NCBI GenBank assembly: GCA_903871805.1
Contig: CAIQIE010000056.1
Span: forward strand, 1-64,000
Direction of reading: 5' to 3'
DNA: 64,000 nucleotides
From: an uncultured Planctomycetaceae bacterium
GTDB taxonomy: Bacteria > Planctomycetota > Planctomycetia > Planctomycetales > Planctomycetaceae
How positions within the stretch are numbered: the first letter of the stretch is position 1; each line of letters begins with the position of its first letter. Both the position numbers and the translations under genes were made by a program. The notes beneath the pieces are model-generated. The model made no database searches. It was not told the origin of the DNA and saw only the letters and a program-made list of their open reading frames with translations. Positions 1-64,000 of the stretch are shown here, in pieces.

Positions 1-390
1 AAAATTAAACGTTGTGCCAACCGTGGGAACATAATTGTTGACGAGCCGCACATCCAGAAACCCGTTCAGGAAAACGGGACCGCTGCCTGTCACGTTGATC
101 TGATCGTAGCCATCGACGTCGTTTCCACCGGCCGGATTGCCCGCTGTCGGGCCGCCGATTTCAATCTCCAAAGTGTCTTCAGCGGACAGGCTCAGTGAGC
201 CGTAGTTCAGCACCTCCGTCAGGTCGCTGGTTAGCATCAGCCGCTGTTCGAGCGCCTGAACGCGATCTCGTGACGTGCGCCTGCGCGAAATTCGCTGGCG
301 GCTCTGTTGACGAGGGCCAACGGAACGTGGCTTCAGCAGAGCGATTAAACGGCGCAACAAACTGCCATTCGGCTTAACAGGATCGTTCAT
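1..390 (-). CDS. LEPR-XLL-type giant surface protein, N-terminal fragment (cut by window edge)
   Basis: An open frame starts at the ATG at 388-390 and runs off the left edge after 130 codons without a stop, so only the N-terminus is visible. After a basic, Arg-rich leader (residues about 10-45), residues about 45-55 read QALEQRLMLTSD. This fits the LEPR-XLL signal that planctomycetes place at the start of very large extracellular proteins. Residues about 80-130 contain the phrase YDQINVTGS followed by a glycine- and valine-rich beta segment. This pattern is common in autotransporter-like and passenger-type beta-helix repeats. The role is probably cell-surface or adhesin-like; no enzyme motif is visible. 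The assignment rests on the motif order; the length and C-terminal domains lie outside the window. Confidence 0.8.
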   Translation of the reverse strand, partial: MNDPVKPNGSLLRRLIALLKPRSVGPRQQSRQRISRRRTSRDRVQALEQRLMLTSDLTEVLNYGSLSLSAEDTLEIEIGGPTAGNPAGGNDVDGYDQINVTGSGPVFLNGFLDVRLVNNYVPTVGTTFNF

Positions 391-2098
391 TGTGTTACTG
401 GGGGCGTTATGTTGCCGGTGCTGGCTTCAGGTCCGTTGAAGTTCGCGTGCAAAGATCGTTTGGATGAGCGCAATCGCGTCTTGCGGAAGTGCAGTACAAA
501 ATATGCGAGTGCAGGGAGCACTGATCGTTAATTGAGAGCGTACCGAGATGGTATTTGAGCGACTCTGCCTGACTGAACAATCGCGTGAAATGAACACAGA
601 CGGAAAACATCGTGGGACAGGAACTGGATTACGGCACCGGCAATGTCTGCGAACCGCGACATGCTGCCGCAGCCGACAAATGGCCCGGTTTCGATGGGCG
701 TGAAACAGAACGGGACTTGCGATCGGCAAGCATCACCGTTGTCGGGTACCATCGACCGCGGTAGACCCGCAGTGAACTGTCACCGGTCAGGAAAACGAGC
801 GATGTGCGATCCGCACCTGGAATTTTTTTCAGACAGCGCATTCAGAACCACCGCAACACTGTGCTGCAGACATCTGCGTTTGCAGCGTGTCGATTTGTAG
901 AGATTGCGCAGAGCCGCGGAACACAGGCAGAAAACCACGGGCTTGATACCGCTTCAACCGTAACAAGTGAGGCACATTCATCATCTTAAACACTCCGTTA
1001 CAATTTCATCACAGACTGCTTCGTTACGAACAGACATCGACAAAAGCATGCTGCCTGACAACGCCCCAACTTGATCTGCGGGGAGAGACCAGGCCGGATT
1101 TGGCCCTGAGTCAACCCAAAAATCAAAATTATTGGACATTCAAGCATGGCGAGAACCAGCCAAATCGGTTGTTTTAATTGGGCAACATAGGTTGACGTGG
1201 AAAAGGAAAATTAAAACAGAAGTTGGGTCGAAAAATTGGCAGAAAGTACGAAAGGACATATTTTTAATACGAAACGACATGCTAGTGGCGTAGACGTTCC
1301 CCAATATTGGAAAATGCGACTGAGAAATGAGTGTTTACACGTCACCTAATGCGAATACTGAAATCATACCTAGTAAAATCAGTTTCACCTGGGTATGGGC
1401 TTTAACCCACGTGCCGAATCTACCGCTTTGATTTCTCCAGCGGCATTTTCTGTGCTCACTTTGACGACTTTCCGTGAGTGACAGTCCCTTGATACATGAG
1501 AACAAGAGAACACCATGCCGACTCGACCCGCGGCTTTTACCAATCGCCCGGCTGTTCGAAAGAGTGATTGTGGGACAGTTCGCTAGCAACCCTGTCGTGT
1601 TTGGTTTTGCCGGGGTCAGTTGGCGCAGCTGTACGGCAAGTCTTCTGTTATCTGATTCATTGCGATTTTGTGGTTCTCAGGCATTCAACTCGGTCGCGCA
1701 AGTACCTTCCGGTGGCTGGCACCTGCGCCGCAGCTTTCGGACTGGCCATCGTGATATTCTCGCTTGCGCTTCGGGCTAGTATTCAGGGGCGTGGTTCTGG
1801 GAATATCGAATATAGTTCGAGGTGCATGGCACCCAGTGTTTTCCACTCCGTGTTAAAAATGCGATTGTGTTTTTGACCACGAAAAACACAGATCTCCCGG
1901 ATAAAATCCCAGGCAGAGCTTCACCCTGTAGCCTGAATATCCGCCCCAGCATTGCGCTGCCGTGCTTAACGTCCCCGTGGGCATCAGAAGCACTATGTCT
2001 GATGTGAAATGCCAGACTCCGCTCTTGTTCCGTCCGGCGGTGAAATTTCATGTTTCATCGCGTGGATTCAGACAGCATGAACATAAAACTGAACATGT
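391..2098. other. Intergenic stretch, no supported gene
   Basis: No frame here has recognisable domains or a convincing start. A relatively AT-rich block lies at about 1190-1330. A palindrome reading ggtgcatggcacc at 1821-1833 recurs exactly at 23686-23698 and 23834-23846, so it is a dispersed repeat unit. A short hydrophobic frame at about 1690-1780 on the plus strand could be a remnant of a membrane protein, but it has no start or family signature. Confidence 0.5.
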
Positions 2099-2600
2099 TC
2101 ATGAACTTAAACATTGTGTTGTAAAGAAAATCGTACACATTGCTGACTGAGTTTTTCGGAAAGGATGCCGGATCACTCGCAGAAACGCTGCAAAGGCGTT
2201 CAATGCCTCATGTGGTTCGCAACGGAGTGAGAGCACGTTGCCCAAACCGTTGAATGCTTCGGCAGGATCCCCATGGCTGGGCGGCGAGTCTGATGGCTGC
2301 CCGATACGTCTCCTCGGCTGACGCGAGCGTATCGATGGCCGCGCAGGCATTAACCAACTGAATGCAGAGATGGGATTCCATCTCTGTCGCAGTTCCCTTC
2401 GGCATGATCTGTCGAGCTTTTTCGAGAAGTGATTGGCGTCACTGATGCCGCAGGCGGCAACAGCGGCAATGCCCGCCTGCCCCTTTTGGATCGCACCCTC
2501 CTCGAACTGGGTAAAATCGCCTTCCAGCCATCGATCAACATAGCGTCGGGCTCCAGAGTCTTGATACTTGCCGCACCATCCGGGGATGCAGCTAAGAAAG
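2099..2600 (-). pseudogene. Decayed TPR-like gene with two compensating frameshifts
   Basis: Three adjacent minus-strand pieces read like consecutive helical TPR segments but lie in two frames. From about 2578 to 2435 one frame reads YVDRWLEGDFTQFEEGA and continues with alanine-rich helix. A second frame, from about 2438 down to 2270, starts right after a stop codon and reads SLLEKARQIMPKG and later ASAEETYRAAIRLAAQP. From about 2275 to the stop at 2099 the first frame resumes with GDPAEAFNGLGNVLSLRCEP and a further helix. The outer pieces share a frame, so one deletion and one insertion around the middle piece explain the pattern. No good start codon is seen upstream. It could be a relic or an assembly error; the TPR reading is by helix pattern only. 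Confidence 0.5.
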
Positions 2601-2732
2601 TATCGGAATTCAGTCCTCGGACAGGTTGCGCTGCTCCCTGTTGCACCAATGCTTGCTTCGTCGCCGATGCGTACTTGTGTTTATTGTCTATTTGACCCGC
2701 ACTTCACAAGGCAAGCTGATCGCGGTGTTCCC

Positions 2733-3764
2733 TCAGAACTCGCCACCGACCTCGCCTCCCTGGATCGTTGACAGGGCTCTATAGGCACTACGATCAATAA
2801 TGTTACTGAGGGGGCGCACCGAACCGTCACAGAACAGGAACTGAACGACACCGGTATGCATACTTCTGGCGTTGCTCACCCAATGTGGTCCGCCTTCCCA
2901 ACTCGCTCGACAGTCCTGGAACGCGTTTCCAGAGAGCATGTATCGCGAGTCCGTCACGGGGGATTTATTCGGCGGTTCGACTGTACTGATCCAGCCTCCG
3001 CTGTAGCGAAATCCAGCGACGTAAAGAAACTCAATACTAAAGCCTCCCACCAGCCAGCTGTGGGTTGCTTTCGTGCCGTTGGGATCAGGGGTCGTGCAAC
3101 CAATGCCATTGCAAAGCGGCAGTCCACTCGCGGCTTCGCCAATGGCAAAGGTGTTGCTGCTGCCGTCGGTAATGTCTGCCAATCGTGTTTTGGAATGAAA
3201 TGCAAAGACCCCGGATTGTGGTGTTGTGGGAGGCGCACCAAAACCTGGGCTAAAACACATAGAATCTCGAAACCCCACGCTGAAACCATACGACGCATTC
3301 GCAAACGTGCCGCCGACAGGCAAATTCATTGTGGTTAGCAGGGGGTAAGTTGTGGGATTCGTCGCTGAGTCGGATGGGCAGACGAAGACCGGAACCTGCC
3401 TTTGCGCGATAACAGGCGTCAGCGAATGCCATGGGGCGCTCAGATTAATGCTGGCTCCAAGACTGCCTTGCTCCAAATAGGGCAACAATGAGTAGAACGC
3501 TGTCCCCAGGGCAGCGGATGGTGACCCTGCAATGAATCGAAAACCTGGGGGAAAGGTGTTGAACGTATCGTGGTAATTGTGCATCGCAATCCCCAGTTGT
3601 TTGAGATTGTTCCTGCATTGAAGACGTCGGGCGGCCTCGCGCGCGTTCTGAGTGGCCGGAAGCAGCAACGCGAGCAGGATCGCAATGATCGCAATGACTA
3701 CCATCAGTTCGATCAGTGTAAATCCGAATCGTTTTCGCGAATCACCTGCATGAGGACTGATCAT
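2733..3764 (-). CDS. DUF1559 prepilin-like (H-X9-DG) protein
   Basis: This 343-residue protein belongs to the planctomycete DUF1559 family, type II secretion pseudopilin-like proteins that are strongly expanded in this phylum. The N-terminus carries a prepilin signal, KRFGFTLIELMVVIAIIAIL, with cleavage expected after Gly14, Glu at +5 and a hydrophobic stretch to about residue 35. Residues about 36-65 follow the usual ARRLQCRNNLKQLGIAMHNY block. Near the C-terminus the frame reads FLFCDGSVRPLS, the DG end of the H-X9-DG motif. The start was set at the ATG at 3764 because it begins the short basic leader; the frame is open 33 codons further upstream. The gene stands alone. The role is probably an exported fibre or matrix component; no partner is visible. 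Confidence 0.9.
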   Translation of the reverse strand: MISPHAGDSRKRFGFTLIELMVVIAIIAILLALLLPATQNAREAARRLQCRNNLKQLGIAMHNYHDTFNTFPPGFRFIAGSPSAALGTAFYSLLPYLEQGSLGASINLSAPWHSLTPVIAQRQVPVFVCPSDSATNPTTYPLLTTMNLPVGGTFANASYGFSVGFRDSMCFSPGFGAPPTTPQSGVFAFHSKTRLADITDGSSNTFAIGEAASGLPLCNGIGCTTPDPNGTKATHSWLVGGFSIEFLYVAGFRYSGGWISTVEPPNKSPVTDSRYMLSGNAFQDCRASWEGGPHWVSNARSMHTGVVQFLFCDGSVRPLSNIIDRSAYRALSTIQGGEVGGEF

Positions 3765-3918
3765 AAACCACCTCGTTCGCGCGGGCACTTCAGCCACAAC
3801 ATGTGACAAAACGAATGACTTACCGTCCGCTGACAATTTCAAATTCCACCCTGGGGACGTCAAAACTTTGAGTTGGCGATCTGTTGGTTCAGCGACATTT
3901 TCGACTTTGCCCCGGGGG

Positions 3919-4072
3919 CTAGTGCTTTGTCAAATCTTAGTCTTTGGGTTACGTCATTCCCGCGCAGGCGGGAAACCAGTGCCGCGATCTGGATTCCCGC
4001 CTGCGCGGGAATGACGGTGAACCCCAATTTCAAGTCGGTGAACTCCAATTTCAGGCTTTGACAACGCACTAG
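3919..4072. mobile_element. 154-bp palindromic element with 16-bp terminal inverted repeats (MITE/REP-like)
   Basis: The ends are inverted repeats: ctagtgctttgtcaaa at 3919-3934 and its complement with one mismatch at 4057-4072. Inside is a perfect 22-base hairpin, gtcattcccgcgcaggcggg plus aa at 3953-3974, pairing with 3994-4015 across a 19-base loop. Next to it is a 21-base direct repeat (4017-4037 and 4038-4058). The core matches the widespread bacterial cattcccgcgcaggcgggaat repeat class. No transposase is encoded. No clear target-site duplication is visible. Confidence 0.7.
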
Positions 4073-5085
4073 TCACCCTGATACCTCCCGTTTTTATTGA
4101 CCTGTCACCAAGCTGAGAGTCCAAATCTGTTTTGGCGGAGCGTGGCGGCTGTGTTGGCCATTTCCTGGCGAGCCTACCCCTGAAAGAGCGATGATGCCTG
4201 TGTATTCCCTGCCACTTCAAGCGGTACCATGGAGGCTCTCTAAAGAGAAGTCGACGGTGCACCAAGCCCCGTTTTACTGTTCTTCAGATCACTTTGCCGC
4301 CAAATTATGTTCTGAAATCCCCATTTTCAGGACGAAGCCGCTGCGAGGCAGAAATACCGCGCAAAACGGATCGACGCGTGCCAGGACGGTTAAATTCAGG
4401 ATATTTATCGCACTTTCCTGTCGATTAAAACGACGATCGAATTGTCCTTCAAGGGCCGATTCGAGCTTTGTCGGGAATTTGTGTGAGTGAAGCTGATCGA
4501 GACGGAAATCCCGGAATCGTCGTCGAAGGGCAATAACGACAAAAGCTTTTTCAGCGCGGAATTCAGCGGGCCCTCCGGTGCCACGCACCTCGTGGGCGTC
4601 CAACGCTGCACCGTTCGTTCCGCCGCTCTGACCGGTTGTTTGGTGGCCAACCGTCCTGGATTTGCCGTCTTCAGGCCGCGATAACAAGATTTGACATGCG
4701 GCTTGTGAGGCGTTTTGGGGCGTCGTGTGACCATAATGTGAAGGAACATTTGCAGAAAGAGACTTCAGAGCATTTAAGCACCAGTGCCACATTGAAGACA
4801 GTCAAAGACGTTCTTTGGAAAGATCTGCAGAGAACGCAATGCCCTTTTTCTGATGGAGTTTGTCCATTATGGCCAGGATTGAAGTGTGGAAGATTTCGCC
4901 AGATGTCATTGGCCAATTCAGTGCACGCTCTGGCGGCTTAGCGTGAGCAGGAATCCCTGAATTCGCAGATGCTGTTGTCAGAAATGGACGGGAATTCGGC
5001 GGTCCTGTCGTTGAGAGCCCTGCCATGGTCAGGTCTCCTGTCAGCCTGTTGAAAACTCCGGATGGTTGTGCCAGCGCCAGGAGCG
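4073..5085. other. Intergenic stretch, no supported gene
   Basis: Several overlapping frames are open here, the longest at 4289-4792 on the minus strand, but none shows a domain, a signal peptide or a plausible ribosome binding site. I see no coding feature or RNA I can support. Confidence 0.5.
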
Positions 5086-5180
5086 TCATTCCCGCCCAGG
5101 CGAGACTCCAGTGATTTTTGGCAACACCGACCAATGATCCCGACCTGAACGGGGATCCATATCGATTTTCTACAGGCTGC
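5086..5180. repeat. Degenerate second copy of the palindromic cattcccgc repeat
   Basis: The bases from about 5088 read gtcattcccgcccaggcgag and then ctccagtgattttt. The other arm, at about 5134-5160, reads gatcccgacctgaacgggga. This keeps the arrangement of the hairpin at 3953-4015 but with many mismatches. Antisense translation gives the same peptide-like phrase seen in intact copies of the repeat. It appears to be an old, decayed member of the same family. Confidence 0.5.
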
Positions 5181-5374
5181 TTTAGTTGCCCGGCCTATGC
5201 ATCGGCGTTTTCTGCGCATCAGGTTCGCCGTAGGAGTTTTCCAGGGCGTTCATGAGTTCTGGACGTTCAATTCGACGATCGTAAAGCTGACAGAACGACG
5301 AAAATGCCATTGTCTAAAGCCACACGAAATCTCTATCGCGGGGGCCATGTGGATTTGTTTCAGGACATCAGGCA

Positions 5375-7201
5375 ATGCGTTTTTATTTAGAGACTCGAGC
5401 GGCCAATTCCGGAGAAGTTTTGGAACCTCGTGAGCTAACCCCGGGAGTGCCGTTAATAATCGGCCGAGCTGACACCAGCGATATTGTGGTCGGTTCGGAC
5501 ATCCAGATTTCGCGGAACCATGCCCGGATTGTGATTGACAAAAACAGCGATCAACTCAGGGTGGAGTGCCTTGAGCAGGCTCGAAATCCCCTGATTCTGA
5601 ATGGTCGCCATCGCAGTTTGTGTCTAAAGCCAGGCAACTCTTTTCAAATCGGCGGGACGTACTTTCATTTTACGGCAGATGGATCTGATGCCGCTGGGAA
5701 GACATCCCTGTTTCTGCGGGATGACGCCGCTGAAGAGCCCCGCACGGCAGCAGGATTTGCTCCGATTGAGGCGACTTTTACATCGCTAGAGCTGAACGAG
5801 GTCCGATTCAGTGACTCCGCGAAGCAGATTGAACTTCTGGCAAAGCTTCCGGAGCGGATTGCCGCGACGATGTCTGAGCAGGATTTGGCGAGAAATCTGC
5901 TGGATCTTTACCTTGAAGGCATCCCGGAGGCAGCTGCCGTTTGCGTATTGAAGTTTAATTCGCACCACGTGGGTGCCGGAGGTGGAGAACTGGAGCCAGA
6001 TTGGATTGAAAAGCGAAGCCGGGTGGCCGGCGAAGCGCCTTTTGTCCCAAGCCGCCGGTTTGTGCGCCGAGCCCTTGAGGCAAGGACCACTGTTGTGCAT
6101 TACTTCGTGGATTCCAGTGATCAGAGTCAGTTTACGTTTGTTGGCGGATTTCGCTGGGCGTTTTGTGCACCAATTCCGGGTGACGCATGTCGTGGCTGGG
6201 CCACAGTCGTCACCGGTGAGGGCTCACGTTATGGCATCGCACTGGCAAGAAACGCGGCTCTGATGGGAGATCTCCGATTTGCAGAGTTGTTAAATTCGTT
6301 TATCGGCTCATTTCTCAGCAACCGTCAATTGCAGATGCAGCAATCAAAACTGCAATCATTTTTTTCCCGGAAGGTGATCCAGCAGCTAAAGCTCAATCAA
6401 TCAGATGCCATCGAACCACGCGAAGCTGAAGTCACGGTCTTAGTTGGGGATCTGCGGGGTTTTTCGTTGCAGGCCGAGCAGCTGCAGCATGATTTACCGA
6501 CGCTTCTGAACAGGGCCAGAAGTGCACTGAACTTGATGACCGGGCTGGTTGTAAAGCACAATGGAACGGTGGCTGATTTTCGAGGAGATGAAATTCTGGG
6601 CTTCTGGGGCTGGCCTTGCCGGGAAGAATCCGGTCCGATCCCGGCGTGTCGCGCGGCTCTGGCGATGATCGACTCCTTTGATGCCGCCAATTCCTCGCAC
6701 GATCAGTTGCTGGCGGGATCAAAAGCCGGATTTGGCATCGCTCATGGCCATGCGATGGCGGGCGAGATTGGCAACGATCACCTCGCAAAGATCGGTGTTT
6801 TTGGCCCAGTTGTGAATCTGGGAGCACGCCTTCAGGGCATGACGAAAATGTTTGGAATTTATCTCTGTGTCGATGAATCCACCGTTGCTGCACTGAAGCA
6901 GGACGCGGTCTCCGGACCATGGTTGTTTCGTCTGCTGGGACGTGTCCAACCCCACGGGATGTCCATTCCGGTTCGTGTTTACGAACTTCGTAAACACGAA
7001 CCGACCATGGAGGCGTTTTTCAATGATTTTACTGCGATGGCCTTGAGATTCATGCAGGGCCAGTGGTCCCTTGTTCGCTCTGCGCTGGAGCAGTTTCCGG
7101 AGGATGATGGCCCTGCAGCATTCTACCGCGGCCTGATGCTGAAATACCCTCAAACTCCTCCTTCGGGCTGGAATGGAGTTATCAGGCTGGACAGTAAATG
7201 A
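5375..7201 (+). CDS. FHA-domain class III adenylate/guanylate cyclase
   Basis: This 608-residue soluble protein has an N-terminal FHA phosphothreonine-binding domain (about residues 5-100; Gly30-Arg31 and SRNH at 46-49). The middle is GAF-like in length and composition (about 150-310). A class III nucleotide cyclase domain follows (about 345-540). Both metal-binding aspartates are present (Asp359 in VGDLRGFS and Asp405 in FRGDEI), as are the transition-state residues Asn481 and Arg485 in VNLGARL. The usual aspartate three residues before that asparagine, which helps select the base, is Pro478. cAMP versus cGMP therefore cannot be called. The gene converges on the cyclic-nucleotide-binding NOS gene 381 bases away, which suggests but does not prove a signalling link. 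The FHA domain implies input from a Ser/Thr kinase. The ATG at 5375 starts at the FHA domain. Confidence 0.9.
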   Translation: MRFYLETRAANSGEVLEPRELTPGVPLIIGRADTSDIVVGSDIQISRNHARIVIDKNSDQLRVECLEQARNPLILNGRHRSLCLKPGNSFQIGGTYFHFTADGSDAAGKTSLFLRDDAAEEPRTAAGFAPIEATFTSLELNEVRFSDSAKQIELLAKLPERIAATMSEQDLARNLLDLYLEGIPEAAAVCVLKFNSHHVGAGGGELEPDWIEKRSRVAGEAPFVPSRRFVRRALEARTTVVHYFVDSSDQSQFTFVGGFRWAFCAPIPGDACRGWATVVTGEGSRYGIALARNAALMGDLRFAELLNSFIGSFLSNRQLQMQQSKLQSFFSRKVIQQLKLNQSDAIEPREAEVTVLVGDLRGFSLQAEQLQHDLPTLLNRARSALNLMTGLVVKHNGTVADFRGDEILGFWGWPCREESGPIPACRAALAMIDSFDAANSSHDQLLAGSKAGFGIAHGHAMAGEIGNDHLAKIGVFGPVVNLGARLQGMTKMFGIYLCVDESTVAALKQDAVSGPWLFRLLGRVQPHGMSIPVRVYELRKHEPTMEAFFNDFTAMALRFMQGQWSLVRSALEQFPEDDGPAAFYRGLMLKYPQTPPSGWNGVIRLDSK

Positions 7202-7582
7202 GCGGGGGGCTCAGTCGGCTTTGTCATGCCGGTTCTGTTCCTCAGGGATCAGGGAACATGCCTGTCATTCGAGGTGCGTAAAGTTGGAGGGGGCGACTGA
7301 TGTGGAATTCCCTGGCAACAGCGTCGTTAAAACTGGAGGCCAGCGCAACAAATCACGCTGCCGTAGTTAACGCCGACGGCAGCCAATTTGCAGCAACGAC
7401 GTTCATGACACAGGGACGCCAGTTCTGGACCCGCATCTGCCCGTAATCGCATGACGCTTTCCGGGCTAACTGCTGTGTACGGCTCCGTCTCTGTTGATCG
7501 GAATAAATTTTAAGGCTGCTTAACCTCCGTAAAATTGTGGAAGCCTCAGGATTCGTGTAGCTCTGAAACCGAGTTGATCCAT
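7202..7582. other. Convergent intergenic gap, nothing recognised
   Basis: This 381-base gap lies between the 3' ends of the cyclase and the NOS gene. I see no coding frame with domain signals and no strong hairpin followed by a T-run. Confidence 0.5.
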
Positions 7583-10500
7583 TTAGGTAGATTCGGAGAC
7601 TGGGTCATTTTGCCATGAAAGGTCCTGCTCCCAGGGGATCGGCTGGCGATAAAAATTGGGTTTGAATTCAATCGGCTGCCACTTGTTTCCCTGCAGGTAT
7701 GCATTGGTTGTCGAAGCCGAAATGGGGGGCACGATCCAATGCCATTTGGCGTGGACAGGGCGTCCGGCTTTCTTCTCGTTCTCTTCGAACTCTTCAAAAG
7801 TCCTGGTGGAATAGTGATGATCCACAAGCTTCACTTTATGCGTTTCAAACGAAAACAGCACGGCGACGTTCAGTTCGACAAGTGCTCTGTCCTTCCAGAG
7901 CGAGCGGTCATTCTGCGTGTCGAGGCCCATCTTTCGGGCGATGACCGGAAGCATGTTGTACCGACCGGTGTCGCTCAGATTTCTCGCACCAATCTCCGTC
8001 CCCTGGTACCACCCGTTAAAAGGAATCGCCGGATAAACGATGCCTCCGGCGTCCATTTTCATCTCAGAGACTGCCGGCAATGCATACCACTTCAGTCCCA
8101 GTTCCGCAAACCAGGCAAAGTCTGGATGCTGCAGAGGTACTTCCAGTATCAGTTCGGAAGGAATTTCGCGGAAGACCGGTCGTCGGCCAGCGATCTGAAC
8201 AATCACCGGTAACAGATCAAACCGTGTCCGGGTCGCCGGCGGCTTCCAGCCAAGCGTTAAGGCCACGCGTGTCAGATCGACATTGGCTGGGTCACCCAGA
8301 ATCGTTCCATCGGAATTTGTGTAGCCCGCGTAACGAAAAAGTTGCGGGCTCCAGACTCGTGCCTGCAGTTTCTTCTCCGGCGGAAATACGGTCATGACGG
8401 CCTGAATTTCTCCCTTGTTCGTGGCCATTTCAATGTGTTCGAAGATGGCGTCAAACATCTCGTCCTCCGTGGTGACATGTCGGAAGTCCCGCACCTTCAG
8501 TCCCTGCCAGTGCAGGCGACCGACACATCGAATACTGTTTCGCCACGAAAGTCTGGCCGCAAAGGAAAGCTCCTCCAGGGTGTGTGTGTACGTTCCGACC
8601 TGCTGAAATTCCTGTTGCACTTCCCGCCAGCGATCCGGGAATCTGTCGGTCTTCCCTGTTTCCTCAAAAAACTGACTCAGATACTGCTCGGCTTCCTGTT
8701 CCGACGTCAGTGCAGCGGGACGAGCGTTAACCCCTGGACGACCAGAACCAGCGTCTTCCGCCCCTGCTCCGGCAAAACGCTGCGCCTTTTTGGTGACGGC
8801 CGGAGTGAAGATTTCCATTCGGATTTGCTGTTCTGCGACGCCTGCCTGTCGCAAATAGCCGCTGACTGTCTGCAGATAGGCTTCACCCGCACACAGGAAC
8901 CAGGTGGCCTCAGGATGCATCGCCACAAGATCACTCACCTCACTCTGCGTGATGCGACCTTCAGTGCGTGTAAAACGAACGCGCCAGGAAAACAGCGAGT
9001 CTCCCGCAGCAACCCGAGCGAATTCCTCGGTTGCAATCTGCTCACGGGGCGAGGAGACGGAATAGTCCAGGTGCAGGCGGTAGTCGCGTGTTTTTCCTTC
9101 CAGAGAGCGGCACATGGAAATTGCGGGAGTGATTCCAATTCCTCCCATCAGACAGACCACATCGTTTTGCTGATCGTCCGGCAGAAAGAAATTTCCGGAA
9201 GGCCTGGAAATTCGGAACAGTTCGCTGGGAGAATGTTTCTCAAACAACCAGCGAGAAAACAGTCCTCGCGGTTCGCGCTTGACTGTGATTTCATACCACG
9301 ACTGGTTGCTGCTGGCAGAAGAAAGTGTGTAGCTGCGCTGAACCCAGCGATTGGCGATTTTTCCCTGGACCACGATATGCTGACCTGGCAGGAATGGCAG
9401 ACATTCCCCGTGTCGAGGCTGAAAGCGAAACGCGTGAATATCCGGCGTGAGAGGAATGACGGAGATCAGACTTGCGGGAGTCCAGTCAGACCTTCCAAGC
9501 ATCTCGTTCACTGCGGGAATACAACCACCGCAAACTGTCGTCGCCCCCGTTTTTTCGGCAATACCATCGACTGTCAGACAGCCCTCTGTGATCACTGTTC
9601 GCAGGGCACCTCGGGTCACAGACATGCATGCACAGATTGTGTCGGTGTCTTCTGTGAGGGATGTTGTCTGTTGCTGTTCCAGTTCGCCGGTTTCACGAAA
9701 CAGTTCCAGTTGCCAGAGCCGAATGTCGGCACCATCCAGCAATTTACGGAAGGCAATCCCCAGGCTACCCCAGTCTCCTTCAGAATAGAGTCTGCAAATC
9801 CGCCCGGCCGCTGCTGTGATTTCTCGACGGACAGGACCGTCTGATGACTGATATTCAAAATGCTGAGCGTTCTCGGGGAGATCGCCGCTGACCACGGCAC
9901 AGAAAGTCTGAGCCCCCTGTATCCGAGTGGCAATAATTCGACGGCGATCATCCAGCAGGAATGTTGTTGTCAGGCATGGCTCACCGTTCAGATGACCACT
10001 GTGTCGAACAACGACGCCGTTGTGGCCACTGTGATAGCAATGGGCAAGCATTTGCATCATCGACTGCAGTGCCGGATTTCGCGCACTGGCCTTTAAGAAA
10101 TAGTCCCCGTTGAAGCTGAGGACTTCTGAGCGTGCCAATGAGGTGACCGTTGCACTTCTGGGTTCCTGCTGCATAACGGCCAATTCACCAAACAGATTCC
10201 CAGGGACAAGAAGAATCTGAGTTTTTTCGTCCTTGCCATTTCGAGTGACATGCAGCGACCCCGACAGCAGCAGGTAGACGCGATCACCAGGATCCCCTTC
10301 GGCAAAAATTTCCTGTCCCGCGTCATAGGTCTCGACACGGGAATCGAGGTCACAATCTCCGGGATTGATGAACTGGTAAACCGCCTCCTGCAATCTGTTG
10401 CGCCGATTTCGCTGAAATTCGGTTCCGCGGCGTTCAATCTGCTGCCGCAAATCGTTGTCGGAATTCAGACAATCCACCAGCTGAGCATAGGTAATCTCAA

Positions 10501-10828
10501 AAGCCTGCAGTGTGCCGATGCTGCGAACGCTGGCCGTTCGAGCTTTGGGCCCGTCCCGAAGAAATGCCTGTTCACCAAAGACCTCCCCGGCCTCCAGTCT
10601 GGCAAGCACCAGCTCCTCTTCATTCAGGCCCTGAACGAAGACCTGCCCAGAGCCCTCGATAATCAGGAACAACGAGTTGCCAGCATCGCCTTCCTGCAGA
10701 ATTAATTCAGCATCCGAAAACAACCGGATGTGACCTCGATCAGCAATTCGTTCGATCTCGTCGGCAGCAAACGACTGAAAAAAAGTGGTTAATCCGAGTA
10801 ACTGCTTCAGATTGAAAACGGTCTGCAT
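7583..10828 (-). CDS. nos: Self-sufficient nitric oxide synthase fused to two cyclic-nucleotide-binding domains
   Basis: This 1081-residue cytosolic protein is predicted to make NO and citrulline from arginine using its own reductase. Domains in order: cNMP-binding 1 (about 10-125; Glu86 and Arg97 in the phosphate-binding cassette); cNMP-binding 2 (about 160-250; FGELAV with Glu215, then EPRSA with Arg224); an unassigned region (about 255-390); a BFD-type [2Fe-2S] domain (Cys399, Cys401, Cys433, Cys436); an FNR-type reductase (about 448-680; RSYTLSS at 498-504 for FAD, GGIGITP from 562 for NAD(P)H); and a full NOS oxygenase domain (about 706-1070). The last has the haem ligand Cys768 in SWRNSIRCVGRLHW, the arginine-binding Glu946 in FNGWYQGTEIG, and WIVPPIS with Trp1031 at the pterin site. 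Most bacterial NOS proteins are oxygenase only. The ATG at 10828 follows a good AAAGGAA-type ribosome binding site. Confidence 0.96.
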   Translation of the reverse strand: MQTVFNLKQLLGLTTFFQSFAADEIERIADRGHIRLFSDAELILQEGDAGNSLFLIIEGSGQVFVQGLNEEELVLARLEAGEVFGEQAFLRDGPKARTASVRSIGTLQAFEITYAQLVDCLNSDNDLRQQIERRGTEFQRNRRNRLQEAVYQFINPGDCDLDSRVETYDAGQEIFAEGDPGDRVYLLLSGSLHVTRNGKDEKTQILLVPGNLFGELAVMQQEPRSATVTSLARSEVLSFNGDYFLKASARNPALQSMMQMLAHCYHSGHNGVVVRHSGHLNGEPCLTTTFLLDDRRRIIATRIQGAQTFCAVVSGDLPENAQHFEYQSSDGPVRREITAAAGRICRLYSEGDWGSLGIAFRKLLDGADIRLWQLELFRETGELEQQQTTSLTEDTDTICACMSVTRGALRTVITEGCLTVDGIAEKTGATTVCGGCIPAVNEMLGRSDWTPASLISVIPLTPDIHAFRFQPRHGECLPFLPGQHIVVQGKIANRWVQRSYTLSSASSNQSWYEITVKREPRGLFSRWLFEKHSPSELFRISRPSGNFFLPDDQQNDVVCLMGGIGITPAISMCRSLEGKTRDYRLHLDYSVSSPREQIATEEFARVAAGDSLFSWRVRFTRTEGRITQSEVSDLVAMHPEATWFLCAGEAYLQTVSGYLRQAGVAEQQIRMEIFTPAVTKKAQRFAGAGAEDAGSGRPGVNARPAALTSEQEAEQYLSQFFEETGKTDRFPDRWREVQQEFQQVGTYTHTLEELSFAARLSWRNSIRCVGRLHWQGLKVRDFRHVTTEDEMFDAIFEHIEMATNKGEIQAVMTVFPPEKKLQARVWSPQLFRYAGYTNSDGTILGDPANVDLTRVALTLGWKPPATRTRFDLLPVIVQIAGRRPVFREIPSELILEVPLQHPDFAWFAELGLKWYALPAVSEMKMDAGGIVYPAIPFNGWYQGTEIGARNLSDTGRYNMLPVIARKMGLDTQNDRSLWKDRALVELNVAVLFSFETHKVKLVDHHYSTRTFEEFEENEKKAGRPVHAKWHWIVPPISASTTNAYLQGNKWQPIEFKPNFYRQPIPWEQDLSWQNDPVSEST

Positions 10829-11102
10829 TCCAGTTCCTTTGATGTTTCAGTCCGAGAACCTCATGATGTCCACGCAGAAAAGCCGGGCTGTGTGTGACGA
10901 CATCCCAGCGCCCACATGCAGATCTTCCAACCTGCTCAGCAATCGCGGCGGCATCAGACGGATTTTCCAGAATCAGAAACACCACGGTTAAGCCCGTGGC
11001 GGAGCAATCAAAAACACTTTTCCATACTGTTTTGTTCAACACTTCAGCACGGTCTGATGGTGCCGTCGTTTTTATTGCCCAAAACTGCGTCCGCGTTGCC
11101 AT
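10740..11102 (-). other. Doubtful 120-codon frame upstream of and overlapping nos
   Basis: A minus-strand frame opening at the ATG at 11102 contains a coding-looking segment, LTVVFLILENPSDAAAIAEQ, with third-position composition like the neighbours. However, it would overlap the first 89 bases of the NOS gene out of frame, and it matches no family I recognise. It may be a gene remnant, a leader, or chance. The rest of the 10829-11309 gap shows only a short hairpin, ccacgg/ccgtgg, near 10980. Confidence 0.2.
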
Positions 11103-11309
11103 TGCGGCAAACCATGGCAGGCTGCTGAAAACCACACTGCCACCAATCTCAAGACTTTTGGGGTGGCAAAGAGGACTCGGCTGGTCCGCCGCTCTTTGGC
11201 CTGCCATTCTTTCAAAACGATGTCACAGAGTAACAGTTACCGGCCGAAAACTGCGGTCGGCGCTTGAAAGCTTCAGCCGTGACACCACACTGAGGACCGG
11301 CCACTCACT

Positions 11310-12647
11310 TTACTTCTGTTCGATGCGGTACAGGGCTGTTGCTGTTCTTACAAACATGGATTTCCCGGCAACGGCAGGGGATGCCATGATTGCAGAATCC
11401 AGAGGATTTTTCGCCAGCACTTCAAATGTGTCCCCCGCTTTCAGCACGGTGCAAACCCCGTCCTGGTTAAAAAAGTAAATGCGTCCTTCGGCCGCCAGCG
11501 GTGACGCGGAGTAGTCACCAGGCAGTCGACTGAACCATTTCTCGTCGCCGTTTTCCGCATTCAGGCAGCGGACGATTCCCGCGTCGCTAACGAAGTAAAT
11601 GTTCTCCCCCAGCAGAATCATGGAGGGCTTTTGCGGAATCTGCTTGTCTGACATCCAGGCAATATGCGTACCCGTGACGTCGCCCTCTCCGGTCATCTTT
11701 ACGGCCAGCAATCGGGACTGCATATAACTGGTGGCGACGTACACGGTGTCGCCACGAACGACCGGACGCGGGACAGTCGAGAATCCGAGCTTTCCGTAGC
11801 TGGCCTTCCAGATTTCCTTGCCATCGCGTGCGTCATATCCATAAACCCAGTTTGCCGCCTGGGAGATCACCAGTGGACGATCCTCCAGTTCCACAAGCAG
11901 AGGCGTTCCGTACGCTTTCTGCAGCTCTGGCGTTGGATCCATCTGGCCGGAACGTTTGGTCTGCCATGCAACTTCTCCGGTTGCACATTTCAGTGCCGCA
12001 ATCGACTGCGTGTCGGTCCCATCCAGATGCACGATGACGAAATCCTGCCAGACGATAGGCGAACTGCCAGGTCCATTCTGGTGCTCCAGTTTCAGGGAAT
12101 CATTCTTCCACAAAAGTTCCCCGGTCTCCCGATTCACTGCAACCGTGCCGTAGGTTCCAAAATGAAAAAAGACGCGGTTGCCGGAAATCACGGGAGTTGG
12201 TGACGCATAGCTGTTCAAAGCGTGCTTTGGCTCTGGCTTTTCGACTGTGAGCAGGGTGATGTTGTGAAGCACTTCGCCACTCGTCCGGCTGATACAGACG
12301 GCCTGCAGCCGCAGTGTTCCCGCGAGCAGAAGGCCCTGCGAATTTTTTACGGCAGACAGGCGTTCCTGCATCTCTGCTTCTGACAGCTGCTCAGCGATGG
12401 CTGTGGTTAACCAGATCTGATCTCCCGAGATGACCGGAGAGGAATGCCCCTCGCCCGGAATGGCAGCTTTCCAGACGATGTTTTCCGTTTCAGTCCACGT
12501 CATCGGCAGACCAATGGCCTGAGAGACTCCCTGGCCGTCCGGTCCGCGAAACTGTGTCCATTCGTCATCAGCGACGGCAACGGCAGTCATGATGCAAATC
12601 AACAGCGGGGATAAACGACGAGTAACTCTGTTAAGAATCGGGTGCAT
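11310..12647 (-). CDS. Secreted PQQ-binding-like beta-propeller protein
   Basis: This 445-residue protein starts with a signal peptide (hydrophobic residues about 12-25, ending AVADDE). It continues with DEWTQFRGPDGQGVS, the opening typical of planctomycete outer-membrane-assembly BamB-like / PQQ propeller proteins. Repeated blade motifs follow, such as GEVAWQTKR, GKEIWKASY and GDEKWFSRL, each ending in the Trp position characteristic of this fold. It probably acts in the periplasm or outside the cell. No catalytic residues of a quinoprotein dehydrogenase are evident, so a binding or scaffold role is as likely as an enzyme. It lies 248 bases downstream of the Trx7/PDZ gene on the same strand and may be co-transcribed with it. 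Confidence 0.88.
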   Translation of the reverse strand: MHPILNRVTRRLSPLLICIMTAVAVADDEWTQFRGPDGQGVSQAIGLPMTWTETENIVWKAAIPGEGHSSPVISGDQIWLTTAIAEQLSEAEMQERLSAVKNSQGLLLAGTLRLQAVCISRTSGEVLHNITLLTVEKPEPKHALNSYASPTPVISGNRVFFHFGTYGTVAVNRETGELLWKNDSLKLEHQNGPGSSPIVWQDFVIVHLDGTDTQSIAALKCATGEVAWQTKRSGQMDPTPELQKAYGTPLLVELEDRPLVISQAANWVYGYDARDGKEIWKASYGKLGFSTVPRPVVRGDTVYVATSYMQSRLLAVKMTGEGDVTGTHIAWMSDKQIPQKPSMILLGENIYFVSDAGIVRCLNAENGDEKWFSRLPGDYSASPLAAEGRIYFFNQDGVCTVLKAGDTFEVLAKNPLDSAIMASPAVAGKSMFVRTATALYRIEQK

Positions 12648-12895
12648 TTCGTCTGTTTTCAGATTTCAGAAAAGAAGGAATCCGCATGCGTGCCGCGGAT
12701 TTTTGTGGACTCGCGCCGTGATTGTCCTGCAATTGTCGAACAATGTAAAGTTTTCCATCCATGTTGCGAAGCAGCGCTGGTCAAAGCTTTCGCTGGAATT
12801 GTTCCTGAGGCGAGACGACCGTACGTGGTGCAGCTGTCCGCGCGTGGCACAAATACGGCCGCTGGCCGCTGACTTTACAGTCGGGAATTGTCAAT

Positions 12896-14233
12896 TCATT
12901 CCTGCATCGGCAGTTGCAGTGTCCTGCGTTCGCCCGCCCGAATAATCTCCACGGCAATTTGATCCCCGGGTGATTTTTCGGACGCCCCATAACGCAGCAC
13001 ATCCGAATCGGTCAGCAGATCGTTTCGACCATCGAACGATACAAGGACATCTCCAGTCTGAAATCCAGCATTCTTCGCTGCAGCATGCGGGCCATATTGC
13101 CCGACGTGCCGGACTTGAAGTGCCATGCCATCAAGGGGAATTCCACCTTGTCCGCGATCCGCTGGATTGATGGGTTCAAGCTTCAGTCCACCCGTCACCA
13201 TCCGCCGCAGTCCCCACGCACTGGTACGCCATGAGATATCATCCAGTGTTCTCCAGCCGGCAGGCAACTGCAGTGTCACCGCGTGCAGGGCTTCGCCTCG
13301 GCGCAGGTTGAACAGAATACTGTCACCGTCCGGGGACAGATTATGCAGCACCCACTGCACATCCGCGATAGAAAGCATGGGCTGGCCATTCAGATGCGTG
13401 ATCCTGTCCCCAGCGTGGAGGCCTGCGGATTCTGCCAGCGAGCCCTGACGAACTTCTTTGACGGTTGCCCGCTCATCGGGATTCAATATCAGTCCCAGGG
13501 ATCGTGGATGCGGATAGGGATTCAGCAATGGTTCCGGAATGGCCTCGTTCCGGCTGCGGGACAGATCGCGCTGAGCATCGCCAATCTGGTGACAGTGGAT
13601 GCAGCTTTTTGCGACGTCTCCGGAATAGTTCAGCTGACTGGCGTACTTGTCCCTTAACGACGGCATCAGTTCCGGCGATGCAAAGGCCGGTATTGGTCCC
13701 GTCTTCGCGGCAAGAATCGCCTTAGATGCCGGAGCAGCTGCGTGCAGTTCAAGTGCCCCTTCGAGGGCTTTTGACAGTCCTTTCAAAGAGACATCGCCGA
13801 CCCATTCCGTCCGGTGACTCCGTGTCCCGAATCGGCCATAAATCGTTCGATCCGCATTGAGCATGAACACAGCAAAAGACTGATCTGTATCAAACTGAAA
13901 CAACGACAGATCAAGTCCGTTGGTCGAGACAATTCGCACGCAGACAAATTTCTCCAGCAATGGCTTCAGGACAGGATCCTGATCGACAAGCTCATCGTCC
14001 AGTTTCACGCATTCTTCACAAGGGATGCATCGCAGCACGGCCAGAATTGGCTTTCCGGAAGTCCGGGCACGAGCAAACGCGGCGTTGAGATCGTTGTAGA
14101 TCCAGAAGCCCTGTTCAGTAACACGTTCCCGATCTTCACGAACTTTCTGATCCCGTGTTTTCTGCTGGGCCGCGGCCGTTTCCGCCAAACAGAGCGTAAT
14201 AACAGCCATAACAACAATCAGCATCAGTCGCAT
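12896..14233 (-). CDS. Trx7/PDZ-domain protein with CxxC and haem CxxCH motifs
   Basis: This 445-residue exported protein has a signal peptide (MRLMLIVVMAVITLCLAETA). A thioredoxin-like domain follows (about 35-165) with an unusual triple cysteine, Cys69, Cys72 and Cys75, in CIPCEEC. A single haem-c type motif CIHCH lies at 211-215. Two PDZ-like domains come next (about 250-340, with GSLAESAGLHAGDRITHLNG, and about 350-445, with NAGFQTGDVLVSFDG). The layout matches the family named Trx7/PDZ domain-containing (seleno)protein, in which some members carry selenocysteine; here cysteine is encoded. It probably works in periplasmic thiol or electron chemistry. The ATG at 14233 was preferred over a start nine codons upstream because it opens the signal peptide. 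The gene is divergent from the FAD oxidoreductase. Confidence 0.85.
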   Translation of the reverse strand: MRLMLIVVMAVITLCLAETAAAQQKTRDQKVREDRERVTEQGFWIYNDLNAAFARARTSGKPILAVLRCIPCEECVKLDDELVDQDPVLKPLLEKFVCVRIVSTNGLDLSLFQFDTDQSFAVFMLNADRTIYGRFGTRSHRTEWVGDVSLKGLSKALEGALELHAAAPASKAILAAKTGPIPAFASPELMPSLRDKYASQLNYSGDVAKSCIHCHQIGDAQRDLSRSRNEAIPEPLLNPYPHPRSLGLILNPDERATVKEVRQGSLAESAGLHAGDRITHLNGQPMLSIADVQWVLHNLSPDGDSILFNLRRGEALHAVTLQLPAGWRTLDDISWRTSAWGLRRMVTGGLKLEPINPADRGQGGIPLDGMALQVRHVGQYGPHAAAKNAGFQTGDVLVSFDGRNDLLTDSDVLRYGASEKSPGDQIAVEIIRAGERRTLQLPMQE

Positions 14234-14544
14234 GTCCGGCTCCCTCAAAACGATCATCACAGTGTTTGCGAGGCATCGATACGGATCGTAATCAACTCTG
14301 CTGAACGAAGGAACACTTCACGAAAAATGCCATAGCGACCAACATCGCACTTCTCCGGAAACGTACCATCTGTCGGGTAGACTGATCGATGTTGATCGCA
14401 GTAGCATCCCAAATTCAGGTCCCACGAAAGTTCAATGAAATTGGGTACCTGTCGTCACGTGGCTTGTCATCGTTCGTCGGATACAAATAAGCATCCCGTG
14501 CTCCCGGGAATGTTTCTTCGCACTGCTATCAGGATTTGCTGCCA
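14234..14544. other. Divergent promoter region
   Basis: This gap of about 310 bases separates the 5' ends of the Trx7/PDZ gene and the FAD oxidoreductase gene, so it must hold promoters for both. I cannot point to convincing -35/-10 boxes or an operator. Confidence 0.4.
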
Positions 14545-16689
14545 ATGCTCAGAACCGGACTGGTCTTTCGTGTGTCACCTGGGATTCGCCTGCTGCCTGC
14601 CTGTGTCATTCTTCTGCTCGTAAGCCAGTTTGAAAGTCTCCTGGCAGGTGGTCCCGCAAAAGCTCCGGATAGCCGCTCGAAAAAAGCAGATGTCGTGATT
14701 TATGGCGCGACCTCGGCCGGGGTTGCGGCCGCCGTCCAGGTTTCTCGTATGGGCCATACGGTTTTGCTGATTGAGCCCAGTGCGCATGTTGGCGGCCTGA
14801 CCTCAGGAGGCCTTGGATTTACGGATAGCGGCGACAAACGCGTCATTGGCGGAATTGCACGTGAGTTTTATCAGCGAGTCCGCAGGCATTATGACAACGC
14901 TGCGGCATGGGAGCAGGAGGCCCGGGAAGACTATGCGCGTTATCGACCTTCCGAAGACGCCATGTGGACATTCGAACCACGCGTTGCCGAACAGATCCTG
15001 CGAACAATGCTGCGGGAAGCCTCCGTGGAACTCATTCTGAACGAACGTCTGAATCGAACAACCGGCGTCAGCAAAGATCAGGAACGTATCACAGAAATTC
15101 GGATGGAATCGGGGATAACGTTCACCGCCAGTCAGTTTATCGATGCCACGTATGAGGGCGACCTGATGGCAGCGGCTGGAGTCCGTTACACCGTCGGACG
15201 TGAAGCAAATTCCATATATGGCGAAACATTCAACGGCAATCAGGTTCTCGCGAATACTCATAATCATCGATTCCTGAAGAATGTCGACCCATGGCGGGTG
15301 CCCGGTGACCGATCCAGCGGTCTGCTGCCGGGCGCAGAAGACGCAGCCGCAGGTACGGATGGTACCGGTGATCACCGCGTTCAGGCCTACTGTTTCCGCA
15401 TGTGCATGTCCAATTCCCCCCAAAACCGACGCCCCTTTCCCAAGCCCGAGGGGTACGACGAACTGGACTATGAACTGCTGCTGCGAAACTTCGAAGCAGG
15501 CGATCTGCGGTTCCCAATGAAGCCTGACATGATGCCAAATCGCAAGACAGACACCAACAATAATTGTGCCGTGTCAACGGACTTTATTGGTGCCAACTAT
15601 CGCTATCCAGAGGCCAACTATGCGGAACGAGAAGCCATTGTGCGTGAACATGAACGGTACCAGAAAGGCCTGATGTGGACCCTCGCAAATCATCCTCGAG
15701 TGCCGGAGTCTATCAGGCAGGAGATGTCACAATGGGGCCTGCCATCTGATGAATTCGTTGACAACGAAAACTGGCCGCACCAGCTGTATATCCGTGAGGC
15801 GCGGCGAATGGTCAGTGACTACGTGGTCACCGAATACGATTGCCGCCGCGAAAGACGAGCGCCGGATTCAGTCGGGCTTGGGAGCTACAACATGGATTCG
15901 CACAACGTTCGCCGATTTCTCACTGAAGATGGATTCATTCAGAACGAAGGTGATGTTCAGGTTTCGCCCGGTGGGGCCTATCTGATCAGTTATCAGTCCA
16001 TCGTCCCGGCTCGGGGAAGTGTGAAGAATCTCGGTGTGCCTGTCTGTCTGTCCTCATCGCACATTGCCTACGGCTCCATCCGTATGGAACCTGTATTTAT
16101 GATTCTCGGACAAAGTTCTGCGACGGCAGCCGTGCTCGCCATTCAAGGCAAAACGAGCCTGCAGGAAGTCACCTACGCGTCGCTCCGCGAACAACTGCTG
16201 AAAGATGGTCAGGTTCTCGATCTGCCACCCCAGTCCGCACCAAAAATTATGGTTTCGAAAACACAACTCAAGGGCGTCGTGCTGGATGATGCCGATGCTG
16301 TACTGCAGGGAAACTGGACTTCAAGCAGTTCGTCACCGCGCTACGTCGGAATTGGTTATCTCCACGACAGTGACAGCGAAAAAGGGATGAAATCCGCCAC
16401 CTGGATACTGACAGCACCGCAGTCTGGTCAGTTTGTGCTGAACCTGAGCTATTCACCGGGATCAAATCGATCCGAAAAAGTTTCTGTCGTGGTCCGCACG
16501 GGAGATCGGGAATCCGCCCTCATAATCAACCAAAAAGAACCACCAACGATCGACGGACTTTTTACGACTCTGTTGAAATGCGATCTGCAAAAGGGTGAGA
16601 TGATCCGCGTTGTGATCAGCAATCAGGAATCCACCGGTCATGTCATCGTGGATGCACTGCAGTTGCTGCCTGTCAGTGAAAACGAATGA
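14545..16689 (+). CDS. Secreted FAD-dependent oxidoreductase with C-terminal golvesin-like domain
   Basis: This protein of about 714 residues has a signal peptide (hydrophobic core in RLLPACVILLLVSQF). A Rossmann FAD site follows, DVVIYGATSAGVAAAVQ, then GGLTSGGLGFTD, which is typical of the FAD_oxidored group (PF12831) common in planctomycetes. The central part ends with SSSHIAYGSIRMEPVFMILG, the second conserved FAD-contact block of this group. Residues about 575-714 form a separate beta-rich domain with WTSSSSSPRYVG and VIVDALQLLPV, which resembles the golvesin / CBM-like domain often appended to secreted enzymes. The substrate is unknown; a periplasmic sugar or xanthan-lyase-associated role is sometimes suggested for relatives. 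The ATG at 14545 is preferred to a TTG three codons upstream. Confidence 0.88.
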   Translation: MLRTGLVFRVSPGIRLLPACVILLLVSQFESLLAGGPAKAPDSRSKKADVVIYGATSAGVAAAVQVSRMGHTVLLIEPSAHVGGLTSGGLGFTDSGDKRVIGGIAREFYQRVRRHYDNAAAWEQEAREDYARYRPSEDAMWTFEPRVAEQILRTMLREASVELILNERLNRTTGVSKDQERITEIRMESGITFTASQFIDATYEGDLMAAAGVRYTVGREANSIYGETFNGNQVLANTHNHRFLKNVDPWRVPGDRSSGLLPGAEDAAAGTDGTGDHRVQAYCFRMCMSNSPQNRRPFPKPEGYDELDYELLLRNFEAGDLRFPMKPDMMPNRKTDTNNNCAVSTDFIGANYRYPEANYAEREAIVREHERYQKGLMWTLANHPRVPESIRQEMSQWGLPSDEFVDNENWPHQLYIREARRMVSDYVVTEYDCRRERRAPDSVGLGSYNMDSHNVRRFLTEDGFIQNEGDVQVSPGGAYLISYQSIVPARGSVKNLGVPVCLSSSHIAYGSIRMEPVFMILGQSSATAAVLAIQGKTSLQEVTYASLREQLLKDGQVLDLPPQSAPKIMVSKTQLKGVVLDDADAVLQGNWTSSSSSPRYVGIGYLHDSDSEKGMKSATWILTAPQSGQFVLNLSYSPGSNRSEKVSVVVRTGDRESALIINQKEPPTIDGLFTTLLKCDLQKGEMIRVVISNQESTGHVIVDALQLLPVSENE

Positions 16690-16710
16690 AGCATGCTTCC
16701 TGCGAGAACC

Positions 16711-17043
16711 CTATTTTTTGATTCGAGGACGAAGAATGCTGTACAGCAAAGCGAAAATTGCCAAAGCCGGCAGAAACCATTTAATCCGCTGAAAGTAGTA
16801 GGCACACAGCGCGATAACTACCAGACGCGCGGGACTGAAAACGGCCCACGCCGCAGGGCGTGTACGCGTGGGAAAGCATAGCCAAAGGGCACTGAACACG
16901 ATGCCAATCCGCATCGCAGCGGCCACCCATGCCGATCCGGGTTCGGCAAACAGAAAGCCCCCCAACGCACTGATCAGACAAATCAGCGCAACGGCCCCTG
17001 TGCGCTGTCTTCGTGCCCTGTATTCTTCAAACTGCGTTTTCAT
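16711..17043 (-). CDS. Small integral membrane protein, function unknown
   Basis: This 110-residue protein has a short basic N-terminus (FEEYRARRQR) and four hydrophobic stretches (about 17-33, 38-56, 66-82 and 85-103). It ends in a basic tail, LRPRIKK. No family is recognised. It lies 107 bases downstream of the ExbB/ExbD-like operon on the same strand and may be its last gene. Its 3' end faces the FAD oxidoreductase across only 21 bases. Confidence 0.7.
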   Translation of the reverse strand: MKTQFEEYRARRQRTGAVALICLISALGGFLFAEPGSAWVAAAMRIGIVFSALWLCFPTRTRPAAWAVFSPARLVVIALCAYYFQRIKWFLPALAIFALLYSILRPRIKK

Positions 17044-17150
17044 ATCGCAGAAATTTCAGTGTCAGAGTGATGGAATGGGCGATGTCGAATTCCAGAGTGA
17101 TCCACCATCTCGACGAACTTTTCTGGCGCAAGTGCCCGGAAGAAATTTCT

Positions 17151-17774
17151 TTAAGGTACTGTTTCGGCTGGCATCAGAATACTGTCTTCGTTGATGTCGG
17201 CGGTCTTCAGGACTTCTCGTAATTCATTCTCCGCAGACGGCCGCGATGTCTCGCGCCGCAGAATACGCACCCGAATTCCGTTGGAATCTCCTTCGGTTCG
17301 ATCCGCCAGCGTCGCAATTCGGGTCAGCGTGGTCGGACGAAACAGGGGGGTTGGAGTACTGGCGATCTGAATCATATACTGACGCTCATCAATCAGCACA
17401 GTCAGTACCTGCGAAGACAAGGCGTTTCGTTCGTCAGGCGTCAAATCGTCCTCCGGATCGGCAAGTCCGCGGGACTGTGTGTCCCGGCTGTCACTGCCTG
17501 GGTCAGGCGATGTGCTGCCATCCGGGGACTGTTTCAGCAGCGCGTCATCCGTATCTGCGGATTGTCCTGAACTTTCAGAGGAGCCCGATTGCCCGGTACC
17601 TCCGGAACCAAAGCCACGAAACACAAGGAACAGCAGGATCCCGACAACGACCGCCCCTGCACCCAATCCTGCCTTTGTTGTGCCGCGGGCCAGTTTTCCC
17701 GGGACCTGACTGAATTTGATTCCGGGCTGATTCTGAACCATTTTTAAATTCCTGTCGCTACTTTCAGAATCCAT
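17151..17774 (-). CDS. Membrane-anchored hypothetical protein of the ExbB/ExbD-like operon
   Basis: This 207-residue protein has a cytoplasmic head of about 34 residues and one transmembrane segment (about 35-54, glycine- and valine-rich). A long Ser/Gly/Asp-rich low-complexity linker follows (about 55-110), then a compact C-terminal domain with RQYMIQIASTPTPLFRPTTL. That topology, a single N-terminal anchor with a periplasmic tail, resembles the third partner of TolQ-TolR-TolA or ExbB-ExbD-TonB systems. There is no recognisable TonB C-terminal motif, however. The start lies 6 bases after the ExbD-like stop, so translation is probably coupled. Confidence 0.75.
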   Translation of the reverse strand: MDSESSDRNLKMVQNQPGIKFSQVPGKLARGTTKAGLGAGAVVVGILLFLVFRGFGSGGTGQSGSSESSGQSADTDDALLKQSPDGSTSPDPGSDSRDTQSRGLADPEDDLTPDERNALSSQVLTVLIDERQYMIQIASTPTPLFRPTTLTRIATLADRTEGDSNGIRVRILRRETSRPSAENELREVLKTADINEDSILMPAETVP

Positions 17775-17780
17775 CAGGTT

Positions 17781-18554
17781 CTATTTGCCGCCGCTGAACA
17801 CCGGGCCTTCGGCACGATACCCGATAATCGAGAAATCATACCAGCGAATTCCCGCAGAATCCTTCCGCAGACGCTCCAGGAACAAGGGGATCCCATTTGT
17901 TGCCTTTTGTCGAGCCCCCAGTTGCGCATCACCCCAGGTCAGAAGTATCAGCACCAGATTGCGTGGATCGCCAAAGTTCTTGCTGGATTCAAACAGCCGG
18001 CCAGCCAACTCTTCCTCAGTAGCATAATCCACGGTTGCCGACCGACTGCCATCCTGTATTGTCGCCTTTCCGTTCTCTTCAATGTGAACTTCCCAGACGC
18101 TGACATGTTTCTGCATCTCGTCCACCTGCAGAAGAAACCGAAACAACTCTTTGCCCTGCAGCGGCATACGAGCCCGTAGACGGTCGACAGCGGATTCCAG
18201 CCTCGCGGCATCTTCGGCAGATCCCTCTGCTCGCAGTGCGACAACTTCGTTCATCGCCTGTTCCGGAAGATTCAGCGATCGTGTCAACAGATCGGCCACG
18301 GCCCGGTGCTGACCGAGCAGGCTGCGAAACCGTGCATCATACGTCTGGCGCAGGTCGTCAAGCGTTTCCTGCTGCTGACGCAGTTCCTGTTCCATGTCCT
18401 GACGCTGACGTTCAATTTGCTGACGTTCAGTCTGCAGAACCTCTTCAGCAATCACCGATCGATTGCGATTTTCCAGGTACTGCGAAAACATCACGATCAG
18501 CATCAGGTCCAGCAGCGGTGTTAGTTGCAGTGCGAGTCGTCGACGGTTGAGCAT
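17781..18554 (-). CDS. ExbD/TolR-like protein
   Basis: This 257-residue protein has a single N-terminal transmembrane helix, LQLTPLLDLMLIVMFSQYL. It carries the membrane aspartate (Asp16) that conducts protons in ExbD/TolR proteins. A coiled coil of about 45 residues follows, very rich in Gln, Glu and Arg (about 33-78), then a C-terminal domain that includes LVLILLTWGDAQLG. It is longer than usual ExbD (about 140 residues). It is predicted to couple the proton gradient to movement, together with the upstream ExbB-like protein. The ATG shares one base with the preceding TGA (TGATG), a sign of translational coupling. Confidence 0.8.
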   Translation of the reverse strand: MLNRRRLALQLTPLLDLMLIVMFSQYLENRNRSVIAEEVLQTERQQIERQRQDMEQELRQQQETLDDLRQTYDARFRSLLGQHRAVADLLTRSLNLPEQAMNEVVALRAEGSAEDAARLESAVDRLRARMPLQGKELFRFLLQVDEMQKHVSVWEVHIEENGKATIQDGSRSATVDYATEEELAGRLFESSKNFGDPRNLVLILLTWGDAQLGARQKATNGIPLFLERLRKDSAGIRWYDFSIIGYRAEGPVFSGGK

Positions 18555-19243
18555 CAGGCCTCTGACTCCTGTGAATGGGCCGCAAGCCGAAGTTCGCGTT
18601 TCGCACGTGATATCATTTCACGAATACCAGCACGACACTCCGTCAGCCTCGCAAAACGAACCTCCTGAAGACTGCTGACAAACATCAGAATCACTGATGC
18701 AAAAAGTCCCGCAAATGTCGACCAGATCGAATCGCCAAATCGCTCCATGACGAGATTCACGGAAGCCCTGGAAACACCAGATGCGTCCGCCTGAAGTGCT
18801 GATCCAATCGCAAGTACAGTCCCCAGAACACCGCTGAGTGGATAGGCTTCAATCATTGTTCGGGCCGTATGAGCCGCGGTTTCAAACTTCAGTGAATCCA
18901 GATAGCTCCGTTTTTCATCCAGAACCTGCATGCGCAGAAGACACTGGCTTCGATCCTCAGTTCGCAGCGGATCCGACAACACTTCATTCACGTCCTGCAC
19001 AAAAGCGTCTATCTGAGTTGGCAGGGGCGTTGATCGCTCGAGCACACTGCGATATCGCAGCGTTCTGGTATAGTCATCGAGTGTCGCTGCAAGGATCCGC
19101 AAATCGCGGCCACACCAGAATCTCAAATAGACAAAATACAGCAGATGCAGAACCGCAAAACCCACGATGACAGGAGTTGAAAGGCTGGATAAAAATTGAA
19201 GCCACTCACCAACGCTGCCTGATGTCGGTAATCTGTCTGGCAT
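18554..19243 (-). CDS. MotA/TolQ/ExbB-family proton channel protein
   Basis: This 229-residue membrane protein has a first hydrophobic helix at about 22-40 and a cytoplasmic region (about 45-130). Two further helices follow: TMIEAYPLSGVLGTVLAIGSA, the second-helix signature of the MotA/TolQ/ExbB family, and SIWSTFAGLFASVILMFVSS. These form the ion channel stator with the ExbD-like partner encoded directly downstream. It is the first gene of a minus-strand operon of three or four genes (ExbB-like, ExbD-like, anchored hypothetical, small membrane protein). No TonB, TolB or Pal gene is near, so the driven machine is unknown. Confidence 0.85.
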   Translation of the reverse strand: MPDRLPTSGSVGEWLQFLSSLSTPVIVGFAVLHLLYFVYLRFWCGRDLRILAATLDDYTRTLRYRSVLERSTPLPTQIDAFVQDVNEVLSDPLRTEDRSQCLLRMQVLDEKRSYLDSLKFETAAHTARTMIEAYPLSGVLGTVLAIGSALQADASGVSRASVNLVMERFGDSIWSTFAGLFASVILMFVSSLQEVRFARLTECRAGIREMISRAKRELRLAAHSQESEA

Positions 19244-19740
19244 GTGGACGTCATCCCTGAAAAGTCACTCTGCTGCTGTGGTACGCACTGCCATCACATC
19301 TCAGAATCCAAATCTGCCACCCGAAAATGTGTTGCAGAAAGTCCAGCGGACTGGCCCGAGTAAGAGAACATTCAGTGCGTGACCTTGCAGGATAACAGAG
19401 CCAGCGGGGGGCGTCGCAATGGCAAATTCGCCGGTTACGACATTTGCATCGGGAATGCCAAAACTACATCACGCCGCAAACGACTGTGGGCCACCGTCCG
19501 TGTTTGTGCGGAAATTAGGGACGACTGCTTCATGGAATCGCAAGCGGGAACAATGTACAGTTTTCACGAAGTTCCAGTCCTTGAAGCTCTAAAAAAAGTT
19601 TTCGCCGCTGTCACTGTTCGAGGCATGGTGCCGAAAATCTCCTGTCACGAACGCCGCTGGGGCTCGCCGTGACGCGGTTCTGACCGGCAAGTTTTCAGCG
19701 AAACAAACTGCTCTGTCGTGTCTCCGGAAAGGTCTGTGTC
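19244..19740. other. Divergent intergenic region
   Basis: This gap of 497 bases lies between the starts of the ExbB-like operon and the amidohydrolase and should hold both promoters. No gene, hairpin terminator or repeat was recognised in it. Confidence 0.4.
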
Positions 19741-21468
19741 ATGAGGCGATGGATACCGGTATTCCTGATTCTGTTGCTGGCCAGCGACTCCGTATGCTTC
19801 GGACAGGATGCGGATCTCGTCCTGACCAATGCAAAAATCGTCACCGTCAATCCCGCGTTTGCTCTGGCCGACGCGATGGCCATCCGCGGCGATCGAATTC
19901 TGGCCGTGGGAACGAACGAGCAAATTCGGGCCTATGCCGGGCCGTCCACTCGGCAGATCGATCTGAACGGAAAAATGGTACTTCCCGGGCTGATTGATTC
20001 GCACGTACACGCCACCGGAGCGTCCGTCTTTGAGTTCGACCATCCTATCCCCGAAATGGAAACGCTGGCCGATGTCCTGCGTTACATTCAGAAGCGTGCC
20101 GAGACACTTGACGACGGACAGTGGATTTCTGTGAACCAGGTGTTTATTACTCGGTTGAGGGATCAGCGTTTTCCAACGAGGGAAGAACTGGATCAGGTCG
20201 CCCCGCGGAATCCCGTCTGCTTCCGCACCGGGCCCGATGCCGCGCTCAACTCTCTGGCCCTCAGCCTCAACGGTATCGATCGGAATTTCGAAATCACGGA
20301 TGGGCAGCCCGGAAAGATCGAGAAAGATCCGGTGTCCGGCGAACCAAACGGCGTGATTCGCTCCGGCGCCCGGTTCATCAAAATGACATCTGCCGAGAAA
20401 ACTCCTTCGCCGGAACAACAGCAGGAGCAACTTCGCCAACTGCTGGCTGACTACAACTCCGTGGGAATCACAGGCATCGTCCAGCGGAGCACGGATTCTG
20501 CCGGACTCGAACTTTTTGAACGCCTGCAGAAAGACAATCAGCTGACCTGTCGAACGTTTCTGTGCTGGGGGATCTCGCCCGGCGGGGAATGGTCGGAAGT
20601 GCAGGCCAGAATCCGCAAAGCCATTGAACACCCCGCTCACACCTATAACAACATGCTGTGGTTGCGGGGCGTGAAGGTCTTCCTGGACGGTGGAATGCTG
20701 ACTGGCAGTGCGTGGATGCGTGAGCCGTGGGGCGTCAGTTCGATCTATTCCATCACCGACCCGGAATACCGCGGCGTCCTGATGATTGAACCCGAGCGAC
20801 TCTACCAGATCGCAAAGTACTGTCTGGAAAACGATCTTCAGATCACAGCACACTCTGCCGGTGATGGAGCCGTTCATGCTCTGATTGATGCCTACAGACG
20901 CGTCAGTCTGGACTTTCCAGTTCAGGACAAACGCCCCTGCATCACGCATTGCAATTTCATGAGCCCCGAAGCAATTCAAAGCATGAAAGAATTGGGGATC
21001 GTGGCAGACATTCAGCCCGTGTGGCTGTATCTCGACGGAAAAACACTCAGCCGACAGTTTGGAGAACGCAGAACACGCTGGTTTCATCCCTATCGTTCGC
21101 TGTTCGAACAGGGGGTGATTGCCGGAGGTGGATCAGACCACATGCAGAAAATTGGCAGTCTGCGTTCTTTGAATCCCTACAATCCTTTCCTTGGAATGTG
21201 GGCAATGCTCGTCCGACAGCCACGCTGGACAGATGATGTTTTGCACCCCGAAGAATGTGTCTCCAGAGAACAGGCCATCCGGTTCTATACGATTAATAAT
21301 GCCTGGCTGACTTTTGAAGAAAAGGAAAAGGGGTCTCTGGAACCGGGTAAGCTGGCAGATTTTATCGTCGTTGACCGTGACCTGCTGCAGTGCCCTGTCG
21401 CCGAATTTCGCGAGACAAAAGTCGAACAAACATGGCTCGGGGGACGCCAGGTTTACCCCGGACAATAA
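19741..21468 (+). CDS. Exported YtcJ-like metal-dependent amidohydrolase
   Basis: This 575-residue protein belongs to the amidohydrolase 3 group (PF07969). After a signal peptide (MRRWIPVFLILLLASDSVCF) the N-terminal beta-sandwich has LVLTNAKIVTVN and LNGKMVLPGLIDSHVH. The last motif supplies metal ligands His88 and His90. Further ligand motifs are AHSAGDGAVH and the late GGGSDHM. The C-terminus returns to the composite beta domain with GKLADFIVVD. Relatives hydrolyse amides or deformylate small molecules; the substrate cannot be told from sequence. It starts from an ATG with the signal peptide immediately following. The gene stands alone on the plus strand. Confidence 0.9.
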   Translation: MRRWIPVFLILLLASDSVCFGQDADLVLTNAKIVTVNPAFALADAMAIRGDRILAVGTNEQIRAYAGPSTRQIDLNGKMVLPGLIDSHVHATGASVFEFDHPIPEMETLADVLRYIQKRAETLDDGQWISVNQVFITRLRDQRFPTREELDQVAPRNPVCFRTGPDAALNSLALSLNGIDRNFEITDGQPGKIEKDPVSGEPNGVIRSGARFIKMTSAEKTPSPEQQQEQLRQLLADYNSVGITGIVQRSTDSAGLELFERLQKDNQLTCRTFLCWGISPGGEWSEVQARIRKAIEHPAHTYNNMLWLRGVKVFLDGGMLTGSAWMREPWGVSSIYSITDPEYRGVLMIEPERLYQIAKYCLENDLQITAHSAGDGAVHALIDAYRRVSLDFPVQDKRPCITHCNFMSPEAIQSMKELGIVADIQPVWLYLDGKTLSRQFGERRTRWFHPYRSLFEQGVIAGGGSDHMQKIGSLRSLNPYNPFLGMWAMLVRQPRWTDDVLHPEECVSREQAIRFYTINNAWLTFEEKEKGSLEPGKLADFIVVDRDLLQCPVAEFRETKVEQTWLGGRQVYPGQ

Positions 21469-21959
21469 CCGTGCTTTGACAAAGTTATTTGGATTCCGGA
21501 AATCCCCGCAGTCTCTGCGTATTTGCCAGCGCGAACGGATTGCTGCGGTTTCAACGCGGCCCCACGAGCATTCAAAACCGTGACTTTTTCGGGTTTCCGA
21601 ACCGAATTCAGACGGCAGCAGTGGCGATCCCGTTTTGTGCTGTCTGCCTGTACTTCCTGCGGTTTCGGCCGGAAGCCAGAGCACCGCCATGTTCCGCTGG
21701 AGAAATTCCCACGCGATACGACGGCACGGTGCCAGAACGTTGAGTCGGGATTGCCCTCGCAGGTAAAAAATAGCTGATAAATCGATGCTCAGGTGTTTAT
21801 TGGCGATAAAATGACCCGATAATCCTCAGTGCGTCGTCCAGGCGGTACGGAAGGCCTCTTGTTCACTGCACAAATCACGGCTCTCGTCAGTGTGCGTCGC
21901 GTCAGCGTTTCTGCTGCCGTTTCTCGTGCGCGCCCAGCACAAGGCATTACGCAATCCGT
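21469..21959. other. Intergenic stretch, no supported gene
   Basis: This gap of 491 bases lies between two plus-strand genes. A short self-complementary phrase, ctttgacaaag, lies near 21474. No domain-bearing frame and no convincing promoter are visible. Confidence 0.4.
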
Positions 21960-23312
21960 ATGAACCTGACGATCCCCGTTCAGCGTCGAGAACCTCGCTC
22001 TGGCCCAGCGGACCCGCAGGCCACGGCCTGGCGACGGCTCAATGGTCTGCAGCGAATGATGGTTCGCTGGGAACTATTCCAACCACTGAATGCGGCCCAC
22101 GTCGTGGAACTTGCAGGCGGAATTTCCGCGGAGCGTCTGATTGCGGGAATCAGTACGGCAGTATTTCGTCACCTAGCAGGTCCCCTTGAAATCTCTTCGT
22201 CCGGAAATCATCTGCGATTTGTTGACTGGAAAACCACAGAATGCCCCACGCTGACTGTGGAATGCCGCCCAAGTCTCCTGCAGGGCCTGTCTGCGGTTCA
22301 TGCGATTCTGGGGCAGCAGCTAAACATTCCGTTTCCTGAAGGGGGCCACTGGCCCATTCGGTTTCATCTGGTTACTTCTGCAGACCAGCGAAGTTTTTTG
22401 GTTGTGACGTACCGCCACGCAGTCGCAGATTCCCGGAGTATTTCCGCTTTGCTGCGTACGCTGTTTCGGTCTGCTCGTAGTGAACCAGATCCTACAGATC
22501 TTCTGGACCTTGCTCCGGATCTGCATCAGATTCTTCCCGACTTCCAAAGATGGACGTATCCCTTGCGCGTGGCAAGGCAACTCTGGAAAGAGTTTGTGCA
22601 TGGGGCTGTGTCATGGCGTGCGCACGACCGACATCCCACCACCGGGCTTGTGGTGACCGGCGGTGGCGAAGACAATTTGCCGACAGCGCTGCTGAAGGAA
22701 ACGGCACGCAGATATCAGGCCACCGTTCAGGAACTCTTTGTGGCGGCTCTGTTGGATGCCTTTGCCGAACTCCTGCCTCAGCGCTCCAATCGCCTGCGAT
22801 TTGGCATTTACACGCCTGTCGACCTGCGAGCCGAAACAGTTCCGCCAGTACCTGAAGCCTTTGGGCAGATTCTGGGTGGCTATACGCTCAGATTGAGACG
22901 CCCGCGATCAGCCAGTTTTGCACAACTGGTAAAGACAGTGACGGAGGAATCTGCGGTCGTGAAACAGCAACAGGACTATCGACTCTATGAACAGCATCTG
23001 AGATTCACATCGCACATCTGGGATCGACTTCCCGAGGCAGCAAATCGTCTGGCCGGTCCGTTAATCGCACCTGTCGCGGCACTTGCGTCGAATGTGAATC
23101 TCGGCCAATTTCTGTCGGAAGAGATCGCCTGCGGGCAAATTCTGGGGTACACACGGTTCACAGGGACGGGCATTATGACATCCATGATGGCTGGCCTTAC
23201 CACGCTCGGCGACGCATTCAATCTGACCATGACGACTCGCGATGATCTTTATTCTCCGGAAGAGATGCATACCTTTCGCCGACACCTGCAACAACGCCTT
23301 CTCGGACAATGA
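21960..23312 (+). CDS. Stand-alone condensation-domain-like acyltransferase
   Basis: This 450-residue soluble protein has the CoA-dependent acyltransferase / condensation fold. The active-site motif appears as YRHAVADS, with His153 and Asp157 in the HxxxD spacing; the usual second His and Gly are replaced by Arg and Ser. Further family features are an opening block, LNGLQRMMVRWELF, and the late GTGIMTSMMAGLTTLGDAFN region near the expected solvent channel. It could be a wax-ester synthase relative, a Pap-type acyltransferase or a free-standing condensation enzyme. No carrier protein or adenylation gene is adjacent, which argues against a local peptide synthetase. Confidence 0.7.
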   Translation: MNLTIPVQRREPRSGPADPQATAWRRLNGLQRMMVRWELFQPLNAAHVVELAGGISAERLIAGISTAVFRHLAGPLEISSSGNHLRFVDWKTTECPTLTVECRPSLLQGLSAVHAILGQQLNIPFPEGGHWPIRFHLVTSADQRSFLVVTYRHAVADSRSISALLRTLFRSARSEPDPTDLLDLAPDLHQILPDFQRWTYPLRVARQLWKEFVHGAVSWRAHDRHPTTGLVVTGGGEDNLPTALLKETARRYQATVQELFVAALLDAFAELLPQRSNRLRFGIYTPVDLRAETVPPVPEAFGQILGGYTLRLRRPRSASFAQLVKTVTEESAVVKQQQDYRLYEQHLRFTSHIWDRLPEAANRLAGPLIAPVAALASNVNLGQFLSEEIACGQILGYTRFTGTGIMTSMMAGLTTLGDAFNLTMTTRDDLYSPEEMHTFRRHLQQRLLGQ

Positions 23313-24115
23313 GTGCCGCAATGGTCGCGGGATCGGTGTTCGAGTCCAGCACTTGACTCAATGCCTGCGCGAGCCCTCCGGTGGTCAGGCCGACGTCTCC
23401 AGTTGCGATCTCAAAACACCGTATTTCTGAAGGCTTGCTCGCCTCGCCCCGATTCGGGGAGAGGGGTCGGGGGAGAGGGGCTGCGGTGGGGCTGCGATTC
23501 CAGTCTGTATGGTCAGCGGAATTCCATGTATCGCGTGGTCAAGGTGCATTGCACCGTGGGTCCCACTCCCACCGGGTTGGGGTGACTGGCACCGGATTTT
23601 GGCAAAATCACGTCGAATCCGTCAGGCCGCAATTTTGCGGAGCCAATGAACGTAAAGCGTTGCTCAGATTGGCTTTGCAACTTTAGGTGCATGGCACCTG
23701 TGGCCGCGACGCACTCCCACCGGGTTGGGGTGACTGGCACCGGATTTTGGCAAAATCACGTCGCATCCGTCAGGCCGCAATTTTGCGGAGCCAATGAACG
23801 TAAATCGTTTCTCAGATTGGCTTTGCAACTTTAGGTGCATGGCACCTGTGACCGCGGCGGCACCTGTGGCCGCGACGTGGGTGGCTGGCACTGGGTTTGG
23901 GTGGCTGGCACCAGGAGTTCCGCACCAGGAGTTCCTCTTCCGGCCAGGGGTGGTTATACTTTTTTGGCTCGGTCTGTGAGCAGCATAGGCGAACAGGACG
24001 CCCCATGGAGGTCGGTCCGGTTGTATCGAATCCTTGAATTGTTCTGAGGGCAGGCATCGTCCTGCTGGTTCTTTTTTGCCGCTGATTTGTTGCCGTAGTA
24101 GAAAAGGAAGTTCCC
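23313..24115. other. Repeat-rich intergenic region
   Basis: The gap before the sulfatase is mostly repeats. It includes a G-rich block, gattcggggagaggggtcgg, near 23450, and the 148-base tandem duplication at 23564-23859. Repeated phrases of the type gtgactggcacc or gtggctggcacc occur to about 23920. The open frames crossing it are by-products of the repeat and carry no domain. Confidence 0.6.
23564..23859. repeat. Two tandem copies of a 148-bp repeat
   Basis: Copy one is 23564-23711 and copy two 23712-23859. They differ by only a few bases (for example cgaatcc/cgcatcc and the region after acgtaaa). Each contains cactcccaccgggttggggt, the palindrome gccgcaattttgcggagc, and ends with the palindrome ggtgcatggcacc. 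Further truncated ggcacctgtgg units follow directly. The near-identity indicates recent duplication. Confidence 0.85.
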
Positions 24116-25504
24116 GTGAAGACGTTGCAGACGCTGGGATGCCGCTTGTGCCTGTTGCTCGTCATGCAGGTCGCGTCGCTGTCTGCGGCGGAAAATTCCC
24201 AGCCCAATGTGATCCTGATCATGGCTGATGATTTCGGCTATGAATGCCTCACTGCCAACGGAGGTCAGTCGTACCAGACGCCTCACCTTGACACGTTGGC
24301 GGCAACAGGTGTGCGTTTCGATCACTGTCATGTCCAGCCTCTCTGCACTCCCACACGCGTGCAACTGATGACAGGGCGTTACAATGTTCGTAACTACCTG
24401 AACTTTGGGACGCTGGTCCGTTCGGAAACAACCTTTGGGCATTTGTTCAAAGCGGCTGGATATGCCACCGGAGTTTGCGGGAAGTGGCAGTTGGGGCGAG
24501 AGGTGGATTCCCCGCAGCATTTTGGCTTTGAGGAATCATGTCTCTGGCAGCACACACGACGTCCGCCTCGCTATGCCAATCCCGGACTGGAGTACAATGG
24601 TGTCGAAAAGGATTTTGACGAGGGGGAATACGGCCCCGCACTGGTCAATGATTTTGCCCTCGATTTCATTGCAAGGCATCGGGACCGCAGGTTTTTTCTT
24701 TATTATCCGATGATGCTGACTCACGATCCGTTTCAGCCGACCCCCGACAGTAAAAACTGGGATCCAAAGATAAAATCAGAGAACGCACAGAAGAATGTGA
24801 AGCACTTCGCTGATATGACCGCGTATATGGATAAGCTGATCGGACAACTCGTTTTCAGGCTGGAGGAACTCGGCCTGCGAGAGAACACGCTCCTGATTTT
24901 CCTTGGCGACAACGGCACGCTGGGCAGTATTCACAGCCAGTTCAAAGAGAGCAGCTTTAAGGGTGGAAAAGGGCAAACGACTCATCGAGGCACGCATGTT
25001 CCCTGCATCGCCAACTGGCCTGCGGTGATCAGTCGTGGAAGCGTCTGCAGCGATTTGATCAGCAGCACGGATTTTCTGCCTTCGCTCTGCGAAGCCGCTG
25101 GTCTCTCAGTTCCTGATGGGGTCGACGGGATCAGCTTCGTGCCACAACTTCGCGGGGAACGCGGTACGCCCAGAGAATGGCTCTACTCATGGTATTCACC
25201 TCGTCAGCAGGCCGACATGGGGATACGTGAATCCGTGTTTGATCGGAACTTCAAGCTCTATCGAACTGGAGAGCTTTTTGATCTGAGAATCGATCCGGAT
25301 GAAAAGCATCCTCTACAGTCAGGGGTGTCTGACGAGAATGCCGTTTCCGCAGTCAAAAAACTTGGGGCTGTGCTGGAACAGTTCCGGGACGCCCGACCGC
25401 CGGAGCTGGATGAACAATTCCTGAAATCGGTGGTCCGGGATCCAGCAAAGCCAGCGGATCCGCAACAGAAATCAGCAGGTAAGAAGCAGAAGCGTGGTCA
25501 GTGA
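24116..25504 (+). CDS. Secreted type I sulfatase
   Basis: This 462-residue arylsulfatase-A-like enzyme (PF00884) cleaves sulfate esters in the periplasm or outside the cell. The signal peptide (about 1-25) is followed by NVILIMADDFGYE, with metal-binding Asp38 and Asp39. The modification motif CTPTR lies at 77-81, in which Cys77 would become formylglycine, and the next block is LMTGRYNVRNY. Later motifs are GKWQLG, and LGDNGTLG with the second metal-binding Asp-Asn pair. Planctomycetes use many sulfatases on marine polysaccharides. The GTG start at 24116 lies behind AAAAGGAAG. No formylglycine-generating enzyme gene is in the window. Confidence 0.93.
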   Translation: MKTLQTLGCRLCLLLVMQVASLSAAENSQPNVILIMADDFGYECLTANGGQSYQTPHLDTLAATGVRFDHCHVQPLCTPTRVQLMTGRYNVRNYLNFGTLVRSETTFGHLFKAAGYATGVCGKWQLGREVDSPQHFGFEESCLWQHTRRPPRYANPGLEYNGVEKDFDEGEYGPALVNDFALDFIARHRDRRFFLYYPMMLTHDPFQPTPDSKNWDPKIKSENAQKNVKHFADMTAYMDKLIGQLVFRLEELGLRENTLLIFLGDNGTLGSIHSQFKESSFKGGKGQTTHRGTHVPCIANWPAVISRGSVCSDLISSTDFLPSLCEAAGLSVPDGVDGISFVPQLRGERGTPREWLYSWYSPRQQADMGIRESVFDRNFKLYRTGELFDLRIDPDEKHPLQSGVSDENAVSAVKKLGAVLEQFRDARPPELDEQFLKSVVRDPAKPADPQQKSAGKKQKRGQ

Positions 25505-25656
25505 TCCAGAGCTGGTCGCAGCAGTATCGGCTTCTGCCGCTTTTTCACTTTCTGTTCTATTGAGGCCTGCATTCCGAGATGAAGGAAATCTCGGCGATAC
25601 GCTATGCCAGCAATGCCGGTGGACGTGATGTGTCCGGAAACGTTTTTCGGAGTTTT

Positions 25657-26529
25657 TCAGAGTGGCTGGACGTCCACGCTGACCGTCAGTTGATGCTGGC
25701 CGCCTCCAATAAAAACGCCTGTCAGCGGCGGTACGTCGCCGTAATCCCGGCCCCATGCCAGCGTGATGTGATCCTGAGAACAAATTCGGTTGTTGGTGGG
25801 ATCCAGGTCCACCCACTCTCCGCTGCCAAGATAGACGGACAACCATGCATGGGAAGCATCGGCGCCGACAAGGCGAGGTTGCCCGACAGGCGGAATTGTT
25901 CGCAGGTAGCCACTGACGTAACGGCAGGGAATCCCATGCGATCTGAGCATTGCGATCTGAAGGTGAGCAAAATCCTGACAAACACCGCGGCGCAGACGAA
26001 AGACGTCGGTCACGGGAGTATTGACAGTTGTCGCGCGGTTATCGTAGACAAAGTCAGCGTGGATCCGCTTTGTCAGCTCAACCACATTCTGCAGCAGCGG
26101 ACGGAACGCAGACAGTGAGCCTGCCGCATAGGCTCGGATTTCCGGCGTCCAATGAATCCGTGGCGAGCGAAATCGGTATTCCGTTGCATTCTGACAAAAG
26201 GGGTTACTGGAATACCGAAGTGAATCGACAAGTTCCTGCTGAGTGCGCGTGCTGCCCGCGCTGGAGATACCGACTTCATCGATTTTCACCACGATGGCGG
26301 ACGTCACATCCAGATGCTGGTATCCCTCATTAAATGAAAACATGTGCACCGGATTGCCAAAGGCATCAATGCGACGCGTTCGCACGGACGGTTCCGGTGA
26401 AATCACCAGCGAGAATGACTCGACAGACTGCCGATCTACCTGGCGAAACTCAAGCCATGCCTGATTGTGCCCGACGGAAACGGGATCATGGCAACTGTAT
26501 CGCGTTCGATGAATAACTTTATATCTCAC
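25657..26529 (-). CDS. Transglutaminase-like cysteine peptidase (Bact_transglu_N type)
   Basis: This 290-residue protein has an N-terminal beta domain (about 1-80, opening RYKVIHRTRYSC) and a transglutaminase-like core. The catalytic triad is visible: Cys184 in RGVCQDFAH, His227 in DASHAWL and Asp243 in VDLDPTN. Such proteins recur beside circularly permuted ATP-grasp and alpha-E proteins, where they are thought to cleave or form amide bonds in a peptide made by the ligase. The GTG start at 26529 overlaps the stop of that ligase gene by four bases (GTGA), so the two are translationally coupled. Confidence 0.92.
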   Translation of the reverse strand: MRYKVIHRTRYSCHDPVSVGHNQAWLEFRQVDRQSVESFSLVISPEPSVRTRRIDAFGNPVHMFSFNEGYQHLDVTSAIVVKIDEVGISSAGSTRTQQELVDSLRYSSNPFCQNATEYRFRSPRIHWTPEIRAYAAGSLSAFRPLLQNVVELTKRIHADFVYDNRATTVNTPVTDVFRLRRGVCQDFAHLQIAMLRSHGIPCRYVSGYLRTIPPVGQPRLVGADASHAWLSVYLGSGEWVDLDPTNNRICSQDHITLAWGRDYGDVPPLTGVFIGGGQHQLTVSVDVQPL

Positions 26530-29060
26530 GTCGAACCTTCCGCGCTTTCCATGAACTGCCTTGGCACACCAGAGTGCACGAGGTACTTGTTCGTCAGGGC
26601 TTCGGAAAGTTTCAGTACAGCGTCTTCAACGGTTTTCAACGCCAATGTGACAGTCTTCAAACCAGCGTTGGCGAGATCCTCCGCGGTCAGCATGCGTACG
26701 GCATGGGTTGCTTCCATCACCAGTCGCATTTCTGGTGATCGGAGTGGTTGTGTGGTATAGCCCGGCAGTCTGTCCGTGTGCTGTACCAGTCGATCCAGTT
26801 GATAGGCCAGCGACCGAGGATTTGTTTCGTCCGTGATTGCAAGATCCAGAACCGCATTTCGCTGCAGATTTTCGCGGTATCGAAAACGATAGGTCATGCG
26901 AACATCAAGGACTTCTACCAGCGTCTTCAGCAGTTGCGGGGTGGCGTTTCCCTTCCGCAGGTCGGCAGTGATAAGAAGTCGCGCTGTTGCTGCCGTTCGT
27001 TCGATGCTTCTGCCAATCTCCATAAACCGCCACGAGGGACCACGATTCATGCCATCGGCGATTAATCCGCTGACGGAAGCAATGTCTCCCACCAGAATTC
27101 CCGTCGAAGAAACGACATCGGACAGATCACGCCATTCTCGGTTTGGCGTGGTCCAGAAGGATTCCGCGGTGACGTTAATCCGATGCCAGGTATCGGGACT
27201 GATCCAGTCTCGAACCAGTGATGCAAGGCGGGTCAGATCACGCACCGTCCTTGCCAGTCCGCCGAATTCGCCCGGATCGAAAACAGCAGTTGGCAACGCT
27301 TCGGCAAGGGACGGCAGTTGGGACTCCATCCCGTCAAGAACAAACCCAGGTTCCAGTTGCCCCTGTTCACTCAGCAAACGAGCAAGGAAGCGCACTTCCT
27401 GCATGTCGAAACTGCCCTCGCCAGACAGGCGTTCGGCCAAAGCACGAACCAGTCGGGCAAGGAAGTCACAGCGGTCGAGGGAACGACCCAGCCAGAAAAG
27501 ATTGTCGGCCACACGACTGGGAAACAGCGCCCCTGTGCGTTTCAGTTCCGCGGGCTGATCCTGGGGTGTCAGCAGCGACACGACGTCTACTCGCCGATCT
27601 GCAAGGACCCACAAATCTTTACTGCTGTCACCCGCAGCGACGGACAGTTGCATCGGTCCAGTATCCGGGGCGATCCGAATCAGTGCACCGGGCATTAGAT
27701 GCCAGCGTCGTTCATCTTCCACCAGAAACGCGCGGATGGCCACATGCCCACAGCGAATCCCGGATTCGCTCCAGACAGGGATTCCGGAGCGGCTGATTTT
27801 TTCCTGAGCGACCCAGGCCCATGGCTCTGCTTTTACGCGGGCGATGCAGGCAGCCTTCTGGTCTGCCGTCAGATCACTGACAATGATCTCTTCGCCCCCA
27901 CTTTTCTGAAATGCCGGTTTGATGACCAGCTCGTCCAGCCGTTCAAGGACCTGGGACAAACTCTGAAGATCTCCACACCACCATGTTGGAATGGATGGCA
28001 ATTGCAGCGATTGCCCCAGAAGTCGCTCACAGATTTTTGGCAGAAACGGCATAAACACGGGCGCACCGACAATCCCGCACCCCGGGGTATTGACAATAGT
28101 GACATTGCCACAGCGCATCGCATTCAGAATACCGGGGACTCCGTGCTCGGAGTATCCTCCTAATTCCAGGGGATCCAGACCGGATTCTGCACATCGGGAC
28201 AGCACAATGTCCACCTGGACCAGTCCGGAAAGGGTCTTCATATAAACGGTGTCTGAACGAACGGCGAGGTCTCCACCTTCCACCATGGTGTAGCCAAGGT
28301 ACCTGGCCAGATATACGTCTTCGAAGTAATAGGGGTGCCGTGGTCCGCTGGACAGCAGAACAATTCGGGGACTGTCTGTGGGCCGCGCCGTCTTTTTGCG
28401 CAGGGCGTTTTGCAGTCGGACAAAAAATGAGGCCAGACGCTCCACCGGAACCTGTTTGTAGACGGACGGCAGGGATCGCGAACTGACAATTCGATTCTCG
28501 AGGGCAAATCCTGGGCCGGCTGGTGCCTCGGATCGATCGGCCATCACAAAAAATTGCCCGTTGGCGGCACGTGCCAGCTCTGCTGCATAAAGGAACATCG
28601 GGAGTTCGCCAGGTCTTCCGAGATCGCAGAAGGAACGCTGAAATTCGGGATTGGCAAACAATAACTCTGCTGGCAGCAGTCCCTCCTGCACCAGTTGTCG
28701 GGGTCCGTAGATGTCCGCAATCACCAGATTCAACAATTGAGCACGCTGTGCCAGCGCTGCTTCGGCCTGGGACCATTCCGCCGCCGAAATCAGCATCGGA
28801 AACAGGTCCAGACGCCACGGACGGGCGCCCTCTCCGCCTGGGTTCACAGAGTGATAGTTGACGCCATTCTCGCGCAACATTCGATCGGCCTGCAGGTTCC
28901 GACGTGCGAAATCCTCGCTTCCGATTCCTCGAAAGACCTGCAAAAACTTATGCCAGTGTGTTCGTGGCTGCCCGTCAAATCCGTAAACCTCGTTGTACAC
29001 CGCTGGTGGACAGGAGAAAATCGGTTCCGTTCGCTGTGCTGATGACGTTCCGCTGCTCAT
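26526..29060 (-). CDS. Circularly permuted ATP-grasp ligase fused to an alpha-E domain
   Basis: This 844-residue protein joins two proteins that are often separate. Residues about 15-490 form the circularly permuted ATP-grasp enzyme (COG2308), with QLLNLVIADIYGPRQL, PFVVMADR-like FFVMADRSEAPAG, a long SRCAESGLDPLELGG block, and later GGEEIIVSDLTADQ and VLADRRVDVVSL. Residues about 515-835 form the alpha-helical alpha-E domain (COG2307), opening DNLFWLGRSLDRCDFLARLV and continuing with MEIGRSIERTAATARLL and LDLAITDETNPRSLAYQLD. The enzyme is expected to form amide bonds using ATP; the product is unknown. The coupled transglutaminase gene follows directly. This is the conserved amidoligase cluster described by comparative genomics; the Anbu peptidase that can join it is not seen here. 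Confidence 0.93.
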   Translation of the reverse strand: MSSGTSSAQRTEPIFSCPPAVYNEVYGFDGQPRTHWHKFLQVFRGIGSEDFARRNLQADRMLRENGVNYHSVNPGGEGARPWRLDLFPMLISAAEWSQAEAALAQRAQLLNLVIADIYGPRQLVQEGLLPAELLFANPEFQRSFCDLGRPGELPMFLYAAELARAANGQFFVMADRSEAPAGPGFALENRIVSSRSLPSVYKQVPVERLASFFVRLQNALRKKTARPTDSPRIVLLSSGPRHPYYFEDVYLARYLGYTMVEGGDLAVRSDTVYMKTLSGLVQVDIVLSRCAESGLDPLELGGYSEHGVPGILNAMRCGNVTIVNTPGCGIVGAPVFMPFLPKICERLLGQSLQLPSIPTWWCGDLQSLSQVLERLDELVIKPAFQKSGGEEIIVSDLTADQKAACIARVKAEPWAWVAQEKISRSGIPVWSESGIRCGHVAIRAFLVEDERRWHLMPGALIRIAPDTGPMQLSVAAGDSSKDLWVLADRRVDVVSLLTPQDQPAELKRTGALFPSRVADNLFWLGRSLDRCDFLARLVRALAERLSGEGSFDMQEVRFLARLLSEQGQLEPGFVLDGMESQLPSLAEALPTAVFDPGEFGGLARTVRDLTRLASLVRDWISPDTWHRINVTAESFWTTPNREWRDLSDVVSSTGILVGDIASVSGLIADGMNRGPSWRFMEIGRSIERTAATARLLITADLRKGNATPQLLKTLVEVLDVRMTYRFRYRENLQRNAVLDLAITDETNPRSLAYQLDRLVQHTDRLPGYTTQPLRSPEMRLVMEATHAVRMLTAEDLANAGLKTVTLALKTVEDAVLKLSEALTNKYLVHSGVPRQFMESAEGST

Positions 29061-29741
29061 CCAAAAAATATCCGAGGCTATGAGTTGCCGGATCCCCCAA
29101 AAAAACGAAAGACCTCTGGCGGCTACATTCTAAACGTTTTGCTCGCGTTTCACCCCCGTAATCACCCTTTGCCTTTCCGATTTTTGTGATCGAGCGGCAT
29201 CAATTCTCCGCCAGCACATGTTTTTGCAGGTCCTGCCTGGCACACAGCTGGGCATCCAACGCCTGGAAACAGGGCGTTCGCTGACGCCCCGACCTGGCTG
29301 CCGGGTTTGCCGGGAAGTGCCATGCCGCAAATTGCGTCGGCTTCACATTCCTGTCCAACTGGTCCGACCAGCAATCCGCGTGAATTCTGACCGTTTCGTC
29401 GCAATTCCTGTGATGTGAGAGCAGAAACACCAAACACCATTCATCACGGTTCAGTCGTGCGTCGGATTTGTACCTCTTTATCGTCAGCTGCAACAGATTG
29501 TCAGTAGTCACAGCCGTGGGCTCCGCAAGTCGTGTCGGTACGCTGCCCGCCAGGATCGGAGGGGACGTTTCGCAGGGGAGCCGCGACCGTTTTCGAGAAA
29601 AAGAGGCCGTAAATTCAGGGTTTTTTACGGGAGAACTTCCCCTTGCTCACTCAGGCGTTTTGCAATTGCGATGTGACGATTTCAAAAAGCTGCCTAAAAT
29701 CACCCGTCACAAACGGCATTTTGAAAAACAGGGACAGCATC
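29061..29741. other. Divergent intergenic region
   Basis: A gap of about 680 bases lies between the starts of the ATP-grasp/alpha-E gene and the hotdog gene. Short frames cross it but none has a recognisable domain. It must carry promoters in both directions. Confidence 0.4.
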
Positions 29742-30269
29742 ATGGCGCTTCCGGACCATCAGCATCATTTTCCCAACGTCGAAGATTATCTGCACCATCG
29801 TGCTCCGTACCTGATGGTGGGTGGCATCGCAGAAATTGGTGACCGATCGATCCAGACGACGACTCGGATCACTGACGAGATGGATTTTCTCCGTGGCCAT
29901 TTTCCTGGTTCGCCCGTTGTTCCGGGAGCCATGCTGCAGGAAGTCACTACCCAAAGCGCCGGGATTCTTCTGGCAGCGCGTTTTAATCCTATGGAAGAGT
30001 ACAATACGCATGATCCGGTTTTCAACGAATACGCGCTCGGTGTGCTGATTCGCGTCAAGGGAGCACGATTCCGCGGTTTTGTGCGCCCCGGAGATTTGCT
30101 GCACACGACTGTTGAGTTGATTGAACGAGTTGGCGATGTGTTTGAATTTCAGGGACGAGTCAGTGTGAACGGTAAAGTGGTGATGAGCAACTGTTTTCAG
30201 TTGGCGAACATTCCCTCCACAACGCTGCAGGGCGTCGTTGCCGCAGCTCGAGAAAACGCCGCCGTCTGA
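29742..30269 (+). CDS. FabZ-like hotdog-fold 3-hydroxyacyl-ACP dehydratase
   Basis: This 175-residue protein has the FabA/FabZ active-site block RGHFPGSPVVPGAMLQE, with catalytic His53 and Glu67 at the FabZ spacing, after an opening LHHRAPYLMVGGI. The C-terminal strands include RFRGFVRPGDLLHTTVEL, as in FabZ. It is slightly longer than typical FabZ (about 145-150 residues) and stands alone, so it may be a second, specialised dehydratase rather than the housekeeping enzyme. The ATG at 29742, behind ACAGGGACA, was chosen because the family homology starts there; the frame is open further upstream. Confidence 0.85.
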   Translation: MALPDHQHHFPNVEDYLHHRAPYLMVGGIAEIGDRSIQTTTRITDEMDFLRGHFPGSPVVPGAMLQEVTTQSAGILLAARFNPMEEYNTHDPVFNEYALGVLIRVKGARFRGFVRPGDLLHTTVELIERVGDVFEFQGRVSVNGKVVMSNCFQLANIPSTTLQGVVAAARENAAV

Positions 30270-30670
30270 CTCAACCCCCCGAGGGGCTGGAAAATGCTGA
30301 CAGTGCAGAGTCTCGGAAAGCTCCCTTGCAAACGTCTCTGAGGAGGAATCTCTGAAGTGGCGCTTGTCAAGTGGAACTGCCGATGGTCCGAGTCAATAGT
30401 TGTCTGCAGCGTTACAAAATCTCGGCAAAAGGGCAACCTGACTGAAGGTTTGCCTCGTCAAAAAACACCGGGCCGGCTGCATTATGACGGGAGGCCGCTG
30501 GTACTGCAGGATCGGCGAATTGCCCCACAAAATTCCGGCAGCCTGGAATTTCCTCTGCATAGTCTTCACAATGGACCGGAACTTCTGTCGACCCGAGAGT
30601 GGCAACGTGGCCATCCCGGGACTCGGCCGGATGATGATTTCCGCGTATGCGGACTTGCAGGAGACAATGA
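30270..30670. other. Intergenic stretch, nothing recognised
   Basis: This gap of about 400 bases lies between the hotdog gene and the ThuA-like gene. I see no terminator with a T-run and no further gene. Confidence 0.4.
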
Positions 30671-31531
30671 ATGAGATCTTTCAGAGGCCTTTTTGTTGCC
30701 GCGTTGATGTCCAGCCTTCTGGGCACGTCACTGACCGCTGCAGATAAGGAAAAATCCCGCGTTCTGATGCTGACGCAGAGTGCCGGATTTATGCACGGAA
30801 GCGTTCGACGTCCGGCCGCCGACAAACTGGCCGTTTCAGAAGTGGCAATGATTCAGCTGGGAGAGAAGACCGGATTATTCAAGGTCGACTGCACTCAGGA
30901 CGCTGCTGCAGATTTCACCCGAGAGAACCTGAAAAACTACGACATTGTCGTGTTTTACACCACCGGTGCACTGCCGATCGCCGAAGCGGACCGGGACTAC
31001 TTCTTCAAAGAATGGCTGACAGCCAAAGGCCATGGTTTTGTGGGCTTTCACTCTGCCGCTGATACCTACGGTGACTATCAGCCCTACTGGGATATGGTTG
31101 GCGGAACGTTCAACGGCCACCCATGGAATGCGGGCGACACCGTGACGATCAAAGTGCATGACGCAAAGCACCCGCTGATGAAATCCTTCGGCGAAGAATT
31201 CACAATTCGAGACGAGATCTATCAGTACAAGAATTGGCAACCAGAGAAAGTACGCGTCCTGATGAGTCTCGACATGTCAAAGTGCAAACCATCCATGCCT
31301 TATCATGTGCCTGTTGCATGGGTGAAGACCTACGGCGAAGGTCGTGTCTATTTCAATAACCTCGGCCACAACGAAACCTCATGGGCAGATCCACGTTACC
31401 TCACCTCCATCACAGAAGCCGTGAAGTGGATTCGTGGGGACATTGAACTGGACTCCAAACCGAATCCAGAGCTGTCCGCCGAGCAGGAAAACGTTGCAAA
31501 AGCCGCTGCAGAAGCTGAAAAGGCGAAATAA
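30671..31531 (+). CDS. Secreted ThuA-like domain protein
   Basis: This 286-residue protein has a signal peptide (FRGLFVAALMSSLLGTSLTA). A ThuA-type flavodoxin-like domain (PF06283) follows: SRVLMLTQSAGFMHGSVRRP, then YDIVVFYTTGALP, GHGFVGFHSAADTYGDY, YWDMVGGTFNGHPW and a C-terminal VAWVKTYGEGRVYFNNLGHN. The order matches the family throughout. The family has been tied to sugar oxidation and to binding of glycans in the periplasm, but the reaction is unsettled. The last 35 residues are a Glu/Ala-rich helix without homology. It starts at ATG 30671 behind CAGGAGACA. Confidence 0.9.
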   Translation: MRSFRGLFVAALMSSLLGTSLTAADKEKSRVLMLTQSAGFMHGSVRRPAADKLAVSEVAMIQLGEKTGLFKVDCTQDAAADFTRENLKNYDIVVFYTTGALPIAEADRDYFFKEWLTAKGHGFVGFHSAADTYGDYQPYWDMVGGTFNGHPWNAGDTVTIKVHDAKHPLMKSFGEEFTIRDEIYQYKNWQPEKVRVLMSLDMSKCKPSMPYHVPVAWVKTYGEGRVYFNNLGHNETSWADPRYLTSITEAVKWIRGDIELDSKPNPELSAEQENVAKAAAEAEKAK

Positions 31532-32069
31532 TCCACTGGGGAATGCAGCGACAGGGTGCTCGGATTGCTGAAATGCGAGCCCCTTTGTACCCCGAATCTG
31601 TGCCCAAAAATCAGATCCCGGGACTTGCTGATCTCAGCGGGTCCTGGGACGATTTATTGCTGCCCGACGCGGCAATCAGCGGAAACATGCATCGCTGACG
31701 GCCCCAGCCCCTCAATGGTTGCTGGTCATAGACGCCGGCAGATCTGCCTCAAAGTCTTCCTGCGACCATGTTCATGGTAAGTGGGGACCTTCAACGGGGA
31801 CTTTTCCACGAAAGCTGGGTTTTCCGGCGTGTTTCTGTCGAGGAGCGAGTGGCTTTCAAGCTCAGTTCGCATGTCGAATCCGCTCCTTCAGGCTGGTCCC
31901 GGGAAAATACGGAATGGTTCCGGCCGAGATTCTTTGCGTTTCCGGGCCGGCGGGATTACAACATGGGTTGTGGCAAAGTGCATTGTCAGACATCTGCCGG
32001 CTGCGATCTGCCACTGATTCCGCATCTCTTCCTACCATTGTTGTTCTGAAGAACTCACGAGGGTCTTCC
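31532..32069. other. Intergenic stretch, nothing recognised
   Basis: This gap of 538 bases lies between co-directional genes. The frame of the next gene stays open through most of it, but that part has no homology and no signal peptide, so I do not count it as coding. Confidence 0.4.
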
Positions 32070-33488
32070 ATGCCTGACTCAAAACCAACTCTAAGGCGTC
32101 TGGTTGGATTGTTGACATTCTGTGCAATGGCCTCCACCGCCGTCGCTCAGGAAGCATCAGAACCCAGGGTCAGTTATTACCGCTCGATCAGACCGATTCT
32201 GCAAAGGACCTGTTCGGGGTGTCACTTTGGTGGCAAAAAAGAAGGCGGTCTGATTGTGACTTCGGTAGCCAGCCTTCTGCAGGGGGGTGACGCCGGGGCA
32301 TCGATTATTGTTGGAAAGCCGGACGAAAGTGTTTTGATTCAGAACGTCACAGGAGAGGATCCTGAGATGCCACTGAATGCAGACCCATTGAAGCCGGAAC
32401 AGGTGGAACTGCTGAAAAAATGGATCAGTCAGGGGGCAGTGGATGACACGCCGGCTTCCGTAGGCAACATCGTGTCAGCCGAAAATCCGCCGGTGTACAC
32501 AACGCCGCCAGTCGTCACATCGCTGGACTATTCGCCGGACGGTCGTCTTCTGGCTGTCACGGGCTATCACGAGGTTCAAATACACACCCTTGACGGCAGT
32601 GCGCCGCCGAAGAGACTCATTGGGCGAGCACAGCGAATTGAATCGCTGGCATTTTCTCCGAATGGGCAGATCCTGGCGGTGGCCGGAGGAACTCCATCTC
32701 TGTTCGGAGAACTGCAGTTGTGGAATGTGGCTGAAGGCAGGCTGTTGCATTCGGTTACCTTTGGTAACGACTCTCTGTTTGGGGTCAGTTTCAACGATGA
32801 TGGAACGATGGTGGCATTTGGCGGCGCCGACAACCGTGTGCGAGTTGTCAAAGTGGAATCCGGCGAGCAGCAAATGAGAATGGACGCTCACGCCGACTGG
32901 GTACAGGGAACCACATTTTCCCTGAAGAACGACCATGTGATCAGCGTCAGTCGGGATCGGTCCATGAAGCTGTCAATCGTGGCCAATGGGCAGTTTGTCG
33001 ACAACATCACCAGTATCACCCCAGGTGCCTTAAAAGGCGGGCTGGTGGATGTTCAGCGAATGCCAGCGGCAGAAGAGGTTCTTGCGGTAGGGGCAGACGG
33101 AGAACCGCGGCTCTACAAAATTTTCCGGGAGCGAGCCCGCCAGATCGGGGACGACTTCAATCTGATTCGGGCCTATGGGCGGATTGAGGGGCGTCTGACA
33201 GACCTTGACATTTCAAAATCCGGCTCACGATTCGTCGTCGGCTCAAGCACCGCGGTGATGGGAGCCGCGCGTGTCTATCTGGTCGCAGACCCGGCGAAGG
33301 TGGTTGACCTTCAGGGACTGACTTCCCCGGTGTTTGCGGTAAGTTTCCGGCCGGATGAGGCACAGGTGGCGGTTGGCGGATTTGATGGCATGATTCGTCT
33401 GTTCAACTCAGAAACCGGCCAGCTGGAATCTTCATTCCCCGCAGCCACAGTGACGGCCGCACCTGCGGTGACAGCAACAAATCCCTGA
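32070..33488 (+). CDS. Secreted cytochrome-c-domain / WD40 protein
   Basis: This 472-residue protein has a signal peptide (LVGLLTFCAMASTAVAQ). A planctomycete cytochrome-C domain follows, with haem motif CSGCH at 48-52 in ILQRTCSGCHFGG and a distal EMPLNADPLKPEQVELLKKWI block. A WD40 beta-propeller then runs from about residue 140 to 455, with repeats such as VTSLDYSPDGRLLAVTG, SLAFSPNGQILAVAG and VFAVSFRPDEAQVAVGG. It has the same architecture as the protein at 54446-57145 but lacks that protein's coiled-coil tail. The ATG at 32070 opens the signal peptide. Electron carrier or haem-tethered scaffold roles are both possible. Confidence 0.88.
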   Translation: MPDSKPTLRRLVGLLTFCAMASTAVAQEASEPRVSYYRSIRPILQRTCSGCHFGGKKEGGLIVTSVASLLQGGDAGASIIVGKPDESVLIQNVTGEDPEMPLNADPLKPEQVELLKKWISQGAVDDTPASVGNIVSAENPPVYTTPPVVTSLDYSPDGRLLAVTGYHEVQIHTLDGSAPPKRLIGRAQRIESLAFSPNGQILAVAGGTPSLFGELQLWNVAEGRLLHSVTFGNDSLFGVSFNDDGTMVAFGGADNRVRVVKVESGEQQMRMDAHADWVQGTTFSLKNDHVISVSRDRSMKLSIVANGQFVDNITSITPGALKGGLVDVQRMPAAEEVLAVGADGEPRLYKIFRERARQIGDDFNLIRAYGRIEGRLTDLDISKSGSRFVVGSSTAVMGAARVYLVADPAKVVDLQGLTSPVFAVSFRPDEAQVAVGGFDGMIRLFNSETGQLESSFPAATVTAAPAVTATNP

Positions 33489-33847
33489 GAATTTTTCAAG
33501 GCCCGTGACATACTGTCGGCAAGGTTGATGGTTCCATCAGTCTCTTGCGTGATTCAGCCAGCTACATCAACATCGGGGCAACCTGAAAAGTCTTCACCCA
33601 CTCTGATTTCCTGCTGCGGAAGCCAGATGGTGATAACAATTTCGGGCCTGCGGCAATCAAGCCCTGAATTTGGCTAAAACGAGTATGTTCCTGGGCAACC
33701 ATCCATCGGAATTGGCAAACATGCGTTGGCTTACCAGTGGAGTGCGACGCGTAAAAAGGTGCGGGGAGTCACAGGGGATCAAAGCCGTGGCCACATGCCT
33801 GTTGATGGCGCCAGGTGGCGTTGCGAAGGCATGCCGGCTGGCGGTAT
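33489..33847. other. Convergent intergenic gap
   Basis: About 360 bases lie between the 3' ends of the cytochrome/WD40 gene and the CPBP protease gene. I see no gene and no clear bidirectional terminator. Confidence 0.4.
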
Positions 33848-34627
33848 TCAGACCAGCACCTGCCGCACCATGTCGTAGCCGATGGTGAAGATGACGACGT
33901 CCACGATGGCGTGGCTGATCCAGCAGCCGCGGATGGTTCCGGACTGCTGATACAGCCAGGCCCAGCAGGCTCCTCCAATCGCTATCGCGGCAGAGAACAG
34001 ATAGGCCAGCGGCGATGTTGGGCCGAAAAAGAAGGCCAGAACGATGACGTGATGGGCCATGAAACCCAGGCTGGAAATCCAGATCGATGCCGGAATTCCC
34101 AGCAGTTTTGTTAACCGCGAAAAGACGAACCAGCGCCAATAGTATTCTTCCATCCCGGAATGCAGGACGGAATAAAAAAGACCCATCAGGCAGTATTTCC
34201 ACGTCGAGTCAATGCCCATCCCGGAGACTTTCTCCTGTGCCATTTGCCTCGCCACGTCCAGGCCGGGCCAAGACCTGAGTACCTGCGTATACAGGGCCCA
34301 CGCTGCCACACAGACGCTCAGACCAAAGGCTATGCCTGGTCCAAAACCAGAGATTGGCCGCCGTTGTCGCCCGAATACGGGTTCTCGAACGATGAAGACC
34401 ACCCAGACCAGAGGAAAGGTAAACTGGATGAACTTGCCAACCCCGTAGGCTCCCTGCTGGATCGCAGCAGGGGCGTTTCGCAGCAGCACGAAATAGATCC
34501 AGGTAATTAGACTGGGAAACAAAATTGCGAAGGCGATGGCGGCCGGTTCACCAAATGGACGTCCTTGACGAGTCATGGTTCGCGCTCTGGCAAAAGAAAG
34601 AGAAACCGTGGCGTCCGCAGTTTTCAT
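33848..34627 (-). CDS. CPBP-family intramembrane metalloprotease
   Basis: This polytopic protein of about 259 residues belongs to the CPBP/Abi (CaaX protease-like) family. Motif 1, SGMEEYYWRWFVFSR, provides Glu160, Glu161 and Arg165. Motif 2, FMAHHVIVL, provides His192 or His193, and motif 3 is CWISHAIVD. Six or more hydrophobic helices are visible. Members process prenylated proteins, peptides or act in immunity to bacteriocins; the target here is unknown. The gene starts 44 bases after the stop of the LplT-PlsC-synthetase fusion on the same strand, which suggests one transcript and a membrane-lipid context. A start at 34576 is also possible. Confidence 0.85.
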   Translation of the reverse strand: MKTADATVSLSFARARTMTRQGRPFGEPAAIAFAILFPSLITWIYFVLLRNAPAAIQQGAYGVGKFIQFTFPLVWVVFIVREPVFGRQRRPISGFGPGIAFGLSVCVAAWALYTQVLRSWPGLDVARQMAQEKVSGMGIDSTWKYCLMGLFYSVLHSGMEEYYWRWFVFSRLTKLLGIPASIWISSLGFMAHHVIVLAFFFGPTSPLAYLFSAAIAIGGACWAWLYQQSGTIRGCWISHAIVDVVIFTIGYDMVRQVLV

Positions 34628-34671
34628 CAGATCAATCAAGGCTTCACAGTCAATCCTGCACCGTCGGTCGC

Positions 34672-37600
34672 CTACCGGGATCGTGCGATATACCGTTCCA
34701 GCGCCAGTTCGCGGATACGGCGTAAATCGAGCTTTCCGGTGCCCAGCAACGGAATATGATCCACTTCAATAAAACAGTCATGCCCCGGGATCCACAGATT
34801 TGGCAGTCCGGCCTGCTGCAGCCGGTCCAGAATTCCAGAGATCGGCTGCTGCATGGGTTTATGCAGGACGATCAGTCGTTCGCCCTTCGCGTGGTCCGGC
34901 ACCGCAGTGACGGCACAGAGGATTTCAGGCTCATCATTCGGCGTCTCGTCCAGAATGTGTGCGATCTCCTGTTCGATCCGGATATGGGGCACCATTTCGC
35001 CGCCGATTTTTGAGAAGCGACTGAGGCGTCCCGTGATGCGAATAAAGCCATCCTCATCAATCATGCCTAGATCGCCGGTTGTGTACCACCCGTCCTGAAC
35101 AACTTCGGCCGTCTTTTTTGGGTGATTGAGATACCCGAGCATCACATTGGGACCCTTGATTTTCAGCATGCCTTCCTTGTTGGTTCCAAGGCGTTCGCTG
35201 GTTTCAATGTCGAACACCGCAGCAACGGCCCCCGGAATGACGCGGCCGACGGTGCCCGCCTTTGATGTGGGCTGGGTTGGAACATCGATTCCGATGCGAG
35301 AGGCGGGGATGTTGACGGCAGCGATGGGGGAGAGTTCCGTGGTTCCATAACCTTCGCTGGGCTCAACACCGTATTTTTCGCAAAACGCTTTTCTCAGGTC
35401 GTCCGGAAGTTTTTCTGCTCCGACGATTGCGAGATTCAGAGACGCCATTTCCTCCACCGTACAGCGTTTCATCCACGACCGTAAAAAGGTCGGTGTCGCC
35501 ATCAGAATGGTGACTTTGAATTTTTGCACGAGGCTCCCCACCATCCTTGAGTCCAGTGGGTTGAAGTGGTAGACGCCGCCCGGATCCGTGCACAGGGGCA
35601 GCCACATCGAGACGGTATAACCGAATGAGTGAAAGAACGGCAAAACCCCAAGCATCATGTCGGTAGGCTTCAGATGCAGCAGATGTCTGACTGATTCGAT
35701 ATTGGAGGCAATATTGTTATGGCTGAGCATGACGCCCTTGGGTTCACCTGTCGACCCGGACGTGAAGATAATGGTCATCACGTCATCAGGTTTCAGGCGA
35801 TCCAGTCCCAGACTGTGTTGCAGCAGACCGAGGGGCAGGAACGCTGCCCTGAAGAAGGCACTGGCTTTATCCCACACGCTGAGCTGTGGCAGCAGATCCT
35901 CCAGATAAACCAGATCTGTATTGAGCTGCATGGGGCGTTTTTCCATGAAGCGTCGACTGGTGAGTACCTGCTTAATGCGTGCTTCACTGATGCAGTAATT
36001 CACGACGTCATCTGTCAGCGTATAGTTCAAATTGACGGCCACTTTACCTGCAAGTGAGACGGCGGTGTTTGCCAGGACTCCTCCTGTCGATGGCGGCAGC
36101 AGAATGCCGACATTGCTGCTGTCGGGCCTGAGGACACGCGTTGTCAGCAGCTTGTGCAGTGCCAGTGCACCTGTCAGCAGTTTTCCACCGGTCAGAACGG
36201 TCCCTGCAGAGTCGGCGCACTTGGTGCGGCGCCATGAGACTCGGCATTGCCGGATAAACTGCATCACAGGTCGCAGTCGACGATCTTTGCGGCGTTCCAT
36301 GGACACGGCACTGAGCTCCAGAACCGCGTGCCGCACAACATCCACATCGTCGACTTTTGGAATGGGCTGGCCGAAGGAAATGGACACCGGATACGGCCAG
36401 TGACGCGGCTTTTTCCAGAAGATCTTTCCGCCGTCGTAGCTGAAAATACTTCCCCAGAGTTCATCAAGAAAAACGGGAATCACCGGGGCATCGGTTCCCT
36501 TAAGAATTTTGAGCAGCCCGCGTTCAAACTTCTGCAGCTGTCCAGTACGGGAAATCTGACCTTCTGCAAAAATACAGACCAGTTCACCAGCCTGCAGGGC
36601 TTCCCTCGCAAGGTTCAGAGATTCCATCAGCGCCCGGGGACCGTCACCCGAACGGATAGGAATATTGCCAAACAGACGTGCCAGCCAGCTGGAAAATGGC
36701 CCTTGAACGTAATCAGCGTAGGTCACCATCCGAATATTGCGGGAGCTGCTAAGCAGAATCAACACACCATCCAGCCAGGACACATGATTTGCCACAAGCA
36801 GGCCCGGGCCGCGTTCCGGCAGGTTCTCGATGTTGTAAATGCGGACTCGGTAGACGAAACGGCTGAGAAGCCAGACGACGAAACGAATGGTTGCCTGGGG
36901 CAGGAGACAGATTGCGTATACCAGAATTGGCAGGATTCCAATTCCCGTAACAAGAAAAATCTCAGCTGCCGTCAGCTTTAGTGAGTCACGAAGCAACCAG
37001 AATAGTCCGGAGACAACGACCATTCCCAGCGATGTCAGCTGGTTTCCCGCAGCGAGGATAGCCCCCAGTTTTTCATGAGGACTTCGTTCCTGCTGAAAGG
37101 CATTCAGTGGGACATTAAACAGGCCGCCGCCAATCCCAATCATTCCAAGCATTGCCCCTGCCGTTATGGCGGAACCTTTAAATACGAACAGCAGCACGCA
37201 GGCGACAGCCATCAGCAGTGCGCCGGCGGGCACAATTCCCAGCTCAACACGTCCCCCCGACAGCCAGCCCGCCAGAACACTTCCAAGCCCTACGCCAAGG
37301 GACAACACGGTCAGATAAATCCCCACTTCACTCTGCGTTTTCCCCAGTTCCCCCATTACGTAGACGTCGATATTCATCTGCGCCAGAGAAGCCAGCGACC
37401 AGAAAAAGGCAATTCCGAGAGTGACACGCAGCACCGCACGATCACTCATCAACAGAGTCAGGTCACGCCAGGAATAGGTAATCGGATTCCATGGGAATTC
37501 CAGCGACGGGTTGGCGGAAGGAACTCGCTGAATCAGTAGACTTCCCACCACGCCGAGGACAGCCACGCACTCCAAAGCCACCAGTGCGAGCAGCAGACTT

Positions 37601-38163
37601 TGATGCTTTAAGGTGTAGTCACCGAGCAGCATGCCAGCGCCGGTTCCAGCGATCGAGGCGACCAGTGTCACCAGAGCCACCATCCCGTTTGCCGCGGACA
37701 GGGACTGGGGCGGAACAATTTCTGAAATGATCCCATACTTGGCCGTACTGAGCAGAGCACTCTGACTGCCCAGCAGAAACAGGATCGCAAACATCGTTGG
37801 CTGGTGCCCCAGATAAATCGAGGCGACACCCAGCGCGACCAGAATCACTTCGGCTGCCTTCAGCCAGATCGTTGTGGTTCGTTTGCTGAAACGGTCACCA
37901 AGCCAACTGGACCATGGAGCAAAGACGACGAAGGGCAAAACCAGACACACCAGGCCCATGGAGAGAATAAAGGAATCGCCGGACTCGATCTGCTGTTCTG
38001 TCAGGTTCTGAGATCGCAACTGCGCTTTGGCAATGGGAATGATTAGCCAGCGATACATGTTGTCTGTCACCGCTGTGAGAAAACTCATCAGCAGAAACCC
38101 AAGAAATGACACGGAAGTCAGGCTGGACTGAGACTGGTGTCCAGGCAGAGTTGACGCAGACAT
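34672..38163 (-). CDS. LplT-PlsC-AMP-ligase fusion: lysophospholipid flippase / acyltransferase / acyl-ACP synthetase
   Basis: This 1163-residue inner-membrane protein combines three enzymes of lysophospholipid recycling. Residues about 15-425 are an MFS transporter like LplT (12 hydrophobic helices). Residues about 430-610 are a PlsC-type acyltransferase, with NHVSWLD (His460, Asp465) and FAEGQISRTG (Glu534). Residues about 640-1160 are an acyl-AMP ligase, with TSGSTGEPKG at 801-810, a GYGTTELSP adenine motif and WYTTGDLGMIDEDGFI. In E. coli, LplT is separate and Aas joins the last two activities. The predicted role is to import lysophosphatidylethanolamine, activate a fatty acid and reacylate the lipid. 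All three sets of motifs look intact. Confidence 0.93.
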   Translation of the reverse strand: MSASTLPGHQSQSSLTSVSFLGFLLMSFLTAVTDNMYRWLIIPIAKAQLRSQNLTEQQIESGDSFILSMGLVCLVLPFVVFAPWSSWLGDRFSKRTTTIWLKAAEVILVALGVASIYLGHQPTMFAILFLLGSQSALLSTAKYGIISEIVPPQSLSAANGMVALVTLVASIAGTGAGMLLGDYTLKHQSLLLALVALECVAVLGVVGSLLIQRVPSANPSLEFPWNPITYSWRDLTLLMSDRAVLRVTLGIAFFWSLASLAQMNIDVYVMGELGKTQSEVGIYLTVLSLGVGLGSVLAGWLSGGRVELGIVPAGALLMAVACVLLFVFKGSAITAGAMLGMIGIGGGLFNVPLNAFQQERSPHEKLGAILAAGNQLTSLGMVVVSGLFWLLRDSLKLTAAEIFLVTGIGILPILVYAICLLPQATIRFVVWLLSRFVYRVRIYNIENLPERGPGLLVANHVSWLDGVLILLSSSRNIRMVTYADYVQGPFSSWLARLFGNIPIRSGDGPRALMESLNLAREALQAGELVCIFAEGQISRTGQLQKFERGLLKILKGTDAPVIPVFLDELWGSIFSYDGGKIFWKKPRHWPYPVSISFGQPIPKVDDVDVVRHAVLELSAVSMERRKDRRLRPVMQFIRQCRVSWRRTKCADSAGTVLTGGKLLTGALALHKLLTTRVLRPDSSNVGILLPPSTGGVLANTAVSLAGKVAVNLNYTLTDDVVNYCISEARIKQVLTSRRFMEKRPMQLNTDLVYLEDLLPQLSVWDKASAFFRAAFLPLGLLQHSLGLDRLKPDDVMTIIFTSGSTGEPKGVMLSHNNIASNIESVRHLLHLKPTDMMLGVLPFFHSFGYTVSMWLPLCTDPGGVYHFNPLDSRMVGSLVQKFKVTILMATPTFLRSWMKRCTVEEMASLNLAIVGAEKLPDDLRKAFCEKYGVEPSEGYGTTELSPIAAVNIPASRIGIDVPTQPTSKAGTVGRVIPGAVAAVFDIETSERLGTNKEGMLKIKGPNVMLGYLNHPKKTAEVVQDGWYTTGDLGMIDEDGFIRITGRLSRFSKIGGEMVPHIRIEQEIAHILDETPNDEPEILCAVTAVPDHAKGERLIVLHKPMQQPISGILDRLQQAGLPNLWIPGHDCFIEVDHIPLLGTGKLDLRRIRELALERYIARSR

Positions 38164-38894
38164 TGAAGGTCGCTTTCACGAAAACTTTGCGATTCGCCGG
38201 GACAGTCGGTTCCAGGCAACTCTGGTTCTAAAATTTCAGGGGAAAACCGGTTGGGCAGTAAGAACGCGTAAAAAGTACCCGGGCGGGCTAAATTTTATTT
38301 TTGCACGGCCAGCCAGCGAACTCGCTGTCAAACGGGGCGAATGCAGGGCTTTAGGACTGGATCAGGACGCAAAATGACCGATGCCGGCTAGGTAGCCTGA
38401 CTGGAAATCAGTCCCGGGGTTGCCATCGATTGCCTGTTCTGCGGGTGCCAAAGACGTCGTTTCCTGCAGAAAAGCCGCCGGTGACTCTCGTCGAACAACT
38501 GGGTGCGGGAAGAAAGTTACCATCATTAAGAACATGCTGATGGTCTCACACCAATGGAAATATTCAAAGAGCAATCGGTGGATAAGTTTTGGTTGTGGCG
38601 GCGGATTATAGGGAATGTAGTGATGCATCATTACGGGCGCAGCGGGATTCTGACCCTTGATGTCCGTTATTCCAGGGTTCCTGGATTGTGGCCGGTGTGC
38701 GAGGTCCGTCAGATTTTGGGTGATTGGGTTCCGCAAATCGGGGCCCTTTTTGCGGGCCGTGACACCTTCCTGTGCAGACAATGCAGTCTGCGTCTGTTCC
38801 CCGCAGGGCGGTCACGCTGGCATAAGTCTGCTGATAAATTACCATGGTCGCCACGAGGTAGTTATTCAGTTCCCAATCAGGAAACACGTGAACC
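38164..38894. other. Divergent intergenic region
   Basis: A gap of 731 bases lies between the starts of the LplT-PlsC fusion and the large cytochrome gene. Frames crossing it lack domains. I cannot name a promoter. Confidence 0.4.
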
Positions 38895-41744
38895 ATGAAG
38901 TTCCTTTCATTGACTCAGCGGCCGTCGCATTGGGCCGCCTGTATTCTGGCGATTGTCATCGCCTGCTGTGCCAGACCGGCACTGGCCAAAGACAAGACAG
39001 ACGTCACGGCGGCGGTGACGGCGGTTGTTAAAGACAATACGCTTTCCGTCGATGCCAGCAATTCGACATTTGGTGACACGGCTCCAGGCGTTCCCAAAAA
39101 ACTAACGGTTGAGTACAGCATCGGTGACGAGAAACTGACTACAGAAGCTGGTGAAGGCGGGAGGGTCGAGATCAACGCGCCGAAAGGCGGGAAGCTCGTG
39201 ATTCTCAAGGCGTTCTACGGCCCAGCCGATGGATCGCGGCCCGTGAGTATTGAAAACGCCGCCGAGGTCCTGGATACGCTGCCCGGGTTCACCGTTGAAC
39301 ACATCCTCAGTGCCGACGCCGGGGTAAATGGGTCGTGGATCTGCATGGCCCGAGACCCTCAGGGGCGGCTGTTGCTGGGTGGCCAGGATTCGCAGCCGAT
39401 CACACGTATCACGCTGAAAAACGGCAAGGTGGAAAAGCAGGAAGTCCTGCGAATTCCGGTCAGTGAAACAATGGGTTTGCTGTTCGTTGATGATGTGTTG
39501 TATGTCAGCGGCAAAGGCAGTCGTGGTTTCGCACTGTACCGTTGCAAAGACACGAAGGGTGACGACAGCTATGACGATGTCGAGTTTCTTCGCGAGTGGC
39601 CGGGTGGATCCGGCGAGCACGGGTCGCACGGTCTGGTGCTGGGCCCGGACAAAATGCTGTACGCAGTGTGTGGAAACTTTACCTCCGTTCCCCGGGATCT
39701 TGCTGACAGCACGCCTCATCGCAACTATGGGGATGATCTGGCGTTGCCGCGTATGGAAGACGGAAACGGTTTTGGGGCTGGAGCAAAGCCGCCGGGCGGT
39801 TATGTGGCGCGGATGGACCTGAACGGTCAGAACATTGAAATGTTCTCTGCCGGTCAACGCAATACCTACGACATTGGCTTCAGTGCTGACGGGGAATTAT
39901 TTGGCTTTGACAGTGACATGGAATGGGACTGGGGAACTCCATGGTATCGTCCGGTTCACGTATTTCATTCGGTACGCGGCGGGGATAATGGATTCCGCGA
40001 AGGGACGGCGAAATGGCCCGAGTACTACGCGGACGGGTTGCCGCAGACGACCACGATTGGCATCGGCTGCCCGACTGGTGTGGTCTTTGGAACGGGTGCG
40101 CGGTTTCCTGTGAAATACCAGAAAGCGTTTTATATCTGTGACTGGACCTACGGACGACTGATTGCTGTGCACCTGACTCCGAACGGAGCCAGTTATACGG
40201 GGACTTTTGAGAATTTTGTGGCTCCAAAGTCGCTGAAGGGCAAGGGCGGACGAACGCCGTTCAATCTGACCGACCTGGTCATTGGCGACGATGGTTCCAT
40301 GTACTTCACGATCGGTGGTCGTGGAACTCAGGCCGGGTTGTTCCGGGTCAGCTACACGGGAAGCGACGTGTCGGAGCCGCTGGCGGCGACTCAGCTGCAG
40401 AACAAGGACGGTGCCGACGCCCGAGACCTGCGTCGCAAACTGGAATCGTTCAATGTGAAGCCCGATGCTGCCGCCGTGAAATTTGCATGGCCGCATCTCA
40501 GCAGCAGCGACCGCTTTATTCGGTATGCAGCCCGCATGGCGATTGAACGTAATCCCGTCGAAGAGTGGCAGGCGAAGGCCCTCGCCGAAAAGCAGCCCGA
40601 CGCCGCATTAACGGCTCTGCTGAGCCTTGCGCGGCTCGGCGCGGGCGAAGTACAGGCTTCGGTACTGAAGCGATTGACAGAAATCCCCTTCTCGGGACTT
40701 AGTGAAGAGCAGGCGCTGAACAAGCTGCGTGTGATTGAGGTTTCGGTCGCGCGGCATGGCGTACCGACAGGGGACGTTGCGAAGCAGGTGCTGGCAGATA
40801 TTGACCCACTGTATCCTGCTAAAAGCGAGGCGATGAATCGGGAATTGAGTCAGCTGTTGCTGGCAATGAATGCGCCAAATGCGGTTTCCAGAACCGTTGA
40901 ACTGATGAAAGCCGCTACCACACAGGAAGAACAAATGGCCTATGTGGTTTATCTGCGGAACGTAAAGACCGGATGGAATACGGATCTTCGCAAAACGTAC
41001 CTTGCATGGTGGAACGAGGGACGATCCACCAAGAATCCGGCTCGTGTTACCGGATGGTTTGCAGACGCCGGGATCCGTTTTAATAACGGATCCAGCTTTG
41101 CAAACTTCCTGTCACATGCCCACGAAGAAGCCAAGTTTACGATGACACCGGAGGAGATCATAGCACTGGCCGATGTCCTCGCGCAGTACGATGCGGTCCA
41201 TTCAAACCGTCAGACATATGTTCCCGGACCGGCTCGACCATTGGTGAAAGAGTGGACCAGTGCCGAGTTAGTGGCATTGCTTGACAAAGTGGGCAGTGGA
41301 CGAGATTTTGGTCGAGGAAAGAAATTGTTCAACGACGCGCAGTGTATTGCCTGCCATCGTTATGGGGATCAGGGCGGAGCCGTGGGGCCGGACCTGACTG
41401 CCGTGTCGACCAGGTATAAGCGTCAGGATATTCTGGAATCGTCGACGGAACCGTCCAAAGTACTCTCTGAGCAGTACATGAACACGGCCATCGAAACGAC
41501 CGCTGGCAAAGTGATTGTCGGTCGCATTACGGAAGAGACAGAGGACCAGATCACACTGCGTCCAAATCCACTTCAGCCGGAAACGGTGACGGTGAAAAAG
41601 TCTGAAGTGGAATCTCGGCAACTCTCGAAAGTGTCACCGATGCCGGCGGGGCTGCTGAATACTTTGACTGAAGACGAGGTTCTGGACCTGCTGGCCTATC
41701 TCGAATCCTTCGGAGATCCAAAGCATCCGAACTTCAGGCGATAA
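38895..41744 (+). CDS. Large secreted PVC-type haem-binding CxxCH protein
   Basis: This 949-residue protein has a signal peptide (hydrophobic AACILAIVIACCARPALA). An Ig-like beta domain follows (about 35-115), then a six-bladed propeller of the PVC / membrane-bound dehydrogenase type (about 125-500; GSGEHGSHGLVLGPDKMLYA, PPGGYVARMDLNG and DMEWDWGTPWYRP are its typical blocks). Next comes a helical HEAT-like region (about 510-790). The C-terminus is a cytochrome c domain with haem motif CIACH at 817-821 and GGAVGPDLTAVSTRY. The conserved TVKKSEVESRQLS region and the ending DEVLDLLAYLESFGDP match the planctomycete-type haem-binding domain. It is expected to be a periplasmic electron-transfer or oxidoreductase protein with unknown substrate. 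Confidence 0.92.
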   Translation: MKFLSLTQRPSHWAACILAIVIACCARPALAKDKTDVTAAVTAVVKDNTLSVDASNSTFGDTAPGVPKKLTVEYSIGDEKLTTEAGEGGRVEINAPKGGKLVILKAFYGPADGSRPVSIENAAEVLDTLPGFTVEHILSADAGVNGSWICMARDPQGRLLLGGQDSQPITRITLKNGKVEKQEVLRIPVSETMGLLFVDDVLYVSGKGSRGFALYRCKDTKGDDSYDDVEFLREWPGGSGEHGSHGLVLGPDKMLYAVCGNFTSVPRDLADSTPHRNYGDDLALPRMEDGNGFGAGAKPPGGYVARMDLNGQNIEMFSAGQRNTYDIGFSADGELFGFDSDMEWDWGTPWYRPVHVFHSVRGGDNGFREGTAKWPEYYADGLPQTTTIGIGCPTGVVFGTGARFPVKYQKAFYICDWTYGRLIAVHLTPNGASYTGTFENFVAPKSLKGKGGRTPFNLTDLVIGDDGSMYFTIGGRGTQAGLFRVSYTGSDVSEPLAATQLQNKDGADARDLRRKLESFNVKPDAAAVKFAWPHLSSSDRFIRYAARMAIERNPVEEWQAKALAEKQPDAALTALLSLARLGAGEVQASVLKRLTEIPFSGLSEEQALNKLRVIEVSVARHGVPTGDVAKQVLADIDPLYPAKSEAMNRELSQLLLAMNAPNAVSRTVELMKAATTQEEQMAYVVYLRNVKTGWNTDLRKTYLAWWNEGRSTKNPARVTGWFADAGIRFNNGSSFANFLSHAHEEAKFTMTPEEIIALADVLAQYDAVHSNRQTYVPGPARPLVKEWTSAELVALLDKVGSGRDFGRGKKLFNDAQCIACHRYGDQGGAVGPDLTAVSTRYKRQDILESSTEPSKVLSEQYMNTAIETTAGKVIVGRITEETEDQITLRPNPLQPETVTVKKSEVESRQLSKVSPMPAGLLNTLTEDEVLDLLAYLESFGDPKHPNFRR

Positions 41745-42049
41745 GCATAAGGCGATGGGCCGGAAATTCTTCCGGGGTTGGCAGATCTGAAGAGGTCAAA
41801 ACGACGGCTGGCGATACGTTCTCTCACGGGGGTGAGGCGAATCGCTGGCCGCCAGCCTGACGGCAGAAGATTACGGTCTCAGCAACAGCTGTAGAAGGCT
41901 CCGTTGTGGCTGGTATTTTGAAATGCTGGCGACGACGGGGTATCTGAAAAAAACGCTGCGTACAGGTTGGTACAAGTCTTTTCTGGTGGCAGCGGCTGGC
42001 GTTGCCGGATTGCAACCTGGATCACGCTTCCTGCCATAAATCCTGTGTG
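41745..42049. other. Convergent intergenic gap (left part)
   Basis: About 300 bases separate the cytochrome gene from the hairpin at 42050. No gene is recognised here. Confidence 0.4.
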
Positions 42050-42085
42050 GCAGTAGTGCCCGACAACTTCCTCGGGCACTACTGC
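42050..42085. terminator. Perfect 14-bp hairpin between convergent genes
   Basis: The arms gcagtagtgcccga (42050-42063) and tcgggcactactgc (42072-42085) pair perfectly around the 8-base loop caacttcc. It lies between the 3' ends of the cytochrome and ClC genes. A T-run is missing on both sides, so termination is a guess; it could be a dispersed palindrome. Confidence 0.5.
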
Positions 42086-42153
42086 AGGCGCTGGGCAGGG
42101 AAAACCTGGAAACGGCCGGGGCCAGCTAAAGTGTTGCTTGTGTCAGGTGACGG

Positions 42154-43485
42154 TCAACGATCGAGAACGTTCTCAGGTGTTTTCCCAGAACCGACGCGTT
42201 GGGACTTGTAGATACCGTTTTGACCGCTGAAGAGCCATGCACAGCCGCAGACAATAGCGACATCGGCGGCAAATCCGGATTGCAGTAGATTCGGGCTGTG
42301 GGGAGCGAATAATTCGATCGCCAGGACGATTGAAGCAACCGGGGTATTGGTAGCGCCGGCGAAGACAGCGACGAAGCCCAGTCCTGCCATCTCATCAACT
42401 GGCATGCCAGTCAGTCTGCCCAGCGAGTGTCCAATCGCGGCGCCGATAAAGAACAGCGGTGTCACTTCGCCACCTTTGAAGCCACTGCCGACGGTTACCG
42501 CTGTGAACAATGATTTCCACCACCAGCTGAACCAGCCGGCACCACCGACGTGGAAACAGGACAGGATAGTCACGGAACCCGGTGATTGCGGACTGGCGGA
42601 GACACCCAGTCCCAGGTAGTCGCGGGTTCCGGTCAGGAGGGATAGTGCAATCACAGCCATCCCCCCGACGACAGGTCGCAGCCACGGGATTGTGATGAAG
42701 AATTTCAGGCCCTGACTGACCTTGCGAACGAGCTCCGCGAAGAGACGACTGGTAAGACCGAACAGCAGTCCCGCAAACGTCAGCAGGAGCAATCGCAGCA
42801 GCAGGGCGAGGGGCCCGGAGTTCAGTGTCGCCACGGAATTGAGAGTTGAGACGATGCAATAGGGAGTATGTTGCGTGCCCCAGGCCTGAGCCACTTGGTC
42901 ACCGGCGATGGCAGCCAGCAGTGACGGCAGAAAGGCCTGCAGGCTGAGTCTTCCGATCGTGGGAACTTCTATGGCAAAAACGGCTCCCGCCACAGGGGTT
43001 CCAAAGACGGCACCAAATCCGGCGGCCATACCGGAGGACAGCAGGATCCGAGTGGAATCGGGCGAGAATTTCAGCCAGCGACCGAGCACGCTGGCCAGGC
43101 TTCCCCCGATTTGCACGGCTGTACCCTCACGACCTGCTGAACCACCACAGACATGGGTAAGCAGAGTTCCGATCAAGACGAGGGGAGCCATGAGCCCCGG
43201 GACACCACCTCGGGGTTCATGAATCTGCTCGATAATCAGATGATTACCGCCTTCGGCGTCACGACTATAAAAATGATAAAGACATCCGGACAGCAGGCCG
43301 GCGAGCGGAAGCAGAAACAGCAGCGAGGGGTACCGCCAATGCAGATGGGTTGCGGCATCCAATAGCCAGAGAAAAAGTGCTACGGTCGAACCAACAACCG
43401 CCCCGACGAGGGTTGCCAGAACCAGCCATTGAAAGAGAAAGGAGACAGACCTGCGAACGTCATTCTGGGATTGCGGCGGCAACAT
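42154..43485 (-). CDS. ClC-family anion transporter, probably the fluoride-exporting subtype
   Basis: This 443-residue polytopic protein of the voltage-gated chloride channel family has GGSAGREGTAVQIGGSLA (GREGT at 118-122, with Glu120 as the gating glutamate), AAGFGAVFGTPVAGAVFAIE and GSGFKGGEVTPLFFIGAAIG. Canonical chloride ClCs have GREGP; to my knowledge GREGT is found in CLC-F proteins that export fluoride in exchange for protons. That would be a detoxification role in the inner membrane. No sequence matching the fluoride (crcB) riboswitch could be recognised upstream. The ATG at 43485 is preferred over a TTG 24 codons earlier because homology and the first helix begin there. Confidence 0.88.
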   Translation of the reverse strand: MLPPQSQNDVRRSVSFLFQWLVLATLVGAVVGSTVALFLWLLDAATHLHWRYPSLLFLLPLAGLLSGCLYHFYSRDAEGGNHLIIEQIHEPRGGVPGLMAPLVLIGTLLTHVCGGSAGREGTAVQIGGSLASVLGRWLKFSPDSTRILLSSGMAAGFGAVFGTPVAGAVFAIEVPTIGRLSLQAFLPSLLAAIAGDQVAQAWGTQHTPYCIVSTLNSVATLNSGPLALLLRLLLLTFAGLLFGLTSRLFAELVRKVSQGLKFFITIPWLRPVVGGMAVIALSLLTGTRDYLGLGVSASPQSPGSVTILSCFHVGGAGWFSWWWKSLFTAVTVGSGFKGGEVTPLFFIGAAIGHSLGRLTGMPVDEMAGLGFVAVFAGATNTPVASIVLAIELFAPHSPNLLQSGFAADVAIVCGCAWLFSGQNGIYKSQRVGSGKTPENVLDR

Positions 43486-43631
43486 GGCAAAGGCCCGTAA
43501 GCACAGAACCGATGAAATACGGTGCGGCACGGTGACATCGAAACAATCGACTGTCAAAGCACTGTGTGCATCGCCGAACGCCGCATTTGTTGGTTCAAAG
43601 TGGTAGAGTCTGTTTGCAGCTTCAAGACGTG

Positions 43632-44057
43632 TTACTGAGGACGAAAACCGTCTGGTTCATCAGGCTTCCGGAGCAGTCCTGCGGAGGATTCGAAGAATCG
43701 ACGACGACGTCCGGTGGCCTGATCAGGTTGTTTGGAGTGTTCCTCGAGATCATGGAGATTTGCCTGACAGGCACGGCAGCCCACGGTCTGCAGATGAAAC
43801 TCAATGTAGTCAGCAGTGTCCGGAGAGAGAGTTCCAAGCAGGAAGCCGCCCAACTCGCTGCGGGTGGGGCAACTGAGACGATGTCGCTGCCAGATTTCCC
43901 CGATTGAGTTGCCTCCCTGATCCCGACTTCGTATCACGTCCGCCACACGAATTTTCAGTCGTGAATCAACACGCATTTGCTGCTCGAACTCGGCCATCCG
44001 TACCGCGGGCAGGAGTTCGTCCAGCCACGCTGTGATTTCACGATCAGTCCACTCCAT
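43632..44057 (-). CDS. Small zinc-finger-like protein of planctomycete type, possible anti-sigma regulator
   Basis: This 141-residue soluble protein opens with MEWTDREITAWLDELLP. Its core, IWQRHRLSCPTRSELGGFLL, is followed by YIEFHLQTVGCRACQANLHDLEEH. The spacing of Cys, His and CxxC resembles the zinc-finger anti-sigma/RsiW-like fold that planctomycetes place near ECF sigma factor genes. No sigma factor gene lies beside it here, so a regulatory role is inference. The C-terminus is a basic tail with RRRRFF. Confidence 0.65.
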   Translation of the reverse strand: MEWTDREITAWLDELLPAVRMAEFEQQMRVDSRLKIRVADVIRSRDQGGNSIGEIWQRHRLSCPTRSELGGFLLGTLSPDTADYIEFHLQTVGCRACQANLHDLEEHSKQPDQATGRRRRFFESSAGLLRKPDEPDGFRPQ

Positions 44058-44581
44058 GCCCTGTACTCCGGAACCGGATGAACCCGGTCATAACCAGAAA
44101 ACACTGATGGCCCAGTATGGCAGATCTGGTCGCCTGACGAGAAGGCGAAGACTGCAGAATAGTTTTGGAGGGAATCTCCTCCACTCGGAAGCCCGAGCCG
44201 GGGAAGTGACTTCAGTGACGGGCAGAGGTCAGCGAACGGCTCGCCAGGGCCCAGAAAAAGCTGCGAATAGGGCGTTTTCCATCCGGGTTGAAATGCTCCA
44301 TGTTGTCCGACTATTCAGCAGACAATGCTGGGGAATGTTCACGGAAGTGAGTATCGTGGTCGATAAGGAAAACGAGGGGACTCCTGAAGGGGCACCTTGT
44401 GACAGCAACGATTGTGCGTTAGAATCTGGCGAGCTGCGCAGAGTGCGCAGAATTTCGGCGGATGAATCACTTGAACGGCAATTGCAGTTGACCACTCGGA
44501 AGATCTGGCAGAGACATACTGCCACAGACAGTTTCAGAATTCTGGTAAGTTCGAGCTGTTTGTCTGCAAATCTGGCAAAGC
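44058..44581. other. Divergent intergenic region
   Basis: About 520 bases lie between the starts of the zinc-finger-like gene and the acetyltransferase. Two long opposing frames are open but lack any domain, so I treat them as chance. Confidence 0.4.
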
Positions 44582-45595
44582 GTGTTTCAGGCCCGCCGCA
44601 CCGTTGACGTCCGGGATAAATTGTTCGTGCAATACCGGCCCTATCACAATTCGGATCCACCCCGACTACACCAGCTGTGGCATACCTGCCAGCTCGGTCG
44701 AAATGCGGCTGAAGGGTTTCCGTGCGACGTTTTCGAGCTTTTTGCGATTTCCCCGCCGTATTTTGAACGTGAAGGGTTGATTGTCGCTGTCGACGGAACG
44801 CGAATTGTGGGATTTGTTCATGCCAGTTTTGCCGTCAACGCGGCAGAAACGCAGCTCGACAGGACTCAGGGAATTTTGTCGGCTCTCATGGTCCATCCGG
44901 ACTTTCGCCGGCAGGGGATTGGCACAGAGCTGGTTCGGCGTGCTGAACAGTACCTCAGGTCGCGGGGGGCAATCAGTGTCGAAGCCGGGGGCGGGCTAAA
45001 CAGAAATGGGTTTTACTGTGGAATCTATGGGGGCCTTGAGCCATCGGGGGTTTGCAGTCAGGCAGCCAACTGGAAAGAATTTTTTTCTGTCAGCGGATAT
45101 GCGGCGGGAGCAGAAACCTACGTGTTTCGGCGGGATTTGCTGAAAAGTCGGGATCCTGTGCACGCCCGGCTGCTGCGGCATCGCAGAAACCTGAACCTCG
45201 TCATTACGGACCGTCCAACAGGAGAATCCTGGTGGTGGTTTGTGCGGTTCGGCCATCTTGATTCGCTGCGATTTGAAATGCGGTCGCGGGATGATAATGC
45301 GCTGGTGGCATCGGGACAGATCATCGGCATGGATTTGTTTATACCGAAGTGGGGTGTTCGCAGCGTTGGCATTCGGGGAATTTACGTGCCGGAGACCCGA
45401 AGGCGGTTTGGATTTGCGCAGTCGCTGGTTCTGGAGATCTGTCGCAGACTGCGTGAAGAATCTGTCCAGTTGGTGGAGGCCCAGGTGGATTCAGAGAATA
45501 AGGCAGCCATCGAACTATTCACCTCCGCGAGGTTTGAACTGCATGCACGGCTGCTGACCTTCCGGAAAACGCTTCGTCCGCAGCCCGTAAGCTAG
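44582..45595 (+). CDS. Tandem GNAT-family N-acetyltransferase
   Basis: This 337-residue protein contains two GNAT domains. The first (about 15-185) has the acetyl-CoA loop in ALMVHPDFRRQGIGTELVRR. The second (about 195-330) has GIRGIYVPETRRRFGFAQSL, where the loop glycines are partly replaced, so it may be degenerate. Such double GNATs can be acetyl- or aminoacyl-transferases; the substrate is unknown. The start is unsure: a GTG at 44582 opens the frame, and the first-domain homology begins about 15 codons later at YRPYHNSD. The uracil-DNA glycosylase gene follows on the same strand. Confidence 0.78.
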   Translation: MFQARRTVDVRDKLFVQYRPYHNSDPPRLHQLWHTCQLGRNAAEGFPCDVFELFAISPPYFEREGLIVAVDGTRIVGFVHASFAVNAAETQLDRTQGILSALMVHPDFRRQGIGTELVRRAEQYLRSRGAISVEAGGGLNRNGFYCGIYGGLEPSGVCSQAANWKEFFSVSGYAAGAETYVFRRDLLKSRDPVHARLLRHRRNLNLVITDRPTGESWWWFVRFGHLDSLRFEMRSRDDNALVASGQIIGMDLFIPKWGVRSVGIRGIYVPETRRRFGFAQSLVLEICRRLREESVQLVEAQVDSENKAAIELFTSARFELHARLLTFRKTLRPQPVS

Positions 45596-45751
45596 CGTGT
45601 GAAAAGCCCAGGCAGGGAATTGCAGACGCAGTTTGCCTTTGAGGAATTCGCATTGCCAGGCAAATTGGTTGCGTCTGCAGAGGCGGTCGAGGATTCTGAA
45701 GGTGGCAGGACCGAAGGTGGTTGTCCGGGGCCAGTTGAAGGGAGTGAATTG

Positions 45752-46429
45752 ATGATCCCGGACACACTGACATGCGGTTGGCGGGAAGTACTGGGTGCGA
45801 CAGAACTGCGGCCGACACTGCAACAGTTGGGGGCGTTTCTCGTCGAAGAGAGGCAATCGTTTCAGGTGTTTCCTCAGCCCGAGAACGTGTTTCGAGCCTT
45901 GGAACTGACCCCCCTTGAGCGGGTGAAAGTCGTCATTCTTGGTCAGGACCCGTATCACGACGCCGGGCAGGCCCACGGGCTAAGTTTTTCGGTGCCACAC
46001 GGGGTGTCAATTCCACCATCGCTGCGAAATATCTATCGCGAGTTGGCAGAGGATCAGCAGATCGTGATTCCGGGGCATGGATGTCTGGAATCCTGGGCTG
46101 AGCAAGGTGTGTTATTGCTCAACACTGTATTGACGGTTCGGGCGCACTGTGCAAACTCGCATCGCGGCCGCGGCTGGGAGCGGGTCACGGCGTCGATGAT
46201 TGAACGTGTGAACGAACTGCCCGGGGTGGCATTTTTGCTTTGGGGAGCATCCGCTTCGCGAATTGCCACTGGATTGCATTCCAGGCATCTGATTATTCAA
46301 AGTGCTCACCCGTCTCCATTATCGGCGTACCGCGGCTTTTGGGGAAGTCGGCCTTTTTCCCGGGTGAACGCCTGGTTGCGCGATCACGGAAAGAGGGAGA
46401 TCGACTGGCGGCCTGACTGTTTGAAATGA
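45752..46429 (+). CDS. ung: Uracil-DNA glycosylase, family 1
   Basis: This 225-residue enzyme removes uracil from DNA at the start of base-excision repair. The water-activating motif GQDPYHD lies at 64-70, with catalytic Asp66. The uracil-binding and intercalation block SAHPSPLSAYRGFWGSRPF has His186. GVLLLNTVLTV, between them, is also a family signature. Length fits the family. The ATG at 45752 with GAAGGGAGTG upstream was chosen; the frame is open 51 codons earlier but that part is not homologous to the family. Confidence 0.96.
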   Translation: MIPDTLTCGWREVLGATELRPTLQQLGAFLVEERQSFQVFPQPENVFRALELTPLERVKVVILGQDPYHDAGQAHGLSFSVPHGVSIPPSLRNIYRELAEDQQIVIPGHGCLESWAEQGVLLLNTVLTVRAHCANSHRGRGWERVTASMIERVNELPGVAFLLWGASASRIATGLHSRHLIIQSAHPSPLSAYRGFWGSRPFSRVNAWLRDHGKREIDWRPDCLK

Positions 46430-47263
46430 TCGGGACGGGGTTACGCTCCGCAGAAAGGCCTTGAATCAGGGTAGGAGCGTTTCTGGTATGACGTTGGGCC
46501 GGTTTAAGACGTCTTGTGTATCAAATTCGTTGAACGGAGCAGATCATCGGGGTTAACGTATTGTGGGGCAAAACTGTGGGCATCGCCCGAGGGCACTCAT
46601 TTTTTCTCAAAGCAGTAGGCACACCCCCCGGTACTGTCCGGCCTTTCGTTCAATTCTCAAGGCGACGGAATTTGGACAATGCCTGCGACTTTTCAAAGTG
46701 ACACCCCTTGGCCAATTGCCCATGGATCGATAACCGAAACTCAGGTGGCAAGCTTAGAGAAAGCGTTAGGGTGAGTGGGTGAGATTCGAGAAAATCCAGC
46801 CTGACGTACGCGATGAATTCCGGCAGCATGCTTGTTTTTTTAGCAGTTATTCCGGGGAATCGGAGAATTCCGGAAAATCCTGAGATAACATCGCTGTCAG
46901 ATGGGGGTTCCCCCGGCGGAAATCTCGGAATTTCAATAAATGCACGAACATTCTGTTCAACAAACGATGTTATAAAAGGGCCGAAAGCTGAACCGCCAGC
47001 GGTGTAACCGGATTGCGGTAAATAAGAATCAATGGGACTGAGGCGTTCGATTTTGTTCGATGTTTCTTGACAAACAGATGAGTTGTTCGCAAACTTTGTG
47101 AAAAATAGGAGCAGTATTTGCTTCCCGCCCGCCTTAATTCCCACCTCGGCAGATTGTTTTAGCCAACTGCTTCCCCGGTTCTCAGGTTTAATTCTTGTAG
47201 ATTTCTTCAACAGGCTGCAGGCGATGTCGTCTGCCGCTGGTGTTTTTTCCTGGAGAGAGATGG
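46430..47263. other. Long intergenic region before the DUF1501 cluster
   Basis: This gap of about 830 bases holds no gene I can support. It contains a TTGACA at 47067-47072 whose expected -10 position is poor, and a partly palindromic ttccggggaatcggagaatt near 46850. It probably carries the promoter of the 47264-57145 cluster, but the exact site is not clear. Confidence 0.4.
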
Positions 47264-48562
47264 ATGATTTCTGGACAGTCTCGCAGAAGTTTTCTGCATG
47301 TTGGATTCTGTGGTGGCATTGGCCTGAGTCTGGCTCAGTACTTCCAGATGAAGTCAGCCCAGGCGGACATCAAGAATTACGAGAGCAAAGAAGGTAGCGC
47401 AAAGTCCGTTATCTTTATCTTCCTGCCCGGTGGAATGGCCCATCAGGAAAGCTTTGACCCTAAGCCGTACGCTCCTATTGAGTACCGTGGTCCGATGTCA
47501 TCAATCGAGACCAACGTTCCGGGGATCTTTATTAATGAGCGTTGGGTACAGACCGCGAAGGTGATGGACAAAATCACCATTTGCCGCAGCATGACTCATG
47601 GTGAAGCCGCACACGAGCGTGGCACGCACAACATGTTCACGGGTTATCGCCCCAGCCCTGCGCTGTCCTATCCAAGTATTGGAAGCGTGGTCAGCCATGA
47701 ATTCGGACCTCGCAACAACATCCCACAGTACATCTGCATTCCCGGGCAGCCGAACGAGTTTGCCGGTACGGGTTATCTCAGTTCTTCATTTGCACCATTC
47801 AGTCTGGGATCGGATCCTGCTGATGGCGGGTTCACAGTTCGGGACCTGAAGTTGCCAGGCGGAGTAACAGACGAACGATTCAATCGACGTCGTCGAGCAT
47901 TGGACGCTGTCAATGATTACTTCGTCAACAAAGAGAAAGCGGATTCGCTGGACGCCGTGGATACATTTTATCAGCGTGCATACGGTTTGATCAGTTCACA
48001 GCAGGCTCGAGAAGCGTTTGATCTCAGCAAAGAGTCTGACGCGTTGCGTGATGAATACGGTCGCAACACGGCAGGTGCTCGCATGCTGATGGCTCGTCGT
48101 TTGATCGAAGCGGGCTCCCGTTTCGTCACTCTGACCTACGGCGGCTGGGACATGCATGACAATATTGCGGCCGGCATGAACGGTCAGGTTCCTCCTCTGG
48201 ATCAGGCCTTCGGGCGTTTGATCCGGGACCTTGACGAGCGGGGGCGTTTGAAGGACACAATGGTTTGTATCGCCAGCGAGTTCGGCCGAACGCCGAAGAT
48301 TAACGGAACATCTGGTCGAGACCACTGGCCGAAGGTATTCAGCGTGGTGATGGCGGGAGGCGGCGTCAAGGGCGGCCAGATTTACGGTTCATCAAACTCG
48401 ACGGCCAGCGAACCGGAAGACAATCCTCTGAATGTGGAAGACTGGGCAACCACGATTTATCACTGCCTTGGGATTGTTGCCGACAAAGAATTGATGGCTC
48501 CCGGTGACCGACCAATCGAAATCGTCGATGGCGGAAAAGTGCGTTCAGAACTGTTGGTCTGA
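47264..48562 (+). CDS. DUF1501 domain protein with Tat-type signal
   Basis: This 432-residue exported protein opens with a twin-arginine signal, SRRSFLHVGFCGGIGLSLAQ. The DUF1501 domain follows: SVIFIFLPGGMAHQESFDPK, TICRSMTHGEAAHERGTHNMFTG, then GYLSSSFAPFSLG, TLTYGGWDMHDN and CIASEFGRTPKINGTSGRDHWP. The conserved His/Asp residues resemble the sulfatase/alkaline phosphatase metal site, so hydrolase activity is possible but unproven. The ATG at 47264 lies behind GGAGAGAG. It is the first gene of a plus-strand set with PPC, DUF1549/1553 and cytochrome-WD40 genes that recurs in planctomycetes. Confidence 0.94.
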   Translation: MISGQSRRSFLHVGFCGGIGLSLAQYFQMKSAQADIKNYESKEGSAKSVIFIFLPGGMAHQESFDPKPYAPIEYRGPMSSIETNVPGIFINERWVQTAKVMDKITICRSMTHGEAAHERGTHNMFTGYRPSPALSYPSIGSVVSHEFGPRNNIPQYICIPGQPNEFAGTGYLSSSFAPFSLGSDPADGGFTVRDLKLPGGVTDERFNRRRRALDAVNDYFVNKEKADSLDAVDTFYQRAYGLISSQQAREAFDLSKESDALRDEYGRNTAGARMLMARRLIEAGSRFVTLTYGGWDMHDNIAAGMNGQVPPLDQAFGRLIRDLDERGRLKDTMVCIASEFGRTPKINGTSGRDHWPKVFSVVMAGGGVKGGQIYGSSNSTASEPEDNPLNVEDWATTIYHCLGIVADKELMAPGDRPIEIVDGGKVRSELLV

Positions 48563-49070
48563 AAAGCGAGGACAAACAACGCTGCAGATTGCCTCAAACA
48601 ACTGCAGCGTTGTTAGGACTATTTGCCGCGTTGCCTGTGTTTACGACAGGGAATCAATGGAACTCGTTGGTTCTGGTCTCACACAGTGCTGTAGTCAGCA
48701 TCAATGATGGTGACCGCTGGGGTGATGTTATTGCGTGGCGTGGTGAAGGACAATGCGGGCCGTTATCTGGCCGAAGAATGTGCGGGACATCGTTTGAAAG
48801 CGATAAACGCAGTGCCACTGGCTCTGAAGTCGGTAGCACGTGTTGTGAACCTAGTGGTGGTTAAGCGAGCAGGATTGAACGCCGAACATTCTAAGACGCC
48901 TTGACGTTTTGGTGTAGTTTAGTGCGTCGCAGGTGCATACGGTTCACTTGGTGTGGTTGGCAGCAATCGTATCTGTGTGGATGGTGAAAAAAGTTCAGTA
49001 GAGGCGTGCCCCCCCATGGAAGGCGAGGGCATCACGTCGGGAAGGATTCCCACTGTAACTGGCTCAGTGG
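48563..49070. other. Intergenic region with hairpin
   Basis: This gap of 508 bases lies inside the DUF1501 cluster. Apart from the hairpin at 48575-48614 no feature was recognised. The downstream gene may have its own promoter here. Confidence 0.4.
48575..48614 (+). terminator. Hairpin just after the DUF1501 gene
   Basis: A 13-base perfect stem (aacaacgctgcag type arms, 48575-48587 with 48602-48614) and a 14-base loop lie 12 bases after the stop codon. No T-run follows, so it may be a weak terminator, a processing site or an attenuator rather than a classic terminator. Confidence 0.5.
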
Positions 49071-51536
49071 ATGAGACCTAAAAACATGCGTTCAGCATTT
49101 CTTCGAACCCTGTTGCTGTTATCGATAGTGACTCAGGGTGTTCAGGCGATCGCCGCTGACCCAGCGCTTTCGATCATTCTTCCTCGCGGAGCGCAGCGAG
49201 GCACGGAGCAGGTGTTCCGGTTCTCGGGAGCCCGCCTGGACGATGCTCAGCAGATCTTCTTTTACGAACCCGGTTTCGAGGTTCTGGAGATCAAGACGGT
49301 TGACGCGAACAACATCGACGTCAAGGTGAAGATTGCCTCGGATTGTTTGTTGGGTGAGCACACAGCCCAGGTTCGCACCAAAAGTGGCATTTCGGACTAC
49401 CGAACGTTTTTCGTCGGTGCACTTCCGACTGTTGCCGAGGTAGAGCCGAATACCGACTTTGCGGCTCCGCAGCAGATTTCGTTGAATGTGACCATCAGCG
49501 GAACGGTCGAGAACGAAGATGTGGACTACTTCGCTGTGGAAGCGAAGAAGGGGCAGAGGTTGTCCGTGGAAGTCGAGGGTATGCGATTCGGGCAGACACT
49601 GTTCGACCCATACGTTGCGATTTTGAACGACAAGCGATTTGAACTGGCAGCGGTCGACGATTCTCCGTTGTTGAAGCAGGATGCTGCAGCATCCATTATT
49701 GTTCCGGAAGACGGGCGTTACGTCGTGGAGATGCGTGACAGTGGTTATGGTGGCGACGGCAATTGTCGTTATCGACTGCACATTGGTACGTTTCCACGCC
49801 CAACGATCACTTACCCTGCCGGTGGTCAGGCTGGTCAGACTCAGGAGATTGCGTTCATTGGTGACGCCAACGGACCGATCACTAGGCCGACGGCTTTTCC
49901 GGCTGAAGGCGCAGAAACGGTTGTGTACATTGAAGATGCCGACGGCATCACGCCATCAGGCCATACGCTGCGAGTTTCTCAGCATGCCAATTCGCTGGAG
50001 ACAGAGCCTAATCAGGGTTTCGACACGGCGACAGTGGTGTCCGTGTTTCCCTCGGCGTTTAATGGAATTCTCCAGGAGCCCGGAGACGTCGATATTTTTC
50101 GATTCGCAGCGAAGGCGGGGCAGGTCTTTGAAGTCGAGTGCTTTGGCCGTCGAATTCGGTCGCCAATCGACCCTGTAATGAATCTCTACAAATCGACAGG
50201 TGAGGGCATTACGGGCAACGATGATTCACGTGGCCCGGACAGTTATTTCCGCTGGCAGGTCCCGGCGGACGGCGACTATGCGATTCGCGTGGCTGATCAC
50301 CTGAATCGTGGTGGTCCGGATTTTGTGTACCGAATTGAATTTCAGGAAGTGAAGCCAGCCCTCAGCGTGGGAATTCCTCGCGTTGCACGTTACTCGCAGT
50401 CTCGTCAGCAGATTTACGTACCACGTGGTAATCGTTATGCCACTGTGATTTCGGCCGAGCGATTGAACTTTGGTGGAGAACTGACGATTGATGGGTTGCA
50501 GTTGCCGGCTGGGGTAACGATGATCGCCCAGCCGATGCCTGCCAATCTGAACGTAATGCCAGTGGTGTTTGAAGCCGCTGCCGACGCGCCGCTGGCCGGA
50601 GCTTTGTTGGACTTCCGCATGAAGCCTACGGATGCCAATCTGAACTTGTATGGTCGATTCGCCAATCGAGCAGACTTTGTGATTGCCGGACCTGGTCAAT
50701 CGCTGTATGTGTGGAAGGACGTGGATCGGTTGCCGTTTGCGGTAGTGGAAGAGTTACCGTTCCAGCTGGAGATTGTTCAGCCCAATGTGCCGATTGTGCG
50801 TGACGGTCAGATGATGCTGAAGGTCGTTGCGAAGAAAAAAGAAGGCTGGGACGAGGCGATTCAGGTTCAGTTTCCGTTCCGTCCTCCGGGGATTGGGGCA
50901 AACAGCGAGATTACGATTCCCAAGGGTCAGACAGAAGCTCTGTATCAGCTCAATGCGGACGGGAACGCCGCACTCGGGAAATGGCCCGTTTATGTGCTTG
51001 GGTTCGCCAATATTAACGGAGCAGCCTGGGGTTCTTCGCAGATGGCGACACTGGAAGTTGCCGAGCCGTGGCTGGGACTGACGGTGCAGCGATCCTCGGT
51101 CGAACAGGGCAAAGAGACCGAGGTGGCGGTTGAAGTTCAGTTGTTGAAGGAACTGAAAACACCGGCAGAAGTTGTGCTCGTTGGATTGCCACACAAGGTG
51201 ACTGCAGAGCCTCTGAAAATTACGCCGGAGACAAAAGAGCTGATCTTTAAGATCAAGACGGCAGCGGACAGTCCTGAAGGGAACCATAAGAACGTGTTCT
51301 GTCAGGTGACCGTCATGGAGAATAACGAGCCAATTCTTCATGCAAGGCTGGGGAATTCGGAACTGCGAATTGATAAGCCATTGCCGATGCCGACGGCGGC
51401 CCCGGCGCCAGCTCCGATGCCTGTTGCCGCAGCTCCGGCGGCTGCAGCACCGGCACCCCCGGCAGAAAAGCGGTTGACTCGTCTGGAGAAACTGCGTCTG
51501 GAGGCACAGCAGAAGGGTGGCGCACCGAAGCCATAG
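49071..51536 (+). CDS. Secreted protein with two pre-peptidase C-terminal (PPC) domains
   Basis: This 821-residue protein has a signal peptide (FLRTLLLLSIVTQGVQAIAA) and an IPT/Ig-like N-terminal domain (about 30-115). Two PPC-type beta-sandwich domains follow, marked by AEVEPNTDFAAPQQISLNVT with DVDYFAVEAKKGQRLSVEVE, and later LETEPNQGFDTATVV with DVDIFRFAAKAGQVFEVECF. Several further beta domains follow, then a Pro/Ala-rich linker (about 778-805) and a basic helix at the end. There is no peptidase domain. It probably binds partners in the periplasm together with the neighbouring DUF1501 and DUF1549/1553 proteins. A start at 49086 would also suit. Confidence 0.9.
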   Translation: MRPKNMRSAFLRTLLLLSIVTQGVQAIAADPALSIILPRGAQRGTEQVFRFSGARLDDAQQIFFYEPGFEVLEIKTVDANNIDVKVKIASDCLLGEHTAQVRTKSGISDYRTFFVGALPTVAEVEPNTDFAAPQQISLNVTISGTVENEDVDYFAVEAKKGQRLSVEVEGMRFGQTLFDPYVAILNDKRFELAAVDDSPLLKQDAAASIIVPEDGRYVVEMRDSGYGGDGNCRYRLHIGTFPRPTITYPAGGQAGQTQEIAFIGDANGPITRPTAFPAEGAETVVYIEDADGITPSGHTLRVSQHANSLETEPNQGFDTATVVSVFPSAFNGILQEPGDVDIFRFAAKAGQVFEVECFGRRIRSPIDPVMNLYKSTGEGITGNDDSRGPDSYFRWQVPADGDYAIRVADHLNRGGPDFVYRIEFQEVKPALSVGIPRVARYSQSRQQIYVPRGNRYATVISAERLNFGGELTIDGLQLPAGVTMIAQPMPANLNVMPVVFEAAADAPLAGALLDFRMKPTDANLNLYGRFANRADFVIAGPGQSLYVWKDVDRLPFAVVEELPFQLEIVQPNVPIVRDGQMMLKVVAKKKEGWDEAIQVQFPFRPPGIGANSEITIPKGQTEALYQLNADGNAALGKWPVYVLGFANINGAAWGSSQMATLEVAEPWLGLTVQRSSVEQGKETEVAVEVQLLKELKTPAEVVLVGLPHKVTAEPLKITPETKELIFKIKTAADSPEGNHKNVFCQVTVMENNEPILHARLGNSELRIDKPLPMPTAAPAPAPMPVAAAPAAAAPAPPAEKRLTRLEKLRLEAQQKGGAPKP

Positions 51537-51733
51537 CGAATTGGACCGGATCAGGATCTTCAAATCCGGAGACTCTGAATACGGAACCCCCTACCTGCCG
51601 GGAAATTAAACAATGCAGGGCAGTGAACACGGGCAGGTGTTTCACTGCTGAGACTGGTTGCGGATGTGTGTGAACGATCCGCAGGAAAACAGACGAGCGT
51701 TTGGTGGTTTGATTTTCGAATCGGAAAAAATCC

Positions 51734-54166
51734 ATGAAATTTGATGTCACATTCCGTGTGCTTGCAGCCGTCATGATGCTGCCTGTAAGCCTGTTCGGTG
51801 ACGAAGTGGCACCAGCGTCCCTGATCGTCGCGCCAGCGGACATTCATCTGTCTGCTCTGCGGGACCGACAGTCTCTGCTTGTTCAGGCGGTACTTCCCAA
51901 CGGACTGACTCAGGACGTCACGGAGAAGGTCGAATTTAAGATAGAGAATGAAGCCTTGCTCCGCAGGGACGCGGCAACGTTCTATCCGGTTGCGGATGGT
52001 ACCACAAAGCTTGTTGTGACGTACTCGGGGCAAACCATTGAGGTCCCGGTTACAGTGCAGAACAGCCAGGTGGACCCACCCATCAGTTTCCGCATGGATG
52101 TGATGCCGGTGTGGATGAAGACCAGCTGCAACAATGGAAGTTGTCACGGGGCAGCGCGTGGCAAGGACGGTTTTCGGTTGTCACTGTTTGGCTTTGACCC
52201 GGAAGGCGACCATTATCGACTGACGCGAGAGATTCCAGGACGCCGCATTAATCTTGCTCTTCCAGCAGAGAGTCTGCTGATGGAAAAGGGTGCAGGTTTG
52301 GTTCCGCATACGGGGGGCAAGCGATTTGAGGCCGGCAGTGAGCATTACAACACTGTTTTGCGCTGGCTGGAAGCCGGAGCACCCAACGATCCGGGTCCGG
52401 TACCTGCTGTGGTCTCCGTGGAATTGTATCCTAAGAACGCAGTTCTGGACGGAGAAGGTGCCACACAGCGACTGACGGTTCGGGCCAGGTACGCGGATGG
52501 AACTGACCGAGACGTCACGAATCTGGCGTATTTCAGCTCCAACAATGAAAACAGTGCTGAGATCGCGCAGACTGGGCTGGTGACAGCACATGCGCGGGGT
52601 GAAGCTTTCATCATGGCGCGGTTCGACACGCACACGGTGGGGTCACAGTTCATTGTCCTGCCGAAGGGGTTGCAGTACGAGGATCCAAAGACGCCAGAAA
52701 ACAATTACGTAGACACACTGGTGCATGCGAAGCTGAGAAAGCTCCGCATCATTCCATCGGAACTCTGCACGGATGAAGAGTTCCTGCGTCGTGTCTACGT
52801 CGACATTACTGGAACCATGCCGACGTTTGCCGAGTACGAGCGTTTTGTTGCAGATACCGATGCGATGAAACGTGAGAAGCTGGTTGACGATTTGCTGGGG
52901 CGAAAAGAGTTCGTTGACATCTGGGTTATGAAGTGGGCCGAGTTGCTGCAGGTGCGAACGATTGCCAATCGGGTTGAGAAGAAGCCGATGCTGGCCTACT
53001 ACAACTGGCTGAGAGAGAAGATTGCCGGCAACACGCCAACGGACAAGATGGTTCAGGAGCTGCTGGGAGCCCGTGGAGGATCCTTCTCTAATCCGGCCAC
53101 GAACTATTACCAGACCGAGACGGAGACTTTGAAGGTTTCAGAAAACGTGGCTCAGGTGTTTATGGGCATGCGTATTCAGTGCGCCCAGTGCCACAATCAT
53201 CCGTTCGACCGTTGGACCATGGACGACTACTACGGGTTTGCAGCCTTCTTTTCGCAGATTGGCCGCAAGCAGGGAGAAGACCCTCGTGAAACCATCATTT
53301 TTAATTCCGGTGGCGGCGAAGTGACGCACCTTGTGGGTGGTCGAGTGATGAAGCCGAAGTTCCTTGGGGGGATTGAGCCGGATCTGGCGGGACGCGATCG
53401 TCGCGAAGTCATGGCGAACTGGCTGGCCTCATCAGAGAACCCATTTTTCGCGAAGAATCTGGCCAACATTGTCTGGGCGCATTTCTTTGGTCGCGGAATT
53501 ATTCAGGAAGTGGACGACGTGCGTGTCAGCAATCCACCGGTGAACGGCGAGTTGCTGGACGAATTGGGACGTCGCTTTACGGACTACAATTACGACTTCC
53601 GAAAGTTGGTTCGGGACATCTGCACATCAAGGACTTATCAGTTGTCCACGAAGACGAACCCCACCAACGAATCAGACCATAAGAACTTTGCTCATGCCGA
53701 ATTGCGAAGAATTCGCGCAGAGGTACTTCTGGACTGCATCAGCATCGTCACCGCGACTCAGGACAAGTTTCCCGGGCTGCCGACGGGTGCACGAGCCGTG
53801 CAGATTGCTGACGGAAACACGGCAACGTACTTCCTGACGACCTTTGGACGTGCGAAACGTGAGTCTGTGTGTTCCTGTGAGGTCAAGATGGAGCCGAACC
53901 TGTCACAGGCACTGCATCTGATCAACGGTGATACGTCCAATGCGAAGATTCAACAGGGAGGCATGGTTCCTTTGCGTCTGAAGGAAGGCAAATCGCACGC
54001 AGACATCGTCACAGAAATGTACATGCGTTGCTTTAGTCGCCGTCCTACGGACAAGGAAGTGAGCTCGCTGGTAGCACTGGTATCAGAGCAGCAGAATCCT
54101 CAGGAAGCACTCGAAGACATCTTCTGGTCGCTCCTGAATTCGCGAGAGTTCCTGTTCAATCACTGA
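51734..54166 (+). CDS. DUF1549/DUF1553 (PSD1-type) protein with Ig-like domains and haem motifs
   Basis: This 810-residue exported protein contains a signal peptide (VLAAVMMLPVSLFGDE) and two Big-2 Ig-like domains (about 27-108 and 220-300). A cytochrome-like CNNGSCHGA motif lies at 132-140. DUF1549 (about 325-545) has RRVYVDITGTMPTFAEY, a second CAQCH motif at 483-487 and NHPFDRWTMDDYYGFAAFF. DUF1553 (about 560-805) has NPFFAKNLANIVWAHFFGRG and MRCFSRRPTDKEVSSLVALV. This is the standard planctomycete PSD1 architecture. The substrate is unknown. The gene lies 197 bases after the PPC gene and before a terminator. Confidence 0.95.
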   Translation: MKFDVTFRVLAAVMMLPVSLFGDEVAPASLIVAPADIHLSALRDRQSLLVQAVLPNGLTQDVTEKVEFKIENEALLRRDAATFYPVADGTTKLVVTYSGQTIEVPVTVQNSQVDPPISFRMDVMPVWMKTSCNNGSCHGAARGKDGFRLSLFGFDPEGDHYRLTREIPGRRINLALPAESLLMEKGAGLVPHTGGKRFEAGSEHYNTVLRWLEAGAPNDPGPVPAVVSVELYPKNAVLDGEGATQRLTVRARYADGTDRDVTNLAYFSSNNENSAEIAQTGLVTAHARGEAFIMARFDTHTVGSQFIVLPKGLQYEDPKTPENNYVDTLVHAKLRKLRIIPSELCTDEEFLRRVYVDITGTMPTFAEYERFVADTDAMKREKLVDDLLGRKEFVDIWVMKWAELLQVRTIANRVEKKPMLAYYNWLREKIAGNTPTDKMVQELLGARGGSFSNPATNYYQTETETLKVSENVAQVFMGMRIQCAQCHNHPFDRWTMDDYYGFAAFFSQIGRKQGEDPRETIIFNSGGGEVTHLVGGRVMKPKFLGGIEPDLAGRDRREVMANWLASSENPFFAKNLANIVWAHFFGRGIIQEVDDVRVSNPPVNGELLDELGRRFTDYNYDFRKLVRDICTSRTYQLSTKTNPTNESDHKNFAHAELRRIRAEVLLDCISIVTATQDKFPGLPTGARAVQIADGNTATYFLTTFGRAKRESVCSCEVKMEPNLSQALHLINGDTSNAKIQQGGMVPLRLKEGKSHADIVTEMYMRCFSRRPTDKEVSSLVALVSEQQNPQEALEDIFWSLLNSREFLFNH

Positions 54167-54188
54167 AAAATTGGGGGCTGGAACTGCA

Positions 54189-54218
54189 AGCCCGGCAGGC
54201 AACTGTCGGGCTTTTTCT
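54189..54218 (+). terminator. Rho-independent terminator after the DUF1549/1553 gene
   Basis: A 9-base stem (agcccggca with tgtcgggct, one G-T pair) and a 6-base loop are followed by TTTTTCT at 54212-54218, starting 23 bases after the stop codon. The next gene is therefore likely to have its own promoter or to be reached by read-through. Confidence 0.75.
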
Positions 54219-54445
54219 GCAGCCCTCTGGTCCGGTTATAACAATTGTTTGGATTGTCTGGTGTAACCAGGGTAAGACTGGCAGGATTTTCTGTAAGCGG
54301 GGGGTGTGCGGACTTCGGTAACTCGGCAGTTTCTGCCGAAGATGAGCCCGTAACAAAGTTGCAAGTGGCATACGTGCGTTGCATGTCCCGTTGCAGTCAG
54401 AGCTGGTGTTTGCTGTCTTGGGGTCTTGTGAGTTTGGAGTGAGTT

Positions 54446-57145
54446 ATGAAGCGTTTGAAGTCTTTTTCTGCTGGTGTTGCAATAGCCGCGCTTCAGTTAG
54501 TTGGAAGCCAGGGCATTGCTGAGGACAAGGTCACTTTTGAGGACCACATCAAACCGATTTTCCGGGATCGTTGTTTAACCTGTCACAACACCAACAAGAA
54601 GAGTTCAGACCTTGACCTGTCATCGTATACGACGATGATGCAGGGTGGGGCGTCCGGTGCATCGATCGAGCCTGGTGATTCCGCAGCCAGTTACCTGTTT
54701 GGCCTTGTCGCACACTCCAGCGAACCTTACATGCCTCCGAATGCGGACAAGATTCCGGAAGCGGAGATTGAGTTGCTGCGGAAGTGGATCGAAGGGGGGG
54801 CCCCAGAGACGGCGTCCAGTAAGGTTGTTCTGAAAAAGAAGAACAATGTGGCGATGAGTGCCGTGTCCGCCGGAGCGCGTCCGGAAGGCCCAGCGCCGAT
54901 GCCTGACGTCCTGAATCTTCAGCCTGTGGTCAAGACTACTGCGACCACAGCAGTTTCGGCGATCGCAACGAATCCATGGTCAAAGCTTGTGGCCGTTGCC
55001 GGTCAGAAGCAGGTGGTGCTTTATCATTCTGAAACCATGGAAGCGTTGGGAGTTCTGCCGTTTCCCGAGGGGCGTCCCAGGGTTCTGAAATTCAGCCGAA
55101 ACGGAAGCCTGTTGCTGGCCGGGGGTGGCCGCGGTGCATCGAAAGGCCTTTGCGTGGTCTGGGACGTGCGAACGGGCGAGCGCGTGATGACTGCCGGTGA
55201 CGAACTGGACGAAGTGCTGGCTGCGGACATCAGTGCCGACCAGTCGCTGATCGCACTTGGCGGCCCACAGAAGATTGTTCGTGTCTACAGCACTGCAACT
55301 GGTGAACTGGCCTATGAGTGTAAAAAACACACCGACTGGATTTACTCACTGGAGTTCAGTCCGGATGGAGTGTTGTTGGCGACATCTGACCGCAGCGGTG
55401 GATTGCTGGTCTGGGAAGCCCAGACGGGACGTGAATACCTGACTTTGACGGGCCACACCGGACCTGTGTACTCAGTTTCCTGGCGAATTGACGGGAACGT
55501 GTTGGCGTCTGGCAGTGAAGACACCACGATTCGGCTTTGGGAAATGGAAAACGGCGGCCAGATTAAATCCTGGGGCGCTCATGCCGCGGGCGTCTTTTCG
55601 GTTGAGTATTGCCGGGATGGCAGAATTGTGTCGTCCGGCCGGGACAAAACGGCGAAGCTCTGGGATTCCAATGGTGGAGCGATCCGCAGTTTTGAGGCCT
55701 TCAATGACCTGGCTTTGCAGGCCACACACTGCGACGAAACAGATCGAGTCGTTGCGGGAGACTGGACGGGTGAAATCCGAGTCTGGAACGCCGCAGATGG
55801 AACTCGACTTGGAAACCTGAGCACCAATCCACCGACTCTGGAGGAGCGTTTGGCACAAACTCAGGCCCTGGTCGGCCCTGCAACAGAGAAGCTGGGTGTT
55901 GCAACCGGTGAACGCGACGCGGCCGTTGCTGCCTGGAAATCGCAGCAGGAGAAGGTTGCGACGGTGAACCTGACCTGGCAAACGGCAGACAAAAAGAAAA
56001 CTGATCAGTTGTCCGTCGTAACTGTGGAAGAGCAGAAACTGGCTGCCGAGCAGGTGCGGGAGAAGGATCTGTCGGAGAAGATTGGCGTTCTTCAGAAGGC
56101 CATTCCAGAGCTTAAAGCAGCGGCAACGAAGGCTGCGGAAGCATTGGAACTGACAAAGACTGATGAAGAACTGAAAAAAGTTGTCGAGCAACTGCAGGCA
56201 CAGGTGACGGCCCGCGAAGAGGAGCTGAAGGGGAAAGATGGCGAGTTGTCCATTTCGAAGACGGAAGTGGTCAAGCTTGCGGGGAACGTCGAAACACAGA
56301 AGCAGACTCTGGTAACAGATGAACAGACTCTAGTGGCAGCAAAGGCCGCTCTGGATGCAGAAACGGCAGCACTCGCACCTTACGAGAAGGCTGCTCAGGA
56401 GAAGGAAACAGTTCTGGCCGCAGCACAGAATGAACTCAACCGCACGAACGGACTTGTGGATCGCTGGCAGAATTACATCGCGCTTCGGGATGAGCTGTCG
56501 GCTCTGGAAGCGGCGAGGAAATCGCGTGACAACGCACAGTTAGCGTCTCTGGAAGCTCAGGCCGAACTTGATGAGAAGCAGACTGCAATGGCAACTGCCG
56601 CGAAGACGGCGGAAGAGTCCAGGACTGCGATGACAGCGATGGAAAAGAAGGCGGAGGAAGTCACTGTTGCTATGAATCTCGTGAACGCTCAGATGGTCGC
56701 TCAGCAGGACCTGATGAATCGGACGCAGAACGCAGTGCCATCGATCAGGGCGGCTTTAGAGCAGGCGAGGGGAGCATTGGCTTTGCTGCCTGACAACGCC
56801 GAAATCAAGGCCTCGATCGAGAATCTTGCTGCAGTTGCCGATCGGCAGGAAAAGTCGATACCGGTGATGACAGAGCAGATCGCTGCCATGGGTATACAGA
56901 TTGAGGCATTGAAGGTTGAAATTGAAACAGCGAAAAAAGCCGCGGCAGAATCCATGGTAGCTTTGGCGGCATCGGAAGAGAAAGTGCAGGCCCTTGCAGC
57001 AGAAATGGCTCCGGTGGAAGGTCGCCTGAAAGAGATGCAGGGACAGTTGGCGACAGCTGAGCAGGCCGTTCAGGCAGCCAGCGGCGTCGTGGAATCGCGT
57101 CGGCAAACGTTGCGACCACTGCTGCAGCTGACATCTGTGAAATAA
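54446..57145 (+). CDS. Secreted cytochrome-c-domain / WD40 / long coiled-coil protein
   Basis: This 899-residue protein has a signal peptide (about 1-25). A cytochrome domain follows with haem motif CLTCH at 43-47 in IFRDRCLTCHNTNKKSSDLD and a distal YMPPNADKIPEAEIELLRKW. A WD40 propeller (about 165-455) has GPVYSVSWRIDGNVLASGSE and similar repeats. Then comes a coiled coil of about 430 residues, rich in Ala, Glu, Gln and Lys, without proline breaks. The coiled coil could bridge a long distance or hold a complex in the periplasm. It is the last gene of the DUF1501 cluster and shares its first two domains with the protein at 32070-33488. Confidence 0.92.
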   Translation: MKRLKSFSAGVAIAALQLVGSQGIAEDKVTFEDHIKPIFRDRCLTCHNTNKKSSDLDLSSYTTMMQGGASGASIEPGDSAASYLFGLVAHSSEPYMPPNADKIPEAEIELLRKWIEGGAPETASSKVVLKKKNNVAMSAVSAGARPEGPAPMPDVLNLQPVVKTTATTAVSAIATNPWSKLVAVAGQKQVVLYHSETMEALGVLPFPEGRPRVLKFSRNGSLLLAGGGRGASKGLCVVWDVRTGERVMTAGDELDEVLAADISADQSLIALGGPQKIVRVYSTATGELAYECKKHTDWIYSLEFSPDGVLLATSDRSGGLLVWEAQTGREYLTLTGHTGPVYSVSWRIDGNVLASGSEDTTIRLWEMENGGQIKSWGAHAAGVFSVEYCRDGRIVSSGRDKTAKLWDSNGGAIRSFEAFNDLALQATHCDETDRVVAGDWTGEIRVWNAADGTRLGNLSTNPPTLEERLAQTQALVGPATEKLGVATGERDAAVAAWKSQQEKVATVNLTWQTADKKKTDQLSVVTVEEQKLAAEQVREKDLSEKIGVLQKAIPELKAAATKAAEALELTKTDEELKKVVEQLQAQVTAREEELKGKDGELSISKTEVVKLAGNVETQKQTLVTDEQTLVAAKAALDAETAALAPYEKAAQEKETVLAAAQNELNRTNGLVDRWQNYIALRDELSALEAARKSRDNAQLASLEAQAELDEKQTAMATAAKTAEESRTAMTAMEKKAEEVTVAMNLVNAQMVAQQDLMNRTQNAVPSIRAALEQARGALALLPDNAEIKASIENLAAVADRQEKSIPVMTEQIAAMGIQIEALKVEIETAKKAAAESMVALAASEEKVQALAAEMAPVEGRLKEMQGQLATAEQAVQAASGVVESRRQTLRPLLQLTSVK

Positions 57146-57177
57146 TGATCCCTGAAATGTCGGTGATCGCAGAATAG

Positions 57178-57211
57178 AAAAAATGCTCGCGGAAACGCGA
57201 GCATTTTTTTT
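57178..57211. terminator. Strong bidirectional rho-independent terminator
   Basis: The 14-base arms aaaaaatgctcgcg and cgcgagcatttttt pair perfectly around a GAAA tetraloop, giving an A-run before and a T-run of eight after. It ends the DUF1501 cluster and would also stop transcripts from the dipeptidase gene on the other strand. Confidence 0.95.
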
Positions 57212-57381
57212 GTCGTTGTTAGTTCCGCATTTGTAACAGCCAGTCTCCGGATTCCTTCGCTGGATCCTTTCAAGGACTGTGCGAACGGATTTCGATCGCT
57301 GATGAGGTCCGCTGCGGGACGGCGTCAGGGGCGAAAGCCGATGACGCCGGTAACCTGAACAGTGACTGCAGTAACTGGGAC

Positions 57382-58443
57382 CTAGTCCGGCAGAACTTCT
57401 GAGAAAAAACGGATCCAGTTTCCGTGCATGATTCCAGTGATATCGGCGGTTGAGTAGCCACGACGTTCCAGCAGTTCCGCAATCTTCTGCAGGTCCCGGA
57501 ACCGATCGAAGTCGGAAGGAGTCTGCTCAACTCCGTATCCGCCATCAAGATCACTTCCGATACCGACATTGCGGGCATTTCCGGCAAGCTGGCAGATGAT
57601 ATCGATATTTTCGACAGCTCGTTCCATGGTAACGAGTCGTTCGCTGACGCGGCGGACATATCCGGGTTGCAGCATAATGATGTCAAATGCGATGCCAATG
57701 ACACCATCTCGTTCGATGACAGCCTGGTACTGCTCATCTGAGAATTGTCGTTGCCATGGGGCCAGTCGACGGGAGTTCTGATGGCTGGCATGGATCCGCC
57801 CGCCAAAGTATTCCAGAACCTGCCAGAAGGCCACATCGGAAAGATGTGTGACATCAACGGTCATGCCAAGTTCTTCGATGCGTTTGAGCAGGGGAATGGC
57901 ATCGACGGCCAGACCCACTTCGCAGGAGGTCCCTCCGCCGTAGCGATTTGAACCGTAATGAGTGAGTCCAATGGCTCGCAGACCATGTTCGTGGAATTCG
58001 TCGATCGTATCGGGAACGAGGATCGGGTCAGCCCCCTCCATGGTTTGAATAAATCCCAGTGGCGCCTGTCCGGGGCGATGTTGCCAGTCGTTCAGATGGG
58101 CCTTCAGGTCATGTTTGGTACGAATGCCGCGCAGGTAGCCGGCTCTTTCCATGGCGCGGTGCCATGCGAGGTGAGCGTGTGCCATGGCGTAGCAGGTCTG
58201 TGGGGAAGTCCAGCCGAACGAATGGCTGATTTCCTTTTCCTGTCGGGCCAGCAGAGTGGAGAGGCAGACACCAAGTTCTGCGGCTCGCATTTCCGGAAAG
58301 CTGAGTGTCGCTCCGGTTCGTCCAGGGTCAGTCATGCCAAGGGCACGTTCCTGGGCCCTGAGATCATCGACCGAGCATCGCATGTCGCGATTCCAGTCAA
58401 CACCATTCAGAGCCAGGTCGAGATGTCCATCAAACAGCAGCAC
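57382..58443 (-). CDS. Membrane-dipeptidase-family (M19) zinc peptidase
   Basis: This 353-residue protein of peptidase family M19 cleaves dipeptides or related amide bonds. Zinc-binding motifs are DGHLDLA (His7, Asp9), FIQTMEGADPI with the bridging glutamate, DVTHLSD and IHASHQNSRRL, with the late GIGSDLDGG supplying the final aspartate. No signal peptide is present, so it is probably cytosolic. The GTG at 58443 lies behind GGAGAATTCCC. It stands alone; relatives include renal dipeptidase, and some act on D-amino-acid or nucleotide-linked substrates. Confidence 0.93.
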   Translation of the reverse strand: MLLFDGHLDLALNGVDWNRDMRCSVDDLRAQERALGMTDPGRTGATLSFPEMRAAELGVCLSTLLARQEKEISHSFGWTSPQTCYAMAHAHLAWHRAMERAGYLRGIRTKHDLKAHLNDWQHRPGQAPLGFIQTMEGADPILVPDTIDEFHEHGLRAIGLTHYGSNRYGGGTSCEVGLAVDAIPLLKRIEELGMTVDVTHLSDVAFWQVLEYFGGRIHASHQNSRRLAPWQRQFSDEQYQAVIERDGVIGIAFDIIMLQPGYVRRVSERLVTMERAVENIDIICQLAGNARNVGIGSDLDGGYGVEQTPSDFDRFRDLQKIAELLERRGYSTADITGIMHGNWIRFFSEVLPD

Positions 58444-58921
58444 GGGAATTCTCCGGGAAAGAGTAAAGAGGCAGTTTGGTTGGCGGATTCTGGCGAAGTT
58501 TTCGAGGATGCTTTAAACATTCGAAAAAGACTCAGATGAATTGCGGGACGCGGTCCACCGTGATTTGTCCGCAGAAGAACCCTCGGTTCTCCGAACGGAG
58601 CGAGTTTCACAGAAATGCCATCGGAGCAGTGTCTTCAAAATTTTAATCAGGTTCGATAAGGATTCCCTGCGGATTCCGATGCACGGACTACCTGCGGATG
58701 GTAGCAGGGATGCTGCGGCAAATACTACCTTTTCTGCAGCAGACGCGGCGTTGTGTCGAGGAAAGCAGTGCGTCTGAGCAATACGAGGTACGAGTAAAAG
58801 AATTCAGGGCCGCAGGACGACGCGGTCGGAGGTTATTATGAGGGACTTTGGCAGAGGCGCTGAGATCAGAAGGCACGTCCGGTAAGTGACGTACATGTTT
58901 TTCTTCGATGGGGTTCACCAG
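58444..58921. other. Divergent intergenic region
   Basis: About 480 bases lie between the starts of the dipeptidase and ATP-grasp genes. I see no gene or RNA. Confidence 0.4.
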
Positions 58922-60181
58922 ATGCCACTAATTCATATTCCCAATCCATTATTTGAAACTGAGCTTGAAGGGACTCGGGGAAAGCTTTTACCAGGCGTGC
59001 AGGAATTGGTAGAGGAACTGGGGTTATTATCCGGGCTTGTGGCATCTGAGGGAGACCTGATTGTGCTGGAGCGAGGTATTCAGCACACTGACCTGCCGAG
59101 GGCTCTGCAAACGGGAGAGTACCTCACTTTGCCGCTGTTGCGAGAGCGGTTGAATGGATTGCCGGCCGAGGATCGACAGCGGTGGCAGGTCCTTCCGTGG
59201 GGCTGGTCTGCATCGGCAGCAGAGCTTGTGAAGTCGCTGGGGCTCAGCCAGTCGGTACCGGATCCGGAATCAGTGCGTTACGTGAATACGCGGCGATTTG
59301 CAGCTGTCAGTGATGTCACCATTTCCGCTGAGGGACGGATTCTGGACGAGCAGTTTGGCTGGCTGTGTCGGACTTTCGACGAGGTAATCGATGCGTTTGA
59401 ACGCTGTCTGGAGCGAGGCAATCAGCAATGGGTAATCAAGGCGGATATCAGCCATGCAGCACGCAATCGAATTCTCGGTACGGGTCAGCAACTTTCGGAA
59501 TCGCACAAACGCTGGCTGGAGCGTCGTCTGTCCGGTGGTCAATGTGTTTATGTGGAGCCATGGGTAGAGAGGATTGCCGAGTGTGGCCTGCAATGGACAA
59601 TTGGTGGCGATCCGGAAAAAGCGGGTTTGGAGGGGATCGAGTTTGGTGGTGGATGTGAGATGCTGACGGAGCGTGGCGGCGAGTATCGCGGCAGCGTGAT
59701 TTGCCAGGAACCGTATTCCTGTGCCTGGTGGTTCGGGGCAATCGCTCACGGACAGCGAATTGCGGAACGGGCAGCGGAAACCGGTTTTCGGGGAGCGATG
59801 GGAATTGACTGTATGTTGTTGCGTCGGGCCGATCGGCTGGAATTGCGGGTCGCGCATGACATTAACGGTCGTCAGACGATGGGACGTCTGGCACTTTCGC
59901 TGAAAAAGCATCTGCGTCCTGGTGAAATGGGGATTTGGTCTCATTTACCTGCAGAAACTGAAAAAAATGGAGCGGAAGCATTTCGCAAAACCGCCGAATT
60001 CGGCGTAAAGGTTCTTGACACAAGTCCACTACGACCATTCGGGCGGGCGGCACGCTTGCGGACCTGCCTTGTAATCTCCGAAGATCCGGAGAATCATGCA
60101 CGGGCGATCAGGCATTTAACGGGGCAGTCATTACCAGTTGGTGCTGACAAGGCCTGGCAAAACATTGTGACGGACAGGTGA
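58922..60181 (+). CDS. ATP-grasp-fold protein, substrate unknown
   Basis: This 419-residue soluble protein shows ATP-grasp features in its second half. There is an ATP-binding lysine segment, [14 protein letters not shown], then [20 protein letters not shown]. The catalytic strand block [20 protein letters not shown] is followed by [20 protein letters not shown], whose Asn-Arg pair fits the magnesium and phosphate site of the fold. The N-terminal half, with [15 protein letters not shown], has no family I can name. It overlaps by four bases (GTGA) the frame of the glycosyltransferase that follows, so the two are likely one transcript. A start at 58886 (GTG) or 58895 (ATG) is also open. Confidence 0.75.
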
Positions 60182-60243
60182 CAGATCAAAGCCCCTGGAA
60201 GCAGTGGTCTTTCGGGGTGAGAAGGAAGGCTGGAGGGAGTCGA

Positions 60244-61083
60244 ATGACAACAACGCCGCAGAAAAGAACGGAATCACTGAGGCCCTGGTCGCCCGAGTGG
60301 TACGCAGTGCAGGCAGAATCGCTGGGAGAGTCTGCCTGTCGCGCCCTGGGATTTTATGTCATTCCTTCCGACCTGCGTCTTTCGGTCGTCATTCCTGTGT
60401 ACAACGAAGAGAAGACGCTGCGGGTGCTGGTGGACCGGGTGCGTGCAGTTCCTGTTCGAAAAGAATTAATTCTGATTGATGACTGCAGTCGTGACAGAAC
60501 TCGAGATGTCCTGAAGGCGCTGGAACAGGAAGGTGGTCAGGACGACTTCAATCAGATTCGCATTTTCTTCCACGAGGAGAATCAGGGGAAGGGAGCGGCG
60601 TTGAAGACGGGGTTCGCCAAAGTTGAGGGAGATATCGTCATCATCCAGGATGCAGATCTGGAGTATGACCCGGCGGAGTATCCGCGATTGTTGCAGCCCA
60701 TCATAGAAAACAAAGCCGACGTGGTGTTTGGCAGTCGGTTTCTCGGGGATCAGGCTCATCGCGTGCTCTATTACTGGCACTACCTTGGAAATCGTTTTCT
60801 GACCACACTTTCGAACTGCTTCACAAATCTGAATCTGAGTGACATGGAGACGTGCTACAAAGTCTTTCGGCGCAGTGTGATTGACGAGATCGGCCCCAGG
60901 CTGCAGCAGAAGCGATTTGGGTTTGAGCCGGAGATTACGGCGCGTGTTGCCAGACGGAGACTGCGTGTTTACGAGACATCCGTTAGTTATTCCGGGCGGA
61001 CCTACGCGGAGGGGAAGAAGATCGGCTGGAAAGACGGATTTCAGGCACTCTGGTGTATTGTTCGCTTTGGCCTGATGGATTAG
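60244..61083 (+). CDS. Family 2 glycosyltransferase, dolichyl-phosphate-mannose-synthase-like
   Basis: This 279-residue protein has [36 protein letters not shown] and [20 protein letters not shown]. The metal-binding DxD is in QDADLEYDP, and the acceptor block includes [12 protein letters not shown]. It should transfer a sugar from a nucleotide donor, probably to a lipid carrier, at the membrane face. No transmembrane helix is present. The ATG at 60244 was chosen for its strong GGAGGG site. A GTG at 60178, overlapping the ATP-grasp stop, also opens the frame and would couple translation. Confidence 0.92.
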
Positions 61084-61225
61084 CAGAAGCAAACCTGCGG
61101 AATGTTCGGGGGGACCTGTTTCCGGAGAACGGATCACTGCATCCGTGTTGGGCATTGGAAGGACCTGAAATGAGTGTCGTTTCAGGGAACCGGACCCGTG
61201 GCTACCTGCAGTAGGGGAAAAATCC

Positions 61226-62512
61226 ATGAATGAAAACTCTGCGAAGGCCGGTTTGGAAAAAAAACGGCGTCCGAAAAGTGGACGGCGACGGTTTCCAATC
61301 TGGCTCGCTGCGGTACTTCTTCTGGCGGGTAGTCTCTGGGGAATTCCGTGGTGGAACGAGCGTCCGTTGCGGCAGGCGGAGTCGCTCCTGAACAACAACA
61401 ATCCGGAAGCGGCGATTAAGGTCGTTGATGCCTTTCTGAAAACGGATTCCGCCAACAGTCGTGCTGTCGCCCTGAAGGCTCGAGCGCTGGTTGGGCTTGG
61501 TCAGGCAGCCGAGGCTCTCAGACTAATTGAACGCGTTGGTGCAGCCAGTGTCGAAGAAATGCGGGCTTATGCAGATGCCTCACTGATCCTGCAGAAATGG
61601 AGCCAGGCACTTCCGGTACTTGAGTATCTCAATCAACAGACACCTGGTGATTCTGATCTGCTGCACGAACTGAGTGCCTGTCGTGCAAAGCTGGGGCTGT
61701 ATGAGAAGGCTGTGGCGGCAGCAGAGGAATTTGCGGTGTTGGACGGCAATGCGGCCCGTGGCTACATGTTGATCGGGATGCTGGAACGTGATCGCGGCAA
61801 CAATCAGAAATGCTGTGATGCGTGGAAGCGGGTGCTTGCCGAACGCCCCGATGCAGACGGGCTGCAGGTACCTCCGGAGGAGTTTTTTCTGGAGTATGGT
61901 AAGGCCATGATGCTGTCTGGCCTGACCGTGGACGCTGCGCCGATGCTGCTGAAAAGTATCGCCATCAAGCCACAGGCTGACGCTTACAGTTTCCTCGGAA
62001 AATCACTCAGTCAGCAGGGAAAGCGTACTGAGGCGGAGCAGGCATGGACCAAAGCGCTGCTGCTCAGCGGCAGCATCCGATTGGCCAGAGAAGGACTGGC
62101 AGAGCTGGCCATGCAGAAACGTGAATTTGCTCAGGCGGCCGACTGGCTGAAGCCTCTGGAGGACCAGGCGGATCTGAAAAGCACCACTGGATTTCTGCTG
62201 CAGCGAATTGCCACTCTGCTGAACGACACGGAAAAGGCACAATACTGGAAGGAACGCACGGAACAACTACGGCGTCAGGAAGAAGTTCGAGTGAACATGG
62301 AACAGGTAATTTTCAACAGTCCGGATTCACTGTGGGCCAGGGTCTTTCAGGCATACCACCTGGCAGAGCAGAAAAACTCTGACCAGGCAAAAACGGTATT
62401 GTTTCCGTTTGTGAAGGAAGACGCCCACCCATTTATTCTGTCGCTGTGGATGTCTCTGCAAAACGGTACGGCACTACCGAGTCTGGAACAGGTACCTCTG
62501 GAATCCTTCTGA
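61226..62512 (+). CDS. Membrane-anchored TPR protein
   Basis: This 428-residue protein has a basic cytoplasmic start (KKRRPKSGRRRFP), one transmembrane helix (about 25-42, IWLAAVLLLAGSLWG) and TPR helices up to about residue 400. Examples are AESLLNNNNPEAAIKVVDAF and AYSFLGKSLSQQGKRTEAEQ. It is probably a periplasmic scaffold. It lies 142 bases after the glycosyltransferase on the same strand and may belong with it. The ATG at 61226 follows AGGGGAAAAA. It is convergent with the coiled-coil gene 39 bases away. Confidence 0.85.
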   Translation: MNENSAKAGLEKKRRPKSGRRRFPIWLAAVLLLAGSLWGIPWWNERPLRQAESLLNNNNPEAAIKVVDAFLKTDSANSRAVALKARALVGLGQAAEALRLIERVGAASVEEMRAYADASLILQKWSQALPVLEYLNQQTPGDSDLLHELSACRAKLGLYEKAVAAAEEFAVLDGNAARGYMLIGMLERDRGNNQKCCDAWKRVLAERPDADGLQVPPEEFFLEYGKAMMLSGLTVDAAPMLLKSIAIKPQADAYSFLGKSLSQQGKRTEAEQAWTKALLLSGSIRLAREGLAELAMQKREFAQAADWLKPLEDQADLKSTTGFLLQRIATLLNDTEKAQYWKERTEQLRRQEEVRVNMEQVIFNSPDSLWARVFQAYHLAEQKNSDQAKTVLFPFVKEDAHPFILSLWMSLQNGTALPSLEQVPLESF

Positions 62513-62551
62513 CGGATTTTTGACATTTCATATGGCACAGATCGCTATCGG

Positions 62552-63988
62552 TTATCGATTTTCCACGGCATTGAAGAAGGCATCCACACCATCCCGAAAT
62601 TCCGCGGGGATCTGATCTGTGGCAGTGCCTGTGGCCTGCTGGATATCGCGTTTTTCGATGCTGGCGTTGGGATCTGCCGTTGGTCCATACAATTCCAGGG
62701 CCACCTGATTTGTGCTTCCCGATCCACCACCGCCTGGAGTTGACCCACCACCTCCGCCGCCGCTTTTGGGATTGGCACGGCGTGACTGCAGCAGCAGTTC
62801 AATGGCTTCCGTCTCAGCGGCGATCACTGGTGCATTCGTCGCGGGGGATTTGAGCAAAGTCCAGGCATCGCCCATCGCATTTGCTGCGGCTTCAACCACC
62901 TGAATCTCGCGGGCAAATTTCTGCGCCCCCAGTGGCAGAGCTTCGATATCAATCACTACGTTTACACAACGCTCGTACAGACTCTGCTGCGAACTGGCCA
63001 GTTTGCCGGCTCTCGCCGCATACACCTCTGATGTCAGGCTGGACCGGACTTTCTCGGCCGCGCGGGTTTCTTCTCGAAGGTCCATTTCACCCTCCAGAAT
63101 TCTCATCACTTCCAGCACGATGGATGGAGGCAGGCTGTCACTGTTTCCGCCTTTGCATTGTCCACATTTTGAAGCCGAAACCATTTCTTCGGCCCAACGG
63201 TCCAGTGTATCTGCCCAGTATTCCGCAGACGAAATGGATTCTCCGGAACGATTTGTCCGCACGGTGTCTCCGAGGGTGCTGATTTTTGAGACCACATCGG
63301 ATTCTTCCATTTCCTTGAGAATCCGTCCAAACTTCTGCTCGGCCCGGCGATCAAAATACGCCTGCAGGTCGTCCTGGATCACGCGTAATTTTTCACTCTG
63401 GGCACTCTCCCGCGAAGCCAGTTGTTCTGTCAGACGCGACACGGTTTCCGTTGTTTTCCCACCGTTCAGCCCAAATCCATCGAACAGCGTGCGGTTCAGC
63501 CCTTCAGCAACCTGCAATTGTTCCCGAGATGCAGATTTCAGACGTTTGACAAACGTACTATCTTCCAGATCATCCATGATTTTCTGAAGTTCGTCGCGGA
63601 CCTTCTGAAAATCCGCAAGCAGGCGTGATTGTTCATCCACAGCCTCGGACAGCTTCTGTTCTGCCGGGCTTTGTGACGGTGCCTGTGGCGGCTGAGCTGG
63701 ACCTCCCTGAAGCACGGTCGAGGGCAGTCCGAACTTTGCGGCGCCGGGTTTGGCGGCTGCGGCCCCGGCTTTTTGATCCTGCGGGGCCGGTTCATTGAAA
63801 CCGGATTCGACATCGGCAATGCTGGGAACGGCCGGGGCCGGCTTTGCGGCATTGGCAGGCGTACCCGGGGCGCCCGTCTGATTGCCCCTGTTGTTGCCCG
63901 CCTGCGGCCCGGTTTTTGAGGAATTTGCTGCTGCAGGTTTACCTGAAGCACGTGCTCCCTGCGTGAGCAGATCTGACACCGACGGCAT
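62552..63988 (-). CDS. Coiled-coil protein with low-complexity ends, possibly cut at the right edge
   Basis: At least 478 residues are visible. The N-terminus (about 1-110) is Ala/Pro/Gly-rich and contains two similar short motifs, MPSVSDLLTQG at the start and VPSIADVESGFN at about 53-64. Residues about 110-240 form a Glu/Gln/Leu-rich coiled coil. A cysteine pair, KCGQCKGG, lies near 275, and residues about 425-445 are a Gly/Ser linker. No family is recognised. The frame stays open upstream of the first Met to the window edge (four more codons, AKNR), so the true start may lie outside. No signal peptide or membrane helix is seen. Confidence 0.7.
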   Translation of the reverse strand: MPSVSDLLTQGARASGKPAAANSSKTGPQAGNNRGNQTGAPGTPANAAKPAPAVPSIADVESGFNEPAPQDQKAGAAAAKPGAAKFGLPSTVLQGGPAQPPQAPSQSPAEQKLSEAVDEQSRLLADFQKVRDELQKIMDDLEDSTFVKRLKSASREQLQVAEGLNRTLFDGFGLNGGKTTETVSRLTEQLASRESAQSEKLRVIQDDLQAYFDRRAEQKFGRILKEMEESDVVSKISTLGDTVRTNRSGESISSAEYWADTLDRWAEEMVSASKCGQCKGGNSDSLPPSIVLEVMRILEGEMDLREETRAAEKVRSSLTSEVYAARAGKLASSQQSLYERCVNVVIDIEALPLGAQKFAREIQVVEAAANAMGDAWTLLKSPATNAPVIAAETEAIELLLQSRRANPKSGGGGGGSTPGGGGSGSTNQVALELYGPTADPNASIEKRDIQQATGTATDQIPAEFRDGVDAFFNAVENR

Positions 63989-64000
63989 TCGATTCTTTGC

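Follow-up and report, generated by a model that had tools for sequence, protein, structure and literature searches.

A planctomycete nitric oxide synthase fused to its own reductase and to two putative cyclic-nucleotide sensor domains

The window analysed here, a 64,000-nucleotide stretch of DNA from an uncultured Planctomycetaceae bacterium, encodes on its minus strand a protein of 1081 amino acids (7583..10828) that joins two cyclic-nucleotide-binding (cNMP) domains, a linker, a BFD-like [2Fe-2S] domain, an FAD-binding domain, an NAD(P)H-binding domain and, last, a nitric oxide synthase (NOS) oxygenase. The catalytic residues tested are all present. We propose that this is a self-sufficient NOS whose supply of electrons to the haem is gated by the N-terminal cNMP domains binding cAMP or cGMP, a reading favoured by the sequence comparisons below and to which we assign a probability of roughly 60%. 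Self-sufficient NOS with an Fe-S/FAD reductase (scNOS) is already known; the new element is the pair of cyclic-nucleotide sensor domains on it. No description of a NOS with cyclic-nucleotide-binding domains was found in the open-licence literature.

Domains of the window protein

The gene is defined by its open reading frame and translation, by Pfam matches and by the matching chain in two distant relatives (L005 and L044, below). A Shine-Dalgarno-like AAAGGA (10835..10840, minus strand), seen in the sequence, lies 6 nt ahead of the ATG at 10828. An earlier note on this DNA had given exactly these coordinates without the strand, and the layout it proposed, a NOS with its own reductase and two cyclic-nucleotide domains, is borne out by domain searches with Pfam and NCBIfam. 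No membrane segment is indicated by hydropathy. A C-terminal FMN flavodoxin plus FAD reductase is absent from the Pfam matches, the chain ending 15 amino acids past the oxygenase match. The full-length AlphaFold model is poor (mean pLDDT 62), so that contacts between domains are unreadable in it.

PF00027 (cNMP_binding) matches the protein in two stretches (2e-36), residues 36–125 (10454..10723, minus strand) and 166–250 (10079..10333, minus strand). The phosphate-binding cassette of the first is FGEQAFLRDGPKARTAS, with Glu86 and Arg97, and that of the second is FGELAVMQQEPRSAT, a canonical FGELA...PRSATV with Glu215 and Arg224. In the alignment both domains thus combine the fold with the cassette Glu (ribose) and Arg (phosphate), in line with the conserved Glu and Arg that the earlier note had read from the letters alone. 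The signature of cyclic-nucleotide binding is FGE...R-[TSNQA]-A-[ST]. By sequence, the best match of the tandem unit among solved structures is to cGMP-dependent protein kinases.

The linker (residues 271–385; 9674..10018, minus strand) is conserved in every relative in the alignment and is probably related to Rubredoxin_C. It stands directly ahead of the BFD domain, the place that Rubredoxin_C takes in NirB; PF18267 matches it in two of nine members (best 5e-5), and hhalign comparison of its profile with the middle region of three NirB sequences gave P 2e-4 at a probability of 46%. Against solved structures the linker profile found no sequence match. The linker is likely a piece of NirB ancestry, and from its position it may couple the sensor to the Fe-S domain.

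The BFD-like domain (residues 397–445; 9494..9640, minus strand) is matched by PF04324 (Fer2_BFD, 7e-11), and its four cysteines, Cys399, 401, 433 and 436, are all conserved. PF00970 (FAD_binding_6, 2e-10) matches residues 453–547 (9188..9472, minus strand), where RSYTLSS and GLFSRWL are found. The NAD(P)H-binding domain (residues 556–676; 8801..9163, minus strand) carries the conserved GGIGITP at residues 562–568 and Cys646. Pfam PF00175 does not match this half of the protein. Several NCBIfam reductase models, among them flavohaemoprotein and BenC, cover about 452–682, with alignment through residue 678, yet stay below their own cut-offs; the protein thus has an NAD(P)H half, one that is a member of none of these families. 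The four cysteines and the FAD and NAD(P)H motifs agree with what the earlier note had described.

The oxygenase (residues 711–1066; 7631..8698, minus strand) is matched by PF02898 (NO_synthase) at 8e-148 over 355 of 362 profile positions, and by the solved bacterial NOS 2flq at 4e-118. It has the haem ligand Cys768, the substrate-binding Glu945 and the pterin-site Trp1029 and Trp1031 of a full oxygenase. Cys768 had been assigned correctly before, while the substrate residue, previously given as Glu946, is Glu945 in our residue table. At the Val/Ile switch all BFD-type NOS sampled have Val (Val920 in the window protein), as do animal enzymes; Bacillus and syNOS-like enzymes have Ile. In animal NOS, Val at this position goes with efficient release of NO (2022 review of bacterial NO formation), and rapid NO release would be expected of the window enzyme on this ground.

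The scNOS of Sorangium cellulosum (Agapie et al. 2009) is, in the excerpt of PMC3701330 that describes it, a single chain with an N-terminal [2Fe-2S]/FAD/NAD reductase and a C-terminal oxygenase. The window protein resembles it in having a reductase with [2Fe-2S], FAD and NAD(P)H motifs fused N-terminal to the oxygenase, an order inverted with respect to animal NOS, and differs from scNOS, known here by that description only, in the two cNMP domains added ahead of the reductase. The Fe-S/FAD reductase ahead of the oxygenase and the absence of an FMN domain support the suggestion, made earlier for this gene, that the enzyme is self-sufficient in the manner of scNOS.

Relatives and the exchange of sensor and output

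NOS was found in 4 of 392 genomes of the phylum and in 5 of 170 of the order, all five in one genus; because of this rarity, conservation rests on few sequences. The same chain is present in a planctomycete of another class (G171, locus L005), 47% identical over 856 amino acids and 32% in the cNMP part. A frame change lies inside the second cNMP domain of this gene (L005:9490-9530) and is probably a sequencing error; the cNMP pockets are intact as far as the frameshift permits reading. A genome of the cyanobacterial phylum (G557) encodes the full chain as well, in 1088 amino acids (L044:3358-6624), with identities to the window protein of 33% (cNMP), 39% (reductase) and 54% (NOS); its two cassettes, FGEQALLPGRPGRRNAS and FGELALIGQKPRQAT, are intact. 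Among 18 genomes of its class it is the only one with a NOS. Recurrence of the full chain in a second class and a second phylum, with modules 32–58% identical, excludes chance. An assembly chimera was considered and rejected, as the same chain is present in other phyla.

In a congener (G489), cNMP-linker-BFD-FAD-NAD closes one contig and NOS opens another. The two ends share 16 bases and the reading frame continues across them, from which we infer a one-cNMP version of about 940 amino acids; its single cassette, FGELALIHNAPRAAT, is intact.

A protein-only scan of the genome contigs found no relative. An alignment scan of the same contigs gave L017–L023, of which L017 is on the same contig as L005 and L020–L023 match in a cNMP domain only. 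Viral contigs contained no relative of the window protein. On plasmids, the matches listed belong either to a separate NOS oxygenase or to an unrelated reductase, and none reaches 80% coverage of the chain. In the Pseudomonadota sample 2 of 398 genomes have NOS; the frames, 605 and 447 amino acids long, leave no room for the full chain. NOS genes that encode the oxygenase only were seen immediately next to a radical SAM gene in a planctomycete, in a pseudomonadote and on a plasmid (L003:1366-4058, L062:77-2682 and Jannaschia plasmid NZ_CP083542.1), with a weak B12-binding match in L062; the two genes are possibly a biosynthetic pair.

Two cyanobacterial proteins (L045:3097-6762 and L046:2898-6542) have the order linker-BFD-FAD-NAD-NOS, with reductases 33–35% and NOS domains about 51% identical to those of the window protein. 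They differ from it in the sensor slot, where cNMP domains are absent and a weakly NmrA-like region is found together with two canonical EF-hand loops, DLDQSGQIDAEE and DTDKSGTIDFEE. These proteins are candidates for a Ca2+-gated NOS that works without calmodulin. The excerpt of PMC3701330 reports scNOS-like proteins from Microcoleus vaginatus and Crinalium epipsammum and makes no mention of EF-hands in them; L045 and L046 have the same layout as those proteins, in the module order of the window protein.

The output can differ too. Proteins of two Thiomargarita assemblies (L018:5929-8052 and L019:2609-4744) and of the congener G492 (L077:1574-4114) share the sensor-linker-reductase unit, cNMP-linker-BFD-FAD-NAD, at 27–35% identity with the window protein. 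Their output is a membrane C-terminus with hydrophobic segments and paired histidines in place of NOS. A cytochrome-b-like reading of this membrane domain was made by eye, and no Pfam family backs it. Immediately after the cNMP-reductase-membrane gene of L018 comes a gene for a multihaem cytochrome c. The reductase tree is too weakly supported to tell how many times the output changed, and a claim on the frequency of output swaps was dropped for this reason. Judged by these sequences, there is a reductase unit on which both the sensor and the output can be exchanged.

Gating of the electron supply and its alternatives

From the domains present and the description of scNOS, electrons would enter from NAD(P)H at the FAD and move through the BFD [2Fe-2S] cluster to the NOS haem, and neither FMN nor a partner reductase would be needed. 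The oxygenase would convert arginine to citrulline and NO in two steps. The two N-terminal domains would bind cAMP or cGMP, and binding, via the linker beside the Fe-S domain, would alter the rate at which electrons arrive at the haem, a control akin to that by Ca2+/calmodulin in animal NOS. Catalysis, ligand binding and the direction of control are all predictions from sequence. Since the cNMP domains adjoin the linker and the Fe-S domain, at the chain end far from the oxygenase, they are more likely to control the delivery of electrons than the haem pocket.

The exchange of modules bears on this proposal. Gating gains in likelihood from the EF-hands that replace the cNMP domains in the same slot and from the attachment of the cNMP-reductase unit to a different output domain. 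Sensor gating of the electron supply is the best explanation for a single reductase with exchangeable sensors and outputs. With cNMP domains in distant bacteria and a calcium sensor in the same slot in cyanobacteria, switching of NO production by second messengers within the enzyme is probable. The EF-hand swap and the precedent of the C2 domain of syNOS (below) both support a sensor role.

The cNMP-fold domains might instead be structural, serving dimerisation or docking of the reductase and no longer responding to a ligand; NO output would then depend solely on substrate, O2 and NAD(P)H. This explanation draws on a divergent version in four congeners (L013, L014, L015 and L078), in which the ribose-binding Glu is lost from both pockets and the fold remains recognisable; the first cassette of these proteins is IGAQ, the second FGD or FGQ. 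The Glu is lost in Thiomargarita as well (FGV and FGL). cNMP domains can thus persist without a normal pocket. In the NOS tree L013–L015 group together on a long branch (1.15), and L078, which ends at a contig edge ahead of the NOS part, matches them in sequence. Against a purely structural role, FGE and the cassette Arg are kept in every domain of the window protein, L044 and G489, while overall identity to the domains of the window protein is only about 33%. This retention points to constraint on the pocket; over its readable part L005 shows the same, and the degenerate clade sits on a very long branch. We consider the structural explanation unlikely, while taking it more seriously than the other alternatives. 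The loss of Glu in L013–L015 and L078 would represent decay or a change of the sensor. One genus holds both pocket-keeping and pocket-losing members; gating is then not universal and, if real, would belong to some members only.

The CRP/FNR fold takes other ligands in some proteins, for example haem, 2-oxoglutarate or another nucleotide. The domains of the window protein might in the same way sense something other than a 3',5'-cyclic nucleotide, and the ligand cannot be fixed from sequence. The cassettes nevertheless carry the cyclic-nucleotide signature, and among solved structures the nearest are cyclic-nucleotide-dependent kinases, which makes a non-canonical ligand quite improbable. Least probable is a NOS by fold whose product is not free NO, acting as an uncoupled superoxide/NADPH oxidase or in biosynthetic nitrosation or nitration: bacterial NOS can serve biosynthesis, and oxygenase-only NOS have radical SAM partners, but no biosynthetic neighbour genes were seen around the window gene, its catalytic residues are complete and its Val920 is of the animal type.

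The convergent cyclase and known NOS systems

Convergent to the NOS gene lies a plus-strand gene (5375..7201) for an FHA domain and a class III nucleotidyl cyclase. Its best solved match is Cya2 of Synechocystis (2w01, 1e-12), and the alignment places both metal-binding Asp, the VNL..R pair and an Asp at the Glu488 position, that is, the two metal Asp, the transition-state Asn and Arg and the acidic purine residue of a class III guanylyl cyclase; Pfam PF00211 gives no match. The purine-specifying residue is Lys in adenylyl cyclases and Glu in guanylyl cyclases. Replacement of Glu488 by Lys in Cya2 changes specificity from GTP to ATP (PMC5995499). The neighbour, most like Cya2, is predicted to be guanylyl-cyclase-like. 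The only other cyclase found in the source genome is a paralogous FHA-cyclase with the same Asp (L050, C280:3864-5564).

Of 18 genomes in the genus, 17 contain FHA-cyclase relatives, whether or not they have a NOS, and these cyclases lie apart from NOS where the NOS contigs are readable; the idea of a conserved cyclase-NOS pair was rejected accordingly. A functional link between the two neighbours is speculative. With convergent genes, a cyclase present regardless of NOS and the pairing in no relative, the notion that this cyclase is the source of cGMP carries low weight. It is distinctly doubtful that the adjacent FHA-cyclase makes cGMP that gates NO production inside one polypeptide, as one case of sensors and outputs exchanged among second-messenger-gated reductases.

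Bacterial NOS were divided into oxygenase-only and globin-containing kinds in the 2022 review, and a 2026 paper mentions some prokaryotic NOSs with auxiliary domains, giving no further detail. Compared with animal NOS, the window protein shares the oxygenase fold, the Val at the switch and, as proposed here, second-messenger allosteric control of the electron supply. Animal NOS differs in using Ca2+/calmodulin and a C-terminal FMN and CPR-type reductase, where the window protein has Fe-S/FAD at the N-terminus and lacks an FMN domain. Second-messenger control of NOS has been described for the animal enzymes (calmodulin) and for syNOS (C2 domain), both via Ca2+. In Synechococcus syNOS a Ca2+-responsive N-terminal C2 domain controls electron transfer (PMC6104048, PMC12922734). 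syNOS is, like the window protein, multidomain and self-sufficient with an N-terminal sensor; it differs in its diflavin (FMN/FAD) reductase placed after the oxygenase, its globins and its lack of BFD and cNMP domains, and syNOS-like sequences in our sample have Ile where the window protein has Val.

That sensors and outputs change on one and the same reductase suggests that it is a gated electron-transfer unit of a general kind. If the gating reading is true, control of the electron supply to NOS by a sensor evolved on more than one occasion and with different messengers, in the cNMP form and in its EF-hand sister form, and bacteria would possess a direct link from cyclic nucleotide to NO in a one-protein system. 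Were the messenger cGMP, to which the neighbouring guanylyl-cyclase-like gene is a weak pointer, this would be a route from cGMP to NO in a prokaryote, opposite in direction to the animal route from NO to cGMP.
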